64,000 nucleotides of DNA, taken from NCBI RefSeq assembly GCF_001879205.1, contig NZ_MLFK01000009.1, positions 558,001 through 622,000 of the forward strand, given 5' to 3'. Each line of letters begins with the position of its first letter. The stretch's first letter is position 1. The notes under the pieces are model-generated. The model did no database searches. It saw only the letters and a list, made by a program, of their open reading frames with translations, and was not told where the DNA came from. Made by a program: the position numbers and the translations under genes. This DNA is from Flavobacterium johnsoniae. GTDB taxonomy: Bacteria; Bacteroidota; Bacteroidia; Flavobacteriales; Flavobacteriaceae. Shown one piece after another: positions 1-64,000 of the stretch.

Positions 1-1
1 T

Positions 2-1060
2 ATGTGGGCACTGGTTAGTTTTTTCAATCCTGTTATTGCAATATTATTAATAAGTGTCATTCCGCTTACACAAGTCGGCGAAAACAAAGAATCCCTTTTG
101 GCACACTTGGGAGCAACTACAGGTGGTTCCTGGTTGGCTTGGCTTATTTCTATTGATGCTGTTTTAGTTTTATGCGGAGCCGTATTGACTTCATTTGTTG
201 GGGTTTCAGGATTATTAAACCGAATGACTTTAGACAGGATTCTGCCAAATTATTTCCTTAAACAAAACAAAAGAGGTTCACATTATAGAATCGTAATAAG
301 TTTTCTAATTCTTTGCATTTCTGTACTGTTTGCTACAAACGGTCATTTAGAATCTTTGGCAGGAGTATATACTTTTTCGTTTCTGGCTGTAATGGCTTTA
401 TTTGGGATTGGAAATTTACTGCTCAAATTTAAACGAAGAAAATTACCAAGACCCGAGCGTGCACATGGTCTGGCTGTTTTTGCCGCCGTTGCTTTTATCA
501 TTGCAGCTTTCATTGGAAACATGAAATTAAATATTCATGCTTTTTATACCTTTTTGCAATATATGATTCCGGCACTTGTTTTTATCGGAATCATGCTCAA
601 TCGCGTTATACTCATAAAGGTATTAATTGAAATTTTAGAATATTTCTATCAGCCGCTCCGCAAAATGGTAATTCTCAGCAATAGATATTTACAAAATTTA
701 AGTACCGAAATTAATTCTCAGGAATTTGTCTTTTTTACCAAAGGCGATAATATTGCTATTTTAAACAAAGTACTGCAATATGTGGAAGGTAACGAAACGA
801 CCAAAAAATTAAAAATTGTTTATGTAAAAAAGGACGAGCAAACGAACGAAGCTTTAATAAAAGATCTTGAAGTTCTGGACCGCGCATACGATAATATCGA
901 CATTGAATATCTTGAAATTCAAGGAGTTTTCGGCCCTGAAATTATAGACGAATTATCCCAAAAATGGAAAATTCCAAAAAATTTTATGTTTATTGGCTCA
1001 CCCGGAAACAAATTTTCATACAGAGTGGCAGATCTTGGCGGTGTGCGTTTGATTATGTAA
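2..1060 (+). CDS. APC-superfamily amino acid permease, C-terminal part (5' end outside window)
   Basis: The visible 352 residues begin inside the protein: the frame is open to the window edge and the first residues already form a membrane segment. About six hydrophobic segments lie in residues 1-210, including a short basic loop near residue 90 and another near 145. They are followed by a soluble tail of about 140 residues (from about 215). The arrangement fits an APC-family amino acid/cation permease with a cytosolic C-terminal domain. The tail has the alternating beta/alpha character of a USP-like or regulatory domain, but I cannot name it. Substrate is unknown. The transcript probably ends at the strong inverted repeat at 1269-1312. 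Confidence 0.65.
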   Translation: MWALVSFFNPVIAILLISVIPLTQVGENKESLLAHLGATTGGSWLAWLISIDAVLVLCGAVLTSFVGVSGLLNRMTLDRILPNYFLKQNKRGSHYRIVISFLILCISVLFATNGHLESLAGVYTFSFLAVMALFGIGNLLLKFKRRKLPRPERAHGLAVFAAVAFIIAAFIGNMKLNIHAFYTFLQYMIPALVFIGIMLNRVILIKVLIEILEYFYQPLRKMVILSNRYLQNLSTEINSQEFVFFTKGDNIAILNKVLQYVEGNETTKKLKIVYVKKDEQTNEALIKDLEVLDRAYDNIDIEYLEIQGVFGPEIIDELSQKWKIPKNFMFIGSPGNKFSYRVADLGGVRLIM

Positions 1061-1100
1061 ATTTTTCAGGAGCACCAACATCCGTTTTTTTAAGAAATTA

Positions 1101-1170
1101 AGTCCCGCTATCCGTTTCAATCTTTTACAGTGAACCCCACTGCAAAAGGATTTCCACTACTATCGGGGCT
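1101..1170 (-). repeat. Intergenic repeat, copy A (conserved ends, variable middle)
   Basis: On the minus strand this reads AGCCCCGATAG at the start, then ATCCTTTT, a variable segment containing CAGTG...CACTG, then AAAAGATT and finally GGATAGCGGGACT. The same framework recurs at 61035-61110 and, degraded, at 11195-11254. Only the middle part differs between copies. No reading frame of note crosses it. It resembles the REP-like intergenic repeats of Flavobacterium chromosomes. Confidence 0.6.
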
Positions 1171-1222
1171 AAACCAGAAATATCATTTTCATAAAAACAA
1201 CAGAATTGATTGTTTCAAAGAC

Positions 1223-1253
1223 CCTTTGTCAAAGTTTAAAACTTTGACAAAGG
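1223..1253. repeat. 15-bp perfect palindromic hairpin, recurring at 31178
   Basis: The arms CCTTTGTCAAAGTTT and AAACTTTGACAAAGG are exact complements around a one-base centre. Almost the same hairpin (CTTTGTCA, G-A-G-TTT, AAACTT, TGACAAAG) lies at 31178-31206. There is no T-run after it, so it is more likely a dispersed repeat than a terminator. Confidence 0.6.
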
Positions 1254-1268
1254 TTTATGCGTAAAATA

Positions 1269-1312
1269 AACAAACCCTACAGTCCGAAAGCTTCGGGACT
1301 GTAGGGTTTGTT
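1269..1312. terminator. Bidirectional terminator between convergent genes
   Basis: A 17-bp perfect stem (AACAAACCCTACAGTCC with its complement) is extended by CGAA/TTCG with one bulged G. It lies between the plus-strand permease (ends 1060) and the minus-strand aminotransferase (ends 1389), so it can serve both. Confidence 0.7.
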
Positions 1313-1388
1313 AAACTTTGTAATCTCTGATATTTTTATAGAATAAAACTTCGCGCACTTTGCGGCTGATCAAACCAGTAATAAAAAT

Positions 1389-2876
1389 TTAAGATTTAAA
1401 CCAGCTTTCTACTAATTCATCTTCAAATGAAGTAGCATTTTTATGCACAAATTCGTTGGTGTCTTTATTATAAGAATAATCTAAAGCCCAGCTATTATGA
1501 TTTTTAGCTAAGTCTTTAATGCTTTCGCAGACAAAAGCAATTTCTTCATCGGTTGTAGTTGGATGAATAGACATTCTGATCCATCCCGGTTTTTTGATCA
1601 AATCGCCAATCGTGATTTCGTTAACCAATTTATTAGAAGTTTCCTGATCTACGTGCAATAAATAATGTCCGTAAGTTCCGGCACAGCTGCATCCGCCGCG
1701 AGTCTGAATCCCGAATTTATCATTCAATAATTTTACACCTAAATTAAAATGCAAATCTTCAATAAAAAACGAAATTACACCCAAACGGTTTTTATGCTGT
1801 CCGGCTAAAATTTTAATATTTTCTACGGGATCTAACTGACTAAAAACATAATCAACAATTTCATGCTCACGCTGCAAAATGTTTTCAATTCCCATTTCTT
1901 CTTTCAGCTCAATTGCCAAAGCCGTTTTAATAACCTGAAGAAAACCCGGAGTTCCTCCGTCTTCGCGATCTTCGATATTGTCAATATATTTGTGTTCACC
2001 CCAAGGATTTGTCCAGCTTACTGTTCCTCCTCCCGGGCAATCCGGAATCATATTATTATATAATTTCTTGTTGAAAATTAAAACTCCTGAAGTTCCGGGA
2101 CCTCCAAGGAATTTATGCGGTGAAAAGAAAATAGCATCCAGATACGCTTCAGTATCTTTTGGGTGCATGTCAATTTCTACATAAGGACCAGAACAGGCAA
2201 AATCCACAAAACAAACTCCATTGTATTGGTGCATTAATTTAGCAGCGTCATGAAAAGGTGTTTTTATACCCGTAACATTCGAACAAGAAGTAATTGATGC
2301 AATTTTTATAGTTCTATCACTGTATTTTTGTAATAATAATTCCAAATTATCCAGACAAAAAAGACCTTTCTCGCAAGACGGAATAATTTCAACATCGGCA
2401 ATAGTTTCTAGCCAAGACGTTTGGTTCGAATGATGCTCCATGTGAGAAATAAAAACAATTGGCTTTTTTTCTGCAGGAACAGTGGTGAAATTTTTAAGGT
2501 TTTCAGGAATTTTCAGTCCTAAAATACGCTGAAATTTATTGATAACGCCAGTCATTCCTGTTCCATCCGTAATCAAAACATCATCTTCATTTGCATTTGT
2601 ATGACGTTTAATGATATGTCTGGCATGATGATACGCTTTTGTCATGGCAGTACCTGACACCGTAGTTTCGGTGTGTGTATTGGCAACAAAAGGCCCAAAC
2701 TGATTCAAAAGTTTCTCCTCAATTGGTCTGTAAAGCCTTCCGCTGGCAGTCCAGTCTGTGTAAACAATATTTTTTTTGCCAAAAGCAGATGTAAATTCCT
2801 GATCTATGCCAACAATATTTTTTCTAAAATCCTGAAAATAAGTTTCAAGACTGATGGTACTATTTTTGCTATTCAT
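1389..2876 (-). CDS. Aminotransferase class V-fold PLP enzyme (cysteine desulfurase-like)
   Basis: A PLP-dependent fold-type I enzyme of 495 residues. The segment IFFSPHKFLGGPGTSG carries the Schiff-base lysine in the SPHKF context typical of class V enzymes (NifS/SufS/CsdA relatives), and VDFACSGPYVEID holds the cofactor-binding aspartate. The C-terminal RGGCSCAGTYGH is cysteine-rich. The protein is longer than SufS (about 405 residues), so it belongs to the long uncharacterised class V branch; substrate unknown. Start: the open frame reaches 2936, but a TATATTTG promoter element on the minus strand at 2898-2905 lies inside that extension. The ATG at 2876 is the next start and gives a leader of about 15 nt. 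It is monocistronic. Confidence 0.8.
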   Translation of the reverse strand: MNSKNSTISLETYFQDFRKNIVGIDQEFTSAFGKKNIVYTDWTASGRLYRPIEEKLLNQFGPFVANTHTETTVSGTAMTKAYHHARHIIKRHTNANEDDVLITDGTGMTGVINKFQRILGLKIPENLKNFTTVPAEKKPIVFISHMEHHSNQTSWLETIADVEIIPSCEKGLFCLDNLELLLQKYSDRTIKIASITSCSNVTGIKTPFHDAAKLMHQYNGVCFVDFACSGPYVEIDMHPKDTEAYLDAIFFSPHKFLGGPGTSGVLIFNKKLYNNMIPDCPGGGTVSWTNPWGEHKYIDNIEDREDGGTPGFLQVIKTALAIELKEEMGIENILQREHEIVDYVFSQLDPVENIKILAGQHKNRLGVISFFIEDLHFNLGVKLLNDKFGIQTRGGCSCAGTYGHYLLHVDQETSNKLVNEITIGDLIKKPGWIRMSIHPTTTDEEIAFVCESIKDLAKNHNSWALDYSYNKDTNEFVHKNATSFEDELVESWFKS

Positions 2877-2897
2877 TAGTGTGCCTGTGTTTGACTG

Positions 2898-2905
2898 CAA
2901 ATATA
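2898..2905 (-). promoter_or_regulatory. Bacteroidota -7 element TATATTTG for the class V aminotransferase
   Basis: It matches TAnnTTTG and is placed 22 nt before the ATG at 2876. I see no clear TTG at the usual distance. It excludes the upstream start at 2936. Confidence 0.5.
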
Positions 2906-3057
2906 TTGCTTTTTTATATAATTGAGAATTTATCAATAATAAACTTCAAACATTGAATAAACTTTTGGTATCTTTAGTTAAAAAGGTATTTTTTAATTAA
3001 ATTATCATAATATTCTATCGGATTAATAGGGCATGTAAACTTTAAACAATTACATTT

Positions 3058-3591
3058 ATGGAAAATTTATCAACAGCTACTTTTGGTGGTGGATGTTTTT
3101 GGTGTGTAGAAGCTGTAATTCAGCGTTTAAAAGGTGTTGAAACAATAAAATCTGGCTATTCAGATGGTTTTATAAAGAATCCGGCATATCGTGAAGTATG
3201 CACGGGACGAACGGGACATGCAGAAGTTATTCAGGTTACGTTTAACCCTGACATAATTTCATATCATGACTTGATCACCGTATTTATGACAAGTCACGAT
3301 CCTACAACTTTAAATCGTCAGGGTGGCGACAGCGGTACGCAGTATCGTTCTATCATTTTATACCACAATGAATCTCAAAAAGAAATAGCAGAACAAGTTT
3401 TTGCAGAAGTACAACCTGTTTATGCAGATCCAATTGTGACGCAGTTAAAACCTTTTGAAGTATTTTACGAAGCCGAAGATTATCATCAAAATTATTACAA
3501 CAACAATCAGGAAGCCGGATATTGCCAGGTTGTTATTGACCCTAAAGTTCAGAAACTTAAAAAAATGTATGCTGATAAACTAATTGGCTAA
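3058..3591 (+). CDS. msrA: Peptide-methionine (S)-S-oxide reductase MsrA
   Basis: Reduces the S-epimer of methionine sulfoxide in proteins and free methionine. The active-site motif GCFWC is at residues 12-16, with Cys13 catalytic. VIQRLKGVETIKSGYSDG and the later GDSGTQYRSIILYH and YHQNYY segments are standard MsrA family blocks. At 177 residues it is a normal single-domain MsrA without a fused MsrB. The protein has no signal peptide, so it should act in the cytoplasm. It stands alone on the plus strand, divergent from the aminotransferase. Confidence 0.95.
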   Translation: MENLSTATFGGGCFWCVEAVIQRLKGVETIKSGYSDGFIKNPAYREVCTGRTGHAEVIQVTFNPDIISYHDLITVFMTSHDPTTLNRQGGDSGTQYRSIILYHNESQKEIAEQVFAEVQPVYADPIVTQLKPFEVFYEAEDYHQNYYNNNQEAGYCQVVIDPKVQKLKKMYADKLIG

Positions 3592-3597
3592 TTTTTT

Positions 3598-3690
3598 TTG
3601 CCGCTAATTGCATTGATTTTAATGATTTTTTTTTAAAATCTGAATAAATCAGAAAAAAGAAGTCCCTTTAATCGGTGTAATCTGTGGCCC
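3598..3690. repeat. Intergenic phrase repeat (CCGCTAATT...GTGTAATCTGTGGCC)
   Basis: The stretch carries CCGCTAATTGCATTGATT at one end and TTAATCGGTGTAATCTGTGG at the other. Close relatives of the second phrase occur, inverted, at about 29675-29705 and 29770-29796. It has no coding potential. It is a member of the short 'CCACAGATTACACAGATTA'-type intergenic phrases that I associate with Bacteroidota genomes. Confidence 0.45.
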
Positions 3691-3704
3691 AATAAAAAAC
3701 TCTA

Positions 3705-5273
3705 ATGAAAAATTTAAAAATAAATAATCGATTTACTGCCGAATTACCAGCAGATCCTGACTTAACGAATGAAATTCGCCAAGTTAAGAACACGGCGTTT
3801 TCGTATGTAAATCCAACAAAACCTTCAAATCCAAAACTAATTCATGCTTCTGAAGAAGTCGCGGAATTGGTAGGAATATCTAAAGATGAAATTCTTTCTG
3901 AGGAATTTTTGAATGTTTTTTCAGGAAAACAAATTCTTCCCAAAACACAGCCTTACGCAATGTGTTATGCCGGACATCAATTTGGAAATTGGGCAGGGCA
4001 ATTGGGCGACGGTCGTGCAATCAATTTAACAGAAGTAGAAAATAATAACGAGTTTTTTACCCTTCAATTAAAAGGTGCCGGAAAAACGCCATACTCCAGA
4101 ACAGCAGATGGTTTAGCTGTTTTGCGCTCTTCAATAAGGGAATATCTTTGTGCCGAAGCGATGTATCATCTTGGCGTTCCCACTACCCGATCACTTTCAT
4201 TAATGCTTCCTGGTCACCAGATTTTGCGAGATGTTTTATACAATGGAAATCCAGCGTATGAAAAAGGTGCGATTGTTTGCCGTGTAGCGCCATCCTTTAT
4301 TCGTTTTGGAAGTTTTGAAATGCTGGCAGCCAGAAACGAGCTTAAAAATTTGAAGCAGTTTGTAGAATACAACATTAAATATTATTTCCCGGAAATTAAA
4401 GGCGAACCAAAAGAACAATATTTGCAGTTCTTTAAAAAAGTCGCTGATACTACTCGTGAAATGATTTTGCATTGGCAGCGCGTGGGTTTTGTTCATGGCG
4501 TAATGAATACCGACAATATGTCTATTCACGGAATTACAATTGATTATGGGCCTTATGGCTGGCTGGAAAATTACGATCCAAACTGGACTCCAAACACTAC
4601 AGATAGTCAAAATAGAAGATACCGATTTGGGAATCAGCCTCAAATTGCGCATTGGAATTTGTATCAGTTAGCTAATGCAATCTATCCTTTAATTAATGAA
4701 ACAGAACAGTTGGAAAAAATCTTAGAATCGTTTATGGACGATTTTATTGTAGATTATAAACAAATGTTTTTAAGTAAATTAGGAATATTTACTTCAACTG
4801 AAACTGACAATGATTTAATTGACAATTTAGAAGCTGTTCTACAATTAACAGAAACCGATATGACGATCTTTTTTAGAAATCTAAGCTCAGTCAAAAAATC
4901 AGATTCTGTTGAAAAAGCGATTGAGAAGATTCAATTTGCATTTTATAAAACAGAAGAAGTTTCGGGAGAAATTTTAGAGGCCTGGCAAAAATGGTTTGCT
5001 GTTTATCTCAAAAGATTAAAAGCAGAAGAATTGTCAGATGAAGATCGTTCTCAAAAAATGAACAGGATCAACCCTAAATATGTACTTCGAAATTATATGG
5101 CACAATTAGCGATTGATGCTGCTGATAAAGAAGATTATTCGTTAATAAACGAATTTTATACCGTACTGCAAAAACCTTACGACGAGCAGTCTGAATACGA
5201 AAAATGGTTTGATAAACGACCAGATTGGGCACGCTCTAAAGTAGGCTGCTCGATGCTTTCATGCAGTTCATAG
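3705..5273 (+). CDS. selO: SelO-family protein adenylyltransferase (YdiU/UPF0061)
   Basis: SelO is a pseudokinase that transfers AMP from ATP to Ser/Thr/Tyr residues of target proteins. The 522-residue product has family blocks: YAMCYAGHQFGNWAGQLGDGRA (about 83-104), LKGAGKTPYSRTADGLAVLRSSIREYL, RVAPSFIRFGSFE, and the catalytic-type HGVMNTDNMSIHG with TIDYGPYG. The C-terminus is CSS, corresponding to the redox Cys (Sec in many eukaryotic SelO proteins) and conserved tail. It is followed by a strong terminator at 5303-5342 and is probably monocistronic. A 113-bp gap separates it from msrA; both are redox-stress genes. Confidence 0.92.
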   Translation: MKNLKINNRFTAELPADPDLTNEIRQVKNTAFSYVNPTKPSNPKLIHASEEVAELVGISKDEILSEEFLNVFSGKQILPKTQPYAMCYAGHQFGNWAGQLGDGRAINLTEVENNNEFFTLQLKGAGKTPYSRTADGLAVLRSSIREYLCAEAMYHLGVPTTRSLSLMLPGHQILRDVLYNGNPAYEKGAIVCRVAPSFIRFGSFEMLAARNELKNLKQFVEYNIKYYFPEIKGEPKEQYLQFFKKVADTTREMILHWQRVGFVHGVMNTDNMSIHGITIDYGPYGWLENYDPNWTPNTTDSQNRRYRFGNQPQIAHWNLYQLANAIYPLINETEQLEKILESFMDDFIVDYKQMFLSKLGIFTSTETDNDLIDNLEAVLQLTETDMTIFFRNLSSVKKSDSVEKAIEKIQFAFYKTEEVSGEILEAWQKWFAVYLKRLKAEELSDEDRSQKMNRINPKYVLRNYMAQLAIDAADKEDYSLINEFYTVLQKPYDEQSEYEKWFDKRPDWARSKVGCSMLSCSS

Positions 5274-5302
5274 TTTTCGAAATTTTAATATTCTAAACCA
5301 AC

Positions 5303-5342
5303 AAAAAAGAGGAATTTCTAATAAAAGAGATTCCTCTTTTTT
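5303..5342 (+). terminator. Terminator of selO
   Basis: AAAAAGAGGAAT and ATTCCTCTTTTT form a stem around a 14-nt loop, with T-rich sequence following on the plus strand, 30 nt after the selO stop. Confidence 0.75.
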
Positions 5343-5509
5343 ATTGGCTTTAACTCTAAAATGTGTTTATGTTTTCTTTAATTCGGAGTAACAATATGAG
5401 TTTTAATCTGATTATCAATCGTTTAAATAATTATTAAATTTAACAAGAAAAAGGTCATACACATGGACTGGCAGGATGTACTTGATGGAGGAAAAGAATA
5501 AACCTAACT

Positions 5510-5538
5510 AAAAAGCTGGCTTAATGCCAGCTTTTTTT
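5510..5538. terminator. Rho-independent terminator, overlapping the stop of the flavoprotein gene
   Basis: AAAAAGCTGGC / GCCAGCTTTTT with a 5-nt loop TTAAT and a T-run on the plus strand. The rightmost bases overlap the stop codon of the minus-strand gene at 5537. On the plus strand it follows a 12-codon frame (5463-5501), so it may end a short plus-strand transcript. Confidence 0.7.
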
Positions 5539-6508
5539 ATTGTTTGGACGAAATATAATCTACAATTAAATTTGCATGAACCCGTGAGTTTTCTATAAAC
5601 CATTTATGCGTCTGCATACCACCGCAGACAACGCCTGCTAAAAATAAACCTTCAACATTTGTTTCCATTGTTTCCGGATTATAGGCTGGAATTTTTAGAT
5701 CATCATTTGAAAGTTGAATTCCAATATTTTCAAGGAATTTTAAGTCTGGTTTATATCCTGTTAAAGCCAGTACAAAATCATTTTCGATCGTAACCTTACC
5801 ACCTGGAGTATCGATTTCAACTTCGTCACCGCGAATTTCAGTAATATTAGATTCAAAATAAGCTTTAATACTTCCTTCTGCAATTCTGTTTTCTATATCG
5901 GGTTTAACCCAATATTTTACTCTGTTGTTAATTTCATTTTTACGAATTACCATAGTAACATTTGCTCCTTTTCTCCAGCATTCCAAAGCAGCATCTACAG
6001 ATGAATTATTAGCTCCAACAACCAAAATATTTCTAAAAGCATATTCGTGGGCTTCTTTATAATAATGACGAACTTTTGTCAGCTCCTCGCCTTTTACATT
6101 CATCAAAATTGGAATATCATAAAAACCGGTTGCTATAATAACGTTGCTGGCTTTATAGAGGGCTTTATCCGTAGAAACTACAAAAACAGCATTTTCTATT
6201 TTCTTAATTTCGGTTACTTTTTCAAATAAATTAATATTGAAATTAAAATAGCGATGAATATTTCGATAATATTCTAAAGCCTCCTGCCGACCTGGTTTTG
6301 GTGCTAAACAATTAAATGGAATATCCCCAATTTCCAATCTTTCGGCAGTTGAGAAAAAAGTCATGTACAAGGGATAATTGAAAATACTATTTACAATCGC
6401 ACCTTTTTCGATAATCAAATAACGTAAGTTTTTCTTTTGAGCTTCGATTGCGCAGGCCAGTCCTATTGGGCCGCCACCCACAATAATTAAATCATATTGG
6501 TCTGTCAT
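5537..6508 (-). CDS. ypdA: YpdA-family FAD/NAD(P) oxidoreductase (putative bacillithiol disulfide reductase)
   Basis: The 323-residue two-dinucleotide flavoprotein has an N-terminal FAD loop GGGPIG (11-16), an ATG motif (IIATGFYD) and a second NAD(P) Rossmann loop VVGANNSS near 160. FNYPLYMTFFSTAERLEIGDIPF is typical of YpdA/Bdr, proposed to reduce bacillithiol disulfide with NADPH. The C-terminal AGVVCGGMQTHKWFIENSR is also family-typical. In Staphylococcus YpdA, as I recall it, the FAD loop is GGGPCG with a functional cysteine; here that position is Ile15. It is followed downstream by nothing but its terminator, and upstream sits the CYTH gene with only a 4-nt gap, so the two form an operon. 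Confidence 0.8.
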   Translation of the reverse strand: MTDQYDLIIVGGGPIGLACAIEAQKKNLRYLIIEKGAIVNSIFNYPLYMTFFSTAERLEIGDIPFNCLAPKPGRQEALEYYRNIHRYFNFNINLFEKVTEIKKIENAVFVVSTDKALYKASNVIIATGFYDIPILMNVKGEELTKVRHYYKEAHEYAFRNILVVGANNSSVDAALECWRKGANVTMVIRKNEINNRVKYWVKPDIENRIAEGSIKAYFESNITEIRGDEVEIDTPGGKVTIENDFVLALTGYKPDLKFLENIGIQLSNDDLKIPAYNPETMETNVEGLFLAGVVCGGMQTHKWFIENSRVHANLIVDYISSKQ

Positions 6509-6512
6509 AAAA

Positions 6513-6989
6513 TTATTCTTTTTTCCAATTTTTAAAAGGATTTTTGCTCAGATAAGCATTATAGTATCTTTCGTCATTTGTAACTTCTCGTCCCAGCCAG
6601 TCTGGTTTTTCAAAGCTTTCCGTTTCAGACTGCAGTTCTATTTCGGCCATAATTAACCCTTCGTTTTCGCCATAAAATTCATCCACTTCATAAACATGAT
6701 TTCCTAACTTTATTTCGTAACGTGTCTTTTCAATTTTCCCTTTCTCACATAATTTCAAAAGCTCAGCGGCTTCATCAAGCGGAATTTGATTTTCCCATTC
6801 AAAACGGGTCATACCGCCTTGATGCCCAATTCCTTTTATAGTGAGAAATGCTTTATCGCCTTTAACTCTAACACGGACTGTTCTTTCAGGAATAGAACTC
6901 AGATAACCTTGTGCAATTTTATTTTTTGCAAATGCCTGTTCTTTAAAATCAGCTGATTTTACAAGAAATTTTCTTTCTATTTCGAGCAT
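6513..6989 (-). CDS. CYTH-domain protein (class IV adenylate cyclase / triphosphate tunnel family)
   Basis: The protein begins MLEIERKFLV, which contains the ExExK metal/triphosphate-binding signature of the CYTH superfamily. RVRVKGDKAFLTIKG and the late EVDEFYGENEGLIMAEIEL give the alternating charged strands that line the tunnel. At 158 residues it is a single CYTH domain without a CHAD partner. The activity is probably inorganic triphosphate or nucleoside triphosphate hydrolysis, but this cannot be read from sequence. It is the first gene of a two-gene minus-strand operon with ypdA. Confidence 0.85.
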   Translation of the reverse strand: MLEIERKFLVKSADFKEQAFAKNKIAQGYLSSIPERTVRVRVKGDKAFLTIKGIGHQGGMTRFEWENQIPLDEAAELLKLCEKGKIEKTRYEIKLGNHVYEVDEFYGENEGLIMAEIELQSETESFEKPDWLGREVTNDERYYNAYLSKNPFKNWKKE

Positions 6990-7134
6990 TTCTAGTTTAA
7001 ATTTATTTTACTGCAAGTTACTTAATTTAATTCAGTCATGAAATTTGCTTTCTAAAAATCTAAGCCTTTTAATTGGTTTCATTTTAAACTTTTAGCGGTC
7101 TAAAATGCAACCAATTTGTCTGATTATTAACATG

Positions 7135-7162
7135 TTGCGTGTTTTTATTTTCATTAAATTTG
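7135..7162 (+). promoter_or_regulatory. Promoter TTG-N17-TAAATTTG for the OmpA-domain gene
   Basis: TTG at 7135-7137 and TAAATTTG at 7155-7162 are 17 nt apart, the canonical Flavobacterium spacing. The expected transcript start is about 7168, which rules out the TTG frame extension at 7164 and supports the ATG at 7185. Confidence 0.7.
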
Positions 7163-7184
7163 ATTGAATCTTAATTTTTTTACT

Positions 7185-8096
7185 ATGTCTAAAAAAGCAC
7201 TTTACCTGTTAGGCATTGCGATAACCATAATTTTAGGTACTTTTTTGTACCTAAAACTGTGCTGCAATTGCGGTGTGACCGAACCAAAGGCTGATACTGA
7301 AAAAGTACCGCCAACGGCAATTAAGAGTGATAATTTTGTCCCTTTTGTATTGAATGGTTCAGGATTTGAATATCAAACCAATGATAATTTGAAATTCTTA
7401 AAAAACAATTCGGCTTTAATTCAGCCGGTAAGCGATTCTATTGCCATAGGAATTGAAAATCTTAAAACTTTTTTAGCTTCAAATCCAAAACAGAAGGTGA
7501 CTATAACAGGTTACGCAACTTCTGACGAAACGAATACTACTAAATTTGAAAATCTTGGTTTAGCAAGAGCAAATGACGTTAAAAACTTTTTTGTTTCTAA
7601 AGGGCTGGCTTCTTCTCAATTTGACACCAAAGGAGAAATTATCAATAGCTGGAAAACAAGTGCTGACACGCTTCTTGGCCCTGTTGAATATAAATTTGAA
7701 ACGGCCGATACCACTTCTGCAGCCGCTGATGAATGGTCTGTATTAAAAGAAAAAATTAATGCAAATCCTTTAGTTCTTCATTTTAATACAAATAAATCGA
7801 GTTTAAATTTAAATGAAGAGGATAAGCAAAAAGTATCCGATATTCTTAAATATTTAGGAGCTGTAAAAGATGCCTCTGTCCTGATTGTGGGTCATAGTGA
7901 TAATGTAGGAAATCGAGATGCAAACATCGTATTGGCAGAAAAAAGAGCTGAATTTTCTAAGAACTATTTAATTAAAAACGGTATTGAAGCCTCGCGAATC
8001 GCAACTGAATCAAAAGGTCCGGATGAACCTATTGGCGATAATAGTACTACCGAGGGAAAAGCCAGTAATAGAAGAACTGTAATTACAATCAAATAA
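7185..8096 (+). CDS. Membrane-anchored protein with two OmpA-like domains
   Basis: The 303-residue product has an N-terminal hydrophobic anchor followed by a cysteine cluster LCCNC, then two OmpA-like peptidoglycan-binding regions. The first (about 45-155) is degenerate but keeps a GYAT...ARANDVKNFF core. The second (about 190-303) is canonical: HFNTNKSSLNLNEEDKQ, VGHSDNVGNRDAN, LAEKRAE and a final SNRRTV. It should sit in the envelope, holding peptidoglycan. The anchor could be a lipoprotein-like or plain membrane segment; no clean lipobox is visible. The next gene begins 17 nt downstream and is probably co-transcribed. Confidence 0.8.
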   Translation: MSKKALYLLGIAITIILGTFLYLKLCCNCGVTEPKADTEKVPPTAIKSDNFVPFVLNGSGFEYQTNDNLKFLKNNSALIQPVSDSIAIGIENLKTFLASNPKQKVTITGYATSDETNTTKFENLGLARANDVKNFFVSKGLASSQFDTKGEIINSWKTSADTLLGPVEYKFETADTTSAAADEWSVLKEKINANPLVLHFNTNKSSLNLNEEDKQKVSDILKYLGAVKDASVLIVGHSDNVGNRDANIVLAEKRAEFSKNYLIKNGIEASRIATESKGPDEPIGDNSTTEGKASNRRTVITIK

Positions 8097-8112
8097 TTAA
8101 AAAATACTTATT

Positions 8113-8673
8113 ATGAATATACCATGTATTTTAATACCGATTTTAGTGGGGCTAATCTGTGGAATTTTAGGTTACTTACTAGGAAAACTAAATTCAAAAG
8201 GAGATGATTCACTTGCTGCATCATTACAAGCAGATTTAGATGCCTGCAGAGCAAATACGAAGAATTTAAACGCCAAAATCTCTTCTCTGGAAGCAGATCT
8301 GACCGCAGCAAATCTAAAAGTTAAAGCCGCAGCATCAGCGCCTAAATCATTTGTATCAGAAGTTCCTGCAGTCGTATTCGATAGTGCTCTGGCAGCAACT
8401 GTATTGGGTAAGAAAATAAAACAAGACGATTTGAAAATCGTTGAAGGAATCGGACCAAAAATCGAAGCTTTATTTAACGAAGCGGGAATTAAAACCTGGC
8501 GTGATCTTTCAGAATCTTCTACCGAAAAACTACAATCTATTCTGGATGCAGGCGGAGAAAACTATTCTATTCATAACCCAAGTACATGGGCAAAACAAGC
8601 TTTGTTTGCTTATGAAGGTAAATGGAAAGAATTAAAAGAATGGCAGGAAAACCTGCTTGGCGGGAAAGAATGA
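8113..8673 (+). CDS. Membrane protein with coiled coil and helix-hairpin-helix-like domain
   Basis: The 186-residue protein has one N-terminal membrane segment with glycine-rich faces (about 3-25), a coiled coil (about 33-75) and a C-terminal region with DDLKIVEGIGPKIEALFNEAGI, the GIGPK helix-hairpin-helix signature. HHH modules of this kind usually bind DNA non-specifically or act as protein-interaction units. Here the module is tethered to the membrane. It is co-transcribed with the double-OmpA protein, so a role at the envelope is likely, but the exact function is unknown. Confidence 0.75.
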   Translation: MNIPCILIPILVGLICGILGYLLGKLNSKGDDSLAASLQADLDACRANTKNLNAKISSLEADLTAANLKVKAAASAPKSFVSEVPAVVFDSALAATVLGKKIKQDDLKIVEGIGPKIEALFNEAGIKTWRDLSESSTEKLQSILDAGGENYSIHNPSTWAKQALFAYEGKWKELKEWQENLLGGKE

Positions 8674-8792
8674 TTTTAAAAGGTTCAAAGATATAAAGCT
8701 GCAAAGGTTCAAAGTTTTTTACTTTGTCTCTTTGCGGCTTTTTCTTCGTTGCATTATTCCTTTGTCCGTTTGAACATTTGCGCGTTTGTCCC

Positions 8793-9833
8793 TTAAAAAA
8801 AACTCTTCGTATCCCAGTTTTGAGCTGAATCGTACCACAACTGTCCTTTTAAAACTTTTAGAGGGCAATCAAAATTATTGGTATAAAGTGCGCCAGTTCC
8901 TAAACCCTGAGGCATTTTTGAGTTTTGGAGAAATGTCCATTGCGCAATTGCATTTAAACCGATATTGGATTCTAAGGCCGAAGTAATCCACCAGCCGACA
9001 TTGTACTTTTCTGCCAGTGTAATCCATTCCTTTGTTCCTCTAAAACCTCCAATAAAACTTGGTTTTAAAATGATATATTGCGGTTTTATTTCCTGCAGTA
9101 ACTGTTCTTTTTCTTCAAATGAAAAAACACCAATTAGTTCCTCGTCCAATGCTGCCGGGAATGGTGTTATCCTGCATAAATCAGCCATCGCCTGGATATT
9201 TCCTTTTTTAATAGGCTGTTCGATACTATGCAGCTGAAATTTATTTAATTGATTAAGTTTATCTAAAGCTTCATTTAAGGCAAAAGCACCATTTGCATCA
9301 ACACGAATTTCTATTTCTTCAATAGAAAAATGACTGCGGATGAAAGCTAATAATTCTAATTCTTTTTGAAAATCAATTGCTCCAATTTTAAGTTTAATGC
9401 ACTTAAAACCATCAGCTAATTTTTCTTCTATCTGTTCTTTCATAAAAGCTGGTTCACCCATCCAAACCAGACCGTTTATTTCGATTGACTTAAGAGTATT
9501 GGTAAAATCTGAAGGGAAAAGTAAAAAGGGATTTTCACTTTTAAGGGATAAAAAAGCCATTTCTATTCCAAATTGAATCGAAGGAAATTCAAGTAGAGAT
9601 TCCCAAAGTACCTTTTCTCCTAAATGAATGTTCTCGCAGACCCACTTTAACTTTTCTTCATAATCATCCCGATCATCTGCACTTAAACCACGCAGAAGGC
9701 CGCATTCGCCTATTCCTTTTTTACCATTTTCTTCAAGAATGATAAACCAGGTTTCTTTTTCGGTCATAATGCCGCGAGACGTTCCAGACGGGCGTTTAAA
9801 CTCGAGCATGTATTTATGGTAAGCTGCTTTCAT
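8793..9833 (-). CDS. menC: o-Succinylbenzoate synthase (enolase superfamily)
   Basis: Catalyses dehydration of SHCHC to o-succinylbenzoate in menaquinone synthesis. The muconate-lactonizing fold signatures are visible: CIKLKIGAIDF with the general-base lysine, then the three metal ligands in RVDANGAF, SIEQPI and ALDEEL, and a second lysine in YIILKPSFIGG. The 346-residue length is normal. A dipeptide epimerase is the alternative in this superfamily, but menA, menB and menD follow on the same strand within 9 kb, so menC is preferred. No SHCHC synthase, menE or menF is recognisable in the window. Confidence 0.82.
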   Translation of the reverse strand: MKAAYHKYMLEFKRPSGTSRGIMTEKETWFIILEENGKKGIGECGLLRGLSADDRDDYEEKLKWVCENIHLGEKVLWESLLEFPSIQFGIEMAFLSLKSENPFLLFPSDFTNTLKSIEINGLVWMGEPAFMKEQIEEKLADGFKCIKLKIGAIDFQKELELLAFIRSHFSIEEIEIRVDANGAFALNEALDKLNQLNKFQLHSIEQPIKKGNIQAMADLCRITPFPAALDEELIGVFSFEEKEQLLQEIKPQYIILKPSFIGGFRGTKEWITLAEKYNVGWWITSALESNIGLNAIAQWTFLQNSKMPQGLGTGALYTNNFDCPLKVLKGQLWYDSAQNWDTKSFF

Positions 9834-9903
9834 TTTTTTAGATGCTAAAATAGTAAGGCAAGATGCTAAGAAACTAAAAACTTAGTCTAAGCATCTTAGC
9901 AAC

Positions 9904-11106
9904 TTAATTATATAGTTTTAAAACTTTTTCGAAGTCTTTTGAAGGTAAACCTGCTTTTTCAAAAACAGCAAAATCATATTTTGTTTTGTCTTTCCAGCTG
10001 ATGCTGTCTGTAACGTTTTGATTTTGGTACTTTTTATAAATTGCTTTTGCATCACTGTAATTATCACTGACTAAGTAAACGTGGGCTAAGTTTAGCTTTA
10101 TAAGCAATTCAGTATTGTCTAATTTTTCTCCTTCTTGCAGGAACTTCAATGCTTTTGCGTATTGTTTTGTCAAAAGATAGCAGTAACCAATTGAATTGTA
10201 ATCTAATGCAGTCGCCTTTCCGTCGTTAATAATGGTGTTTAATTTCGGAATAGCTTCGTTGTATTTTTGCTGTTTTATTAAACCTGAAACCTGACTTCTT
10301 AAATCGCTATAAACGTTTTTGGAAATATCAGCATCTTTATAACAGGCATTTCCGAAATCTTTGTACACTTTCGTTTTTTCGACTGCAAGTAATTTTTGAA
10401 ACTCCGAATAACGGTATTGTTTCATGATTTTCTCGAGAATACAAACGCAAAAATCGTCAGAATTAGCCATTTTTTGTGCCAGTGTAGATGTTTTGCAGAG
10501 ACCGATTATTTCATTTTTGTTATCCTGATTCCAACCGCGATTAAGTTTAATATCAACCCATGGCACCACTTCTAAAACTACTTTTTGACTTAAAAACCAG
10601 TTTTTGCTTTCAAAACCAAACCAAATGTTGCTTGTATTTTGTTTTAAACATGAATTTTTGTCTAAAGAAATACGTTTTGCATCTTTACTTATAGGTTCTG
10701 CCTGAGAATAACACGCCATATCTACTTTTCCGTCGGTGATGTACTTTTTAGTGCTTTCGCTAGATGCAAAAAGCGAATATGTACATTGATCGTCTCCTGA
10801 AATATTAGACATTAAGAAAACAGCTCCGGCCGAGCCCTGCCCTATACCATAAGGATCCGGAATAGACTTTAGAAGCGAAACCAGACTATTGGCCATTTGC
10901 TGATTTTTGTCAAGAAGTGTAATTCTGTAAACAATTTCAGTCGTTCCTACTGGCAAATCTTCGGTTTTTACAAGAATTCTGTCTCCTGCAGAAATCAGAA
11001 TTTCTTTTGTTGTGGCACGTTCTTTATCCCAATAACCGTCTTTTTGAGCAAAGGTGCTGTAACTTGAAGTGATTAAAAGAAGTAAGAATATCTTTTTAAA
11101 ATTCAT
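9904..11106 (-). CDS. Secreted protein of unknown function with C-terminal TPR-like repeats
   Basis: A 400-residue protein with a signal peptide (MNFKKIFLLLLITSSYSTFA then QKD). Residues about 40-230 form a cysteine-containing region I do not recognise, with SGDDQCTYSLF and FCVCILEK. From about 265 on, tetratricopeptide-like helices appear: EAIPKLNTIINDGKATALDYNSIGYCYLLTKQYAKALKF, then a second repeat with LNLAHVYLVSDNYSDAKAIY. The protein is probably periplasmic or surface associated. It sits inside the men gene block without an obvious link to quinone synthesis. Confidence 0.65.
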   Translation of the reverse strand: MNFKKIFLLLLITSSYSTFAQKDGYWDKERATTKEILISAGDRILVKTEDLPVGTTEIVYRITLLDKNQQMANSLVSLLKSIPDPYGIGQGSAGAVFLMSNISGDDQCTYSLFASSESTKKYITDGKVDMACYSQAEPISKDAKRISLDKNSCLKQNTSNIWFGFESKNWFLSQKVVLEVVPWVDIKLNRGWNQDNKNEIIGLCKTSTLAQKMANSDDFCVCILEKIMKQYRYSEFQKLLAVEKTKVYKDFGNACYKDADISKNVYSDLRSQVSGLIKQQKYNEAIPKLNTIINDGKATALDYNSIGYCYLLTKQYAKALKFLQEGEKLDNTELLIKLNLAHVYLVSDNYSDAKAIYKKYQNQNVTDSISWKDKTKYDFAVFEKAGLPSKDFEKVLKLYN

Positions 11107-11194
11107 TATCTGAATATTTGCTATTTGTTTTTATTCCCATTTTTGAAATTCCTCGCCGCTCTGGATAACAAGTATAGCGAATAATCTATCGTGT

Positions 11195-11254
11195 AACCCT
11201 GATAGAAGCTATATCCTTGTTTCGAACACCGTCACAAAAGATATAGCGTCCCGG
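11195..11254 (+). repeat. Intergenic repeat, copy B (degenerate)
   Basis: Reads AACCCTGATAGAAGC, TATATCCTTG, a central part without strong self-complementarity, then AAAAGATATAGCG and TCCCGG. The ends match copies A (1101-1170) and C (61035-61110), but the central hairpin has decayed. The surrounding 11107-11314 spacer holds no gene and is locally richer in G+C than its flanks. Confidence 0.5.
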
Positions 11255-11314
11255 AAGCCTGGGGAGCGGGAAATAGCTCCTTGTCCCTCAACTTATTTCA
11301 GGATAAATATATTG

Positions 11315-11992
11315 TTACAATTCTATGGATTCTCCAATATTTAAGAGCATCAAATCTTTTCCTTTATCAAAGAATTTGCGAATTGATTCTTCGTGGTTAA
11401 TTTCGATATAACCAAAAGTATCAAAATGATATCCCAGAATTTTATCACATTCTACAAAATCAGATGCGATGATAGCATCTTCAACATCCATTGTAAAGTT
11501 ATTTCCAATTGGAAGAATGGCTAAATCTAGTTTTGTTCTAAGCGGAATCAATTTCATGTCCATTGTAAGAGCTGTGTCTCCTGCAATATAAATATTTTTA
11601 TGTTCGCCTTCGATCACGAATCCGCCTGGATTTCCTCCGTAAGTGCCATCTGGAAAAGAACTTGAATGAATGGCATTTACATATTTCACTTTTCCGAAAT
11701 CAAATTTCCAGCTGCCACCATGATTCATTGGATGTGCATTAAGCCCTTTTTTGGCATAATAGCTTGTAATCTCAGCATTTGAAACAATTACAGCATTGGT
11801 ATTTTTTGCAATAGTTTCAACGTCCAGAACATGATCGCTGTGTGCGTGAGTTAATAAAATATAATCTGCTTTTAATGTGTTTATGTCAACAGATGCTGCT
11901 CTCGGATTTCCGGAAATAAATGGATCAACAATAATGTGTTTTCCTCCAACTTCGATACCTAAAGATGCGTGTCCGTAAAATGTAATTTTCAT
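11315..11992 (-). CDS. UPF0173-type metal-dependent hydrolase (metallo-beta-lactamase fold)
   Basis: The 225-residue protein starts MKITFYGHASLGIEV and has VDPFISGNP, typical of UPF0173. The metal-binding motif HAHSDH is at residues 49-54. Later IYIAGDT and HFDTFG supply further metal ligands. Substrate unknown. Start: the frame continues upstream from a TTG at 12049, which would overlap the end of menA by 29 nt. The ATG at 11992 leaves a 28-nt gap from the menA stop and matches the family N-terminus. It is probably co-transcribed with menA. Confidence 0.85.
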   Translation of the reverse strand: MKITFYGHASLGIEVGGKHIIVDPFISGNPRAASVDINTLKADYILLTHAHSDHVLDVETIAKNTNAVIVSNAEITSYYAKKGLNAHPMNHGGSWKFDFGKVKYVNAIHSSSFPDGTYGGNPGGFVIEGEHKNIYIAGDTALTMDMKLIPLRTKLDLAILPIGNNFTMDVEDAIIASDFVECDKILGYHFDTFGYIEINHEESIRKFFDKGKDLMLLNIGESIEL

Positions 11993-12020
11993 TTTTAAAA
12001 ATTTTAAAGTTGAACTAAGT

Positions 12021-12983
12021 TTATCTTCCGCCCAGGAAAAGGTTAACAATAATGTCTGAAATTAAGGAAATCATACATACTGTTAGTAATATTGAAAGTA
12101 AAAATGTGCTAAGTGCCAGTTTTTTTAATTCAGGATCTAAAAGCTTAGGATTTTGGTTTTTAGATACTGTAATTAAATGCTTTGTTAAAGGTATGTAAGC
12201 CAATAAAAACAAATACTGATCGAAATTATAATCGCTTAAAATCGCAAAAATAATAACTAAAAGCATGGCCGTAATAATCAATGTAAAATGATATATTTTA
12301 GCTTTTGCACCTCCCATTTGCACTACGATCGTATTTTTTCCTGATTTTCTGTCTGATTCTTCGTCGCGCATGTTGTTTAGGTTTAAAACACCAACGCTCA
12401 ATAAACCAATTGAAACTGCCGGAAGAATTAAAAGCGGATCTACTTCTTTAGAATACAAAAAGTTAACTCCTAAAGTGCTTACTAATCCAAAGAATATAAA
12501 AACAAATAAATCTCCAAATCCTTTATATCCATAGGCTGAATTTCCAACCGTATAACGAATTGCAGAAATAATAGCCGCAATTCCAAGTAACAGGAAAAAG
12601 ATAGAATAGCCAAAATTGTCTTTCCCGAAGGCAAAATAAATCAGGATAATGGCTGATAATAGTGTTAATAACGATGTGATTATGATGGCCTTCTTCATTG
12701 CTTGAGGCGTGATAATACCACTTTGAATGGCACGCTGAGGGCCTACGCGATCTGCGTTATCTGTACCTTTTACTCCATCTCCGTAATCATTGGCAAAATT
12801 AGATAGAACCTGTAAGCCAAGCGTTGTTAAAAGTGCAAAACCAAAAATTTTCCAGCTGAATACTTCAGTTGGCGTATTAATAGTTTCTGTTGGGTTTGAA
12901 AGTGCATAAATACTTCCAACTATAATTCCGGAAACTGATAAAGGCAATGTGCGCAGTCTTGCGGCTTCAATCCAATGTTTCAT
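12021..12983 (-). CDS. menA: 1,4-dihydroxy-2-naphthoate polyprenyltransferase
   Basis: Transfers the prenyl chain to DHNA, making demethylmenaquinone, in the inner membrane. MKHWIEAARLRTLPLSVSG is the MenA N-terminus. NFANDYGDGVKGTD (first Asp-rich prenyl-PP/Mg motif) and NLNNMRDEESDRKSGKNT (second Asp-rich motif) are both intact. The hydrophobic profile suggests eight or nine membrane helices over 320 residues. Start: an in-frame TTG at 13016 lies in the repetitive TTTCAGGTTTCA spacer and is rejected in favour of the ATG at 12983. menB is 100 bp upstream on the same strand. Confidence 0.93.
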   Translation of the reverse strand: MKHWIEAARLRTLPLSVSGIIVGSIYALSNPTETINTPTEVFSWKIFGFALLTTLGLQVLSNFANDYGDGVKGTDNADRVGPQRAIQSGIITPQAMKKAIIITSLLTLLSAIILIYFAFGKDNFGYSIFFLLLGIAAIISAIRYTVGNSAYGYKGFGDLFVFIFFGLVSTLGVNFLYSKEVDPLLILPAVSIGLLSVGVLNLNNMRDEESDRKSGKNTIVVQMGGAKAKIYHFTLIITAMLLVIIFAILSDYNFDQYLFLLAYIPLTKHLITVSKNQNPKLLDPELKKLALSTFLLSILLTVCMISLISDIIVNLFLGGR

Positions 12984-13001
12984 TATTTGTTTTGTTTTTT
13001 T

Positions 13002-13068
13002 AGTTTCAGGTTTCAACTTTCAGGTTTCAACTTTCAGGTTTCTAATTTGAAACCTGAAACTTGAAACT
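13002..13068. repeat. TTTCAGGTTTCAA simple-repeat cluster between menB and menA
   Basis: Three direct copies of (T)TTCAGGTTTC followed by the inverted phrase GAAACCTGAAACTTGAAAC allow a long intercistronic hairpin. The same phrase occurs in the spacers at 45200-45251 and 46050-46080. Confidence 0.6.
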
Positions 13069-13083
13069 ATTTTTATAACTTCT

Positions 13084-13917
13084 TTACGGTAACCATTTAT
13101 TTTCGCCGAAGTTTGGTTTTCTTTTTTCTAAAAAGGCATTTCTTCCTTCTTTGGCTTCTTCGGTCATATACGCTAAACGTGTGGCTTCTCCGGCAAAAAC
13201 CTGCTGCCCTACCATTCCGTCGTCTGTTAAATTCATGGCGAATTTCAGCATTTTTATAGAAGTTGGAGATTTTTGAAGAATTTCCTGTGCCCATTCGTAA
13301 GCAGTTGCTTCTAACTCCTCATGCGGAATAACGGCATTTACCATTCCCATTTCGAACGCTTCCTGAGCAGAATAATTTCTTCCTAAAAAGAAAATTTCAC
13401 GTGCTTTTTTCTGTCCCACCATTTTGGCAAGATAAGCAGATCCGTAACCGCCGTCAAAGCTGGTAACATCAGCATCTGTTTGTTTAAAAATAGCGTGTTC
13501 TTTACTTGCCAAAGTCATATCACAAACAACGTGCAGACTATGTCCGCCGCCAACTGCCCATCCTGGAACTACAGCAATAACCACTTTTGGCATAAAACGA
13601 ATTAAGCGTTGTACTTCTAAAATATTTAAACGATGCTGTCCGTCTTCACCCACATATCCCTGGTGTCCGCGTGCGTTTTGATCGCCTCCGCTGCAAAATG
13701 AATAAACACCATCTTTAGTTGATGGCCCTTCTGCTGAAAGTAAAACTACTCCAATAGAAGTATCTTCTTGTGCATCGTAAAAAGCCTGGTATAATTCTGA
13801 AGTTGTTTTTGGTCTGAAAGCATTTCTAACATTAGGTCTGTTAAATGCAATTCTGGCAACTCCGTTGCATTTTTTATAGGTTATATCTTCAAATTCTCTG
13901 GCAGTAATCCAATCCAT
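13084..13917 (-). CDS. menB: 1,4-dihydroxy-2-naphthoyl-CoA synthase
   Basis: A crotonase-fold enzyme that cyclises o-succinylbenzoyl-CoA to DHNA-CoA. The 277 residues include IAFNRPNVRNAFRPKT, the oxyanion-hole segment FCSGGDQNARG, VVPGWAVGGGHSLH, and KQTDADVTSFDGGYGS with the MenB catalytic aspartate. The C-terminal KRKPNFGENKWLP is family-typical. It heads the menB-menA-UPF0173 run on the minus strand. The 660 bp upstream contain no recognised gene, so its promoter should lie just above 13917, although no perfect TAnnTTTG is visible there (TATTTTTA is the closest). Confidence 0.96.
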   Translation of the reverse strand: MDWITAREFEDITYKKCNGVARIAFNRPNVRNAFRPKTTSELYQAFYDAQEDTSIGVVLLSAEGPSTKDGVYSFCSGGDQNARGHQGYVGEDGQHRLNILEVQRLIRFMPKVVIAVVPGWAVGGGHSLHVVCDMTLASKEHAIFKQTDADVTSFDGGYGSAYLAKMVGQKKAREIFFLGRNYSAQEAFEMGMVNAVIPHEELEATAYEWAQEILQKSPTSIKMLKFAMNLTDDGMVGQQVFAGEATRLAYMTEEAKEGRNAFLEKRKPNFGENKWLP

Positions 13918-14580
13918 TTCTATTTGTTTTATTTTAAAAAATTATAGTGTAAAAATAAAGCATTTTTTACATTTTCACCTATTGATTTTTGTTTAAGTGA
14001 CGGCTAATTTTTGTTTCAATGTTAACAATTAGGGTGCCCTCACAAAAAATAACACTTTTTAACATTAGTTTTAAAAAATAATGAGTAATTTTACACCCTA
14101 GAAATCAATGAGATACAAGTTATTTTGTTGATATAAGATTGATTTTCTTTCACTGATTTATTAACCTAAAAAATGATTTTTTTGAGAAAATTTAAAAAAT
14201 TTGTCGCTCATTTTTTTATGGTTTTAATTCATAAGCCTACGAAGAATGAGCAAATGATTTATTCGTTTGTCAAGACTTCAAAGAGGAGATAGTAACACCT
14301 AAGGTTAAACGCTAGAATTATTTAGTAATTAGTATCAAATTGATTACGAAAAGAGGAAAAATGCTAACTAAAACTTCTATAAGTTATTTTATTAAACCAA
14401 ATGGATTAGCCGTGAAATTAAATTTTTGCTTTTGAGATAAACGCATCAATTATTTAAAGACATACCATAGAGAAAGTAGTTTCAAAAATTCGTAAAGCTA
14501 TTACTTTCAATATGAATTCGAATTATTTTATTTCTGTTTTTTTTTAATTACAATTTTTTTTAAAACTAGAATAAAAAGGG
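13918..14580. other. 660-bp spacer without a recognised gene
   Basis: Very AT-rich. The best small frame is 14173-14292 on the plus strand (39 codons, MIFLRKFKKF..., ending TSKRR), basic and partly hydrophobic, with no clear ribosome-binding site. A 24-codon frame follows at 14361 after AAGAGGAAAA. I see no tRNA fold, no terminator inside and no strong promoter (TAATTTTA near 14086 is the closest). It may hold a small RNA or short peptide, or simply be regulatory sequence for menB. Confidence 0.3.
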
Positions 14581-14607
14581 AAAGGCTGCTTGTAATGAGC
14601 AGCCTTT
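14581..14607 (-). terminator. Terminator of the CvfB-like gene
   Basis: AAAGGCTGCT / AGCAGCCTTT with a 7-nt loop. On the minus strand it is followed by a CCCTTTTTAT tract, 39 nt after the gene's stop. Confidence 0.75.
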
Positions 14608-14645
14608 CTTGTATAAATGATTTTGAAATCCCAATATTTAAAAAT

Positions 14646-15500
14646 TTACTCTTTAACCAGATAAATTCCATCTTCTTTAATCTCAATGAGTTTCTCTTTA
14701 TATAAAGCTCCAACGGCTTTTTTAAAGGTCTTTTTACTCATTTTTAAAACCGTTTTAATGTCTTCGGGATGCGAATTGTCATTTAAGCGTAAAAAACCTC
14801 TGTTGGCTCTTAATTCATCTAAAATCTTTTCAGCATTAGGTTCAATGCTTTGATACCCCTGAATCTGCAATGCAACGTCTATTTTATTATCAGGACGAAT
14901 GTTTTTAATATAACCGCGCATTCTGTCTCCGGTTCTTATAGCGTCATCATAAACTTCATCTTTATATAAAAGCCCTTTGTGCTGCTCGTTTATAATCACA
15001 TTTATTCCCAATTCCGTAATGTGAGAAACTATCAAATCAACTTCTTCTCCTTTTTCAACTGTTAGCTGATCGTTATTTAAAAATTGGTTCAACTTACTTG
15101 AAGCCACCAAACGATTGGTTTTTTCATCTTTATAAAGATAAACAAGGTAACGTTTTCCTTTTTCCATCGGGCGGGCTTGTTCTTTAAAAGGCACCAGAAT
15201 GTCTTTTTCCATTCCCCAATCCATGAAAGCCCCAACCTGATTGATGTAATTCACTCTTAAAAGCGCAAATTCATTCAATAAAATATAAGGTTCGAGCGTA
15301 GTGGCAACCGGACGCTGCTCGTGGTCCAAATAAACGAACACAACAAGCTCTTCGCCTATTTCAAATTCGTTTGGGACATATTTATTGGGTAATAAAACAT
15401 CGTGAATCCCTTCCGGATCTTTTTCAGGATTTCCTAAAAACAGACCGACTTTGGTATCACGTAATATAGTAAGTGTATTGTATTTTCCTATTTCAAGCAT
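14646..15500 (-). CDS. CvfB-like S1-domain RNA-binding protein
   Basis: The 284-residue protein begins MLEIGKYNTLTILRDTKVGLFLG, the usual N-terminus of the CvfB/YitL family. It contains several S1-like OB folds (about 1-60, 65-130, 145-210) and a C-terminal winged-helix segment (LKMSKKTFKKAVGALYKEKLI). Family members bind RNA and affect virulence-gene or stress expression in Gram-positives; the role here is unknown. Start: the frame reaches 15548, but a TACATTTG promoter element overlaps that point (15546-15553, minus), so the ATG at 15500 is used. Confidence 0.82.
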   Translation of the reverse strand: MLEIGKYNTLTILRDTKVGLFLGNPEKDPEGIHDVLLPNKYVPNEFEIGEELVVFVYLDHEQRPVATTLEPYILLNEFALLRVNYINQVGAFMDWGMEKDILVPFKEQARPMEKGKRYLVYLYKDEKTNRLVASSKLNQFLNNDQLTVEKGEEVDLIVSHITELGINVIINEQHKGLLYKDEVYDDAIRTGDRMRGYIKNIRPDNKIDVALQIQGYQSIEPNAEKILDELRANRGFLRLNDNSHPEDIKTVLKMSKKTFKKAVGALYKEKLIEIKEDGIYLVKE

Positions 15501-15545
15501 ATTCTTTAAGGTTCTAAGCTGATAAGCAACTAAGTTTCTAAGCCG

Positions 15546-15553
15546 CAAATGTA
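15546..15553 (-). promoter_or_regulatory. -7 element TACATTTG for the CvfB-like gene
   Basis: Perfect TAnnTTTG on the minus strand, 45 nt before the ATG at 15500; no TTG at standard distance. Confidence 0.45.
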
Positions 15554-15608
15554 CGAAGTTTGAAAATGGTAAACCGAAAAATATTGTAAAGATGATTTAT
15601 AAAAGCAA

Positions 15609-15635
15609 AAAAGCGCCCTATTTTACGGCGCTTTT
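15609..15635 (-). terminator. Terminator of the DUF2853 gene
   Basis: AAAAGCGCC / GGCGCTTTT hairpin with a T-run on the minus strand, immediately after the stop at 15641. Confidence 0.75.
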
Positions 15636-15640
15636 ACTTT

Positions 15641-15985
15641 TTATTTATTATAGACACTTTCTTTTTTAAAGTGCACCGTTAATAAGTAATAAACAACGGC
15701 TCTGTATTTGTGTTTGTTTGCAGTGCCGTATTTTTCTAAAACTGCATGAATAGCTTCATCTAAAGCCGGACTGTCAGGTAAACCTAATTTTTTAATTAGA
15801 AAATTATTTTTAACGGTATGCAGCTCTGAATCTTGAGTTCCTGCTACTGTTGAGGCATCAGCATTGTAAATTGCTGGTCCACACCCTATTGTTACTTTTG
15901 TTAACAAATCCATATTTGGAGTTACGCCGCATTTATCTTTTAAATCTGCCGCATACTTCTTAATTAGTTCATCTCTTTTACTCAT
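15641..15985 (-). CDS. DUF2853 family protein
   Basis: A 114-residue soluble, alpha-helical protein: MSKRDELIKKYAADLKDK, GVTPNMDLLTKVTIGCGPAIYNADAST, then a helical C-terminus with HKYRAVVYYLLTVHF. This matches DUF2853, whose function is not known. It has its own TAGATTTG element upstream and its own terminator, so it is monocistronic between the CvfB-like gene and menD. Confidence 0.8.
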   Translation of the reverse strand: MSKRDELIKKYAADLKDKCGVTPNMDLLTKVTIGCGPAIYNADASTVAGTQDSELHTVKNNFLIKKLGLPDSPALDEAIHAVLEKYGTANKHKYRAVVYYLLTVHFKKESVYNK

Positions 15986-16018
15986 AATAAATTTAATATT
16001 GGTTACTATTTATGCAGC

Positions 16019-16026
16019 CAAATCTA
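16019..16026 (-). promoter_or_regulatory. -7 element TAGATTTG for the DUF2853 gene
   Basis: Perfect TAnnTTTG on the minus strand, 33 nt before the start codon at 15985. Confidence 0.5.
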
Positions 16027-16079
16027 AATAATATTCAGAGTTTAAACTAATTTTTAACACTATTTAACTTACTTTTTAT

Positions 16080-17744
16080 TTACACCAATTCTTTAAAATA
16101 TTGTTTTAAAATTACGTCATTTTCCAAAGTAGGTGTAAAAATCTCTAAGATTCCGGGTGCTTCGTTTGAACTGTACAGTAATTCAATATTTTTATCTAAA
16201 GTAGCTAAATCATTCGCCTTAAAATAATTACAATGATACATTTTCGCCAAATGTTCGGCTGTTAACTGATGTGAAGTTTCAAAGTAAGTATTAAAAACCG
16301 GTTTTTCTTCATGACCAGGCAAAATCCTAAAGATTCCTCCTCCTCCATTATTAATTACTATAATTTTGAAGTTTTTCGGAATATAAGCATTCCACAAAGC
16401 ATTACTGTCATACAAGAAGCTGATATCACCCGTAATAAAAACGGCTTGCTTATCGCTTGCCACGGCCGCTCCTACTGCTGTTGATGTACTGCCGTCGATA
16501 CCGCTTGTTCCGCGGTTACAATACACTTCGATTGAAGGATCAATCTCAATTAACTGAGCATAACGAATGGCTGAACTATTGCTGATTTGCAACTGAGTGT
16601 TTTTAGGAAGTGATCCTATTACTTTTTCAAATACTTTAAAATCAGAGAATGTAATTTTACGTAAATATTCTTCTTTTTTAATTTTTCTTAAATCGTAAAT
16701 TTTATCAATTTTTGAGAAATATTTACTCGAAACAAATTCGGTTTTAGGAAGCAGTTCTTTGAAAAAATCGTCTGGTTCCATTACAATATGTTTACTTAAA
16801 GCATTAAATGTATCATAAGCACGTAAAGTATCTATATGCCAGTGATGTACAGGTTTGTATTTTCTTAAAAATGCCTTAATACGTTTAGATACTATCATCC
16901 CTCCAAAAGTGATTAAAACTTCCGGTTCCAATTCTTTAAAATCAGAATCGTCAAAAGGTGTAATTAAGCTGTCTATACTATTAATAAAACTTGGATGATG
17001 CAAATTTGAAGTAGTTTCGGTAAGTACTACAATTGATGGGTCTTTAGCGAAGTTTTCCAGAATTTCTTTATCTACAGAATTGGCTTCGTTTATCCCTCCA
17101 ATAAGGATTAGTTTTCTTTTTGAAGTATTCCAAATGGAAACTATTTCGGCTTCGTCTTCTATAATTTTTGTTCCGAGATTTTCCTCTGAATTGGTGATTT
17201 TTGGTTCAACAGAAAGTTCTGAAACCGTTTCATACAAAGGCTCTTCAAAAGGTGCGTTGATATGAGCAGGCCCTTTTTGAAGAATAGCAGTTTCAATGGC
17301 TTTGTTGATTTTTAAATCGTTTTCTACTGACGCTTCTTCGGTTAAATTGGCATTAAAAACAGAATGGTTTAAAAAGACATTTTCCTGACGAATTGTTTGT
17401 CCGTCACCAATATCAATTTTACTCTGAGGACGATCTGCAGAAATGACTATTAGCGGAATCTGGCTGTAGAATGCTTCGGCTACAGCCGGATAATAATTTA
17501 ATAATGCAGAACCTGACGTGCAAACCACTGCCGTTGGCTTTTGAGTCTGCTGAGCAATTCCCAATGCAAAAAATGCCGCGCAGCGCTCATCGGCAATACT
17601 GTAACATTTAAAATTTGGATTTTGTGCAAAACCTATTGTCAGAGGCGCATTTCTTGAACCTGGAGAAATTATAATATTATCAATTCCTTTTGCTGCACAA
17701 ATTTCGATAATGCTTTGTGCGAGCGCTATTTTGGGGTAAATCAT
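16080..17744 (-). CDS. menD: 2-succinyl-5-enolpyruvyl-6-hydroxy-3-cyclohexene-1-carboxylate synthase
   Basis: A ThDP-dependent enzyme joining isochorismate and 2-oxoglutarate. The 554 residues start MIYPKIALAQSIIEICAAKGI and contain IISPGSRNAPLTIGF with the SPGSRNAPL substrate/ThDP signature, FALGIAQQTQKPTAVVCTSGSALLNYYPAVAEA and SADRPQ. The ThDP pocket near the C-terminus is VFITGDISFLYDSNALWN followed by INNGGGGIF, a GD...N pattern. Isochorismate synthase (menF) is not next to it in this window. A TAACTTTG element at 17804-17811 gives a leader of about 50 nt. Confidence 0.96.
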   Translation of the reverse strand: MIYPKIALAQSIIEICAAKGIDNIIISPGSRNAPLTIGFAQNPNFKCYSIADERCAAFFALGIAQQTQKPTAVVCTSGSALLNYYPAVAEAFYSQIPLIVISADRPQSKIDIGDGQTIRQENVFLNHSVFNANLTEEASVENDLKINKAIETAILQKGPAHINAPFEEPLYETVSELSVEPKITNSEENLGTKIIEDEAEIVSIWNTSKRKLILIGGINEANSVDKEILENFAKDPSIVVLTETTSNLHHPSFINSIDSLITPFDDSDFKELEPEVLITFGGMIVSKRIKAFLRKYKPVHHWHIDTLRAYDTFNALSKHIVMEPDDFFKELLPKTEFVSSKYFSKIDKIYDLRKIKKEEYLRKITFSDFKVFEKVIGSLPKNTQLQISNSSAIRYAQLIEIDPSIEVYCNRGTSGIDGSTSTAVGAAVASDKQAVFITGDISFLYDSNALWNAYIPKNFKIIVINNGGGGIFRILPGHEEKPVFNTYFETSHQLTAEHLAKMYHCNYFKANDLATLDKNIELLYSSNEAPGILEIFTPTLENDVILKQYFKELV

Positions 17745-17803
17745 TCTAAATGGTGTATAATATTCTAAGAAAATTTACTGCTTAAAATTTCCTTTTACAA
17801 ATA

Positions 17804-17811
17804 CAAAGTTA
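17804..17811 (-). promoter_or_regulatory. -7 element TAACTTTG upstream of menD
   Basis: Perfect TAnnTTTG on the minus strand, 60 nt before the menD ATG; no clear TTG element. Confidence 0.4.
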
Positions 17812-17877
17812 CAAACTTCGCGGCTGATTTAACTTATATATTAGGAAGATATTAAGACTGATTTTAGAAAAAGAGGA

Positions 17878-17885
17878 TATATTTG
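17878..17885 (+). promoter_or_regulatory. -7 element TATATTTG for the thioredoxin-like gene
   Basis: Perfect TAnnTTTG 37 nt before the ATG at 17922; the -33 element is not obvious. Confidence 0.45.
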
Positions 17886-17921
17886 TAAAACATAATTTTC
17901 TTTACTAAAATAAACACTTTT

Positions 17922-19097
17922 ATGCGTTTTGTATATTTACTCTTTCTATTCATTTCATTACAGGCTGTAAAATCTCAAAATCAGTTTTCTGTTGATGGAA
18001 TTTCATATAAAACAGCTCTGGAAAATGCAAAATCACAAGGCAAACCCGTTTTTATTATGCTTTATGCCGATTGGTGTCCGCATTGCAATCAAATGAAAAA
18101 AGAGGTTTTCAGCGATGCCAAAGTGATGGATTTTTTAAATAAAAATTACATTTGTATCTGGAAAAATATCGAAAAAGAAGAAGGAATGGCGCTTAAAAAT
18201 AAGTTTAAAACTACCTCACTTCCTGCATTTTTATTTTTAGATTCAAATGAAACATTATTATATGCTTTAAAAGGCGAAATGAAAACGCCGGAATTTTTAG
18301 CTGAAGCTGGTTATGCTTTAAATCCAAAATTTCAACTTCCTTATCTGGAGAAAGAATTTCTCGCTGATCCCAGTAATTCTACCAAGTTTTTTGCCTATTT
18401 GAATACTTTGAAAAAAGGAAAAGACAGAACCGAATTATCAATTCCTACCCATATTTATCTACAGACCCAATCTGATGCTCAATTAATAAGTGAAACGAAT
18501 TGGCGCGTAATTGCAAATGGGGTTACAGATATTAATTCGCGTGAATTTCAATATGTTTTAAAACATCAAAACGAATTTGCTGCTGTGGCTTCGCAAAATC
18601 GTATCGATCGTAAAGTTGAAAGTATTGTAAATGAACTGCTTCGACCTTTGGTTGATAATTTAGATACGATAAACTATTACAAACAAAGAGAGGTGGCTAA
18701 ATCAATCCGATTGCAAAAAACGGATTCTCTTGTTTTTAAATTTGATTTAACACTGGCTGAACGAACCGAAAAATGGAACTTTTATAAAAAAGTAACGCTT
18801 GAAGATACTGAAAAACTAGTTTGGAATGATGCCAGTTTCTTAAAAGATATAGGTCAGACTTATTTAAAACATATTAATGATACCGAAAGTTTAAAAATGT
18901 GTATTTCGTGGGTGAAACATTCTTTAGAATTAAATGATTCTTATGATGGAAATTTACTCGTTTCGAAACTTTACAATAAAATTAAAGACAAAAAACTGGC
19001 TTTAAAATATGCCAAAGACGCTAAAGCAATTGGTAAAGAAATGGGCTGGAGTACGAAAGATGTCGATACTTTACTTGCTGAATTAAATTCAAAATAA
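17922..19097 (+). CDS. Secreted thioredoxin-fold protein (DUF255/thioredoxin_7-like)
   Basis: The 391-residue protein has a signal peptide (first about 18 residues, ending AVKSQ). A thioredoxin fold occupies about 25-135, with the redox motif CPHC in YADWCPHCNQMKKEVF and the cis-proline region TTSLPAFLFLD. The C-terminal 250 residues are helical and may contain TPR-like repeats (LLVSKLYNKIKDKKLALKYAKDAKAI). The CPHC pair is the DsbA type, so oxidising or isomerase activity in the periplasm is possible. Substrate unknown. Confidence 0.78.
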   Translation: MRFVYLLFLFISLQAVKSQNQFSVDGISYKTALENAKSQGKPVFIMLYADWCPHCNQMKKEVFSDAKVMDFLNKNYICIWKNIEKEEGMALKNKFKTTSLPAFLFLDSNETLLYALKGEMKTPEFLAEAGYALNPKFQLPYLEKEFLADPSNSTKFFAYLNTLKKGKDRTELSIPTHIYLQTQSDAQLISETNWRVIANGVTDINSREFQYVLKHQNEFAAVASQNRIDRKVESIVNELLRPLVDNLDTINYYKQREVAKSIRLQKTDSLVFKFDLTLAERTEKWNFYKKVTLEDTEKLVWNDASFLKDIGQTYLKHINDTESLKMCISWVKHSLELNDSYDGNLLVSKLYNKIKDKKLALKYAKDAKAIGKEMGWSTKDVDTLLAELNSK

Positions 19098-19170
19098 AAC
19101 CTAAAAACACAAATTTCACGAATTGGTACTAAATTTTAAATGATATCAATTCGTCACAAATAACAAAAAC

Positions 19171-19668
19171 ATGAGCCTTATACTTAGACCTGCCACAACA
19201 AATGATTTAATGAAAATTCTGGAAATTGTAAACCATTCTATTCTGCATACAACTGCAAATTATAGCTATGATGTTCAAACACTGGAAGTGCAGACAAAAT
19301 GGTTTGAAGATAAAAAAGCTAAAAATTTACCAGTTATAGTGGCCGATTTAGACGGAGAAGTGGTTGGTTTTGGAAGCTATGGTCAGTTTAGAGAAAAAAT
19401 TGGATATCAATTTACCGTAGAACATTCTGTTTACGTCGTTGATAATGTGATTGGTAAAGGCGTAGGATCGAAATTATTAACTGAATTAATTCGGTTAGCA
19501 AAAGAACAAGGATTTCATGTTATGATTGGTGCAATTGATGCTGATAATGCAGGAAGTATTGCATTTCATGAAAAATTTGGTTTTGTGGCAACAGGAACTA
19601 TCCGCGAGGTTGGCTATAAATTTGATCACTGGCTTGATCTTGTTTTTATGCAGCTTATATTGACCTAA
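19171..19668 (+). CDS. GNAT N-acetyltransferase (phosphinothricin/methionine-sulfone acetyltransferase-like)
   Basis: The 165 residues match the PAT/MnaT branch of GNAT: LRPATTNDLMKILEIVNHSILHTTANYSYD, then the acetyl-CoA loop VIGKGVGSKLLTELI (a Q/RxxGxG/A-type motif) and IGAIDADNAGSIAFHEKFGFVATGTIREVGYKFDHWLDLVFMQL. Members acetylate phosphinothricin or oxidised amino acid analogues. The physiological substrate here cannot be told. It ends at a strong terminator shared with the convergent glutathione peroxidase gene. Confidence 0.88.
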   Translation: MSLILRPATTNDLMKILEIVNHSILHTTANYSYDVQTLEVQTKWFEDKKAKNLPVIVADLDGEVVGFGSYGQFREKIGYQFTVEHSVYVVDNVIGKGVGSKLLTELIRLAKEQGFHVMIGAIDADNAGSIAFHEKFGFVATGTIREVGYKFDHWLDLVFMQLILT

Positions 19669-19727
19669 CGTTTATTGGCTTATGAATAAATCGGTAGCTG
19701 CTTTAAAACTTCGTTGCTTTGAACCTA

Positions 19728-19770
19728 AAAAAAATCCACAAATTTGATTTTCAGATTTGTGGATTTTTTT
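19728..19770. terminator. Bidirectional terminator (GNAT / glutathione peroxidase)
   Basis: AAAAAAATCCACAAAT / ATTTGTGGATTTTTT stem with an A/T tract on each side, between convergent genes ending at 19668 and 19790. Confidence 0.85.
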
Positions 19771-19789
19771 GGTTTAAATAGTTAGCTGA

Positions 19790-20377
19790 CTAGCTTTTTA
19801 TCCAGTTGATAACTTCCGGTTCTGTTACTAATGTTTTAGGTTTGATCACTTTTACCAATTCACCTTTTTCGTTGATTAGGTATTTTTGAAAATTCCATTC
19901 GACCTCCGAATCTTGTAAACCGTTTTTAGATTTTTGTGTCAGGAATTTATATACATCACACATATCATCTCCTTTTACAGAAACTTTATTCATCATAGGA
20001 AAAGTAACGCCGTAATTTTGCTGGCAGAAAGTTTCGATTTCCTTATTAGTTCCAGGTTCCTGAGAAGCAAAATTATTTGCCGGAAAACCTACAATTACAA
20101 AACCTTTGTCTTTGTACTCTTTGTAAACTGCTTCAAGATCTTTGTATTGAGGTGTTAAACCGCATTTTGATGCTGTATTTACAATTAAGATTTTTTTGCC
20201 TTTTAAAGACGCAAAATCAAAAGTGTCACCCGATAAATCTTCAACCTTAAACTGATAAATTGTTTCTTTTGTCATAGCCTTATCTGATTTAGATAATTTA
20301 TTCTTGCTTGTTTGAGCCTGAGTTTGTACGCTTAAAAAAAAGACGGCACTGCAGGCTAGAAATAGTATTTTTTTCAT
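19790..20377 (-). CDS. Glutathione peroxidase-family thiol peroxidase, exported
   Basis: A 195-residue protein with a signal peptide (about 1-21, ending TQAQ). The GPx signature NTASKCGLTPQYKDLEAVY gives the peroxidatic Cys72; FPANNFASQEPGTN supplies the Gln of the catalytic site, and EWNFQKYLI supplies the Trp/Asn. The CNQF position usual in thioredoxin-dependent GPx is ANNF here, while a second Cys in ETFCQQNYGVTFPM may act in resolving. It probably reduces peroxides in the periplasm with a thioredoxin-like donor. Confidence 0.88.
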   Translation of the reverse strand: MKKILFLACSAVFFLSVQTQAQTSKNKLSKSDKAMTKETIYQFKVEDLSGDTFDFASLKGKKILIVNTASKCGLTPQYKDLEAVYKEYKDKGFVIVGFPANNFASQEPGTNKEIETFCQQNYGVTFPMMNKVSVKGDDMCDVYKFLTQKSKNGLQDSEVEWNFQKYLINEKGELVKVIKPKTLVTEPEVINWIKS

Positions 20378-20459
20378 TGTGGATTTTTTTTATAAAATTA
20401 GTTAAAATCTAATTTAGTGTACATCATTATTTTTATTAATTATAAGTTAAATAAAAATT

Positions 20460-20490
20460 GAAGCCCGGCGTTAATCAGACGCCGGGCTTC
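20460..20490. terminator. GC-rich perfect hairpin upstream of the peroxidase gene
   Basis: GAAGCCCGGCGT / ACGCCGGGCTTC, a 12-bp perfect stem with a 7-nt loop, in otherwise AT-rich DNA. On the minus strand it is followed by AATTTTTATTT, compatible with termination of a minus-strand transcript coming from 20491-20870. Confidence 0.5.
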
Positions 20491-20553
20491 CCCCCATACA
20501 AACAAATCAAACCATGAATTAATCTTTGTTTTCTTTTATATATTTTTTTAAAC

Positions 20554-20725
20554 TATAGTTGATGCCTCGGTTATATTTGAAAATTTACTTAATCTAAATC
20601 ACACTGTTTCTATTTATCAATGGCGTTTATAAGTGGAAAATTTCTGTTCATTATACTGTGCGATCAAACATTAGCAAACTATTTTCTGCTGGAAGTCCGA
20701 GGACATCAACTATGCAATCTTTTTT
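20554..20725 (+). ncRNA. Candidate structured RNA (6S-like architecture)
   Basis: A 17-bp closing stem with one bulged A pairs 20554-20570 (core GTTGATGCCTCGG) with 20697-20714 (core CCGAGG-A-CATCAAC). It encloses about 126 nt, including an apical 11-bp hairpin (UUUCUAUUUAU 20607-20617 with AUAAGUGGAAA 20629-20639) that leaves large unpaired strands on both sides. A T-rich tract (TCTTTTTTATTT) follows the closing stem on the plus strand. The 5' side of the open centre contains TATATTTG (20572-20579), identical to the -7 promoter consensus. Closing stem, open bubble and apical stem are the 6S RNA plan. I drew this by hand pairing only; identity is not proven. Confidence 0.4.
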
Positions 20726-20735
20726 ATTTATCTTT

Positions 20736-20861
20736 TTATAAAAACACTTTAACCTGATCCTGAATAACTTCCTTTTTAAAATCACTATTACTAAAGTTTA
20801 TAAGTGACAAAACAGTAGTTAAACCGACAATTAATACTCTAATTTTTTCTATTCCTTTCAT
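20736..20861 (-). CDS. Possible 41-residue membrane peptide
   Basis: Begins ATG at 20861: MKGIEKIRVLIVGLTTVLSL, then a polar tail ending KVFL. A basic N-terminus and one short hydrophobic stretch suit a membrane peptide. There is no obvious promoter or known family; the GC-rich hairpin at 20460-20490 could terminate its transcript. Weak call. Confidence 0.25.
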   Translation of the reverse strand: MKGIEKIRVLIVGLTTVLSLINFSNSDFKKEVIQDQVKVFL

Positions 20862-21139
20862 ACATTCTGTAATTAAAAAATTAGTTTTTATATTAATTAT
20901 CTAAAAGCTTTTATTTATCAATTTCATTTCTAATGTTATATACGTAAGGAGTTTGTTTTTGGATTTAAAAAAAGTAAAAAAAATTGCACTTTTTTTCTAA
21001 ATATTTTGTCAAGCCTTTATTTTTCTAAGGTTTTGGCTACTAAAAAAAATATGATTTTTCACAAAAAAATAAATTATCTTTATCTCAGGTTATAAAATAT
21101 GTTCTATAATTTTTTTGTTTAAGCTTTAAATCCAAATCT

Positions 21140-21670
21140 ATGAGTCAAGAAGAATTGTTAGTTTTAATTTACAAAAAAGACGAAAGAGCTTTTACCCATT
21201 TGTACGATATGTACTCAAAAAGTTTATTTTCGGTCATAAACGTTTTAATTAAAAATCGAGAAGAAGCTGAAGATGTTTTACAGGAAGTTTTTGTAAAAAT
21301 CTGGAAAAACATCGATTCTTATAACGAAAGTAAAGGGCGTTTTTACACCTGGATCCTTAATATTGCCAGAAATACATCTATTGATAAGCTGCGATCAAAA
21401 AATTTTAATAACAGTCAAAAAAACCTTTCCTCAGATAATTTCGTAAATCTGTTAGATGACAGTAATAAATTAATTAATCGAATTGATACAATTGGAATTC
21501 AGGAATTCGTAAAGAAATTGAAACCTAAATGTATAGAGATTATTGATTTGTTATTTTTTAAAGGATATACCCAACAAGAAGCTTCAGAAGAATTGGCACT
21601 GCCACTGGGTACTATCAAAACTCAAAACAGAAACTGTATTAACGATTTAAGAAATTATCTAAAAATATAA
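21140..21670 (+). CDS. ECF RNA polymerase sigma factor (sigma-70 family)
   Basis: The 176 residues contain sigma region 2 (YDMYSKSLFSVINVLIKNREEAEDVLQEVFVKIW..., with RFYTWILNIARNTSIDKLRS) and sigma region 4 (IEIIDLLFFKGYTQQEASEELALPLGTIKTQNRNCINDLR). Region 3 is absent, as in ECF factors. It overlaps its neighbour by one base (TAATG), so it is translationally coupled to the anti-sigma gene; the sigma-anti-sigma arrangement suggests membrane stress control. The immediate upstream DNA may hold the autoregulated promoter. Confidence 0.92.
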   Translation: MSQEELLVLIYKKDERAFTHLYDMYSKSLFSVINVLIKNREEAEDVLQEVFVKIWKNIDSYNESKGRFYTWILNIARNTSIDKLRSKNFNNSQKNLSSDNFVNLLDDSNKLINRIDTIGIQEFVKKLKPKCIEIIDLLFFKGYTQQEASEELALPLGTIKTQNRNCINDLRNYLKI

Positions 21671-22458
21671 TGGAAGCACAAGAATATATTGAATCAGGAA
21701 TTCTAGAACTTTATGTTTACGGTTTATTAACCGAAAAAGAGAATCTGGAAATAGCAGAACTGGCTAAGAATAATGCAGAAGTAGATAAGGAAATTATTGC
21801 TATAGAAAAAGCCATTGTTGCTTTATCATCAAGCTTTGCTCCTTTTCATTCTGTTGAAAATTTTGAAAAAATTAAAGCTCGTTTAGAACTTAAACATGGT
21901 AAAGTTGTTGATTTAAAACCTTCGTTAAACTGGATACAGTATGTGGGCTGGGCGGCAGCAGTTTTATTATTGTTAGGTTTTGGATATCAAACTTTGGAAT
22001 TAACAAAATCAAAACAAGCAATTGCTGCAGTTGGAACTGAGAAAAACAAAATACAAAGAGATTTTGCTTACTTAGATCAGCAGAATAAACAAACCGAGAA
22101 AAACCTTAGTATTGTCAGAGATATTAAAAATACAGGGGTAACACTTGGCGGTCAGGCTGTTTCTCCTACTTCTTTTGCAAAAGTATACTGGAATAAGGAA
22201 ACGAAAACAACTTATATTGATGCTGCTGGTTTACCAACGCCTCCAAAAGGAATGGTATATCAGGTTTGGTCTTTAAAATTAAGTCCGGTTCTTACGCCTA
22301 CAAGCATTGGTTTACTGGATAACTTTGAAGGAAATTCGCAAAAAATATTCGCTGTAAGCCAGACAGACTCGGCAGAAGCTTTTGGAATTACTTTAGAGCC
22401 TGCCGGCGGAAGCCCAACGCCTACAATGGAACAATTGTATACTTTAGGAAAAGTGTAA
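21670..22458 (+). CDS. RskA-type anti-sigma factor
   Basis: A 262-residue membrane protein. Residues 1-80 form a helical anti-sigma domain (ESGILELYVYGLLTEKENLEIAELAKNNAEVDKEI). One membrane segment lies at about 95-115 (YVGWAAAVLLLLGFGYQTL), followed by a coiled coil and a periplasmic domain with YWNKETKTTYIDAAGLPTPPKGMVYQVWSL and ITLEPAGGSPTPTMEQLYTLGKV, the anti-sigma-K factor RskA C-terminal domain. It holds the preceding sigma factor inactive until an unknown envelope signal. A strong hairpin follows at 22482-22513. Confidence 0.9.
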   Translation: MEAQEYIESGILELYVYGLLTEKENLEIAELAKNNAEVDKEIIAIEKAIVALSSSFAPFHSVENFEKIKARLELKHGKVVDLKPSLNWIQYVGWAAAVLLLLGFGYQTLELTKSKQAIAAVGTEKNKIQRDFAYLDQQNKQTEKNLSIVRDIKNTGVTLGGQAVSPTSFAKVYWNKETKTTYIDAAGLPTPPKGMVYQVWSLKLSPVLTPTSIGLLDNFEGNSQKIFAVSQTDSAEAFGITLEPAGGSPTPTMEQLYTLGKV

Positions 22459-22481
22459 AAACAAAAATATTTATAAATGTA

Positions 22482-22513
22482 AAGCGCATATTAATTACTT
22501 TTAATATGCGCTT
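22482..22513 (+). terminator. Terminator of the sigma/anti-sigma operon
   Basis: AAGCGCATATTAA / TTAATATGCGCTT, a 13-bp perfect stem with a 6-nt loop, followed by CTTATTTTC. It covers the alternative ATG at 22506 of the next gene. Confidence 0.75.
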
Positions 22514-22541
22514 CTTATTTTCTGAAAAAAAATATATTAAA

Positions 22542-22925
22542 ATGAATGGAACTTTACTTTTAAGAATTGCTGTAGCAATAATCCTGCTGACTCATTCTGT
22601 TTTTGGAATGTTTAATAACGGGATAAATGATTTCGGAAACTTATATTTAAATCAAATTGGTTTTGCACCTTTTGGCGTTTTTCTGGCATGGTCCATTAAA
22701 ATTTCGCATGTTATTGCCGCTATATTATTACTTTTAAATAAATACATTAAACCAGCAGGGTTTGTCACTATTTTTATACTGTTAATGGGAATTGTTCTGG
22801 TTCATTTTCAGGAAGGCTGGTTTGTTGTGGGAGGTGGAAGAAACGGTGTTGAATATAATTTTCTACTAATTTGTGTTTTATTGGTTATTATGTATCCAAA
22901 TGGTTTAAAACCAAAAACAGATTAA
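22542..22925 (+). CDS. DoxX-family membrane protein
   Basis: A 127-residue protein with four predicted membrane helices: LLLRIAVAIILLTHSVFGMF, then FGVFLAWSIKISHVIAAILLLL, FVTIFILLMGIVLVHF and the C-terminal FLLICVLLVIMY. LRIAVAIILLTHSVFGM and the glycine-rich loop HFQEGWFVVGGGRNGVEYN match DoxX/DUF417-like proteins; the function is unknown, possibly a redox-related membrane partner. Start: the frame opens at 22506, but that ATG lies inside the preceding terminator hairpin, so the ATG at 22542 is used. Confidence 0.8.
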   Translation: MNGTLLLRIAVAIILLTHSVFGMFNNGINDFGNLYLNQIGFAPFGVFLAWSIKISHVIAAILLLLNKYIKPAGFVTIFILLMGIVLVHFQEGWFVVGGGRNGVEYNFLLICVLLVIMYPNGLKPKTD

Positions 22926-22953
22926 AGCATTATTAAATATTTGTAAATAGAGT

Positions 22954-23691
22954 ATGGAAATAATTTGTAAAAACTGTAAACAGAAATTTAAGGGCCATTA
23001 CTGTAGTAATTGCGGTCAAAGTGCTGAAACCCATAAAATAAATATTCATTTTTTATGGCACGATATTCAACATGGGCTTTTCCACTTTGATAAAGGTATT
23101 TTTTATTCTCTAAAACAGTTATATACCCGCCCTGGACATTCTATACGAGAATTTATAGAAGGTAAACGTGTCAGACATTTTAAACCGCTTTCTCTTGTTG
23201 TAGTTCTGGCTACGTTGTATGGATTTTTATATCATTATTTTCATATTAACTTGTTTCCAGATTCGAATAATTCTTATGGAATTGATTATTTGGGGTTTAA
23301 CGAATGGGCAACAACGCATTTTTCATGGACTACAATAGCAACAATTCCAATTTTTACTATCGGGACTTATATTTGTTTTCGAAAGCAAGGATATAATTTT
23401 GTAGAGCTTTTTGTTCTTAATACATTTAAAGCTTCTCAGCGCTTATTTTTACATCTGCTTACCTTTCCTTTTCTCTATTATTATAATGGAACGTCCCAGA
23501 TTGATGCGATTGTAAAAATTCTTTATTTGATGGATATTATTTTGATTTTTTGGACTAATGTTCAGTTTTTCAACAAAATATCCCGAATAAAAGCTTTGCT
23601 CTTATCTATTCTAAGTCATATTATTTTCCTCACCATTGTAATGGTGATGGTTGCTATTGTGCTTCTAGTGACTGGAAAATTCTATAATTAG
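22954..23691 (+). CDS. DUF3667 membrane protein with N-terminal zinc ribbon
   Basis: The 245 residues begin with a four-cysteine zinc ribbon (CKNCKQKFKGHYCSNCGQ at about 4-21), then IHFLWHDIQHGLFHFDKGIFYSLKQLYTRPGHSIREFIEGKRVRHFKPLSL, the DUF3667 core that resembles a membrane-insertion helix pair. Four to five membrane segments follow. The family occurs widely in Bacteroidota and has no known function. It follows the DoxX gene by 28 nt and may be co-transcribed. Confidence 0.85.
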   Translation: MEIICKNCKQKFKGHYCSNCGQSAETHKINIHFLWHDIQHGLFHFDKGIFYSLKQLYTRPGHSIREFIEGKRVRHFKPLSLVVVLATLYGFLYHYFHINLFPDSNNSYGIDYLGFNEWATTHFSWTTIATIPIFTIGTYICFRKQGYNFVELFVLNTFKASQRLFLHLLTFPFLYYYNGTSQIDAIVKILYLMDIILIFWTNVQFFNKISRIKALLLSILSHIIFLTIVMVMVAIVLLVTGKFYN

Positions 23692-23746
23692 ATTTTTTTT
23701 CGAAAAAAGTCGGTAAAAAAAGTATTCTAATTAAATTTATATCGTA

Positions 23747-23758
23747 ATATTGCAATAT
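23747..23758. promoter_or_regulatory. Candidate ArsR operator ATATTGCAATAT
   Basis: A 12-bp perfect palindrome located 13 nt before the arsR ATG (23771). A TAAATTTA element lies just upstream (23733-23740), so the palindrome would cover the transcript start. ArsR/SmtB regulators commonly bind such palindromes. Confidence 0.5.
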
Positions 23759-23770
23759 AAAAATAATACG

Positions 23771-24103
23771 ATGGGAGCAACTAAATCAGATCATTTTACA
23801 GAAAGCCAAAATGAATTGGCTGTTTTAACCAAAGCACTAGGTCATCCGGCCCGAATTGCGATTATAGAATATCTATTAAAAGTAAATACGTGTATCTGCG
23901 GTGATATTGTAAACGAACTTCCACTTTCGCAGCCTACAATCTCCCAGCATTTAAAAGAATTAAAAAATGCGGGATTAATTAAAGGAAATGTCGAAGGAAA
24001 CGCGATTTGTTATTGCATTAACGAAAAAGGCTTTGAAAAAATAAAAGGTTTTCTGGGTGTTGTATCGCTTCATTTAGAAAAACGAAATAACGAATGCTGT
24101 TAA
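23771..24103 (+). CDS. arsR: ArsR/SmtB-family metalloregulator
   Basis: The 110-residue winged-helix repressor has KALGHPARIAIIEYLLKVNTCICGDIVNELPLSQPTISQHLKELKNAGLIKGNVEGNAICYCIN. The Cys pair in NTCICGD is in the alpha3 position used by ArsR for As(III). A Cys-rich ending (NECC) adds thiols. It is the first gene of the arsenic operon and should repress it from the palindrome just upstream. Start: an in-frame TTG at 23750 lies within that palindrome, so the ATG at 23771 is taken. Confidence 0.9.
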   Translation: MGATKSDHFTESQNELAVLTKALGHPARIAIIEYLLKVNTCICGDIVNELPLSQPTISQHLKELKNAGLIKGNVEGNAICYCINEKGFEKIKGFLGVVSLHLEKRNNECC

Positions 24104-24121
24104 TTATTAAATAGAAATATT

Positions 24122-24595
24122 ATGAAACTTTCAGAAATTAAAAAAATATTAGAAACCGTAGAAACAGTAAATTTTCAACTTCCAAACGGAAATTTTGTTC
24201 CCGAACATTTTCATGTAACAGAGGTGGGTTTAATAACAAAAAATTTTATTGACTGCGGCGGTGTTGTTCGCAATGAAACAGTTATAAACTTCCAGCTTTG
24301 GGATGCCAACGATTTTGAACATAGATTGAAACCTAAAAAACTAGTTCATATTATCGAACTTTCTGAAAAGGTTTTAAATATTCAGGATTATGAAATTGAA
24401 GTTGAATATCAAAATACTACAATTGGAAAATATGATTTAGGTTTTAACGGAAAAGATTTTCTTCTGTTAAATAAAACTACAGCTTGTCTGGCACAAGATC
24501 AATGCGGAATTCCGTCCGAAAAAACAAAACTAAATTTAACACAATTGAGTCCTGATAATGGTAATTCCTGTACGCCCGGCGGTTCTTGCTGCTAA
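24122..24595 (+). CDS. DUF6428-type protein of the ars operon
   Basis: A 157-residue cytoplasmic protein that starts MKLSEIKKILETVETVNFQLPNGNFVPEHFHVTEVG, contains FIDCGGVVRNETVINFQLWDANDFEHRL, and ends with a cysteine-rich tail (TACLAQDQC near the middle of the last third, then a final CTPGGSCC). It matches the DUF6428 proteins of Bacteroidota arsenic operons. The five clustered cysteines suggest As(III) or metal binding, which is my inference. It lies 18 nt after arsR. Confidence 0.75.
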   Translation: MKLSEIKKILETVETVNFQLPNGNFVPEHFHVTEVGLITKNFIDCGGVVRNETVINFQLWDANDFEHRLKPKKLVHIIELSEKVLNIQDYEIEVEYQNTTIGKYDLGFNGKDFLLLNKTTACLAQDQCGIPSEKTKLNLTQLSPDNGNSCTPGGSCC

Positions 24596-24617
24596 TAAAT
24601 AATCTAAAATTTCAATT

Positions 24618-25235
24618 ATGAATACTTTATTCCCTGAAATTAAAGAAGTCATTTCCTCTTTTAACTTTAACACCATTACAATTGAACGTAAAACTATTTT
24701 ACAGCCTTTAATAGATTTTATTCAATCTAAAAGTGATGTTGATTTAGAAATACGATTAAATCTAATTTGTACTCACAATTCAAGAAGAAGTCATTTATCG
24801 CAGGTTTGGGCACAGACAGCAGCTTATTATTACAATATAAACAATGTAAGTTGTTATTCTGGAGGAACAGAAGCGACAGCATTATTTCCTAAAGTAGCCG
24901 AAACACTTTCTAAATCAGGATTTAAAATTAAAAAAATATCTGAAGGAAAAAATCCGGTATATTCCATAAAATTTGCATCGAATGAAAATCCAGTAATTGG
25001 ATTTTCTAAAACCTATGATGATAGTTACAATCCTGAAACCGGTTTTGCAGCTATAATGACTTGCTCGCAGGCTGATGGAGGTTGTCCTTTTATAGCAGGA
25101 GCCGAAAAACGCATTCCAATTACATTTGAGGATCCAAAAGCATTTGATAATTCACCGGAACAAGACGAAAAATATACCGAAAGAAGTCTGCAGATTGCAG
25201 CCGAAATGTTTTATGTCTTTTCTCAGATTAAATAA
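24618..25235 (+). CDS. arsC: Low-molecular-weight phosphatase-type arsenate reductase
   Basis: Of 205 residues. LNLICTHNSRRSHLSQVWAQ contains the CX5R phosphatase loop (Cys51 to Arg57), and CYSGGTEATALFPKVAETLSKSGFKI is the following family block. AAIMTCSQADGGCPFIAGAEKRIPITFEDPKAFDNSPEQDEKY supplies the additional cysteines that the thioredoxin-linked ArsC family uses as redox shuttle. It converts As(V) to As(III), which the downstream pump exports. A protein tyrosine phosphatase is possible but the context favours arsenate. Confidence 0.85.
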   Translation: MNTLFPEIKEVISSFNFNTITIERKTILQPLIDFIQSKSDVDLEIRLNLICTHNSRRSHLSQVWAQTAAYYYNINNVSCYSGGTEATALFPKVAETLSKSGFKIKKISEGKNPVYSIKFASNENPVIGFSKTYDDSYNPETGFAAIMTCSQADGGCPFIAGAEKRIPITFEDPKAFDNSPEQDEKYTERSLQIAAEMFYVFSQIK

Positions 25236-25238
25236 TTT

Positions 25239-26306
25239 ATGTCTGCAACTCATTGTTTCCCGGTAAATAAACCCAAAAAGCTTGGATTTCTCGATCGTTA
25301 TTTAACCATTTGGATTTTTATTGCCATGACTATTGGCATTTCAATAGGATATTTCATTCCGTCGAGTAAAAACTTTATAAACTCTTTTTCTAGAGGTACA
25401 ACTAATATTCCGTTGGCACTTGGGTTAATTTTAATGATGTATCCTCCTTTGGTAAAAGTAAAATACGAACGCCTTAAAACTGTTTTTACTAACGTAAAAG
25501 TCTTAGGTGTCTCTTTATTTTTAAACTGGATAATAGGCCCTGTTTTGATGTTTGCATTGGCATTGCTTTTTCTTAACGAATATCCGGAATATATGATTGG
25601 CCTAATCTTGATTGGATTAGCGCGCTGCATTGCCATGGTTGTAGTTTGGAACGATCTGGCCGATGGAAATAGAGAATATGCAGCAGGATTAATTGCGCTG
25701 AACAGTATTTTTCAGGTTTTTCTATACAGCTTTTATGCTTACTTATTTATAACCGTTTTACCTCCCGTATTTGGTTACAGGAGTTTTAATGTGAGTATAA
25801 GTGTGGGCCAAATTGCAGAAAGTGTTGGTATTTATCTTGGAATTCCATTTGTCCTTGGTATAATATCGAGATATGGATTGATAAAACTAAAAGGTGAAGA
25901 ATGGTTTGAGCATAAATACATTCCGTTCATCTCTCCTATTACTTTAATCGCTTTGTTGTTTACTATTATTATAATGTTCAGTTTAAAAGGAGAATTGATT
26001 GTTGCGATTCCTATGGATGTTTTTCTCATTGCTGTTCCTCTTTTTATTTATTTTGCTCTTATGTTTGTTTTTAGCTTTTTCATCGGGAAATATTTTGGTG
26101 CCGATTATTCTAAAAGTACCGCAATTGCTTTTACTGCTACCGGAAATAATTTTGAACTTGCTATTGCGGTTTCAATTGGAGTATTTGGAATTAACAGCGG
26201 ACAGGCATTTGCAGGAGTAATTGGCCCCTTAGTTGAAGTTCCTGCTTTAATTGCATTAGTCAATGCTGCATTTTGGTTTCGAAAGAAATATTTTTCTCAA
26301 GCCTAG
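25239..26306 (+). CDS. arsB: ACR3-family arsenite efflux permease
   Basis: The 355-residue inner-membrane protein has about ten membrane helices. [31 protein letters not shown] is the ACR3 signature with the conserved Cys130 needed for As(III) transport. Later [18 protein letters not shown] and [10 protein letters not shown] carry the conserved glutamates. It starts 3 nt after the arsC stop, so translation is coupled. ACR3 family, not the ArsB family proper; the gene symbol is used in its broad sense. It ends at a strong terminator (26322-26358). Confidence 0.92.
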
Positions 26307-26321
26307 AAAAAGTAATTCACA

Positions 26322-26358
26322 AAAAAAAGGTTCAACTTTAAGCTGAACCTTTTTTTTT
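26322..26358. terminator. Bidirectional terminator (arsenic operon / ccsBA)
   Basis: AAAAAAAGGTTCA / TGAACCTTTTTTT stem with a 9-nt loop and a T-run on the plus strand, between convergent genes ending at 26306 and 26377. Confidence 0.85.
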
Positions 26359-26376
26359 GTATATAAAAGCAAAATA

Positions 26377-29300
26377 CTATTTATAGTGTTTGCGGTATTT
26401 TGGATATGTTATTGCCCCAATTATTGCAATTACTCCTAATGAGTACCAAATCCAGCTCAAAGAATGTGCTTCTCCGGTTGCATAAGAATGCAGACCAACT
26501 AAATGGAAGTTCACTCCGTAATAAGTAAACAAGATCGAAACAAACCCAAACATACTCATTAAGTTAAAGAACCATTTTCCTCTTAAGGCAGGAACAAAAC
26601 GAGCGTGAATTATAAAAGCATAAACCATAATTGAGATTAACGCCCAAGTTTCTTTAGGATCCCATCCCCAATAACGTCCCCAGCTTTCGTTAGCCCATTG
26701 TCCTCCAAGGAAGTTACCAATTGTAAGCATAATTAAACCTATTGTTAAAGCCATTTCGTTGATATAGGTAATCTCCTTAACATTCAGGCTCATTTTGGCT
26801 TTGTTCTTTTCAGTTGTAAAGAAAATCAATAATAAAGATACAAAACCTAAAATCAGTCCAAGAGCAAAAGGACCATAACTTCCTACAATTACCGCAACGT
26901 GAATCATTAACCAATAAGAGTTAAGAACCGGTTGTAAATTTGCGATTTCAGGATCAATCCAGTTCATATATGCTGCCATCAAAATCATAGCTGTAACGAA
27001 AGCAGATGATGCAACGGTAAGCTTTGATTTTCTGTCAAAAGCCAATCCGAAGAACATGGTTGCCCATGCAACATACACAATTGATTCGTAGGCATTACTC
27101 CAGGGAGCGTGACCCGAAATATACCAGCGTCCAATTAATCCTAAAGTATGAAGCGCAAATAAAAGTCCAATAATGATGTGGAAACCATTTATGGTAATAC
27201 GAAGCCATTTCTTCTCAAAAAAGATATTTACGATTGTAAAAATCAACATTAAGATTGAAGCTGTAATATACCAATATGGCAATACTTTGAAAACGTCATA
27301 TTTATTATATGCAATCTCGGCATCGATTTTTTGTTCGCTTGGACGAACTTTTGCTCCAAATTTCTTTTGAAAGCCATTGATACTTTCAACCAATTGATCA
27401 GCTGTATCCCAGTTTTTAGAAATAGAAGCATTATTTAACGCACTGAAATATAATGGAAGAATCTGTTTCACATAAGTAGAATCCATTCCTTTGAAACCAT
27501 TATTATCGCGTTCTAAATACGAAACCCATTTATGATTAGGATCATTAGGAACTGGGAAAATTTTCAGAATACTTCCGCTTAAGGCAGATTCCATTAAGTT
27601 TACTTTTTTATCTGTTTCGATAAAATCTTTCTCAAACTGATTTGGATTTGCTGCTTTGTAAGCTGCATCTAAATAAGGAGAAAGTTTATAATTTCCGTTA
27701 GCATCAAAAAACTGAACAAAAGGAGCACGTTTAGCATCTTTATCAACACCTATTATTTTACGAATACTATCGTTTCCTGCTCTTAAATGCACAATCGGCA
27801 CCTGAATCCAAACCTGAGCATATTGTGTCATAGACAAAAATACCTGATCAGAATTCATTCCGTTATATGTATCACTTTGGCTTACTTTTCTAAGTAATTC
27901 AGAAGAAAATGTATTGACTGGTTTCATTCTTCCTCCCGCATCCTGAATAATCAAACGTCCAAATTTTGCTGCGTGAGATTCCGGAGCTTTGTAAATTGTC
28001 AATAACGAATCTAATTGTTTTTGACTTGGCGGTGCCGTAACGTGATTCGCATGATCGTTTGGATCTGCTGCATGATTATGATCGTGATCGTGCGTATGAA
28101 CGTGTGGTGCCTGAGCAAAACCATTCAAACTCAAAAGTAAAACCAGAACTGTAATTAGTTTTTCTTTTTTCTTTTTCACTACTTCTAATTTTCGTTTCAA
28201 GTCGGCAAAACGAGAATGTTTGGTAAACATAATAGCCATTAAACCAAAGAACAGCATGAAATATCCCAAATAGGTTATAGAAGTCCCCCAGAAATCGTGG
28301 TTTACAGACAATACTGTTCCTTTTTCATCCGGATCAAATGAAGACTGAAAGAAACGATATCCTTTATGGTCTAATACGTGGTTCATATAAATATCTGCAT
28401 CAAAAGTTTCCGTAGAATCTAAAACAGTTACTTTGCTTTCAAAAGCCGAATAACTTTTTTCTGTTCCCGGATATTTAGTAGCAATAAAATCATTCAGTTT
28501 AACTTTAAATGGTAAAACATAAGCTTTACTTCCAAAAAATAGAGAATATTCAATATTACCAATTTTAACGGTTTTAGGTTCTCCAACACTTCCTTTAGAT
28601 CCCATAACCATTACTTCTTTTTCCTGACCTTCCGCTTTTACTTTTACAATTAAAGCATCTGTATGAGATTTTGCTTTGTAATCGTTATTTGATTCATAAT
28701 CAATTTTTCCTTTCATGGCAGGATCTGGAAAAACGATTCTAATATCGCCAATGCTGTATAAAGAACGCATCATTAAAGGCTGTACATTATCTTTCGTAAC
28801 TTTTCCTTTTAACTGATCTGCCATTCGCATAAATTCTCCTTCAAAAGGAGTCTGAATGGTATATTTTTCGCCAGTTGTATTGATGTTAATTGCACCTTCG
28901 GTAGGTTTATTTAAAGCAAATAGAACGTTGTGAATATTTTGAACTTCACCTTCTTTTAGATAATGTTCTTCACGTCCGCCTGAACCGGCTTCAACTAATT
29001 TAAGGTATAAAGCTCCGTTTGGATCTGCTTTCACTACTTCCTTCGCTCCCATTATATAATTAGAATAGGTAACTTCAAAAGGAGTCTGATCGAATTTTCC
29101 TGAAATCGAAAAATCGTTATTGGTAACGGGAGAAAGTAAAACACTTTTTTCGAAAACTCTTCGTTTCATTTCTCCTTTATATTCACCGTCAACAAAAACG
29201 GTTAAAAATGTTTTGTCTGAATAAATTTGGTTTTCTGCTGCTCCTTCGCGGATTGGCATCATTCCTTCATAACTGATATAACGTGTAATAAATGCTCCTA

Positions 29301-29571
29301 AAAGAATAAAAACAAAAGCAATATGAAGTAATAAAGTGGCCCATTTTTCTTTTTTAAGCAATTGATAGCGCTTAATATTTCCGAAGAAATTAAGCATAAA
29401 AATCGCCATTATCGCCTCAAACCACCAGGTATTATAAATTAAAATTCTGGCTGTATCGGTATTGTATTTACTTTCGATAAAAGTTCCAACACCCATTGCA
29501 ATTGCGAATGTTAAAAAAAGAACGGCCATTAATCGTGTAGAAAACAAAAAAGAGAATATTTTTTTATCCAT
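26377..29571 (-). CDS. ccsBA: Fused ResB-CcsA cytochrome c biogenesis protein
   Basis: System II haem delivery and apocytochrome ligation in one 1064-residue polypeptide. Residues 1-450 are ResB-like (four membrane segments with a periplasmic domain), the central part is periplasmic with a histidine-rich stretch (HVHTHDHDHNH, near residue 510), and the last 300 residues are CcsA with six or more helices and the WWD-type haem motif WGRYWGWDPKETWALIS. The conserved external histidines lie in ALHTLGLIGRWYISGHAPWSNAYES. Start: the frame reaches 29658, but a TATTTTTG element at 29603-29610 lies within that extension, so the ATG at 29571 is used. Confidence 0.92.
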   Translation of the reverse strand: MDKKIFSFLFSTRLMAVLFLTFAIAMGVGTFIESKYNTDTARILIYNTWWFEAIMAIFMLNFFGNIKRYQLLKKEKWATLLLHIAFVFILLGAFITRYISYEGMMPIREGAAENQIYSDKTFLTVFVDGEYKGEMKRRVFEKSVLLSPVTNNDFSISGKFDQTPFEVTYSNYIMGAKEVVKADPNGALYLKLVEAGSGGREEHYLKEGEVQNIHNVLFALNKPTEGAININTTGEKYTIQTPFEGEFMRMADQLKGKVTKDNVQPLMMRSLYSIGDIRIVFPDPAMKGKIDYESNNDYKAKSHTDALIVKVKAEGQEKEVMVMGSKGSVGEPKTVKIGNIEYSLFFGSKAYVLPFKVKLNDFIATKYPGTEKSYSAFESKVTVLDSTETFDADIYMNHVLDHKGYRFFQSSFDPDEKGTVLSVNHDFWGTSITYLGYFMLFFGLMAIMFTKHSRFADLKRKLEVVKKKKEKLITVLVLLLSLNGFAQAPHVHTHDHDHNHAADPNDHANHVTAPPSQKQLDSLLTIYKAPESHAAKFGRLIIQDAGGRMKPVNTFSSELLRKVSQSDTYNGMNSDQVFLSMTQYAQVWIQVPIVHLRAGNDSIRKIIGVDKDAKRAPFVQFFDANGNYKLSPYLDAAYKAANPNQFEKDFIETDKKVNLMESALSGSILKIFPVPNDPNHKWVSYLERDNNGFKGMDSTYVKQILPLYFSALNNASISKNWDTADQLVESINGFQKKFGAKVRPSEQKIDAEIAYNKYDVFKVLPYWYITASILMLIFTIVNIFFEKKWLRITINGFHIIIGLLFALHTLGLIGRWYISGHAPWSNAYESIVYVAWATMFFGLAFDRKSKLTVASSAFVTAMILMAAYMNWIDPEIANLQPVLNSYWLMIHVAVIVGSYGPFALGLILGFVSLLLIFFTTEKNKAKMSLNVKEITYINEMALTIGLIMLTIGNFLGGQWANESWGRYWGWDPKETWALISIMVYAFIIHARFVPALRGKWFFNLMSMFGFVSILFTYYGVNFHLVGLHSYATGEAHSLSWIWYSLGVIAIIGAITYPKYRKHYK

Positions 29572-29602
29572 TATTAGGGAATTACATTGTATAAAAGTGC
29601 CA

Positions 29603-29610
29603 CAAAAATA
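29603..29610 (-). promoter_or_regulatory. -7 element TATTTTTG for ccsBA
   Basis: Perfect TAnnTTTG on the minus strand, 31 nt before the ATG at 29571; the -33 element is not obvious. Confidence 0.45.
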
Positions 29611-29674
29611 CTTAAAAATGTTGATTAGAGATACGCGTAATTTGTTAATAAAAACCAAATATGCCCTTGTAGCA

Positions 29675-29796
29675 GGTAAGCCGCAGATAATACAGATTAG
29701 ATATAATCGCTTTTTTACTTGAATGTTTCATATTTTATACTTAATAAAATAGATAAGTAAATAGAAATCAGTTTAATCCGTATAATATGCGGTCAA
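29675..29796. repeat. Inverted pair of 'CCGCAGATAATACAGATTA' phrases
   Basis: GCCGCAGATAATACAGATTAG at the left and, on the opposite strand, CCGCATATTATACGGATTA at the right. They are close relatives of the phrase at 3598-3690 and flank about 65 bp of AT-rich DNA without a gene. Confidence 0.5.
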
Positions 29797-29846
29797 ACTT
29801 CTTCCTGTATTATTCTGCTTAAAAAAATAATACTAATTTTGCCATT

Positions 29847-30608
29847 ATGATTCGAATAACGATAATTGGTTCCGGAAATGTCGCGCAGCATTTGATAAAA
29901 GCTTTTAAAAAAAGTGAAGCTATCGAAATTGTTCAGGTTTTTTCCAGAAAAAAAGAAAATCTAACTGCGGCGATTGAATTTGATAAAATTATAGATGATT
30001 TTGCCGATATAAAGGAGTCAGATTTATATATAATTGCTGTCACAGACAACGCAATTGCAGAAGTTTCAGCACAATTGCCTTTTAACAATCAACTTGTGGC
30101 TCATACTTCGGGAACGGCTTCAATTGAAACTTTGGATAACAAAAATCGCAGAGGTGTTTTTTATCCGCTCCAAACTTTTTCTAAAAATAAAGAGGTTGAT
30201 TTTTCAGTGATTCCAATTTGTGTGGAGGCAGAAAACACATTTGATTTTAGAGTTTTGGAAACCGCTGCTAAAAGCATTTCAAACTCCGTTTTCCCTATAA
30301 ATTCAGAACAGAGAAAAGCGCTTCATGTGGCGGCCGTTTTTGTGAATAATTTTACCAATCATTTGTACCAGATTGGCCAGGAAATCTGCGAAGAACATCA
30401 GGTTCCTTTTGAAGTGCTAAGACCTTTAATTCAGGAAACTGCAGAAAAAATCAAAACCTTAGATCCAATCGACGCACAGACCGGCCCTGCAAAACGCCAT
30501 GATTCGGTTACAACCAATGCCCATTTGGAATTTATTACAAACGAAAATCAAAAAAATATTTATAAAATACTAACACAATCTATACAGAATAATGGCAAAA
30601 AGTTATAA
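29847..30608 (+). CDS. Rossmann-fold protein with DUF2520 domain
   Basis: A 253-residue NAD(P)-binding protein. MIRITIIGSGNVAQHLIKAF gives the dinucleotide loop GSGNVA, VAHTSGTASIE is the substrate-binding region and the C-terminal half (LRPLIQETAEKIKTL...GPAKRHDSVTTNAHL) is the DUF2520 helical domain. The family resembles ketopantoate/6-phosphogluconate-type dehydrogenases; the substrate is unknown. It overlaps the next gene by 17 nt, so it is co-translated with it. A TAATTTTG element ends only 5 nt before the ATG, so its message may be almost leaderless. Confidence 0.82.
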   Translation: MIRITIIGSGNVAQHLIKAFKKSEAIEIVQVFSRKKENLTAAIEFDKIIDDFADIKESDLYIIAVTDNAIAEVSAQLPFNNQLVAHTSGTASIETLDNKNRRGVFYPLQTFSKNKEVDFSVIPICVEAENTFDFRVLETAAKSISNSVFPINSEQRKALHVAAVFVNNFTNHLYQIGQEICEEHQVPFEVLRPLIQETAEKIKTLDPIDAQTGPAKRHDSVTTNAHLEFITNENQKNIYKILTQSIQNNGKKL

Positions 30609-31119
30609 AGAAATGATGAACGACATTACAACATTTATTTTTGATGTTGATGGCGTACTTACAGACAGTTCCGTTTTTGTAACCACAGAAGGAGAAATTC
30701 TTCGTACAATGAATATCCGAGATGGTTATGCATTAAAAGCTGCGGTAGAAAGCGGTTACAATGTTTGTATTATTTCTGGCGGAAGCAACGAAGGCGTTCG
30801 CGTAAGACTTCGTAATTTAGGAATCGCTGATATTCATTTAGGAACTCCTGACAAAGTTAAAACATTCAAAGAGTATACTGATATTAAAGATATTAAGCCA
30901 GAACAGGTTTTATATATGGGAGACGATATTCCGGATTACCACGTAATGAAATTAGTTGGGCTGCCAGCCTGTCCGCAAGATGCAAGTCCTGAAATTAAAA
31001 ACATCTGCCGTTATATTTCGCATGTAAAAGGTGGAAAAGGCGCTGCACGTGATGTTATCGAGCAGGTAATGAAAGTACAGGGAAAATGGATGGAGCATTT
31101 TAATGGACAACATGACTAG
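30592..31119 (+). CDS. kdsC: KdsC-type HAD phosphatase (KDO 8-phosphate phosphatase)
   Basis: The 175-residue class C0 HAD enzyme has TFIFDVDGVLTDSSVF with the catalytic DVD (18-20), IISGGSNEGVRVRLRNLGI and GDDIPDYHVM (motif IV). It matches KdsC, which makes KDO from KDO-8-phosphate for lipopolysaccharide. The 17-nt overlap with the DUF2520 gene points to a shared role or simple coupling. A neighbouring KdsA is not in this window. Confidence 0.88.
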   Translation: MAKSYKEMMNDITTFIFDVDGVLTDSSVFVTTEGEILRTMNIRDGYALKAAVESGYNVCIISGGSNEGVRVRLRNLGIADIHLGTPDKVKTFKEYTDIKDIKPEQVLYMGDDIPDYHVMKLVGLPACPQDASPEIKNICRYISHVKGGKGAARDVIEQVMKVQGKWMEHFNGQHD

Positions 31120-31177
31120 TTTATAGTCGCAGTTTGCAGTCTCAGTCTCAGTTTACAACGAATCACTAAAATATAAT

Positions 31178-31206
31178 CTTTGTCAGAGTTTTAAACTTTG
31201 ACAAAG
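31178..31206. repeat. Palindromic hairpin, second copy (compare 1223)
   Basis: CTTTGTCA G AGTTT / AAACT T TGACAAAG, 14 pairs including one G-T. It lies in the 145-bp gap between kdsC and the UbiA-type gene and is followed by text-like phrases (CTCTGCACCTCTGCCCC). Confidence 0.5.
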
Positions 31207-31264
31207 TCTCTAAAGAAAAACCTCTGCACCTCTGCCCCTTTGAACCTTTGCAACTTAAAAAAAA

Positions 31265-32191
31265 ATGAAATACCTAAAACTAATTCGATATAAAAACTTA
31301 CTACTGCTTGCTTTTATGCAGCTTTTATTTCGTTATGCTTTTTTAAAACAACAGGATATTCCGTTGGCATTAGCCGACTGGCAGTACGGGCTTTTAGTTT
31401 TGAGCACTGTTTTACTGGCTGCCGCGGGTTATGTGATTAATAATATATATGATGTTGCTACAGATACTATAAACAAGCCTCAGGACGTGGTAATCGGCAA
31501 AGGAATTTCAGAAACAGCTGCGTTTAATATTTACATAGGACTTAACGTTACAGGAGTTGCACTTGGATTTGTTTTGGCAAATATTATTTTACGTCCAACA
31601 TTTGCTTCGCTTTTTATTTTAATTGCATCGCTGCTTTATTTTTATGCCACGACGTTAAAATCAATTATGATTGTTGGGAATTTTGTTGTAGCCGCATTAT
31701 TATCAATAAGCGTACTAATAATTGGTGTTTTCGATCTTTTTCCGGCCACTACTATAGAGAATAAAGCTCAGATGGCAAGTCTTTTTTCAATCCTGACAGA
31801 TTACGCGCTGTTTGCTTTTATGATCAACTTTGTTCGTGAAATAGTGAAAGATATCGAGGACATGGATGGTGACTATAACCAGGGAATGAATACTTTACCA
31901 ATTGCAATAGGAAAAACCAGAACTACAAAAATTGCTTTGGGATTTGCTGTAATTCCGTTTATATTATCATTGCTTTATATCAATAAATATTTTGTCGAAA
32001 ATAATCTTTTCATAGTTACGTTTTATGCGTTTGCTTTTGTTTTAGCACCATTATTATACTTTATCGTAAAAATTTTTAGTGCCAAAACCAAAAAAGATTT
32101 TCATCATTTAAGTTCTATTTTAAAATTGATTTTATTGTTCGGAATCTTGTCAATATTCGTAATCAGCTTAAACATTAAATACAATGCTTAA
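31265..32191 (+). CDS. UbiA-family prenyltransferase (geranylgeranylglycerol-phosphate type)
   Basis: A 308-residue membrane protein with eight or nine helices. Asp-rich motifs appear in YVINNIYDVATDTINKPQD and VREIVKDIEDMDGDYNQGMNTLPIAIGKTRT, the two prenyl-diphosphate-binding sites of UbiA proteins. In Flavobacteriia this branch, next to kdsC and maf, is usually called geranylgeranylglycerol-phosphate geranylgeranyltransferase. Its acceptor here is not established. It overlaps maf by 8 nt (32184-32191). Confidence 0.85.
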   Translation: MKYLKLIRYKNLLLLAFMQLLFRYAFLKQQDIPLALADWQYGLLVLSTVLLAAAGYVINNIYDVATDTINKPQDVVIGKGISETAAFNIYIGLNVTGVALGFVLANIILRPTFASLFILIASLLYFYATTLKSIMIVGNFVVAALLSISVLIIGVFDLFPATTIENKAQMASLFSILTDYALFAFMINFVREIVKDIEDMDGDYNQGMNTLPIAIGKTRTTKIALGFAVIPFILSLLYINKYFVENNLFIVTFYAFAFVLAPLLYFIVKIFSAKTKKDFHHLSSILKLILLFGILSIFVISLNIKYNA

Positions 32192-32768
32192 AGACAAACT
32201 CAAAAAATACAAATTAATTCTGGCTTCGGGATCACCGCGCAGACAACAGTTTTTCAAGGATTTAGATCTTGATTTTGAAATTCGTTTAAAAGATGTTGAA
32301 GAAATTTACCCTCCGGAATTAAAGGCTGTCGAAATAACCAATTTTCTGGCACAGCTGAAAGCAGCTGCTTTTGAAGGAGAATTAAACGAAAATGAAATTT
32401 TAATAACAAGCGATACAATAGTATGGCATCAGAATAAAGCTTTAGGAAAGCCAAAAAATGCCGAAGAAGCTTTTAAAATGATCAAATCAATGTCGAATGC
32501 TACGCACGAAGTGATTACTTCTGTGTGCTTTCAAACCAATACCGCTTCTACCCTTTTACATGATATTACCAAAGTAACTTTTAAAGAATTATCAGACGAA
32601 GCTATTTTATATTACATCGAAAATTACAAACCTTACGATAAAGCAGGCGCTTACGGCATTCAGGAATGGTTTGGTTTCATGGCAGTTACAAAAGTAGAAG
32701 GTTCTTATACCAATGTTATGGGACTTCCAACAGCCAAAGTTTACGAATATTTGACTACATTAGTGTAA
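32184..32768 (+). CDS. maf: Maf-family nucleotide pyrophosphatase
   Basis: The 194-residue enzyme has LILASGSPRRQQFFKDL (the Maf signature SxSPRR), ITSDTIVWHQNKALGKPKNAEEAFKMIKSMSNATHEVIT (catalytic DT and K) and YKPYDKAGAYGIQEWFG. Family members hydrolyse dTTP/UTP or related nucleotides and are linked to septum control in some bacteria. It overlaps the preceding gene by 8 nt and is followed by the small MscS gene after 11 nt, so all belong to one operon. Confidence 0.93.
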   Translation: MLKDKLKKYKLILASGSPRRQQFFKDLDLDFEIRLKDVEEIYPPELKAVEITNFLAQLKAAAFEGELNENEILITSDTIVWHQNKALGKPKNAEEAFKMIKSMSNATHEVITSVCFQTNTASTLLHDITKVTFKELSDEAILYYIENYKPYDKAGAYGIQEWFGFMAVTKVEGSYTNVMGLPTAKVYEYLTTLV

Positions 32769-32779
32769 AAATTAAATTT

Positions 32780-33310
32780 ATGTTTTCGTTTAAAGAATAT
32801 AGCCAGGAAATTTTAACTACTATAATTCTCCTTTTAGCATTAGCAGCACTAAGAGTTATTATTGCACAATTAGTTCGCCGTTATGCTAAAACAAGTCATT
32901 TATTAGAACATCGCACCAATTTGGTTATCAAATACATTCATATTTTAATGAATATTCTGGTAACCATTAGTCTTATTGTAATCTGGGGAGTTGAAACAAA
33001 AGATATATTCATTACAGTTTCGTCAATTGCAACCGTAATTGGCGTGGCCATGTTTGCACAATGGTCTATTTTGAGCAATATTACTTCCGGAATGATTTTA
33101 TTCTTTTCCTTCCCTTTTAGAATTGGAGATACAATAAAAATTCATGATAAAGATTTTCCAATAGAAGCTGAAATAGAAGACATCAGCGCTTTTCATGTAA
33201 ACCTAAGAACCAAAGAAGGCGAAAAAATTATTTTTCCTAATAACCTCCTTTTGCAAAAGGGAATTTCGATTATGCCAGCACATTACGAAGAGAAAGAATT
33301 TTTTGATTAA
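32780..33310 (+). CDS. Small MscS-type mechanosensitive channel
   Basis: The 176-residue protein has an N-terminal membrane segment, then NLVIKYIHILMNILVTISLIVIWG, and the pore helix plus beta-domain FITVSSIATVIGVAMFAQWSILSNITSGMILFFSFPFRIGDTIKI, the core of MscS proteins (the ...FAxxS(I/L)xNxxSG pattern). It is much shorter than E. coli MscS and has no C-terminal vestibule domain. Start: the frame extends back over maf to 32666; the ATG at 32780 gives a normal start 11 nt after the maf stop. Confidence 0.82.
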   Translation: MFSFKEYSQEILTTIILLLALAALRVIIAQLVRRYAKTSHLLEHRTNLVIKYIHILMNILVTISLIVIWGVETKDIFITVSSIATVIGVAMFAQWSILSNITSGMILFFSFPFRIGDTIKIHDKDFPIEAEIEDISAFHVNLRTKEGEKIIFPNNLLLQKGISIMPAHYEEKEFFD

Positions 33311-33420
33311 TTTTTGAATGGGAATTTTATAAAGTATACAGAAAAAGCTGGAACGTTATAATTTAATTATATTATAATATTTGCTTAACCAATTATACAT
33401 TTATTAAAAATCTCACCAAA

Positions 33421-34056
33421 ATGACCCAACCTCTAAAGTTGCCGTTTTATGCAAAACTTGCTTGTATATTAGTAAGCTTGATTTCATTTGCTTACATGTT
33501 TTGCATTGCCAAAGATATTATTACTCCCGTATTATTAGCTTTTTTATTTGCTGTTTTACTCCTTCCTATTTTTACTTTTTTAAACACAAAATTTAAGTTT
33601 CCAAGACACCTTGCCGCGATTGTTTGTGTTTTAATTTTCCTTTCATTTATAGTAGGAATTTTGGTTTTCATCTCTTATCAGGTCACCAATATGGCCAATG
33701 ATTTTGATACTATAAAGAAAAATGCCAATTCTTTTATCATTGAAATTCACAAGTTTATTAGAGAAAATTTTCAGGTAAGTATTGGCGAACAGAAAAAATA
33801 TCTGGATACTGTAACCAAAGATTCAGTAAAAAATGGAAATGCTACTTTAGGTTCGGCCATTATATCAATTAGCGATGTTGTGCTTGACAGTACTATTATT
33901 GTCATTTATACGTTTTTGTTCTTAATTTATAAAGAACATTTCAAACTGTTTTTAGCCAAATTAATCAATAAGGAAAACCATGCTGTTTTAAAAGATATTC
34001 TTTCTCAGATTAAAGTTTCTATCAACAATTATATTGTGAGTTTATTATCGAAATGA
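33421..34056 (+). pseudogene. AI-2E-family (PerM-like) transporter, N-terminal fragment (frame broken)
   Basis: 211 codons encoding the first half of an AI-2E/PerM-type permease: two to three hydrophobic segments near 12-50 and 62-88, a charged loop (about 95-150) and a further segment near 155-170. It ends NNYIVSLLSK then stop. In related proteins the following helix begins ...LLIEMIVVA. The bases around 34045-34055 encode exactly that (ATC GAA ATG ATT) in the next frame, so a single-base deletion or a sequencing error would explain the break. The next open frame starts at 34053 and overlaps by 4 nt (ATGA). Confidence 0.7.
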
Positions 34057-34520
34057 TTGTTGTAGCTATACTGACAAGTTTAGGACTGTGGATTATTGGT
34101 ATAAAATATTTTATTTTATTAGGATTGATAACCGGAATTTTAAATCTCGTTCCATACATCGGAATTTTAATTGCCGGAATTATTACGGTTTTAGCTTCTT
34201 TAACAGGATCTGCAGAAACTTCTATGCTTTTAGGGATCCTTGTAGTTAATGTTATTGTTCAATTAATTGATAATAACTTACTTGTACCTCTGATTATTAA
34301 CTCAAAAGTAGAAATAAATGCATTCGTTTCTATTATGGGAATTATAGTTGGTGGTGCCGCCGCCGGAATTTCAGGAATGTTCCTTGCAATTCCGCTCCTG
34401 GCAATTCTAAAAATTATTTTTGACAGAATCGAATCACTGGAACCCTGGGGATACTTAATGGGAAATCACATGCCGAGAAGATTTACGTGGAGAGTTCGAA
34501 GAGCAAAAGTACAAGAGTAA
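34053..34520 (+). pseudogene. AI-2E-family (PerM-like) transporter, C-terminal fragment
   Basis: 155 codons that continue the same permease: MIVVAILTSLGLWIIGIKYFILLGLITGILNLVPYIGILIAGIITVL contains the NLVPYIG motif typical of the family, followed by DNNLLVPLIINSKVEINAFVSIMGIIVGGAAAGISGMFLAIPLLA. An ATG/TGA overlap with the upstream frame could allow re-initiation, so two polypeptides may be made from one message. I treat the pair as a broken gene until the base call at about 34046 is checked. Confidence 0.7.
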
Positions 34521-34608
34521 AATAATCTGCTGATTTTTAAAATATTTGTGTTATTTATCTTAAATTCATAGAATAATCAGCCTTTAAAATAAGTTTAAAA
34601 TTATCTGA

Positions 34609-36438
34609 ATGTTACTAAATAAAAAAATAATTGTTTTTATAACCTTATGCTTTTGTTTTCAAAGCATTTGTGCCCAGACAGATAATACAAAAAAAGACAA
34701 GTCTCCCAAAAAAGACAGTACCGAGATTTATACCAAAATAAAAAATTACTCCAAAAAAAATAAGTTCACTCAAACACTTCATAAATTGCTTTTCAGGTCA
34801 AAAAGACCTAAAAAGAAAGAAATTATTGAGCCGAGTGATACAGAACGTTTCAACGGAAAAATTATCAGAAAAATAAACATTGTTACTTTAGATCCGTTTG
34901 GTTATTCTATTTCAGATACTACTGTAGCGCCCAAAAATTGGGGAGAAAGAACAGGAAACAGGCTCCATCTTAAAACAAAAAAAATTGCCATTTATAATCT
35001 TTTATTATTTAGAAGAAACACGCCCTATGACTCCTATAAAGTACAGGAAACTGAACGTTTAATTCGTGCTCAAAGATATGTTACGGCTGTTAGGATTTCT
35101 AATGAACTAGCCAGTCCGGCTTCAGATTCTGTTGATGTTACAATCAGGGTTTTAGACTCATGGAGTACAATTCCGCGGTTTTCTATATCCAGCAGCAGAG
35201 TTTCGGTTGGATTTAAAGAAAAAGACTTTTTTGGATCAGGACAACAGCTGGAATATCGATTTACCAATCGATTTGACGATGGCCGAAACGGTAATGATGT
35301 AACCTATACCGTTCCTAACATTAAAAACACCTATATCTCAACCATACTTCACTATAACAAGGACTTAGACAACAATTATACTAAAAGTATAGATATTGAA
35401 AGAGATTTCTATTCGCCTTTAACTAAATGGGCCGGCGGTGTTTATGTTGGTCAAAACTTTAGAAGAGATAGTTTACAGGCTCCGGATTTAACGTATGCAT
35501 TTCAGCCTTTGAAAAATAATTTTCAGGATTTATGGGTAGGTAAAGCAACAAAAGTTTATGAAGACGACAATGAAGCCATAACAAACTTAATTACTTCTGC
35601 ACGGTTTTTAAATATTAATTACAGCGAATCGCCAGATTCTTTATATGATCCAACTGATTTTTACTCGGATGAAAAACTTCTTTTAATGGGAATTGGACTT
35701 AACCGACGTAAATTTATAAAAGACAATTATATTTTTAGAAACGGGCAGACAGAAGATGTGCCGATAGGAAGAATATATGGAATTACATTCGGGTATCAAT
35801 ATAAAAATAGGATTTGGAGACCTTATGCAGGCGCGCAGTTTTCTTTTGGAAATTATTACCGTTTTGGATTCCTGAGTATGAATTTTGAAGCAGGAACGTA
35901 TTTCTACAAGTCCAACACTTACCAAACAGCTTATTTGCTCGAATCAAATTATTTTACAAAACTATTTAATCTTGGAACCTGGAAACTGCGGCAATTCATA
36001 AACCCGAAAGTTGTCATTGGTGCCAATCATGAAGATGTAATAGGAGATCAACTGAATATAAACGAGCGAAATGGTTTAGCTGGGTTCAATAGTGCTTTGT
36101 ACGGAACAAGTAAAACAGTTTTATCTCTTCAAACCCAGACTTACTCCCCTTATGCGCTCTGGGGATTCCGTTTAAATCCTTTTTTTAATTATACAATCGC
36201 ATTTTTAGGAACACCGGATAGCGCTATGTTTAACAGCAAACCCTATTCAAAAATTACTTTAGGATTATTAATCAGTAATGACTACTTAGTTTTTAGTTCT
36301 TTTCAGCTGTCACTGTCTTATTATCCAAGTATTCCTTTCCAGGGAGATAATGTTTTCAAAACCAATACTTTTGAAACAACTGATTATGGTTTACAAAGTT
36401 TCGAACTTGCAAAACCAAGAACTGTTGATTATAAATAA
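34609..36438 (+). CDS. Outer-membrane beta-barrel protein with POTRA-like N-terminal domain
   Basis: A 609-residue exported protein (signal peptide about 1-22, ending ICAQ). Residues 75-190 contain a POTRA-like region: RFNGKIIRKINIVTLDPFGYSI, then YKVQETERLIRAQRYVTAVRI and SDSVDVTIRVLDSW. The rest alternates short hydrophobic beta strands with turns rich in Asn/Asp/Tyr, ending with a barrel-like C-terminus. It is shorter than BamA and has only one evident POTRA, and no lipoprotein partners are adjacent. It may be a surface antigen/TamA-like protein. Function unknown. Confidence 0.72.
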   Translation: MLLNKKIIVFITLCFCFQSICAQTDNTKKDKSPKKDSTEIYTKIKNYSKKNKFTQTLHKLLFRSKRPKKKEIIEPSDTERFNGKIIRKINIVTLDPFGYSISDTTVAPKNWGERTGNRLHLKTKKIAIYNLLLFRRNTPYDSYKVQETERLIRAQRYVTAVRISNELASPASDSVDVTIRVLDSWSTIPRFSISSSRVSVGFKEKDFFGSGQQLEYRFTNRFDDGRNGNDVTYTVPNIKNTYISTILHYNKDLDNNYTKSIDIERDFYSPLTKWAGGVYVGQNFRRDSLQAPDLTYAFQPLKNNFQDLWVGKATKVYEDDNEAITNLITSARFLNINYSESPDSLYDPTDFYSDEKLLLMGIGLNRRKFIKDNYIFRNGQTEDVPIGRIYGITFGYQYKNRIWRPYAGAQFSFGNYYRFGFLSMNFEAGTYFYKSNTYQTAYLLESNYFTKLFNLGTWKLRQFINPKVVIGANHEDVIGDQLNINERNGLAGFNSALYGTSKTVLSLQTQTYSPYALWGFRLNPFFNYTIAFLGTPDSAMFNSKPYSKITLGLLISNDYLVFSSFQLSLSYYPSIPFQGDNVFKTNTFETTDYGLQSFELAKPRTVDYK

Positions 36439-36576
36439 TAAAAAATATTTTGATTTTTTTTTGATTACATAAGCTGATACAAATGCTTTAAAAATCAATA
36501 TTTTACAAAAGACATAACTCAAACCAAGTCGTCAAAATACATTTTTTATCCGACGAAATGCAATTGTTTTTTATTT

Positions 36577-36592
36577 TTGGCACGGTATATGA
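36577..36592 (+). promoter_or_regulatory. Possible sigma-54-type promoter TTGGCACGGTATATGA
   Basis: GG (36579-36580) and GA (36591-36592) are separated by 10 nt, matching the GG-N10-GC sigma-54 framework except for the last base. The block TTGGCACG is the classic -24 element. The expected start is about 36604, upstream of the ATG at 36633. An overlapping TATTTTTG (36572-36579) could be a housekeeping -7 element instead. Confidence 0.4.
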
Positions 36593-36632
36593 AAATCCTT
36601 AAACAAGATTAACATTAAAAACTTTAGAAAAG

Positions 36633-37160
36633 ATGAAAACAATAAAAATAGCAATCGCCGGACTATTCCTTTTGATTGCAAATGCCACGCAAGCTCAGGT
36701 ATCGATTAACGTTAATATAGGAAATCCGCCAGCTTGGGGACCTGCAGGATATACTGAAATGGAGTATTACTATCTCCCAGATATCGAAGCTTATTATGAT
36801 GTACGTGCATCGCAATTCATCTATTTTGGAGGAGGAAGATGGGTAAGAACCACTTATTTGCCAAGACAATACAGAAACTATGATTTATATGGAGGTTACA
36901 AAGTAGTTTTAACTGATTATCACGGAAGAACTCCTTATACTTACTTCGATCGTCATAGAGTAAAATATTATAGAGGATATCATGGTCCTGCTCAAAGACC
37001 TTACAAACCAAGACCGGTTTACGGCTACAACGAACGTCGTTATGATCGCAGAGATTACAAACATTACGACAAACATGATAAACACCATGGAAAACATGAC
37101 AGACACGATCATGACGACCACGATGATGATCACAGACATGGAGGTCACGGAAGAAGATAA
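36633..37160 (+). CDS. Secreted histidine/aspartate-rich protein
   Basis: A 175-residue protein with a signal peptide (about 1-21, ending TQAQ). The middle is tyrosine- and arginine-rich (MEYYYLPDIEAYYDVRASQFIYFGGGRWV...), and the last 45 residues alternate His, Lys, Asp and Arg (HDKHHGKHDRHDHDDHDDDHRHGG), a probable metal-binding tail. The body resembles short exported proteins of Flavobacteria with unknown function. The tail is low complexity and gives false open frames on the other strand. A hairpin terminator follows at 37168. Confidence 0.7.
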   Translation: MKTIKIAIAGLFLLIANATQAQVSINVNIGNPPAWGPAGYTEMEYYYLPDIEAYYDVRASQFIYFGGGRWVRTTYLPRQYRNYDLYGGYKVVLTDYHGRTPYTYFDRHRVKYYRGYHGPAQRPYKPRPVYGYNERRYDRRDYKHYDKHDKHHGKHDRHDHDDHDDDHRHGGHGRR

Positions 37161-37167
37161 AACAATG

Positions 37168-37200
37168 AGAGCGTATTAAGTTTAATACGCTCTTTTTCTA
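37168..37200 (+). terminator. Terminator of the His-rich protein gene
   Basis: AGAGCGTATTAA / TTAATACGCTCT, a 12-bp stem with a 2-nt loop followed by TTTTCTATTTT, 8 nt after the stop. Confidence 0.75.
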
Positions 37201-37276
37201 TTTTAAAACTCATTCAAAGAGCTTTCAAAAATTACCATTAACATTTCATTTAAATACTGTTTCATAATTTTATTAG

Positions 37277-37284
37277 TATTTTTG
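37277..37284 (+). promoter_or_regulatory. -7 element TATTTTTG for the PIG-L gene
   Basis: Perfect TAnnTTTG, 30 nt before the ATG at 37314; no TTG at standard distance (CTG is present). Confidence 0.4.
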
Positions 37285-37313
37285 AAGCTATTACAAAACC
37301 ATTTAACTACACC

Positions 37314-39845
37314 ATGCAAAAAATACAGGTTCAAATACTTCTTTTATTTTTTATAGGTTTTCAAATCTCATTTGCACAACAGCCGCAAAAACCAAACACA
37401 GTCGAAATTTACAATCAAATCAAGAAACTAAACTTTTTAGGTTCTGTATTGTATGTTGCCGCACATCCTGATGATGAAAATACCCGAATGATAGCTTATC
37501 TGGCTAATGAAATGAATGCAAGAACCGGTTATTTGTCATTAACACGAGGCGATGGAGGTCAAAACTTAATTGGTCCGCAATTGCGCGAATTACTTGGTGT
37601 AATTAGAACTCAGGAATTAATTGAAGCCCGTAAAATTGATGGAGGCGAACAGTTTTTTTCGCGTGCAAATGACTTTGGTTTTTCTAAAAATCCATCAGAA
37701 ACATTAGAAATCTGGGATAAAGACAAAGTCCTTGCCGATGTGGTCTGGACCATAAGAAAATTTCAGCCGGACATTATTATTAATCGATTTGATCACCGTT
37801 CACCGGGAACTACACACGGTCATCATACTTCATCGGCAATGTTGAGCGTTGAAAGTTTTAAGCTTACAAATGATCCGAAAATTTATCCTGAACAATTAAA
37901 ATTTGTTTCGCCATGGCAGGTAAAACGCCAGTTTTTTAACCCTTCCTGGTGGTTTTACGGAAGCCAGGAAAAATTCGACGCTGCTAATAAATCTAAATTC
38001 ACAAAACTGGAAACAGGTGTTTATTATACCGGATTAGGAAAATCTAATCAGGAAATTGCCGCTTTAAGCAGAAGCCGTCATCAATCGCAAGGATTTGGAA
38101 GCACTGGTGTTCGCGGTCTTGAAACGGAATATCTGGAATTAATTAATGGCGAAACACCCAAAGACCGCGACAATTTATTTGACGGCATCGATACCAGCTG
38201 GAACCGCGTTAAAAACGGAAAACCAATTGGAGATTTGATTGCAGTAATTATCGAAAAATACAATTTCAACAATCCATCTGCAAGTATTCCGGATTTGGTA
38301 AAAGCATATACCATGATTGAAGCTTTAGAAGATGGACATTGGAAAACTTTAAAAGCAGCGGCAATAAAAAACATTATTGCTTCTTGTTCCGGTTTATATC
38401 TTGAAGCTGTTGCAAGCGAGCAGGAAGCAACTCCGGGAAGCACTATAAAATTAAGTTTAGAAGCCATTAACAGATGTGCAGTCGAAATGCAATTAGCAAG
38501 TATAACAACATTGCCAGACAACAAAACGACAATTCAAAACAGTATTTTAAAAGACAATAATGATCAAAGAATCTCTTTGCAAATGCAGCTTCCAAACAAT
38601 ATCGAATATACACAGCCCTATTGGTTAAAGGAAAAAGCAACTGTTGGAATGTATACAGTTTCTAATCAGGAAAACATTGGAATTCCAGATATTATTAGAG
38701 AAGCAAAAGTTGTTTTTAATGTTAAGATAAATGGAGTTGAAATTCCGTTTGAACGAACTGTTGTGTACAAGTATAATGATGGCGTAAAAGGAGAAATGTA
38801 TAATTTCCTGGATATAGTTCCGGAAGTTACTACTTCTATTTTAGAGAAAGTTTTGGTTTTTAGAGATACAAAAAGCAAAATGGTGCCGGTAAAAGTTCGC
38901 GCAGGAAAAGATGACATAAAAGGAAATCTGCAATTGGAACTTCCAAAAAGCTGGACGGTTTCTCCAAAACAAATTCCGTTTTCTTTAGATAAAAAAGGAA
39001 ACGAACAAATATTTTATTTTGAAGTTACACCTCCTGTAAATCCTGAGGAAGTGACTGCAAAAAGCATTGCTGTTGTAGATAATAAACGTTTTGACAGAGA
39101 TCAGACTATTATTGATTTCAATCATATTACTAAACAAATGGTTTTAAAACCAGCCGAATCAAAATGCATCAGGATAGATTTAAAAACTTCGGGTGACGCT
39201 ATTGCTTATATTATGGGTGCCGGCGATGAAGTTCCTGAAAGTTTAACCCAAATGGGATACAAAGTTTCTATTTTAAAACCAGAGGAAATCACACCTGAAA
39301 AACTAGACTCTTTCAGCACCGTAATAACAGGAATTCGTGCTTATAATACCGTAAATGCTTTGGCAAACAAGCAAAACATTTTATTCAATTTTGTAAAAGG
39401 CGGTAAAAATATGATTGTGCAATACAATACAAACGGAAAATTAGTAACCGATAAAATTGCCCCTTATCCATTAAAATTATCTAATGACCGTGTAACCGAA
39501 GAAAATGCAAAAGTTACCTTTTTGGCACCAAATCATCCTGTTCTAAATACGCCTAATAAAATTTCATCCAAAGATTTTGAAGGCTGGACTCAGGAACAAG
39601 GTTTATATTACCCGGACGAATACGATCCTGCCTTCACTCCTATTATTTCATCTCATGATAAAGGAGAATCTGCTAAGAATGGTGCTTTATTAGTCGCTCC
39701 GTATGGAAAAGGATACTATATTTACACGGGTTTAAGCTTTTTTAGAGAATTACCAGAAGGGGTTGCCGGTGCATACAAACTACTGTCGAATATTATTTCG
39801 CTAAAACAGCCCTTAGAAGCTCCTAAACAAGATATAAAGCAATAA
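37314..39845 (+). CDS. Exported PIG-L/LmbE-family deacetylase, large
   Basis: The 843-residue protein has a signal peptide (about 1-21) and an N-terminal PIG-L domain: YVAAHPDDENTRMIAYLANEM carries the metal-binding HPDDE (51-55), and FDHRSPGTTHGHHTSSAML supplies the second metal histidines. PIG-L enzymes remove N-acetyl groups from sugars. The C-terminal 500 residues (from about 340) are beta-rich with no recognised motif until a region near 620-840 (GEEVPESL..., KGGKNMIVQYNTNGK...) that resembles a glutamine-amidotransferase-like/LmbE-associated fold. Likely role: hydrolysis of N-acetylated glycans in the periplasm or on the surface. Confidence 0.78.
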   Translation: MQKIQVQILLLFFIGFQISFAQQPQKPNTVEIYNQIKKLNFLGSVLYVAAHPDDENTRMIAYLANEMNARTGYLSLTRGDGGQNLIGPQLRELLGVIRTQELIEARKIDGGEQFFSRANDFGFSKNPSETLEIWDKDKVLADVVWTIRKFQPDIIINRFDHRSPGTTHGHHTSSAMLSVESFKLTNDPKIYPEQLKFVSPWQVKRQFFNPSWWFYGSQEKFDAANKSKFTKLETGVYYTGLGKSNQEIAALSRSRHQSQGFGSTGVRGLETEYLELINGETPKDRDNLFDGIDTSWNRVKNGKPIGDLIAVIIEKYNFNNPSASIPDLVKAYTMIEALEDGHWKTLKAAAIKNIIASCSGLYLEAVASEQEATPGSTIKLSLEAINRCAVEMQLASITTLPDNKTTIQNSILKDNNDQRISLQMQLPNNIEYTQPYWLKEKATVGMYTVSNQENIGIPDIIREAKVVFNVKINGVEIPFERTVVYKYNDGVKGEMYNFLDIVPEVTTSILEKVLVFRDTKSKMVPVKVRAGKDDIKGNLQLELPKSWTVSPKQIPFSLDKKGNEQIFYFEVTPPVNPEEVTAKSIAVVDNKRFDRDQTIIDFNHITKQMVLKPAESKCIRIDLKTSGDAIAYIMGAGDEVPESLTQMGYKVSILKPEEITPEKLDSFSTVITGIRAYNTVNALANKQNILFNFVKGGKNMIVQYNTNGKLVTDKIAPYPLKLSNDRVTEENAKVTFLAPNHPVLNTPNKISSKDFEGWTQEQGLYYPDEYDPAFTPIISSHDKGESAKNGALLVAPYGKGYYIYTGLSFFRELPEGVAGAYKLLSNIISLKQPLEAPKQDIKQ

Positions 39846-39855
39846 ATTTCGAGAA

Positions 39856-39963
39856 ATGGAAGCAAAAAAAACAAAAAAATGGAAGAAAAGTTACACCTAT
39901 GTCCTGGTTGCTAATGCAATTTACATTGTGATTTTTTTCTTAATCATGCAATTTTATTCATAA
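39856..39963 (+). CDS. 35-residue membrane peptide upstream of the sodium symporter
   Basis: Reads MEAKKTKKWKKSYTYVLVAN, then a hydrophobic helix (YVLVANAIYIVIFFLIMQF) and stop at 39961-39963. A strongly basic N-terminus before a single helix fits the positive-inside rule. The symporter ATG follows 3 nt after the stop, so the two are translationally coupled. Small partners accompany some solute:sodium symporters (for example YhdT with PanF in E. coli), so an accessory role is plausible but not proven. It starts 10 nt after the PIG-L stop. Confidence 0.65.
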   Translation: MEAKKTKKWKKSYTYVLVANAIYIVIFFLIMQFYS

Positions 39964-39966
39964 CCT

Positions 39967-41691
39967 ATGCAGCTATTTGACTGGATCGTACTTATTGTAA
40001 CACTTTTATTCATTGTTGGATATGGTTCATGGAAAACCAAAGGAAGTAAAAACGTTGAAGATTTCATTTTAGGAAACAACGAAACTCCCTGGTACACCGT
40101 TGGGCTTTCGGTTATGGCAACTCAGGCCAGCGCCATTACTTTTCTGTCAACACCCGGGCAGGCTTATCATGACGGAATGGGGTTTGTGCAATTCTATTTT
40201 GGACTGCCAATTGCCATGATCGTCATTTGTTTGACATTTATTCCGCTTTATCATAAAAATAAAGTTTTTACCGCTTATGAATTTCTTGAAAAACGATTTG
40301 ATGTAAAAACCCGTTCTCTTGCTGCAATCTTATTTCTGGTTCAAAGAGGTTTAGGAACAGGGCTTACCATTTATGCTCCTGCCATTATCTTATCGGCTCT
40401 TTTGGGCTGGAACCTTACGATTATGAATATCATAATTGGAGTTCTTGTTATTATTTACACTTTTTCGGGAGGAACAAAAGCTGTAAACGTAACTCAGAAA
40501 CAGCAGATGTTTGTAATCATGTCTGGAATGCTCATTACATTTTTCCTGATTTTGCATTATCTGCCAAACGATATGACGTTTACAAGCGCACTGCATATTG
40601 CCGGTGCTAATGATAAAATGAATATTGTAGATTTTTCTTTTGATCCGGAAGAAAAATATACTTTTTGGAGCGGTATTACAGGAGGTTTTTTCTTAGCCCT
40701 TGCCTATTTTGGAACAGATCAATCTCAGGTAGGAAGGTATTTATCCGGAAAATCAGTTGCAGAAAGCCAAATGGGATTAATCATGAACGGACTTTTGAAA
40801 GTGCCAATGCAATTTTTCATTCTGTTAACAGGAGTAATGGTTTTTGTATTTTTTCAGTTCAATCCCGTACCGTTAAACTTTAATCCGAATAATAAAATTG
40901 TAATTGAAAAATCAGCTTACAAAGAAGAATATCACACTTTAGAAAAAAAGCTGAGCAAATTGTCCGAAGACAAAAAGGTAATCAATTTACTGTACATAGA
41001 CCAGTTGAATCAAGACTACGACAATCCTATTCTACGCAAAGAATTGGTGGCCTTATCAAACAAAGAAAAAGACCTGCGCGATCGTGCTAAAGAAATTATT
41101 TCAAGAGCGGACAGCAACAGCGAAACAAATGATAAAGATTATGTCTTTTTTCATTTTATCCTCCATTATTTGCCAAAAGGATTAATTGGATTGCTGCTGG
41201 CTGTTATTCTTTCCGCAGCCATGTCGTCAACTGCTTCCGGATTAACTGCTTTGGCTTCGACCACTGCAATTGACATTTATAAAAGAAATCTCAAAACCGA
41301 AAAATCAGAGAAGCATTATCTAAATGCCACCAAATTTTTTACACTGTTTTGGGGAATTGTAGCCATACTTTTTGCCTGCGTGGGAACTTTGTTTGAAAAC
41401 TTAATTCAGCTGGTAAATATTATCGGTTCTATTTTCTACGGAACTGTGTTGGGAATATTTTTGGTTGGTTTTTACCTCAAAAGAGTTCAGGCAAAGCCAA
41501 TGTTTATTAGCGCTATAATAAGCCAGTTAACCATTTTTGTTATCTACTATTATATGATTTATACCAATGAAAAATTAGGTTACTTATGGCTGAATTTCAT
41601 TGGAGCGATTTTAACTATCGTATTATCGTTGATTATGCAGTTTTTATTTTTCAGAGGAAAACCGAATGACAATGATTTAGTATTAGAATAA
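39967..41691 (+). CDS. Sodium:solute symporter (SSS family)
   Basis: A 574-residue inner-membrane transporter with 13 or so helices. N-terminal DWIVLIVTLLFIVGYGSWKTKGSKNVEDFILGNNETPWYTVGLSVMATQASAITFLSTPGQAY contains the SSS family signature; FFLALAYFGTDQSQVGRYLSGK and LLLAVILSAAMSSTASGLTALASTTAIDIYKR form the sodium-binding region. A charged insertion of about 90 residues lies near 315-400. Substrate unknown (sugar, acetate, proline or panthothenate types are all possible). It follows a 35-residue peptide gene by 3 nt, and that follows the PIG-L gene by 10 nt; deacetylase and uptake may work on the same glycan product. Confidence 0.85.
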   Translation: MQLFDWIVLIVTLLFIVGYGSWKTKGSKNVEDFILGNNETPWYTVGLSVMATQASAITFLSTPGQAYHDGMGFVQFYFGLPIAMIVICLTFIPLYHKNKVFTAYEFLEKRFDVKTRSLAAILFLVQRGLGTGLTIYAPAIILSALLGWNLTIMNIIIGVLVIIYTFSGGTKAVNVTQKQQMFVIMSGMLITFFLILHYLPNDMTFTSALHIAGANDKMNIVDFSFDPEEKYTFWSGITGGFFLALAYFGTDQSQVGRYLSGKSVAESQMGLIMNGLLKVPMQFFILLTGVMVFVFFQFNPVPLNFNPNNKIVIEKSAYKEEYHTLEKKLSKLSEDKKVINLLYIDQLNQDYDNPILRKELVALSNKEKDLRDRAKEIISRADSNSETNDKDYVFFHFILHYLPKGLIGLLLAVILSAAMSSTASGLTALASTTAIDIYKRNLKTEKSEKHYLNATKFFTLFWGIVAILFACVGTLFENLIQLVNIIGSIFYGTVLGIFLVGFYLKRVQAKPMFISAIISQLTIFVIYYYMIYTNEKLGYLWLNFIGAILTIVLSLIMQFLFFRGKPNDNDLVLE

Positions 41692-41808
41692 AAAATGATT
41701 CTGTTTGTCATTTCAATGGATTGTTTATTTTGAACTTTCATACAGATTATTAAAATAGGCCGTTACGTTTTTCAAATTGCAAAATAGTGTAAAATCTAAA
41801 CAAATTTC

Positions 41809-41816
41809 TATCTTTG
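41809..41816 (+). promoter_or_regulatory. -7 element TATCTTTG for the membrane-anchored helical protein
   Basis: Perfect TAnnTTTG. Its last bases overlap the TTG at 41814 that would open a longer frame, so the true start is the ATG at 41841, 24 nt downstream. Confidence 0.5.
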
Positions 41817-41840
41817 AGAAAGCCACTTAAACAGAGCATT

Positions 41841-42470
41841 ATGAAAGATCAGAAAAAATACAGCAACAAAACCAAAGCCGCTTTTATACTGCTGATTGTA
41901 ATGCTCATTATTTTATTGGGAAACTTTAATACACTTTTAAACTCTAAAAATGTAAACGAAAACATCAATGCGATTTATAAAGATCGCTTGGTGGTTGCGC
42001 ATTATATTTTTCAATATTCTAAAGAACTTCATTTTATAAAGGCCGAAGCAGAAAAACTCAATCTGAGCGATAATATCAAAAAAGATGAAATCGTCCATAC
42101 TTTAAGCGTAATTCATGATATAGATGATTTATACGCCAAAACTGTTTTAACCAATAAAGAAAAACAATATTTTGATGCTTTTCTGCTTTCCTGTAAAGAG
42201 ATCAACAAGCAAGTTGAAAATAAAAACTGGAATAAAATCGCCATTTCAAGCGGCGAAGCCTTAAAAACGTTAGAATCTCTTTCTCAAATTCAAATTCAGG
42301 AAGGAAAATCAAAACTAGCGAGTGCCAATGCCATGTATAGCAAAAACAATAGTTTAGGACAGCTTCAGATTGCTTTACTAATCATTTTAGGAGGCATAAC
42401 TTTTTATCTTTTAATTGTAAAGAAAATTAAAAGAAAGATCAAAATTCCGGAACCGCCTAGTATGAACTAG
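41841..42470 (+). CDS. Membrane protein with four-helix-bundle sensor-like domain
   Basis: A 209-residue protein with an N-terminal helix (AAFILLIVMLIILLGNF), about 140 residues of predicted helical periplasmic region (IYKDRLVVAHYIFQYSKELHFIKAEAEKL...), and a C-terminal helix (QIALLIILGGITFYLLIV) then a basic tail. The layout resembles the 4HB_MCP sensor module of chemoreceptors, but no signalling domain follows. It may be a receptor remnant or membrane sensor partner. Function unknown. Confidence 0.6.
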   Translation: MKDQKKYSNKTKAAFILLIVMLIILLGNFNTLLNSKNVNENINAIYKDRLVVAHYIFQYSKELHFIKAEAEKLNLSDNIKKDEIVHTLSVIHDIDDLYAKTVLTNKEKQYFDAFLLSCKEINKQVENKNWNKIAISSGEALKTLESLSQIQIQEGKSKLASANAMYSKNNSLGQLQIALLIILGGITFYLLIVKKIKRKIKIPEPPSMN

Positions 42471-42488
42471 TTTTTAAAATTCCGGATT

Positions 42489-42902
42489 TTATTTGAATTT
42501 CCTGTCCTCTTCTAAAATTTGAAGATCATTGATACTCGCAAATCTTTTCTGCATTAAACCATTACCGTCAAACTCCCAGTTTTCGTTTCCGTAAGCTCTG
42601 AACCAAATTCCTTCAGGGTTTTGATACTCATATTCAAAACGTACAGCAATTCTGTTTTCAGTATGGGCCCAATATTCTTTTTTTAGTTTGTAATTCTTCT
42701 CTTTTTTCCATTTTTCAGTTAAGAAAAGAATAATTTCATCGCGTCCGTTTACAAATTTATCCCTGTTTCTCCATTCGCTGTCTATTGTGTAAGCTTTTGA
42801 AACACGTTCCGGATCCTGGCTGTTCCACGCATCTTCTGCCAGTTGAATTTTTTCTATTGCTGTTTCTAATGTGAAAGGAGGCAATGGTAATTTCTGTTCC
42901 AT
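42489..42902 (-). CDS. DUF1348 / NTF2-like protein
   Basis: The 137-residue cone-shaped NTF2-like protein reads [56 protein letters not shown], then [44 protein letters not shown], a good DUF1348 match. The activity is unknown. Its ATG overlaps the TAA of the TetR gene by one base (TAATG), so it is the regulator's coupled partner and a likely regulatory target. Confidence 0.82.
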
Positions 42903-43429
42903 TATTTTAAAATTAAAGTTTGAATTATTTTTTTTGATTGTTCTATTAATTGATTTGATTTAAATAGCTGACTTTCAATTATACAGCTTTCAAAAAGCAA
43001 ATAAGCATGATCTGAAACTAAATCATCTTTTAAAATATCCTTAAAATAAGCTCGTAAATCACTTTTATGATTTTGAATAACGCTGAGTATCTTAATATTA
43101 TCAGACGGAATCTCCGAAAGGATATTTAAAAAGCTGCAACCCCTAAAATTTTCATTTTTGTTCATAAAAATCAAAAAGTCAAAAGATTTCAGAACCTTCA
43201 AATTTGAATCTTCTGCATCTGAAGTAAATTTCAGCAATTCGTTAAACCAAAAAGAATGGCGCTGATTTAAAAAAGCGGCACACAAATCTTCTTTTGATTT
43301 AAAATGCTGATAAAAACTAGCCTTTGCTACTTTCGCTTCCTCAATAATCTGATTAATTCCAGTAGCGTTATAACCCTGTTTATGAAATAAAATAAAAGTC
43401 TTTTCTAAAATTCGTTCTCTTGGCTGCAT
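42902..43429 (-). CDS. TetR/AcrR-family transcriptional repressor
   Basis: A 175-residue regulator: [58 protein letters not shown] is the N-terminal helix-turn-helix domain, followed by a helical ligand domain. It is coupled to a DUF1348 gene by a 1-nt overlap. Start: the frame extends to a TTG at 43450 that lies in the -7 promoter element; the ATG at 43429 is used. The promoter carries a palindrome that is a good candidate for autoregulation. Confidence 0.88.
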
Positions 43430-43447
43430 CTTGAAACAATTGATGTA

Positions 43448-43485
43448 CAAATATAATAATTATTTTAACATACAGACAAGTCTGT
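43448..43485 (-). promoter_or_regulatory. TetR promoter and operator
   Basis: On the minus strand TTG (43477-43479) and TATATTTG (43448-43455) are 21 nt apart. The palindrome ACAGAC-N2-GTCTGT (43472-43485) covers the -33 element, so a bound repressor would block it. The start codon at 43429 lies 19 nt downstream of the -7 element. Confidence 0.65.
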
Positions 43486-43504
43486 CTATATATTTTGCTA
43501 AAAA

Positions 43505-43535
43505 AAATTCCAAAGCTCAGCAAGCTTTGGAATTT
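43505..43535 (-). terminator. Terminator of the DUF2911 gene
   Basis: AAATTCCAAAGCT / AGCTTTGGAATTT stem with a 5-nt loop and a T-run on the minus strand, 27 nt after the DUF2911 stop. Confidence 0.75.
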
Positions 43536-43561
43536 ATATTTTAATATGAAAAATTAAAGAA

Positions 43562-44404
43562 TTATCTACTCCACTCAGAGATACTATCTTTATTCATTTT
43601 TACGTAATCTTGATTGTTAGCAGCCTCGGCAGCAGCTAAAGAAGCTTTTGCAGTTTCAATCGCTCCTTTTTTATCACCTTGTTTTGCCTGAATTAAAGAT
43701 TTTAATCTGGAAACATAATAAGGCTTCTCTGTACTCATATCCAAAGCTTTGTCTACATAAACTCTTGCTGTTTCAATATTTCCGTTTGAAGAAAATAAAT
43801 ACTGAGCAGATGCAAAATAATCATTCCATGTTGGTCCGGCCAATGTTTTTTCAATACTAGCCGTTGCTGTTTTAGCAGTTGGAACTTCAAATTTTAAAGC
43901 AACATGAGAATTTTCCCAAGCCATTTCTAAATAAGCAAAATTAGGGTCTAAACCATTAATGCCAATTGTAAAACTCTCAACCGGAGTTGGCAGCGCATTT
44001 TCTTTAACCGTTGTTTTTAAAACAACATACGATTCGTTCCAGTTTTCAGGCAATCCCCAGTTATCTGTAGAAAGGTAGAAAATAACTTCCCAGCTTTCAA
44101 TTTTAGGAATAGTATAAATAGCGTATTTTCCTTTTTTCAAAGTTTTACCATCGATAACCACATCATCACTAAAATTAATGATTGTATTTTCGTTAGCTCC
44201 GGTTCTCCAAAGTTTACCAAACGGAACTAAATTTCCAAAAACCGCTCTTCCTCTGGCACCTGGTCTTGAATAAGTAACTTCAACGTCAGTTAAACCAACT
44301 GTTTGTTTAATATATGCTTTTGGACTCGCTTGCGGCGTTTTTACTTGTGCTTCAACAGCAAAAGGGGCCAAAATAATGGCTAGTGCAATAAGTAGTTTTT
44401 TCAT
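43562..44404 (-). CDS. DUF2911 family exported protein
   Basis: The 280-residue protein has a signal peptide (about 1-19, ending VEAQ). The DUF2911 core runs from QTVGLTDVEVTYSRPGARGRAVFGNLVPFGKLWRTGANENTIINFSDDVVIDGKTLKKGKYAIYTIP to about residue 170. C-terminal residues 190-280 are a helical TPR-like tail (ARVYVDKALDMSTEKPYYVSRLKSLIQAKQGDKKGAIETAKASLAAAE). The function of the family is unknown. The promoter TTG-N17-TAAATTTG is at 44428-44455. Confidence 0.88.
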   Translation of the reverse strand: MKKLLIALAIILAPFAVEAQVKTPQASPKAYIKQTVGLTDVEVTYSRPGARGRAVFGNLVPFGKLWRTGANENTIINFSDDVVIDGKTLKKGKYAIYTIPKIESWEVIFYLSTDNWGLPENWNESYVVLKTTVKENALPTPVESFTIGINGLDPNFAYLEMAWENSHVALKFEVPTAKTATASIEKTLAGPTWNDYFASAQYLFSSNGNIETARVYVDKALDMSTEKPYYVSRLKSLIQAKQGDKKGAIETAKASLAAAEAANNQDYVKMNKDSISEWSR

Positions 44405-44427
44405 TATATGAGTTTATTTGTTTTCTT

Positions 44428-44455
44428 CAAATTTACAAATTCAATTACCGAACAA
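44428..44455 (-). promoter_or_regulatory. Promoter TTG-N17-TAAATTTG for the DUF2911 gene
   Basis: On the minus strand TTG (44453-44455) and TAAATTTG (44428-44435) are 17 nt apart, 24 nt before the start codon at 44404. Confidence 0.7.
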
Positions 44456-44474
44456 ATGTTAAATTTTATATAAT

Positions 44475-45137
44475 TCAGGCTTTAAGCTGTGATATTTTTT
44501 CAGCATTTAATTCGCTGAAATTGTGGATAATAATATTAGCATCACTAAGATCCTGCAGGTACGAATGGTCGCTCTTATAACCAACACAATAAATGCCTGC
44601 TGCTTTTGCTGCCTTTACACCATTTGTACTGTCTTCTATAATAATACATTCCTCTTTAGGAGCAATTGATAATGAAGCCGCATGAATAAAAATAGCCGGA
44701 TTTGGTTTTGACTGAGGAAAATCTTCTCCGCTTACAATATCCGTAAAATATTGATGAAGATTAAATCTTGTAAAGACACGCTCAATTGTAACCTTTGATG
44801 CCGAAGAAGCCAAAATCAACTGAATTCCGTTTGCGTATAAATCCTTGATCAGATCTTCAACACCGTCAAGTAAATACAAATCTTCTTTGGTGTCAAAAGC
44901 ATCATTAAAAATATTTCTTTTTCTTTGAATTAAATCTTCAACTTCATGCTCAATTGAAGGGAAAAATCCTTTTAGAGACTGAAATGTATTACGCGTAGAA
45001 AATCCGGTAAAGGAAGTATACATTTCTTCAGAAACCTCAATGTTTAATTCTGAAAATTGTTTGTAATACGCATAGCGGTGAACGGGTTCTGTATCGACAA
45101 TTACACCGTCCATATCAAAAATTACTGTTTTTATCAT
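44475..45137 (-). CDS. HAD-superfamily phosphatase (beta-phosphoglucomutase-like)
   Basis: A 220-residue class C1 HAD enzyme: KTVIFDMDGVIVDTEPVHRYAY is motif I (DMD) with the cap domain following, LILASSASKVTIERV is motif II/III region, and GEDFPQSKPNPAIFIHAA and CIIIEDSTNGVKAAKAAGI are the later HAD motifs. The DxDGVIVDTEP block is shared with sugar phosphatases and beta-phosphoglucomutases. The substrate is unknown. The gene is separated from the TcdA gene by a repetitive 160-bp spacer. Confidence 0.85.
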   Translation of the reverse strand: MIKTVIFDMDGVIVDTEPVHRYAYYKQFSELNIEVSEEMYTSFTGFSTRNTFQSLKGFFPSIEHEVEDLIQRKRNIFNDAFDTKEDLYLLDGVEDLIKDLYANGIQLILASSASKVTIERVFTRFNLHQYFTDIVSGEDFPQSKPNPAIFIHAASLSIAPKEECIIIEDSTNGVKAAKAAGIYCVGYKSDHSYLQDLSDANIIIHNFSELNAEKISQLKA

Positions 45138-45148
45138 TTTTTTTAGTT

Positions 45149-45294
45149 TCTGAGGTTCTGAGATTCTGAGATTCTAAGGGGCTAAGTTTATAGTTTGACG
45201 TTTCAGGTTTCAGGTTTTAGGTTGCGAAACATGAAACATGAAACCTGAAACAAAAAAAAACTTACCAACTTAGAACCTTAGCATCTCAGCCTCT
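45149..45294. repeat. Nested inverted simple-repeat block (TTTCAGGTTTCA family)
   Basis: The spacer has an outer pair (GAGATTCTAAGG... with CCTTAGCATCTCAG) and an inner pair (GTTTCAGGTTTCAGG with CATGAAACCTGAAAC). The inner phrase equals that at 13002-13068 and 46050-46080. It has no coding content and could fold into a long double hairpin between two minus-strand genes. Confidence 0.55.
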
Positions 45295-45298
45295 TTAT

Positions 45299-46015
45299 TT
45301 ACTCTTTTTTTAATAAGTGACGAATAACCGTTTCAGCAGCGTGAAGTCCAAATAATCCCGGCATATAGCTGTTTGTTCCGTAGAATGATTTTTTGAAATT
45401 TTTACCGTCAGTTAATTTCAAGCTGTTTTCATTTTGAATTTCAGATGAAAAAACCACTTTTAATTTATTGATTTTTACCGCTTTTAATCTCTTGCGGATT
45501 GCTTTTGAAAAATAACAATTGATCGTTTTAGAAATATCGGCCACTTTCACTTTAGAAGCCAGCATCTTTCCTCCTGCTCCCATACTGCTTATTATTTTGA
45601 CTCTTTTGCGCTTTGCTGCTATAATTAAATTTAATTTCGGCGTAATACTATCGATGCAATCTAAAACATAATCAAACTCTGGAGAAACGATTTCAAATGC
45701 TCTTTCCGGCGATAAAAATTCCTGAACACGTGTAAGTTTTAATTCCGGATTAATATCCATTAAACGATCACCTACAATTTTAATTTTTGGTTCACCAACT
45801 GTAGAATGCAAAGCCGGCAATTGTCGGTTAATATTAGTAATATCCACAACGTCTCCATCCACAATTGTCATATTTCCTACTCCTGCTCTTGCTAAAAATT
45901 CAGCAGCAAACGAGCCAACGCCTCCTAAACCAACTACCAAAACATTTGCATTACGCAAGTTTTCTAATCCTTCTTTTGTAAATAAAAGCTCGGCTCTTTC
46001 TGTCCACTCTGCCAT
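45299..46015 (-). CDS. tcdA: tRNA threonylcarbamoyladenosine dehydratase (ThiF/MoeB-like)
   Basis: A 238-residue E1-like enzyme that cyclises t6A37 to ct6A in tRNA. It has NVLVVGLGGVGSFAAEFLARAGVGNMTIVDGDVVDITNINRQ (ATP-binding GxGGxGS and the arginine finger region) and DYVLDCIDSITPKLNLI. MAEWTERAELLFTKEGLENLRN at the N-terminus and the GTNSYMPGLFGLHAAETVIRHLL tail are family-typical. A conserved catalytic Cys is in NCYFSKAIRKRLKAV. The assignment to TcdA rather than ThiF/MoeB rests on length and the YMPGLFGLHAAE region. Confidence 0.9.
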   Translation of the reverse strand: MAEWTERAELLFTKEGLENLRNANVLVVGLGGVGSFAAEFLARAGVGNMTIVDGDVVDITNINRQLPALHSTVGEPKIKIVGDRLMDINPELKLTRVQEFLSPERAFEIVSPEFDYVLDCIDSITPKLNLIIAAKRKRVKIISSMGAGGKMLASKVKVADISKTINCYFSKAIRKRLKAVKINKLKVVFSSEIQNENSLKLTDGKNFKKSFYGTNSYMPGLFGLHAAETVIRHLLKKE

Positions 46016-46049
46016 ATATTTTTTATTTGTTTTTAGTATTTATTTTTTT

Positions 46050-46108
46050 GTTTCAGGTTTTTCAGGTTTCAAGTTTCAGGTTGTCAGGCTGAGCGTAGTC
46101 GAAGCCCT
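46050..46108. repeat. TTTCAGGTTTCAAG phrase and 'GTCAGGCTGAGCGTAGTCGAAG' repeat
   Basis: The spacer between tcdA and the TatD gene has the TTTCAGGTTTCA phrase followed by GGCTGAGCGTAGTCGAAGC. The second phrase is a dispersed short repeat that I associate with Bacteroidota chromosomes. Confidence 0.5.
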
Positions 46109-46119
46109 TCTACTTCACT

Positions 46120-46770
46120 TCACTTTACTTCAAACACATTTTTATAATTACTTGAAATAATATCTTGTAATTCTTTTATTGTTATACTTTTATATCTTGA
46201 TGCTATTTGATAAACTTGTTCAATATTTTCTTCAATTGTATCGGTTTCAAGAAAAAAACGATCATTTGGAATATTCTGAAAAACCGTTTTTAAATCTGGA
46301 TTCTTTAATAGATATTTTCCAAATGAAAGATAAAATCCGTCTTTAATTAATTGTTCTGCAAGCTGCTTGTTTTTTGAAAAACCGTGAATAATCATAGGGA
46401 CAGAAGTTTTTAACTTCTTTTTAATTGCCGTGATTTCCTGAAAAGCAGCGACACAATGAATTACAACAGGTTTCTTATATTTTTCGGCCAAAGCCAATTG
46501 TTTTTCAAAAACTATAATTTGCTGCTCCATTGGAACTTCTATTCGTTTATCTAAGCCGCATTCGCCAATAGCTAGACAATTTTTAGTTTGCAGTTTCTCT
46601 TCGATAATTTTCAATTCTAAATCAATTTGATCTACTTTAATATACCAGGGATGAATGCCGATTGAATAAAACGGAATAGATGAATCAAACTCCTTTGGAT
46701 ATTGATTCACCAATTCTAGTATATTAGACTGATTTGTAAATTGATGGGTATGAAAATTAAAGAACTCCAT
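46120..46770 (-). CDS. TatD-family metal-dependent hydrolase
   Basis: The 216-residue TIM-barrel enzyme has FFNFHTHQF (metal-binding HxH), SIGIHPWYI, AIGECGLDKRIEVPMEQQIIVFEKQLALAEKYKKPVVIHCVAAFQEI and RFFLETDTIEENIEQV, all TatD signatures. Family members are 3'-5' exonucleases or deoxyribonucleases in quality control of DNA. Slightly short (typical 260 residues). Its ATG overlaps the stop of the DUF1684 gene by one base (TAATG), so the two are coupled. Confidence 0.88.
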   Translation of the reverse strand: MEFFNFHTHQFTNQSNILELVNQYPKEFDSSIPFYSIGIHPWYIKVDQIDLELKIIEEKLQTKNCLAIGECGLDKRIEVPMEQQIIVFEKQLALAEKYKKPVVIHCVAAFQEITAIKKKLKTSVPMIIHGFSKNKQLAEQLIKDGFYLSFGKYLLKNPDLKTVFQNIPNDRFFLETDTIEENIEQVYQIASRYKSITIKELQDIISSNYKNVFEVK

Positions 46771-47369
46771 TAATGAAACGTTTTCACACCAGCTTTAATT
46801 TCTACTTTTAAATCATTTTCTAAAGGCACAAGCGGGCAAGAATATTTATGGTTGTATGCACAATACGGATTATAGGCCTGATTAAAATCGATAGCCATTG
46901 TATCTCCTTTCGGGATTTTTAGATCGATGTATCTGCCGCCTATGTAGCTTTCTTTTCCACAGGTTAAATCAGAGAAAGGCAGAAACAAATGATCTTTGTA
47001 TTCTTTTTGCTTAGAAAGTTCAATACTTCTGTAAACATTCAATTGCATTTCTATACCATCCAGTGTAAAATATATAGTTCCGTATTTGATATATTTTGGC
47101 GTTCTTGTTCCCGTTGTTTTCATTTCGAAAACTTTCTCATTCTTTGCTTTTTCAAATTTTGCATTCACAAAATATTTCTCGCTGATGGGATAAAAATCTA
47201 AAGTTTTAAAAGTCTTTAAATCTTCTTCCATTAACGGACTTGTCTTAGCATCAGCATATTCTGAATTAATCTGCTTCTGAAATTTTTCTGCATCACTTTG
47301 GCTGAATTTCTTTTGGCTGAAGCCAAAATTAAAACCAAGTAATAAAACAAGGACTGCAATATTTTTCAT
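46770..47369 (-). CDS. DUF1684 family exported protein
   Basis: A 199-residue protein with a signal peptide (MKNIAVLVLLLGFNFGFSQ). The DUF1684 blocks are KYFVNAKFEKAKNEKVFEMKTTGTRTPKYIKYGTIYFTLDG, YRSIELSKQKEYKDHLFLPFSDLTCGKESYIGGRYIDL and AYNPYCAYNHKYSCPLVPLENDLKVEIKAG. The last contains the YNPYCAY motif, with several conserved cysteines. Function unknown. Start: the frame runs on to 47474 into the divergent promoter; TATTTTTG at 47385-47392 makes the ATG at 47369 the sensible choice. Confidence 0.85.
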   Translation of the reverse strand: MKNIAVLVLLLGFNFGFSQKKFSQSDAEKFQKQINSEYADAKTSPLMEEDLKTFKTLDFYPISEKYFVNAKFEKAKNEKVFEMKTTGTRTPKYIKYGTIYFTLDGIEMQLNVYRSIELSKQKEYKDHLFLPFSDLTCGKESYIGGRYIDLKIPKGDTMAIDFNQAYNPYCAYNHKYSCPLVPLENDLKVEIKAGVKTFH

Positions 47370-47384
47370 CTTAGAAATTTTCTG

Positions 47385-47415
47385 CAAAAATAGTTTAAAA
47401 GTAACAAAGCAACAA
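47385..47415 (-). promoter_or_regulatory. Divergent promoter, minus arm: TTG-N20-TATTTTTG (DUF1684)
   Basis: On the minus strand TTG (47413-47415) and TATTTTTG (47385-47392) are 20 nt apart, and the ATG (47369) lies 16 nt downstream of the -7 element. The -33 triplet is only 3 bp from that of the plus-strand promoter. Confidence 0.7.
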
Positions 47416-47418
47416 CCG

Positions 47419-47446
47419 TTGTAAGTGACAAAGTTTCCTAACTTTG
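47419..47446 (+). promoter_or_regulatory. Divergent promoter, plus arm: TTG-N17-TAACTTTG (MFS)
   Basis: TTG (47419-47421) and TAACTTTG (47439-47446) are 17 nt apart, and the ATG at 47467 is 21 nt further. The two -33 triplets sit in the near-palindrome CAACCGTTG (47413-47421), so one bound regulator could affect both. Confidence 0.7.
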
Positions 47447-47466
47447 TGGTAAATACGACAATTATA

Positions 47467-48684
47467 ATGCTCAAAACTGCTTTCGGTCACTACATCAACA
47501 ATTTTAAGGGATTTTCAAGAGAAATTTGGATACTTACTTTAGTTACTTTTATAAACCGAGCCGGTACAATGGTACTGCCCTTTTTATCAAAATATTTAAA
47601 AGAAGACCTTCAATTTACTTATAATCAGGTTGGATGGATTATGGTTTCTTTTGGTTTGGGTTCTATGCTGGGTTCCTGGCTGGGTGGTAAACTTTCTGAT
47701 AAAATTGGGTTTTACAAAATCATGATTTTTAGTTTGTTTACAAGCGGTATTTCACTTTTCTTTATTCAATATGTAACCACATTTTGGGGACTCTGCATAG
47801 CTATGTTTTTCTTAATGGTTATTGCCGATATGTTTCGCCCTGCAATGTTTGTGTCTTTGGGCGCCTATGCTAAACCCGAAAACAGAACACGTGCGTTAAC
47901 ACTTGTGCGTCTTGCCGTAAATTTAGGTTTTGCCGCCGGACCCGCATTGGGAGGTTTAATTATTATGGGAATGGGATATTCCGGCCTTTTCTGGGTTGAT
48001 GGTGCTTCTTGTATAATTTCAATTTCAATTTTCGCTTTATTAGTTAAAGAGAAGAAAAAAGTCGAACACCATGATAAATCAGAAAGCGCTTCTGATACAA
48101 AATCGGTTTTTCATGACAAAATATTCTGGGTTTTCTTATTTGTAAGTTTTGTAACGGCTATGATATTCTTTCAGCTTTTTACAACCTTACCACTATATCA
48201 TAACGAAAAATACGGATTAAGCGAATTACAAACCGGTCTTTTAATGACTCTAAACGGGCTTTTGATTTTTGCTCTCGAAATGCCAACGGTTGGTTTTATG
48301 GAAAGAAAAGGTTTCCCGAAAATCAAAATCATTATTATAGGTTCACTTGTAATGGCTATTAGCTTTCTTTTACTGTTAATCAATATTTGGGCAGGAATCC
48401 TGGTTATTTCCATGATTTGTATTTCAATTGGAGAAATACTCACCTTTCCTTTTTCGAATGCTTTTGCACTAAGCCGTGCTCCACGTGGTCAGGAAGGCCG
48501 TTATATGGCATTGTACACAATGAGCTTTAGCTTGGCACATATTATAAGTTCAAAAGTTGGCTTTGAAATTATCTCCGATTTTGGGTATCAAATCAACTGG
48601 TTTTTTATGGCCTGTATCGGAATCTTTGCTACACTATGCTGTCTTTGGATCAAAAAAGCTTTGCATTTAGAGAAAAATAAATAA
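47467..48684 (+). CDS. MFS transporter (drug/metabolite exporter type)
   Basis: A 405-residue protein with twelve membrane segments. FITLVTFINRAGTMVLPFLSKYLKEDLQFTYNQVGWIMVSFGLGSMLGSWLGGKLSDKIGFYKIM carries the MFS loop 2-3 motif (GGKLSDKIG). ALTLVRLAVNLGFAAGPALGGLI is the antiporter-type motif C, which suggests export. The function is likely efflux of a small molecule; the substrate is unknown. Start: an upstream in-frame ATG at 47425 lies inside the promoter spacer; the ATG at 47467 is used. Confidence 0.85.
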   Translation: MLKTAFGHYINNFKGFSREIWILTLVTFINRAGTMVLPFLSKYLKEDLQFTYNQVGWIMVSFGLGSMLGSWLGGKLSDKIGFYKIMIFSLFTSGISLFFIQYVTTFWGLCIAMFFLMVIADMFRPAMFVSLGAYAKPENRTRALTLVRLAVNLGFAAGPALGGLIIMGMGYSGLFWVDGASCIISISIFALLVKEKKKVEHHDKSESASDTKSVFHDKIFWVFLFVSFVTAMIFFQLFTTLPLYHNEKYGLSELQTGLLMTLNGLLIFALEMPTVGFMERKGFPKIKIIIIGSLVMAISFLLLLINIWAGILVISMICISIGEILTFPFSNAFALSRAPRGQEGRYMALYTMSFSLAHIISSKVGFEIISDFGYQINWFFMACIGIFATLCCLWIKKALHLEKNK

Positions 48685-48769
48685 ATCTAACCTCCTATCG
48701 TAAGACATTGTAATTCAAATCATTAATTTTGATTCTGGATTCATTTTCTATGCTTTAAACTCATCTTAA

Positions 48770-48825
48770 AACTAAAAACTTAGTTAAATAACTATATTTA
48801 TAGTTGCGTAACTAAAAAAATAGTT
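48770..48825. promoter_or_regulatory. Three-operator array AACTA-N6-TAGTT with 20-bp period
   Basis: Exact copies of the inverted repeat AACTA-N6-TAGTT are at 48770-48785, 48790-48805 and 48810-48825, separated by 4 nt each (spacers AAAT and GCGT). The centre-to-centre distance is exactly 20 bp, about two helical turns, so all three would lie on one face of the DNA. The second copy covers the -33 TTG and the third lies between -33 and -7. This is a strong candidate operator for the BlaI-type repressor encoded next. Confidence 0.75.
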
Positions 48826-48834
48826 GTAGGTTTG
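48804..48834 (+). promoter_or_regulatory. Promoter TTG-N20-TAGGTTTG for the blaI-M56 operon
   Basis: TTG at 48804-48806 and TAGGTTTG at 48827-48834; the ATG at 48852 is 18 nt downstream. It is overlapped by operators 2 and 3. Confidence 0.7.
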
Positions 48835-48851
48835 AATTAAAATTAGAAAAC

Positions 48852-49220
48852 ATGCAAAAGTTAACCAACAAAGAAGAAGAGATAATGCAGATTTTATGGA
48901 AACTTAAAAAAGCATTCGTAAAAGAAATTCAGGCAGAGATAACTGAAGACCAGCCGCATTATAACACGCTTTCGACAATTGTTCGAAATCTGGAGGAAAA
49001 AGGTTTTGTAGCGCATAACGCCTTTGGCAATACACATCAATATTATCCAATTGTTACCCTTGAAGCCTACAGCAAAAAATACATGAAAACGGCCATTGAT
49101 AATTATTTCAACAGCTCGTATAAGAATATGGTTTCGTTTTTTGCCAAAGAAGAAAAAATATCTGCGGCTGAATTAAGAGAAATCCTGGACATGATCGAGA
49201 ATCCTAAAGAAGAAAAATAA
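48852..49220 (+). CDS. BlaI/MecI-family repressor, copy 1
   Basis: A 122-residue winged-helix repressor: MQKLTNKEEEIMQILWKLKKAFVKEIQAEITEDQPHYNTLSTIVRNLEEKGFVAHNAFGNTHQYYPIV (DNA-binding domain) then a helical dimerisation end where M56 sensors cut BlaI-type proteins. It is separated by 5 nt from its M56 partner. It should bind the AACTA-N6-TAGTT array. It is almost identical to copy 2 (50833-51201). Confidence 0.9.
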   Translation: MQKLTNKEEEIMQILWKLKKAFVKEIQAEITEDQPHYNTLSTIVRNLEEKGFVAHNAFGNTHQYYPIVTLEAYSKKYMKTAIDNYFNSSYKNMVSFFAKEEKISAAELREILDMIENPKEEK

Positions 49221-49225
49221 TTGTT

Positions 49226-50806
49226 ATGGAAGCACTATTTATTTATATCGCAAAATCGGCCGGGTTGATTATTTTATTTTATTGTGCTTATTATTTTTTA
49301 CTTCGAAAAGAAACCTTTTTCAACAGTAACAGATGGTTTTTACTTATTGGTCTTATTACTTCCGTTGTTCTGCCGTTTGCAGTTTATAAAAAAGTGGTTT
49401 GGGTAAATCCGGATTTAGCTTCCAATTTAAGTTTAAGTCCAATTGAATCTCTTCAAAATTCTGAAAATAAATCTTTTGAAATCAATTGGTTCTACGTACT
49501 TCTTTCTATTTATATTATTGGACTTTTGGTTCTTTTGATAAAATTTGCCATGGATTTTTACAGTTTAAATTCGGTTTTAAAAGGAAAAAAGATCCAGCAG
49601 CAGGCCGACTTTAAATTTATCGATACAAACGAAAACATTGCTCCTTTTTCTTATTTTGAGTATATCGTATACAACTCATCAATGTATACGGCCTCTGAAT
49701 TAGAAAATATTATTGAACATGAAAAAGTACACAGCGACCAGAATCATACTGTAGATGTTTTAATTTCCCGTGCTTTTTGTATGCTTTTTTGGTTCAATCC
49801 GGTTGTCTGGCTTTACAAAAAAGCTATTGCCCAAAATTTAGAATTCATCGCAGACAAAGAAGCAGCTAAAAAATTATCTGACAAAAAAGCGTATCAATAC
49901 ACGCTTTTAAAAATAACAACACATGAAAGCTGTGTTGCCATTACCAATCATTTTTATCAATCATTAATCAAAAAACGAATTGTCATGTTAAACAAAAATC
50001 AATCAAAAAAGAGGAATCTAGTAAAGTATTGTGTTGTAGTTCCGGCACTAGCTGCATTTGTATTATTATTTCAAGTTGAAGTTATTGCAAAAGAAAAGCA
50101 GCAGAGTTTAAAAGAAGTTTCAGGCGACATTAAATCTGTACATGTTTACAAAATCAATAAAAATTCTACAGATGCAGAATTAAATTTAATCAAAGAGAAT
50201 TTAAAAAAAGATCATAATATTGATTTTGAAATCTCTGATGTAAAAAGAAATTCTGATAACAATTTAACGTCAATAAAAATTGATCTTAAAAATGGAAATC
50301 AGCAGGCACAATCTATTCAAACAGCCGGAGATCAAACAATCAAAGATTTTGGTATAATTGTTACAACACAAAAAGACGGTACTCAAAAAATTGGTATTCA
50401 GACTTCTGATGAAACAACTAATACCAAAACAGAAAAAAGCCCTAAAATCGTAACCAGCAAAAAACTAAAAACAAAAGTAAATACCAATGACAACACTTAT
50501 TCTAATGTTAGTACAAAAACTAATACTAATAGTGACACAAATATTAGCACTACTGTAACAGTAAATAGTGATAATAAAACAGTTACTGCAAATGGAGTTA
50601 CAATTTTAAAATCAAGCAAAACTAAAGTAAAAGCAGGTTCTCAGCTTATCATTGTTGACGGTACTGAAATGCCTGGTTCTTTTGATATTGAAGAGATTGA
50701 CCCTCGTGAAATAAAAAGCGTAAGTGTTTATACTGGTACTAACGCCGAAGCTAAATATGGTGATCGTGGTGCAAATGGTGTTATTGAAATCAAAACACGC
50801 GATTAA
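49226..50806 (+). CDS. M56 (BlaR1-type) membrane metalloprotease sensor, copy 1, with plug-like C-terminus
   Basis: The 526-residue protein has membrane helices near 5-22, 35-52, 90-108 and 265-285. The zinc site HEKVH is at 165-169, with the third ligand glutamate in EFIADKEA (about 206). Unlike BlaR1, no penicillin-binding domain follows. Instead there is a periplasmic region, a low-complexity Thr/Asn/Ser linker (about 400-460), then QLIIVDGTEMPGSFDIEEID... and GDRGANGVIEIKTRD, a TonB-dependent-receptor plug-like segment. It presumably cleaves BlaI on an unknown envelope signal. Confidence 0.85.
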   Translation: MEALFIYIAKSAGLIILFYCAYYFLLRKETFFNSNRWFLLIGLITSVVLPFAVYKKVVWVNPDLASNLSLSPIESLQNSENKSFEINWFYVLLSIYIIGLLVLLIKFAMDFYSLNSVLKGKKIQQQADFKFIDTNENIAPFSYFEYIVYNSSMYTASELENIIEHEKVHSDQNHTVDVLISRAFCMLFWFNPVVWLYKKAIAQNLEFIADKEAAKKLSDKKAYQYTLLKITTHESCVAITNHFYQSLIKKRIVMLNKNQSKKRNLVKYCVVVPALAAFVLLFQVEVIAKEKQQSLKEVSGDIKSVHVYKINKNSTDAELNLIKENLKKDHNIDFEISDVKRNSDNNLTSIKIDLKNGNQQAQSIQTAGDQTIKDFGIIVTTQKDGTQKIGIQTSDETTNTKTEKSPKIVTSKKLKTKVNTNDNTYSNVSTKTNTNSDTNISTTVTVNSDNKTVTANGVTILKSSKTKVKAGSQLIIVDGTEMPGSFDIEEIDPREIKSVSVYTGTNAEAKYGDRGANGVIEIKTRD

Positions 50807-50832
50807 CTGCCTTTAATCTAAAAACCAAAAAA

Positions 50833-51201
50833 ATGCAAAAACTAACCAATAAAGAAGAAGAAATAATGCACATTTTATGGAAGCTCAAAAAAGCTTTTGT
50901 AAAAGAAATTCAGGCAGAAATTACTGAAGACCAGCCGCATTATAACACACTTTCAACAATTGTTCGAAATCTGGAAGAAAAAGGTTTTGTGGCGCATAAT
51001 GCTTTTGGAAACACTTATCAATACTTTCCTGCTGTAAGCTTAGAAGCTTACAGCAAAAAGTATATGAATACAGCAATTGATAATTATTTCAACAGCTCTT
51101 ATAAAAATATGGTTTCATTTTTTGCCAAAGAGGAAAAAATCTCAGCAGCAGAATTACGCGAAATCCTGGCTATGATTGAAAATCCAATAGAAGCCAACTA
51201 A
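50833..51201 (+). CDS. BlaI/MecI-family repressor, copy 2
   Basis: A 122-residue close paralogue of the copy at 48852. It differs mainly at HILWK, NTYQYFPAVSLEAY and near the C-terminus (LAMIENPIEAN). It lies 26 nt after the first M56 gene, has no operator of the array type in front of it and is probably expressed from the same message. The second M56 gene starts 5 nt after its stop. Confidence 0.9.
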   Translation: MQKLTNKEEEIMHILWKLKKAFVKEIQAEITEDQPHYNTLSTIVRNLEEKGFVAHNAFGNTYQYFPAVSLEAYSKKYMNTAIDNYFNSSYKNMVSFFAKEEKISAAELREILAMIENPIEAN

Positions 51202-51206
51202 TCATT

Positions 51207-52880
51207 ATGGAAGCACTTTTCATTTTTATCATCAAATCAAGTGGTTTAATCGCTTTGTTCTATTTCGCTTACTTTTTTTTACTGCGAAAAGAAACTTTCT
51301 TCACCAGCAGCAGATGGTTTTTACTGGCTGGCTTAGTAACCTCGGTAATACTGCCTTTAGTTGTTTATACAAAAGTAATCTGGATTGATCCGGCTCCTGT
51401 TTCATATCTGCCGATGACAAACTATCATTATTTGCCAAATCATAAGCAGCATTTTACAACACCCGAAGAATCTTTGGAAATAAACTGGTACTTAGTTTCG
51501 CTCGCTGTTTACGCCCTTGGTTTTACTGCTTTTATGATAAAATTCGGAATCGATTTTTATAGTCTAAATTCCGTTTTAAAAGGAAAAAAAATAGAACAGC
51601 AGGCTGATTTCAAGTTTGTGGATGTAAATGAAAATATTGCGCCGTTTTCTTATTTTGATTATATCGTGTACAACTCATCAATGTACAGTGAAAAGGAATT
51701 AGAAAGCATTTTGGAGCATGAAAAAGTGCACAGCGACCAGCATCATACTATTGATGTGATAATTTCAAGAATCTTCTGTATTTTATTCTGGTTCAACCCA
51801 TTAATATGGCTGTATAAAAAAGCGATTCTTCAAAATCTGGAGTTCATCGCCGATAGCGAAGCTGCTAAAAAAATTTCAGACAAAAAAGCATATCAATACA
51901 CGCTTTTAAAAATCACAACACATGAAACTTGTGTTGCAATCACCAATCATTTTTATCAATCATTAATCAAAAAACGAATTGTCATGTTAAACAAAAATCA
52001 ATCAAAAAAAAGAAACTATTGGAAGTATTATGCTGTGCTTCCGGCATTGGTAACTTTTGTTCTTTTATTTCAAATAAAAACTATTGCACAAGAAAAAGAA
52101 AAGAAAGCTGCCCAGGAAGTTATTGAACCCGCTGATTCTGTTGATGTATTCAAAATCAAGAAAAGTACAACCGATCAGCAATTAAAAGAGATGGCCGGAA
52201 AGCTAAAGAAAAATCATGATGTTGATGTCGTGATATCTGATGTGAAAAGAAATTCAAAAGATGAATTAACAGCCATTAAAATTGATGTCAAAAAAGGAAA
52301 TGAGGAAAATCAAACCATTCAGATAGAAGGAAATAAAGCTATTAAAGACTGTGGTATTATAGTTTCTACCGCTGATAACGGTTCTAAAAAAATTGACATC
52401 GTTACCAATGGAGGAATTGACAAACCAATCGCGATTCAAAACCGTGTAGTACAGGTTAGAGAATTTAATAATCCTGATATGGCAGCGGCTCCAACTCCGC
52501 CTTCACCACCCGCAGTACCAGCACTAATTGATGCGCCTAAACCGCCGGTATGCCCTATTGATATGCCAAAAATGCCAAAGGCTCCGGTTATGCCAAAAAA
52601 TATGAAAAATAAAGTATCTATGGCAAAATTTGAAAAAGAAATGGAAGAGTTTGACAAAAAAATGGAAGCTTTACAACCAGAAATGGACAAGTACGACATA
52701 GCGATGGAAAAATTTGGAGAAGAAATGGATAAATACAGCGCGTATATCGACCAGCAATTAGGACCAGATTTCGAAAAGAAAATGGAACAATTTGAAAAGG
52801 AAATGAAAGTCTTTGAAAAAACGATGAAAGAACAAGAAAAACAAATGATGAAAATTGAAAAAGAGAATAAACGTTCGTAG
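51207..52880 (+). CDS. M56 (BlaR1-type) membrane metalloprotease sensor, copy 2, with coiled-coil C-terminus
   Basis: The 557-residue protein is homologous to copy 1 over about residues 1-380, with HEKVH at 171-175 and EFIADSEA near 212. The C-terminus differs: a proline-rich linker (APTPPSPPAVPALIDAPKPP, about 425-455) and a highly charged coiled coil of about 80 residues (EKEMEEFDKKMEALQPEMDK...). The plug-like end of copy 1 is absent. The pair therefore has one shared protease module and two different output ends. Confidence 0.85.
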   Translation: MEALFIFIIKSSGLIALFYFAYFFLLRKETFFTSSRWFLLAGLVTSVILPLVVYTKVIWIDPAPVSYLPMTNYHYLPNHKQHFTTPEESLEINWYLVSLAVYALGFTAFMIKFGIDFYSLNSVLKGKKIEQQADFKFVDVNENIAPFSYFDYIVYNSSMYSEKELESILEHEKVHSDQHHTIDVIISRIFCILFWFNPLIWLYKKAILQNLEFIADSEAAKKISDKKAYQYTLLKITTHETCVAITNHFYQSLIKKRIVMLNKNQSKKRNYWKYYAVLPALVTFVLLFQIKTIAQEKEKKAAQEVIEPADSVDVFKIKKSTTDQQLKEMAGKLKKNHDVDVVISDVKRNSKDELTAIKIDVKKGNEENQTIQIEGNKAIKDCGIIVSTADNGSKKIDIVTNGGIDKPIAIQNRVVQVREFNNPDMAAAPTPPSPPAVPALIDAPKPPVCPIDMPKMPKAPVMPKNMKNKVSMAKFEKEMEEFDKKMEALQPEMDKYDIAMEKFGEEMDKYSAYIDQQLGPDFEKKMEQFEKEMKVFEKTMKEQEKQMMKIEKENKRS

Positions 52881-52909
52881 TTTATTTTTTTCAAATCCTC
52901 TTAAATATC

Positions 52910-52940
52910 AAACCAGTGTACTAGATGCACTGGTTTTTTT
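52910..52940 (+). terminator. Terminator of the blaI-M56 operon
   Basis: AAACCAGTG / CACTGGTTT stem with a 9-nt loop and a T-run, 30 nt after the second M56 stop. Confidence 0.75.
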
Positions 52941-53003
52941 ATTGCAAAATTTACCGTCACCGCTTAAGCGAAATGTATCAGGAGTTAGTTTCTGCGTATT
53001 ATA

Positions 53004-53034
53004 TTGAATGCCTTTTTCTTTTTTTATATCTTTG
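53004..53034 (+). promoter_or_regulatory. Promoter TTG-N20-TATCTTTG for the 46-residue gene
   Basis: TTG at 53004-53006 and TATCTTTG at 53027-53034 are 20 nt apart; the ATG at 53051 is 17 nt downstream. Confidence 0.7.
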
Positions 53035-53050
53035 AAAAAACAAATTTGCC

Positions 53051-53191
53051 ATGTATAAAATTTTAGCCAAACTAAATAAAATTCTTCTGCCAAGTTTTAC
53101 AAAACAAGGCTTAGACATTTCGAAAGCAAAAAAATGGCAAATGGCTATTATTGGTTATCGCGCTTATGTTACTAAACGGGCTTTAGGATAG
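53051..53191 (+). CDS. 46-residue basic protein (small conserved Flavobacteriia type)
   Basis: MYKILAKLNKILLPSFTKQG, then LDISKAKKWQMAIIGYRAYV, TKRALG. The protein is Lys/Arg-rich with short hydrophobic patches. Similar 46-47-residue proteins of Flavobacteriia are sometimes labelled SsrA-binding protein in databases, but I see no SmpB domain. A perfect promoter precedes it, and the reading frame is intact, so it is a genuine gene of unknown function. It is followed 66 nt later by the exporter gene on the same strand. Confidence 0.7.
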   Translation: MYKILAKLNKILLPSFTKQGLDISKAKKWQMAIIGYRAYVTKRALG

Positions 53192-53256
53192 TCATTAATA
53201 TACATTTTGTTTTATGCAGCAGAAGATAATCCTTTATTTTCTGCAATATTATTTTT

Positions 53257-54102
53257 ATGAAAAACAAAGAAATTAACCTCCCTCCCGTTTCGGCGGTATT
53301 ATTAGCCATTATAAGTGTACAATGCGGTGCAGCGATTGCAAAAACTCTTTTCCCTGCAATTGGAGCGGCAGGAACTGCATCAATGCGTATTGGCGTTTCT
53401 GCAGTCATTTTATTATTAGCCTACAGACCTAATTTAAAAGCCATTAGAGCAGACCAATGGAAAATTGTAATTCCTTATGGCATGGCATTAGGAGCTATGA
53501 ATTTAATTTTTTATCTCGCCATTGAAAGAATTCATATTGGCTTGGCTGTTACTTTAGAATTCATCGGTCCATTACTAGTGGCTATTATCGGCTCAAAACG
53601 TTTAATTGATTACTGCTGGGTTTTACTGGCTGCCTTAGGAATTATTTTAATTGCTCCCTGGACAAACGATCGTTTGGATATTCTGGGCGTTATATTTGCA
53701 CTTTTAGCGGGCGCACTCTGGGCTGCTTATATTGTTTTAGGCGGGAAAATATCTAAAATAATGAATGGAGGACAGGCCGTTTCAACCGGAATGTTATTTG
53801 CAGCCATCTTAATTCTGCCATTTGGATTTTTTGAAAACGGACTCACTAATCTAACTCCAAAACTATTCGGAATGGGCGTTGCGCTTGCTCTTTTATCCAG
53901 TGCGATTCCGTTTACGTTAGAAATGAAAGCGCTCGGTCAGCTTCCTCCCCGAACCTTTAGTATCTTAATGAGTTTAGAACCTGCCGCGGCTTCTATTTGC
54001 GCATTTATTTTTCTTCAGGAAAGTTTGAATTTTTATGAAATTTTAGCTGTCATCTGTGTTATAATTGCTTCGGCAGGAAGTACTTTAACGGCTAAGAAAT
54101 AA
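53257..54102 (+). CDS. EamA/RhtA-type exporter
   Basis: A 281-residue protein with ten membrane helices in two EamA repeats: VSAVLLAIISVQCGAAIAKTLFPAIGAAGTASMRIGVSAVILLLAYRP (first) and IFALLAGALWAAYIVLGGKISKIMNGGQAVSTGMLFAAILILPFG (second). The N-terminal SVQCGAAIAKTLFPAIGA is characteristic of RhtA-type threonine/homoserine exporters. It probably exports amino acids or related metabolites. It may be read from the promoter of the 46-residue gene. Confidence 0.88.
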   Translation: MKNKEINLPPVSAVLLAIISVQCGAAIAKTLFPAIGAAGTASMRIGVSAVILLLAYRPNLKAIRADQWKIVIPYGMALGAMNLIFYLAIERIHIGLAVTLEFIGPLLVAIIGSKRLIDYCWVLLAALGIILIAPWTNDRLDILGVIFALLAGALWAAYIVLGGKISKIMNGGQAVSTGMLFAAILILPFGFFENGLTNLTPKLFGMGVALALLSSAIPFTLEMKALGQLPPRTFSILMSLEPAAASICAFIFLQESLNFYEILAVICVIIASAGSTLTAKK

Positions 54103-54105
54103 AAA

Positions 54106-54131
54106 AAGCCCCGCATAAAACTGCAAGGCTT
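54106..54131. terminator. Imperfect hairpin between convergent exporter and fasciclin genes
   Basis: AAGCC--GCA / TGC--GGCTT with two mismatches in the stem, preceded by an A-run; reads as a weak terminator in both directions. Confidence 0.45.
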
Positions 54132-54163
54132 CTTCATTGTAGGCATTCTGTTTTTGGAGATCT

Positions 54164-54718
54164 TTATTTCTTTGACAGTAAAACAGCATCAACAACATGA
54201 ATTACACCATTTGACTGATTCACATCAGCAATTGTAACTTTTGATTTATTTCCGTTTTCGTCTGTGATATATAAATCTTTTCCTTTCATCCAGGCTGTCA
54301 GAGTACCGCCACTCACTGTTTTTAGAGTTGCTTTACCTTTTCCATCTTTTATTGCTGTTGCAATGTCAGAAGCATTCATTTTACCTGCAACCACGTGATA
54401 GGTTAAGATCGTTTGAAGCGTTTTTTTGTTTTCAGGTTTTAGCAATGACTCAACAGTACCTTTTGGTAATTTATCAAAAGCTGCGTTTGTTGGGGCAAAA
54501 ACGGTAAATGGACCTGCCCCTTGCAATGTTTCAACTAAGCCTGCCGCTTTTACAGCTGCAACAAGTGTTGTATGATCTTTTGAATTAACGGCATTTTCAA
54601 TTATATTTTTATTTGGATACATGGCTGCTCCCCCAACCATAACTGTTTTTTGAGCATAAGAAGTAAATCCGAATGTTAAAGCTAAAATTGCTGTGGCTAA
54701 AAAATTTCTAGTTTTCAT
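54164..54718 (-). CDS. Exported fasciclin (FAS1) domain protein
   Basis: The 184-residue protein has a signal peptide (about 1-22, ending SYAQ). The FAS1 blocks are NIIENAVNSKDHTTLVAAVKAAGLVETLQGAGPFTVFAPTNAAFDKLPKGTVESLLKPENKKTLQTILTYHVVAGK (H1 region with FAPTNAAF and the YHV motif) and VTIADVNQSNGVIHVVDAVLL (H2). FAS1 domains mediate cell-surface adhesion. It is a single-domain secreted protein. Confidence 0.92.
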   Translation of the reverse strand: MKTRNFLATAILALTFGFTSYAQKTVMVGGAAMYPNKNIIENAVNSKDHTTLVAAVKAAGLVETLQGAGPFTVFAPTNAAFDKLPKGTVESLLKPENKKTLQTILTYHVVAGKMNASDIATAIKDGKGKATLKTVSGGTLTAWMKGKDLYITDENGNKSKVTIADVNQSNGVIHVVDAVLLSKK

Positions 54719-54929
54719 AATAAATGTTTTAAGTTATAAGCTCATTTACGGGGATATATTTGTTTTGGTTTTGCCGAAGATTAAAATAATTAAATATGAA
54801 TCTTAAAAATCATTAAAACAGCCTGTAAAACAAGGCATTAAGAAAATAATTATTTTTTAATAAAACTTTCAATATCTGCCATTGATTGTGTTAAATTTAT
54901 TATTAACTTTCAATGTAAATTCATTCGCT

Positions 54930-55469
54930 ATGGAAAATCTACCTAAAAAAGTAAGAAGTAAAAAGTTAAATACAAGAGTTGATTTAACCGCAATGGTCAG
55001 CGTTTCGTTCTTGCTAATTATATTTTTTATGGTTGTTGGAGAATTATCGAAACCAAAAATTATGGATTTGAGTTTACCAGAAAGACATTGTGATGAAAAA
55101 TGGAATCACGTAATAGTTTGTGGTTTACGTGCTGATAACCGTACAATAACAGTTTTACTCGATGAAAATGACAAGATAATTACGTATTCTGGTCTTTTGT
55201 TTGCTCCAATAGGAAAGCCTAAGAAATTAGATTATGGTAAAAACGGAATTCGTCAGGAACTTTTTAATAAGAAGAAAACAATTCTGGAATATGGAGCAGC
55301 AATTGGAAAACCCAAATATGGACCAATTGTAATCATAAAACCCAGCAAAAAATCTAATTTTAAAAATTTAGTAGATATTTTAGATGAAATGGCTATTACA
55401 AAAATTGACACTTATGCCATTGTACCAGAATACACTCCAGAAGAATCTAATCTTTTAGCATCAAAATAA
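54930..55469 (+). CDS. ExbD/TolR-like protein lacking the membrane aspartate, copy 1
   Basis: A 179-residue protein: MENLPKKVRSKKLNTRVDLTAMVSVSFLLIIFFMVVGELSKPKIMDLSLPE. The ExbD N-terminus and single helix are clear, but the proton-carrying Asp of the helix (in family members TxMVDxxFLL) is Ser24 here. A periplasmic part with KPSKKSNFKNLVDILDEMAITKIDTYAIV follows, the ExbD C-terminal fold. Start: a TTG at 54882 would extend the frame, but the ATG at 54930 gives the family N-terminus. No ExbB/TolQ or TonB is adjacent. Confidence 0.82.
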   Translation: MENLPKKVRSKKLNTRVDLTAMVSVSFLLIIFFMVVGELSKPKIMDLSLPERHCDEKWNHVIVCGLRADNRTITVLLDENDKIITYSGLLFAPIGKPKKLDYGKNGIRQELFNKKKTILEYGAAIGKPKYGPIVIIKPSKKSNFKNLVDILDEMAITKIDTYAIVPEYTPEESNLLASK

Positions 55470-55491
55470 TTTCTAACCAAAACCAAAATCT

Positions 55492-56013
55492 ATGCAAAAC
55501 CTTCCTAAAAAAGTTCGAAGCAGAAAATTAAGCTCAAGAGTCGATTTAACCGCAATGGTCAGCGTTTCTTTCTTGCTAATTATATTTTTTATGGTTGTTG
55601 GTGAATTGTCTAAGCCAAAAAACCTAAATTTAGATTTTCCTGATAATGGATGTTGCGACTGTAGGCCTTATTATAGCGAAAATAGGTCTGTTACTATTTT
55701 ATTAGGTGATAATAATAAAATAATATCTTACACTGGACTTCTAGATTTGCCAATAATTCCCCCAAAAGAAACAAGTTATGGAAAAGAAGGAATTCGTCAA
55801 GAGCTGATAAAAAGAAACAAAAGTGTGCTTGAATATTCAGCGGCATTAGGAAAACCTGGAAGAGGAATTAGTGTTATTATTAAGCCCAGCAAGAAATCTA
55901 CTTATGGTAATTTGATAGATATTTTAGACGAGATGAAAATTACAGGAATAAACTCTTACTCTATTGTTCCTGAATTTACTCCTAAAGAAACAAAATTACT
56001 AGCTTCAAATTAG
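55492..56013 (+). CDS. ExbD/TolR-like protein lacking the membrane aspartate, copy 2
   Basis: A 173-residue paralogue, 22 nt after copy 1: MQNLPKKVRSRKLSSRVDLTAMVSVSFLLIIFFMVVGELSKPKNLNLDF. Ser24 again replaces the membrane Asp. The nucleotide sequence of the helix is nearly identical to copy 1, while the periplasmic halves differ more (a Cys pair CCDC in the loop only here). The tandem duplication and shared change suggest a selected variant rather than decay. It ends at a strong terminator. Confidence 0.82.
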   Translation: MQNLPKKVRSRKLSSRVDLTAMVSVSFLLIIFFMVVGELSKPKNLNLDFPDNGCCDCRPYYSENRSVTILLGDNNKIISYTGLLDLPIIPPKETSYGKEGIRQELIKRNKSVLEYSAALGKPGRGISVIIKPSKKSTYGNLIDILDEMKITGINSYSIVPEFTPKETKLLASN

Positions 56014-56052
56014 TTCAAGCAAAAATATCACTTTTAAAAAATTATAATAAAA

Positions 56053-56079
56053 AAAGCCCCGCAATAATTGCGGGGCTTT
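56053..56079. terminator. Bidirectional terminator (ExbD-like genes / LRR protein)
   Basis: AAAGCCCCGCAA / TTGCGGGGCTTT, a 12-bp perfect stem with loop TAA, with an A-run on the left and a short T-rich tract on the right. Confidence 0.85.
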
Positions 56080-56096
56080 CTGTTTAAAATATATTT

Positions 56097-58904
56097 TTAA
56101 TTTTTGATAAACTTCGTACTTGAGCTTCCTTTATCTGATTTTATTATTATAAAGTAATTACCTGAGTTTAATTTTGAAACATCTATACTAGAAACGGCTT
56201 TTGCATTTGGAACCGCAATAACCAATTGTCCTAAAATATCATAAATTGATATGTACTGTATTTCTATACTTTCCTTAGAATTGATATTCAATACATTATT
56301 TGTCGGATTTGGATACAACGTAACATAATTAGAGAACTCAAAATCTTTGGTTCCCAGTGCTGTAAACGTTGAAGCGGCTTTATTGGTTAAGATTGGGAAA
56401 TTGTAATCGAAGTAAATATTGGCTTCATTCGTAAATGTATCTCCAACTCGCAAAGTAGGTTTTGTTTTGATTTTAAAAGCGATATAACCATCATTATTTG
56501 CATCGTCAAAAGGGAGATTGATTCCTTCAAAAATAAATTCTACTTTGTTCGTTTCTGATATTTTAATTACAAAGGAATGGCTTGAACTTGTTGGAATTAA
56601 TGTTGTAATATCAAATTTATTTAGATCGATCATGTCTTTCACCACAATGTTTTGTGCCGGATATGTTCCTGTATTTTCAAAACGAATCATATAATGGACA
56701 TACTCCCCTATTAAACCTGGCGTAATAACTGTTCCTTCTAAGCAGGTTTTATCATTTGGATCATAAGAACCAACAACAGTTTGATTTAAGCTAAATGAAT
56801 TATCCAGAGGCATTTCGTCTGTGCCGCTAGAATTAATTTTTGATATAAATTTTAGAATATCACCATTATTTACGGCCGGAATCTCCATTGGAGAATTAAT
56901 ATTCATGGTAAACAATATTTCTTTGCTCTCAAATGGTTTTAAATTGGTAAAATTCCATGATAATTTATTAGTTGCCTGAGTCGAAACCAGCGGAATTGCT
57001 TCAATAAGATCTAAAACACTGTCATCAAAAATTAGATCAAGCGATCCTGATTGTATTATATTTCCTTTATTTTTATAAACAATTTTATACTTAACATCAA
57101 ATCCAGGTCTTGCTGCTTCTAAAGGAATTAATGATATTTCTAAATCCTGATGTGTTCCATTTGCAGAAATACAAAAATCTTGTGTAAAAGGGCTGCTTTG
57201 CGCAGGAAAAGTAACATTAACAGAAGAAGGAGAAATTATAAAATAATTAGGGTTTTCAATACTAGGCTTAACTGTTATTGTGCCTTCTTGTGCCGCTATC
57301 GCGTAAGAACCTTCTTTTGTTGAATAAAAGTTATTAATCTTACTCCCATTCGTAACTGTATATTTTATATTTGAAAACAATAAACTATCTGCCGTACATC
57401 CTTTGTTATCTACATTATACATATTAGCTCCTTTGATGATAAAATTCTCTTTACCCGAAACAAAGCTGCAATACGCATTTATTTCACAATTCTTTATCTG
57501 ATTCTGAGTTAATACTTGTTGATAATATTTAATATTCTCCTCATCTACACATAAATACTTTAGATTTGGTGCTCCTAAAAAATAAGAATTATATGTTTTT
57601 CCATTTTTTAATAGTAAATAATGCAGTTCATTATTGCTTGTCAGGCTAACATCAAGTAGTTCTTTTAATGGCGATAAATCTAAAAGTTCTATTTTAGTAA
57701 AAGAAGCTGTAAGAGTATTTAAATGCAGGCTTTTTATTAAATCCAGCGTTATTAAAGGACTAGAGCTGCAATTTAATGACTCTAAGTTTTCTAAGCCCGT
57801 AGTGCTTAGAGAAGTTAATAAAGTATTACTACTACAATTTAATTTTTTTAAGCTCGGAAGGTAACCTAGATTTAATTCTACAAACTTATTACTGCTGCAA
57901 TTTATTTCAGCCAAACTTGTACAGCCCGAAACATTCAAAAGAGCTAATTTAGATGTAGAAAAATTTCCAATACAACTTAAAGTATTTAATTTTGTTAGAT
58001 TAGATACATCTAAAGAGGTTAATGGATTATTACCACAAGTCAAACTCTCTAAATCTCTTAAATTCAAAACATTAATACTTGTCAAAGAATTATAATCTGC
58101 ATACAATGTTTTCAATTTGGTTAATCCTGAAAGGTTTATACTAGTCAGTCTATTAGATTGAAAACTTAATTTTTCCAAGCTGGTCAACCCATTAAGATTC
58201 AAACTTGTTAATGAGTTAGAACCACAGTCTAAAAATTCCAATTTACTCAGCCCATTCAGTATTACATTAGTTAATTGCCCGCTGTATAAATTTACTTTTT
58301 TAAGATTTGTTAGTCCAGATAAATCTAAAGTTTTAAAACCATTCAAAGTACATTGCAATTCTGTTAAGTTCTGTAAAGGTGATAGATCTATAGTAATTAA
58401 AGCTAGTCTGCTGCAATTCAAGTATTCTAAATTTGGTACACCCGAAAAATCTAAACCTGTAAGATTAATGTCATGTGTAACATCCAAATATTTTAATTTT
58501 GTAAGTCCTGAAATATTTAGAGTTTTCATTTGATAAGTTTCGGAACAATCTAATTTCTCTAAATTTTTAAGCGCCGTAAGATCAAGGTTCGAATTATAAA
58601 ATCCGGAACAATTAAGGTCTTTTATATTTTCAAAGTATTCAATTCCTGATAAGCTTGAAATAAAACCATCTATTAAACGCATATATGTATTTAGCTTATA
58701 TACATTTAAAGCTTCACTGACTTCAATTTCTTTATTGCCATTGGAATCAATTGTTATCGCATTTCCATTACTATCCTGAGCAATAGTATTATCAGGACTT
58801 GCTTTAAGTAAAATTTTTTTAAATTCAGCATCAGCAAAGTAAATTACCTGTGCATTCAAGCCATAAAAACATAAAAATAAAATTAAAAAGTAGAGTTTCT
58901 TCAT
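56097..58904 (-). CDS. Large secreted leucine-rich-repeat protein with T9SS sorting domain
   Basis: The 935-residue protein has a signal peptide (MKKLYFLILFLCFYGLNAQ). Residues about 80-480 hold some 17-18 leucine-rich repeats of about 21 residues (LTSLNLNGLTSLEKLSFQSN pattern, internalin-like). A beta-rich region (520-660), a DUF11-type/surface repeat (ENTGTYPAQNIVVKDMIDLNKFDITTLIPTSS) and a C-terminal type A sorting domain (VTLYPNPTNNVLNINS ... DILGQLV ... SSIDVSKLNSGNYFIIIKSDKGSSSTKFIKN) follow. It is exported by the type IX system and stays on the cell surface; the LRR part may bind protein or glycan. Confidence 0.88.
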   Translation of the reverse strand: MKKLYFLILFLCFYGLNAQVIYFADAEFKKILLKASPDNTIAQDSNGNAITIDSNGNKEIEVSEALNVYKLNTYMRLIDGFISSLSGIEYFENIKDLNCSGFYNSNLDLTALKNLEKLDCSETYQMKTLNISGLTKLKYLDVTHDINLTGLDFSGVPNLEYLNCSRLALITIDLSPLQNLTELQCTLNGFKTLDLSGLTNLKKVNLYSGQLTNVILNGLSKLEFLDCGSNSLTSLNLNGLTSLEKLSFQSNRLTSINLSGLTKLKTLYADYNSLTSINVLNLRDLESLTCGNNPLTSLDVSNLTKLNTLSCIGNFSTSKLALLNVSGCTSLAEINCSSNKFVELNLGYLPSLKKLNCSSNTLLTSLSTTGLENLESLNCSSSPLITLDLIKSLHLNTLTASFTKIELLDLSPLKELLDVSLTSNNELHYLLLKNGKTYNSYFLGAPNLKYLCVDEENIKYYQQVLTQNQIKNCEINAYCSFVSGKENFIIKGANMYNVDNKGCTADSLLFSNIKYTVTNGSKINNFYSTKEGSYAIAAQEGTITVKPSIENPNYFIISPSSVNVTFPAQSSPFTQDFCISANGTHQDLEISLIPLEAARPGFDVKYKIVYKNKGNIIQSGSLDLIFDDSVLDLIEAIPLVSTQATNKLSWNFTNLKPFESKEILFTMNINSPMEIPAVNNGDILKFISKINSSGTDEMPLDNSFSLNQTVVGSYDPNDKTCLEGTVITPGLIGEYVHYMIRFENTGTYPAQNIVVKDMIDLNKFDITTLIPTSSSHSFVIKISETNKVEFIFEGINLPFDDANNDGYIAFKIKTKPTLRVGDTFTNEANIYFDYNFPILTNKAASTFTALGTKDFEFSNYVTLYPNPTNNVLNINSKESIEIQYISIYDILGQLVIAVPNAKAVSSIDVSKLNSGNYFIIIKSDKGSSSTKFIKN

Positions 58905-58922
58905 ATTTAAGAATTTTTCAAA

Positions 58923-58952
58923 CAAAAATAGTTTTTTAAGACAATAACACAA
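58923..58952 (-). promoter_or_regulatory. Promoter TTG-N19-TATTTTTG for the LRR gene
   Basis: On the minus strand TTG (58950-58952) and TATTTTTG (58923-58930) are 19 nt apart, 19 nt before the ATG at 58904. It excludes the in-frame upstream start at 58952. Confidence 0.7.
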
Positions 58953-58992
58953 CTTTTTTTGTTAAAATTTAAATACAAAAATATTGGAAACA

Positions 58993-59022
58993 AAAAAGCC
59001 CCACATTGCTGTGAGGCTTTTT
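58993..59022 (-). terminator. Terminator of rpsA
   Basis: AAAAAGCC-C-CACA / TGTG-A-GGCTTTTT with one mismatch and a T-run on the minus strand, 21 nt after the rpsA stop. Confidence 0.7.
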
Positions 59023-59042
59023 ATTTATAAAAAATCTAAGAA

Positions 59043-60818
59043 TTATTTTTTCTCAGTTTTTTCCATTTTAGCTTTAAGAGCAGCTAATACGTCATTGTTA
59101 TCACCTAAAGTTGCAGCTGGTGCGTTTGTAGATGCAGATGCAGTATTTTCAGTTGCAGCTTTCACATTTTTCTCTTCTTCTTCACGGAAGATAGCAGTGT
59201 GAGAAGCAACTACTCTTTTGAATTCTTTGTTGAATTCGATTACTTTGAAATCAGCAGTATCACCTTTTTTCAATTTCTTTCCGTCTTCTTTTTCAAGGTG
59301 GCGAGTAGGAATGAAAGCAACGATATCATCTCCGAATTCTACAGTAGCTCCTTTGTCAACAATTTCAGAAATCTCACCATTGTGGATAGTTCCTACAGCG
59401 AAAGAATCTTCGTATTGATCCCAAGGATTAGCAGTAGTTTGTTTGTGACCTAAAGATAATTTACGTCCTTCAACATCTAATTCTAATACAACTACTTCAA
59501 GTTTTTCACCAACATTTACAAATTCAGATGGGTGTTTGATTTTCTTAGTCCAAGAAAGATCAGAGATGTAAATTAATCCATCAATTCCTTCTTCTAATTC
59601 TACGAAAATACCAAAGTTTGTAAAGTTTCTAACGATACCTGTATGTTTAGAACCTACTGGGTATTTAGAAGTGATATCAGTCCATGGATCTTGAGTTAAT
59701 TGTTTGATACCTAATGACATCTTACGATCATCTCTATCTAAAGTTAAGATAACAGCTTCAACAACATCTCCAACTTTTACGAAATCCTGTGCAGAACGTA
59801 AATGAGTTGACCATGACATTTCAGAAACGTGGATTAAACCTTCAACACCTTCAGCAACTTCGATAAATGCACCGTAATCAGCGATTACAACTACTTTACC
59901 TTTAACTTTATCACCAATTGTTAAATTAGCATCTAAAGCATCCCATGGGTGAGCGTTTAATTGTTTCAATCCTAATTGAATTCTTGTTTTCTCATCATCG
60001 AAATCAAGGATTACAACGTTTAATTTTTGGTCTAATTCAAGAACTTCACTTGGGTGGTTGATTCTGCTCCAAGAAAGGTCAGTAATGTGAATTAATCCGT
60101 CAACACCACCTAAGTCAATGAACACACCATAAGAAGTAATATTTTTAACAACACCTTCTAATACTTGTCCTTTTTGTAATTGACCGATGATTTCTTTTTT
60201 CTGTACTTCAATATCAGCTTCGATAAGAGCTTTGTGAGATACAACAACGTTTTTGAATTCGTGGTTAATTTTTACCACTTTGAATTCCATCATTTTGTTT
60301 ACATATACATCGTAGTCTCTAATTGGCTTAACGTCAATTTGAGATCCTGGTAAGAACGCCTCGATACCGAATACGTCAACGATCATACCTCCTTTAGTTC
60401 TACATTTAACAAAACCATTAACGATTTCTCCAGTTTCATTAGCTGCAATAACTCTATCCCAAGATTTGATAGTACGTGCTTTTCTGTGAGATAATACTAA
60501 TTGACCTGTTTTGTCCTCACGGATGTCGATTAATACTTCTACTTTGTCACCTACTTTTAAGTTTGGGTTGTAACGGAACTCGTTTAAAGAAATAACACCT
60601 TCAGATTTAGCATTGATATCAACGATAACGTCTCTATCTGTAATTCTAACAACAACTCCTTCAACTACTTCTTCTTGATCTGTAGCGATGAAAGTTTTAG
60701 ATACTAGTTCTTCAAACTCTTGTAAGTTTTTCTCATCTACTGCATCAATTCCTTCTTGGAAGTTGTGCCAGTTAAAATTTGCTAAAAACTCTTCTTGTGA
60801 TTTTAATTGTTCAGACAT
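59043..60818 (-). CDS. rpsA: 30S ribosomal protein S1
   Basis: A 591-residue protein with six S1 repeats: EEVVEGVVVRITDRDVIVDI, GEIVNGFVKCRTKGGMIVDV, GQVLEGVVKNITSYGVFIDL, GDKVKGKVVVIADYGAFIEV, GSKHTGIVRNFTNFGIFVEL and GTIHNGEISEIVDKGATVEF, spaced by about 85 residues. It brings mRNA to the 30S subunit. The promoter is at 60938-60967, leaving a long leader of about 110 nt, where a GAGTTTC/GAAACTC pair could support autogenous control. Confidence 0.96.
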   Translation of the reverse strand: MSEQLKSQEEFLANFNWHNFQEGIDAVDEKNLQEFEELVSKTFIATDQEEVVEGVVVRITDRDVIVDINAKSEGVISLNEFRYNPNLKVGDKVEVLIDIREDKTGQLVLSHRKARTIKSWDRVIAANETGEIVNGFVKCRTKGGMIVDVFGIEAFLPGSQIDVKPIRDYDVYVNKMMEFKVVKINHEFKNVVVSHKALIEADIEVQKKEIIGQLQKGQVLEGVVKNITSYGVFIDLGGVDGLIHITDLSWSRINHPSEVLELDQKLNVVILDFDDEKTRIQLGLKQLNAHPWDALDANLTIGDKVKGKVVVIADYGAFIEVAEGVEGLIHVSEMSWSTHLRSAQDFVKVGDVVEAVILTLDRDDRKMSLGIKQLTQDPWTDITSKYPVGSKHTGIVRNFTNFGIFVELEEGIDGLIYISDLSWTKKIKHPSEFVNVGEKLEVVVLELDVEGRKLSLGHKQTTANPWDQYEDSFAVGTIHNGEISEIVDKGATVEFGDDIVAFIPTRHLEKEDGKKLKKGDTADFKVIEFNKEFKRVVASHTAIFREEEEKNVKAATENTASASTNAPAATLGDNNDVLAALKAKMEKTEKK

Positions 60819-60850
60819 GCTGATAAAAAAATTTGTATTCTGCTTTTCTC

Positions 60851-60918
60851 GAGTTTCTTCATGCGATAGAAAATACAGAAGTTGTTTTACATAAATAGTT
60901 GATTCCTAATGGAAACTC
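60851..60918 (-). promoter_or_regulatory. rpsA leader with inverted repeat (possible autoregulatory site)
   Basis: GAGTTTC (60851-60857) and GAAACTC (60912-60918) are exact complements about 55 nt apart inside the leader (TSS about 60931 to ATG 60818). S1 controls its own mRNA in other bacteria, so a leader structure is plausible here; not verified. Confidence 0.35.
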
Positions 60919-60937
60919 TTCTCTGCCAAAAGGACTG

Positions 60938-60967
60938 CAAAATTAATACATTTTTTTGTAACAGCAA
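60938..60967 (-). promoter_or_regulatory. Promoter TTG-N19-TAATTTTG for rpsA
   Basis: On the minus strand TTG (60965-60967) and TAATTTTG (60938-60945) are 19 nt apart. The start codon is 120 nt downstream. Confidence 0.6.
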
Positions 60968-61034
60968 AATAAAAGCAAATGATAATCAATCTATTATTAA
61001 GCAGCAGGAAGTTTTCGGTTTTTTCAAGACGTTC

Positions 61035-61110
61035 AGTCCCGCTTTCGCTCCTATCTTTTATGTCTCGTTAAAGAAACGAGACATAAAAGGATAACCGCTC
61101 TATCGGGGCT
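61035..61110 (-). repeat. Intergenic repeat, copy C (conserved ends, perfect central hairpin)
   Basis: On the minus strand: AGCCCCGATAG, then ATCC, a 15-bp perfect hairpin (CTTTTATGTCTCGTT paired with AACGAGACATAAAAG), then GATAGGAGCG and AGCGGGACT. It is the clearest member of the family with copies at 1101-1170 and 11195-11254. The short frame 60909-61094 overlapping it is not a gene. Confidence 0.65.
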
Positions 61111-61199
61111 AGATTAGAAAATTTTACTTTTCATAAGCAGTCAATCCATATATTTCAAAGTAACATTTTATATTTACAGACCGAAAATCTTAACAAATA

Positions 61200-61709
61200 A
61201 TGAAACAAGAAAACACAAAAACAAGTATCGCATCAGTTTTACTTATTGCATTAATAGGTTTTTCAAGTTTTATGGTATTGATTTTCATATTGGAGTTTGC
61301 GGACAATTATAAAATTATTACAAACGAAAATCAATTTAAAAAAATGAAAGTAAAAATTGATTCTACAAATACATCTTCTACCAGAAGTGGAAAAAGTTCA
61401 GCATCTTCAACTTCAACTACGTTTTACTTTAAAAAAGGACATCTTTTATCACCTTCTGAATCAAAAGGAATTATTTTGAACAAGACATCATATCAAAAAG
61501 AAATAAACGAATATATGTCTGATCATCAAGACTCTTTAAACATTTGGTATCTAGAAAATAATACTGCAAAGTTCGCCTATGAGGATCAAAAAAAGATAGA
61601 CATTTCGGAAGAAGTAAAAAATAATAATAACCTGAAAATTTTCTTTCTTATCTATATTTTGCTTTTATCACTATTCTTAAAATTTAAAAACAAATTTTCA
61701 ACAGTTTAA
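61200..61709 (+). CDS. Small membrane protein of unknown function
   Basis: A 169-residue protein with a membrane helix near 11-30 (VLLIALIGFSSFMVLIFILEF) and another near 145-160 (IFFLIYILLLSLFLKF). The extracytoplasmic loop between them is polar and Ser/Thr-rich (SSTRSGKSSASSTSTTFYFKKGH). No family is recognised. It has an intact frame and a strong terminator after it. It could belong to DUF3592-like proteins, but I am not sure. Confidence 0.55.
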   Translation: MKQENTKTSIASVLLIALIGFSSFMVLIFILEFADNYKIITNENQFKKMKVKIDSTNTSSTRSGKSSASSTSTTFYFKKGHLLSPSESKGIILNKTSYQKEINEYMSDHQDSLNIWYLENNTAKFAYEDQKKIDISEEVKNNNNLKIFFLIYILLLSLFLKFKNKFSTV

Positions 61710-61710
61710 A

Positions 61711-61753
61711 ACAACAAACCCGACAGGTTTTAAAAACTTGTCGGGTTTGTTGT
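61711..61753. terminator. Bidirectional terminator (small membrane protein / nucleoside MFS)
   Basis: ACAACAAACCCGACA / TGTCGGGTTTGTTGT, a 15-bp stem extended by an AT-rich inner part, between genes ending at 61709 and 61773. Confidence 0.8.
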
Positions 61754-61772
61754 ATATAAAGAAATTGTAATC

Positions 61773-63149
61773 TTAATGACTCAAACCTTCTAAATCCTTT
61801 GGATCATGTTTATGTTTAAACAGAACCGCAAAGGCAATTGCAATTACCAATGCATAAATAGCAAATGAAAGCCATATAGTATGCCAGTCTTTCATTAAAA
61901 CCGGATTACCAAAAATACCATCAGCAGAGATTGAATTTCCTTGACTTTTTACAAATTCAGCCATTTTTGCATTGGATGCATCAGTTTGTAAAAAACCAGC
62001 CAATTCTGTTGTACTATTGAATGACTTAGTAAAAAAACGATCTATTGCCCAGCCAGAAGTCAAACTTCCCAAAACTGCCCCTACTCCATTTGTCATCATC
62101 ATAAATAAACCCTGAGCAGAAGAGCGAATTTTAGAATCAGTGTTGCTTTCTACAAAAAGAGATCCGGAGATGTTGAAGAAATCAAACGCCATTCCGTAAA
62201 CGATACAAGATAAAATAATCATCCATAAACCATTTACAGGATCTCCAAAAGCAAATAAACCAAAACGCAGCACCCAGGCAAGCATACTAATAAGCATAAC
62301 CTGTTTTATTCCAAAACGTCTTAAGAAAAATGGAATTGCTAATATAAATAACGTCTCAGAAACCTGAGAAATAGACATGATAATTGTAGAATACTGAATT
62401 ACAAAAGAATCAGCATATTTAGGAAAATGTTTAAACTCGTCTAAGAAAACATCACCATAAGCATTTGTTAATTGAAGTGCTCCTCCTAAAAACATAGAAA
62501 ACACAAAAAACAAAGCCATTTTGTAATTTCCAAATAATTTAAAAGCCTCAAGACCTAGTGTCTCTACCCAAGAAGCATTTTCTTTAATGAGACGCTGCGG
62601 TTCACATTTTGGAAGCGTAAAAGCATAAAAACCCAGAATCAAAGCACCAACTCCGGCAATATAAAACTGGTATTCTGTCGCTTTACTTCCCGTTAGATTG
62701 GTAATCCACATGGCAACAATAAAACCGATAGTTCCCCAAACACGAATGGGTGGAAAATCTTTTACAATATTTTTATTATTCAGCTTAAGCGAAGTATAGG
62801 AAATAGAATTACTTAAAGCGATTGTTGGCATGTAACAGCACATTGCTATCAGCATCACATAAATAAAATTATCCGGGGTGGTAACCTGAGCAATTCCAAA
62901 TAAAACTGCCGCATAAACAATATGCAGAATTCCGTAAAGTTTTTCAGCGTTTACCCATCTGTCGGCAATAATTCCGGTTAACGTAGGCATAAATAAAGAA
63001 GCTATTCCCATGGTTCCAAATACTAAACCAAATTGCGTTCCTTCCCAATTTTTGGTTCCAAACCAATAATTTCCAATTGTAATAAGCCAAGCTCCCCAAA
63101 CAAAAAACTGAAGAAAGCTCATCACGATTAACCTGTTTTTAATTCCCAT
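61773..63149 (-). CDS. NupG-type nucleoside:proton symporter (MFS)
   Basis: A 458-residue protein with twelve helices. MGIKNRLIVMSFLQFFVWGAWLITIGNYW is the NupG/XapB N-terminus, and PTLTGIIADRWVNAEKLYGILHIVYAAVLFGIAQ with ALSNSISYTSLKLNN follow. The loop near 370-420 (AIDRFFTKSFNSTTELAGFLQTD...) is long. The family imports nucleosides with protons in E. coli; the substrate here is inferred from the family. It lies 69 bp downstream of cmk on the same strand. Confidence 0.85.
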   Translation of the reverse strand: MGIKNRLIVMSFLQFFVWGAWLITIGNYWFGTKNWEGTQFGLVFGTMGIASLFMPTLTGIIADRWVNAEKLYGILHIVYAAVLFGIAQVTTPDNFIYVMLIAMCCYMPTIALSNSISYTSLKLNNKNIVKDFPPIRVWGTIGFIVAMWITNLTGSKATEYQFYIAGVGALILGFYAFTLPKCEPQRLIKENASWVETLGLEAFKLFGNYKMALFFVFSMFLGGALQLTNAYGDVFLDEFKHFPKYADSFVIQYSTIIMSISQVSETLFILAIPFFLRRFGIKQVMLISMLAWVLRFGLFAFGDPVNGLWMIILSCIVYGMAFDFFNISGSLFVESNTDSKIRSSAQGLFMMMTNGVGAVLGSLTSGWAIDRFFTKSFNSTTELAGFLQTDASNAKMAEFVKSQGNSISADGIFGNPVLMKDWHTIWLSFAIYALVIAIAFAVLFKHKHDPKDLEGLSH

Positions 63150-63218
63150 ATAATGAAATTGTCTTTTTAGTAAAAATGAAGCGGTAAAACTACCATTAAA
63201 AATAATATCTACAAAAAA

Positions 63219-63911
63219 TTAATCTAATTTAACAACATCATTTACCAATTCTAAAACAGCGGCAAATTGTTCTTCTCTATTTAAGTAAGAATTATCAATC
63301 TCGATAGCGTCATCTGCTATAACCAAAGGAGAATCCTCTCGATGAGTATCTATATAATCTCTTTCCATTACATTTTTTAAAACATCCTCATAAGATACAT
63401 TGTCACCTTTTTGCTGTAATTCATCAAAACGTCTTTGCGCACGTGTTTCGGCACTTGCAGTCATAAATATTTTAAGTTCAGCATTAGGAAACACTACCGT
63501 TCCAATATCACGGCCATCCATAACGATTGCTTTATTGGTTCCCATTTCCTGCTGTTGTTCAACTAATTTGGCACGTACCTCAGAAACTTCGGCCACTTTG
63601 CTTACAAAACTGGAAACTTCAATCGTCCTAATTTGTTTCTCAACATTTTCACCATTTAAATACATTTCAGCAAAACCTAATTCGGCATTAAATCTAAATT
63701 CCAACTGAATTTTAGGCAGCGCTTCAATTAAAGCTTTTTTATCAAAAAAATCAGCTCCTATTAACTGATTCTGCATTGCAAAATAAGCTACGGCACGATA
63801 CATTGCACCGGTATCTACATATACATATTCAAGTTCCTTTGCTAATTGTTTTGCCAGAGTGCTTTTTCCTGTTGATGAAAACCCGTCGATGGCAATGGTA
63901 ATTTTTTTCAA
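63219..63911 (-). CDS. cmk: (d)CMP kinase
   Basis: The 230-residue kinase has ITIAIDGFSSTGKSTLAKQLAKEL (P-loop GFSSTGKST), YVDTGAMYRAVAYFA and VMDGRDIGTVVFPNAELKIFMTASAETRAQRR (the DGRDIGT motif and lid). It phosphorylates CMP and dCMP. The length and motifs are standard. It sits upstream of the nucleoside permease; both concern pyrimidine salvage. Confidence 0.95.
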   Translation of the reverse strand: MKKITIAIDGFSSTGKSTLAKQLAKELEYVYVDTGAMYRAVAYFAMQNQLIGADFFDKKALIEALPKIQLEFRFNAELGFAEMYLNGENVEKQIRTIEVSSFVSKVAEVSEVRAKLVEQQQEMGTNKAIVMDGRDIGTVVFPNAELKIFMTASAETRAQRRFDELQQKGDNVSYEDVLKNVMERDYIDTHREDSPLVIADDAIEIDNSYLNREEQFAAVLELVNDVVKLD

Positions 63912-63945
63912 TTTTTTATGTTTTAATTTTATTCTTTTAAGCTTC

Positions 63946-63999
63946 TCAATAATAAATGCGCATCAAAATATTTGATTTAGAATCATCTATCATTTTGGC
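63946..63999 (-). CDS. Possible C-terminal end of a gene entering from outside the window
   Basis: The minus-strand frame from 63999 to a TGA at 63946-63948 reads 17 residues ending ILMRIYY. It ends 35 bp upstream of the cmk start on the same strand. In related genomes cmk often follows porQ, but the 17 residues do not allow identification. Confidence 0.3.
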   Translation of the reverse strand, partial: AKMIDDSKSNILMRIYY

Positions 64000-64000
64000 T

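Follow-up and report, generated by a model that had tools for sequence, protein, structure and literature searches.

A 20-bp array of putative BlaI operators over a tandem blaI-M56 operon of Flavobacterium johnsoniae, and operator half-sites that go with the recognition helix

Three AACTA-N6-TAGTT dyads, set at exact 20-bp steps, lie across the promoter of a four-gene operon, blaI-M56-blaI-M56, in a stretch of 64,000 nucleotides of the Flavobacterium johnsoniae genome (the window), and they are very probably the autoregulatory operators at which the operon's own BlaI would block RNA polymerase. The three copies (operator 1, AACTAAAAACTTAGTT, 48770–48785; operator 2, AACTATATTTATAGTT, 48790–48805; operator 3, AACTAAAAAAATAGTT, 48810–48825) are all exact, as the initial annotation had read them, and the operon that it had assigned to them does lie downstream. 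In the window 0.13 exact copies are expected against the 3 observed, and three or more were found in none of 100 dinucleotide shuffles, while with two mismatches allowed the number of matches is unremarkable (79 vs 64.6 expected). In the whole genome (5.49 Mb) the exact pattern is found at five places, compared with 30 for the same pattern read backward. A further near-match in the window, with one mismatch at 9872, was judged not to be an operator because it is due to an inverted repeat located between two minus-strand genes at 9860–9897 (AAGATGCTAAG at 9860–9870 and CTAAGCATCTT at 9887–9897, read by eye, with a similar stretch at 9840).

The operon (48852–52880, plus strand) is a blaI-M56 pair duplicated in tandem under one promoter. 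The first gene, blaI-1 (48852–49220), encodes the presumed binder, a repressor of the Penicillinase_R family (PF03965, E 4.5e-30), and blaI-2 (50833–51201) encodes a protein identical to it in 112 of 122 residues; the two score 104.8 and 104.7 bits with a cut-off of 22.6. The BlaI-1 sequence aligns with MecI and BlaI, and a fold search with its AlphaFold model (mean pLDDT 78, lower in the C-terminal third) gave 13 PDB matches at E ≤ 0.001, 12 of them MecI/BlaI structures, including DNA complexes (1sax, 2d45, 1xsd), and one Rv1846c. The recognition helix, located in the model and by alignment with MecI at residues 37–49 (YNTLSTIVRNLEE; codons 48960–48998), is identical in the two paralogues, and both should therefore bind the same array; the 300 bp upstream of blaI-2 are devoid of an exact site. 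The two BlaR1-type M56 metalloproteases (49226–50806 and 51207–52880) are both above the PF05569 cut-off and carry the HExxH motif as HEKVH, at residues 165 and 171 respectively. Their C-terminal parts differ, being a TonB-plug-like domain in the first copy and a charged, coil-like tail in the second. BlaR1 has a penicillin-binding sensor, whereas Pfam (E ≤ 0.001) finds no penicillin-binding domain in either M56 protein, only M56 in both and a Plug domain in the first. At the position of the Asn-Phe bond that, according to the accessible text of PMC3305447, is cleaved in staphylococcal BlaI, the aligned BlaI reads Phe-Phe here.

Elsewhere in the same genome, the two exact sites that add to the three of the window are one upstream of a paralogous blaI at C13:29206 and one on contig C10, within an open frame of 1005 residues that we take to be rpoB. 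The blaI at C13:29206 is itself preceded by three dyads at 20-bp steps (TACTAATCTATTAGTT, AACTAACGAATTAGTT and TACTAATTAATTAGTA), and the exact 20-bp arrays of the genome are found only before these two blaI genes. No further 20-bp pair with fewer than two mismatches exists in the genome outside the two blaI places, and a search with up to three mismatches gave no sign of a wider regulon of 20-bp arrays (25 places vs 44 for the backward control, genome-wide); the array thus points to no target beyond its own operon. The genome also contains a third blaI operon, in the order lipoprotein, TPR protein, blaI and M56 (named by eye and by Pfam match), with TCTACATTTGTAGA and TCTATAATTGTAGA, 20 bp apart, directly before its first gene; one of these sites has the TACA-N2-TGTA core of the class G type described below. 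A PF03965 match at C9:100699 was read as ArsR-like from its sequence and was excluded from the survey.

Within Flavobacterium the array is a common feature of blaI operons. Two ACTA-N6-TAGT dyads with 0 to 26 bases between them are found in 57 of 81 Flavobacterium genomes, with 90 matches vs 30 backward-control matches in 24 genomes (counted by hand from the table). Related blaI-M56 operons, whose upstream regions the initial annotation had singled out as the place to look for the array, do carry it: at 28 of the 30 spaced-dyad loci fetched in the genus the step is 20 bp and a BlaI gene lies alongside, and at the remaining two (L016 and L036) the steps are 21 and 23 bp and BlaI is absent within 1.5 kb. 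Likewise, among named Flavobacterium loci, taken as the best 73 of at least 500 relatives and all closely related, 58 have the gene itself preceded by the array (all 8 letters of operator 3 kept, at most one change in operator 2 and at most two in operator 1), 14 are second tandem copies in operons whose first blaI has an exact 20-bp pair, and the one remaining, L369, has just one exact site, at –134, so that 72 of these 73 belong to array-headed operons. Averaged over alignment columns, identity among the 58 rows is 0.54 for the 19 bases ahead of the array, 0.82, 0.95 and 0.96 for operators 1, 2 and 3, and 0.92 for the stretch past the –7 element; since the rows were chosen by operator fit and identity remains high past –7, only the upstream boundary of the array is sharp. 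In operator 1 the right half-site, TAGTT, is well conserved among the relatives, the left half less so. One relative, L107 (G236:C43:197184–197277), has a run of five ACTA-N6-TAGT operators, all at 20-bp steps, 126 to 46 bases before a single blaI.

A survey anchored on BlaI genes rather than on the motif covered 163 distinct upstream regions of up to 300 bp, drawn from Pfam-ranked lists among the matches listed (own genome, top loci and next 60), with 40 of the genus genes picked by hand (20 low-scoring and 20 higher-scoring). It contains 205 sites in total, compared with a mean of 1.7 and a maximum of 7 in 200 shuffles preserving base composition only, and with a single one in the genes' own first 300 bp; the backward control matched in 1 of 73 upstreams of the genus and in 0 of 90 of other genera. 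In the genus, 38 of the 73 upstreams have at least two sites, 4 have one and 31 have none, the latter comprising 20 genes of other helix classes and 11 of class A (see below), whereas in the other genera 38 of 90 lack an exact ACTA-N6-TAGT (27 of other helix classes, 1 unclassed and 10 of class A). The precise 20-bp period of the initial annotation is the rule within the genus, where it holds for 54 of 55 steps (the other being 40 bp), but it does not extend to the other genera of the class that were examined, in which it is seen in only 24 of 56 and steps of 18, 28–34 and 47 bp make up most of the rest. In family f2, of the same order, the step between the two exact sites is 47 bp rather than 20 (L239, L240, L241, L248, L251, L179, L187 and L191). 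The spaced-dyad search of the phylum matched in 79 of 395 genomes, with backward-control matches in many genomes too; among 27 further loci, 24 have a BlaI gene no more than 1.5 kb away, their steps being 20 but also 18, 24, 29, 31 and others, and three (L077, L085 and L090) have none at that distance, L090 reading as one large palindrome. At L077 (G204:C45:320993) a 20-bp pair heads an ABC-transporter permease gene (named by eye), and a blaI (L176, G204:C45:323607) lies 2.6 kb downstream on the same strand; the permease is possibly an effector gene inside a BlaI operon.

The BlaI genes that have no ACTA sites carry dyads with other half-sites, and these go with the recognition helix. Five helix classes, defined by residues 38, 41, 42 and 45, were tied to five motifs, classes and motifs being derived from the same training data: ACTA-N6-TAGT in 90 of 111 class A genes (the other 21 being without the motif within 300 bp), AACTG-N6-A[AC]GTT, searched in both orientations, in 5 of 5 of class D, ACGA-N5-TCGT in 7 of 9 of class E, ACGA-N6-TCGT in 7 of 9 of class F and CTACA-N2-TGTAG in 12 of 25 of class G (12 of the 25 being listed without the motif within 300 bp). 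Some of the motif-less genes of classes A and G are not the first of their operon; among the 159 classed genes there is one cross-match, and 4 genes are unclassed. The rule was frozen in writing before its application to 60 further BlaI genes. These are the remaining rows of one of the ranked lists; they share their 74 genomes with part of the training set, and many are orthologues of training genes. Of the 54 hold-out genes that could be classed, 48 have the motif of their own class (12/15, 1/1, 7/8, 15/16 and 13/14 for A, D, E, F and G), compared with 12.5 on average and at most 25 in 10,000 label shuffles, which do not take out relatedness. The sites of six class A hold-out rows (L242, L243, L253, L254, L273 and L277) had been seen before the freeze, and without them the result is 42 of 48 overall and 6 of 9 in class A. 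One hold-out gene (L265) also has the motif of another class, at an overlapping site, and the six unclassed genes outside the 54 have ACTA-N6-TAGT (2) or CTACA-N2-TGTAG (4). The three class A misses (L279, L289 and L293) resemble ACTA-N7-TAGT by eye and were left uncounted; these three and L177 share the helix H[YF]NTLSTIVR[GSV] and dyads that look one base wider.

The success of the helix class in predicting the motif of the hold-out genes argues that BlaI itself is likely the binder. The same correspondence is seen among the paralogues of single genomes, which contain up to four classes: in G268 all five BlaI have the motif of their own class (L151 and L243, A; L174, D; L255, F; L263, G), and so does each of the six BlaI fetched of the seven in G455 (L120, L150 and L159, A; L167, D; L271, E; L149, F). 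Comparison with relatives suggests that different docking sequences go with small changes of the recognition helix, which would let one cell run several of these switches side by side. With moderate confidence, a code can be proposed for the class of Bacteroidota concerned, in which the dyad frame is near-constant and residues 38 and 42, with 41 and 45, would set the half-site: Asn/Thr would correspond to ACTA, Asn/Ser to AACTG or AACTT, Thr/Ser and Leu41-Lys42 to ACGA, and Thr/Thr with Lys45 to CTACA. Such a code would in turn keep the paralogous BlaI-M56 switches of one cell insulated from one another. The association of five operator types with five helix types is a prediction that short probes and point mutations can test, and it offers a route to the operators, and hence to the regulons, of further BlaI-M56 systems.

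The array is in fixed register with promoter-like elements. The promoter consensus reads TTG ... TAnnTTTG, and in the window a putative –33 element TTG (48804–48806, plus strand) overlaps the end of operator 2, while operator 3 occupies the spacer up to a putative –7 element TAGGTTTG (TAnnTTTG, 48827–48834, plus strand), from which a single base (48826) separates it; both placements had been pointed out in the initial annotation and are borne out. When 36 distinct genus upstreams, preselected for two exact dyads at 20 bp, are aligned on the last operator, T-T-G is found at the end of operator 2 (G in 72%) and a TAnnTTTG-like element begins two bases past the last T of the TAGT of operator 3. 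The –7 element also follows operator 3 in 58 of 58 array loci (those from the best 73 of at least 500 relatives). In class A, 37 of 102 upstreams with an operator have TAnnTTTG at exactly 16 bases from the A of ACTA, in class D 5 of 6 have it 17 bases past the beginning of AACTG, and in classes E and F it is found in exact form near the operator in 5 of 14 and 9 of 22, respectively. In class G it is contained within the operator itself (25 of 25 upstreams, 27 of 34 sites), for example in TCTACATTTGTAGA, which includes TACATTTG. Because of this fixed register, occlusion of RNA polymerase would be the simplest mechanism of repression. Each 16-bp dyad would take one BlaI dimer, the winged helices of which would read the ACTA and TAGT half-sites, and three neighbouring dimers would mask the –33 element together with the spacer and the margin of –7, so that the polymerase would be excluded and the operon negatively autoregulated. 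Induction would follow once an envelope signal is sensed by the operon's M56 protease and BlaI is cleaved or released.

How the 20-bp step should be read is a separate question. The initial annotation took it as two helical turns that would place the dimers on one face of the DNA. B-DNA has 10.5 bp per turn, and 20 bp is thus about 1.9 turns, with successive dimers turned by about 34 degrees; the dimers would be nearly, but only nearly, on one face. The cooperativity that such phasing would allow is a fair guess and the sharp switch that it would produce is conjectural, since steps of 19, 24/25 and 27 bp prevail in classes E, F and G, respectively. The alternative, to which we give somewhat less than an even chance, is that the step has no cooperative meaning and reflects the tightest arrangement possible for independent dimers alongside the promoter elements. 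The variety of spacings agrees with it, as the other helix classes have the steps just mentioned or a lone site, while the steps of class A in other genera are 17, 18, 24–34 and 47 bp, and the promoter register by itself could fix operators 2 and 3. It accounts less well for the near-invariance of the step in the genus (54 of 55), for operator 1, which keeps the same step upstream of the promoter elements, and for the five operators of L107, all at 20 bp.

Other readings question the binder or the binding unit. That another regulator occupies the array might be supposed from operator letters unlike the textbook TACA/TGTA, but the motif co-varies with the BlaI recognition helix in five classes, also among paralogues of one genome, and this explanation is very improbable. 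Since the half-sites alternate in a 20-bp array, a TAGTT-N4-AACTA dyad can be read between the operators as well, and it could in principle be the binding unit; arrays with steps of 17, 18, 24 and 47 bp, however, lose the N4 distance and retain ACTA-N6-TAGT, and lone dyads of the N6 type precede several BlaI genes, which makes this choice highly unlikely. The repeats, being palindromic, rich in A-tracts in their cores and near-helical in spacing, could also act in RNA, as a hairpin or terminator, or bend the DNA by their sequence without any protein. This is the least probable of the readings considered: other classes place TACGA or TCTACA dyads at the same position, and transcripts from this promoter should not include the array, which precedes the –7-like element.

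Among the open-access matches listed, judged by title and abstract, none deals with Bacteroidota BlaI operators or with the relation of helix to half-site, and the terms sought do not occur in PMC9723704 (the F. psychrophilum transcript map) or PMC8265638. As far as these searches go, helix-linked diversification of operators within one class is new; the finding is otherwise kin to known BlaI operators, with a three-operator layout found across Flavobacterium. The systems of Staphylococcus and Bacillus have in common with it the BlaI-MecI repressor family, the fold, an operon with an M56 protease and several operators, three of them (OP1–OP3) for B. licheniformis BlaI, whereas a beta-lactamase gene is under control there (PMC3305447, in the text available). 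Their operators have TACA/TGTA half-sites, unlike the window array (PMC7253601). The initial annotation had drawn the same distinction, and it stands for the letters, the window operators being without the TACA-N2-TGTA core; it does not stand for the architecture, as the 16-bp frame is the same and a paralogue in the same genome is of the TACA type.

The frame is also that of the CopY/CopR cop operator, the 16-base consensus of which is given as RNYKACANNTGTMRNY in PMC7253601. AACTA-N6-TAGTT shares its 16-bp frame and agrees with the outer RNYKA...TMRNY, while the inner CA/TG is missing from the window array, and the genome's own class G operator has it; CopY senses copper, whereas the operon here comes with an M56 protease. 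A likeness in layout is also seen to Clostridium thermocellum, where, according to PMC8457756, DAP-seq, EMSA and motif scanning have revealed BlaI proteins that bind upstream of their own operons, at half-sites of the GACTAT and GTCTAT types arranged in ordered pairs. The differences are that two pairs are present there vs three dyads here, that the inverted repeats of BlaI_0696 are 5 nt apart, one base wider than the frame here, and that the phylum is another one. BlaI_0696 and BlaI_1845 are autoregulatory, with ordered sets of inverted repeats (four protomers) and very small regulons, and their half-sites GTCTAT/GACTAT share CTA with the AACTA of the Flavobacterium array (PMC8457756).
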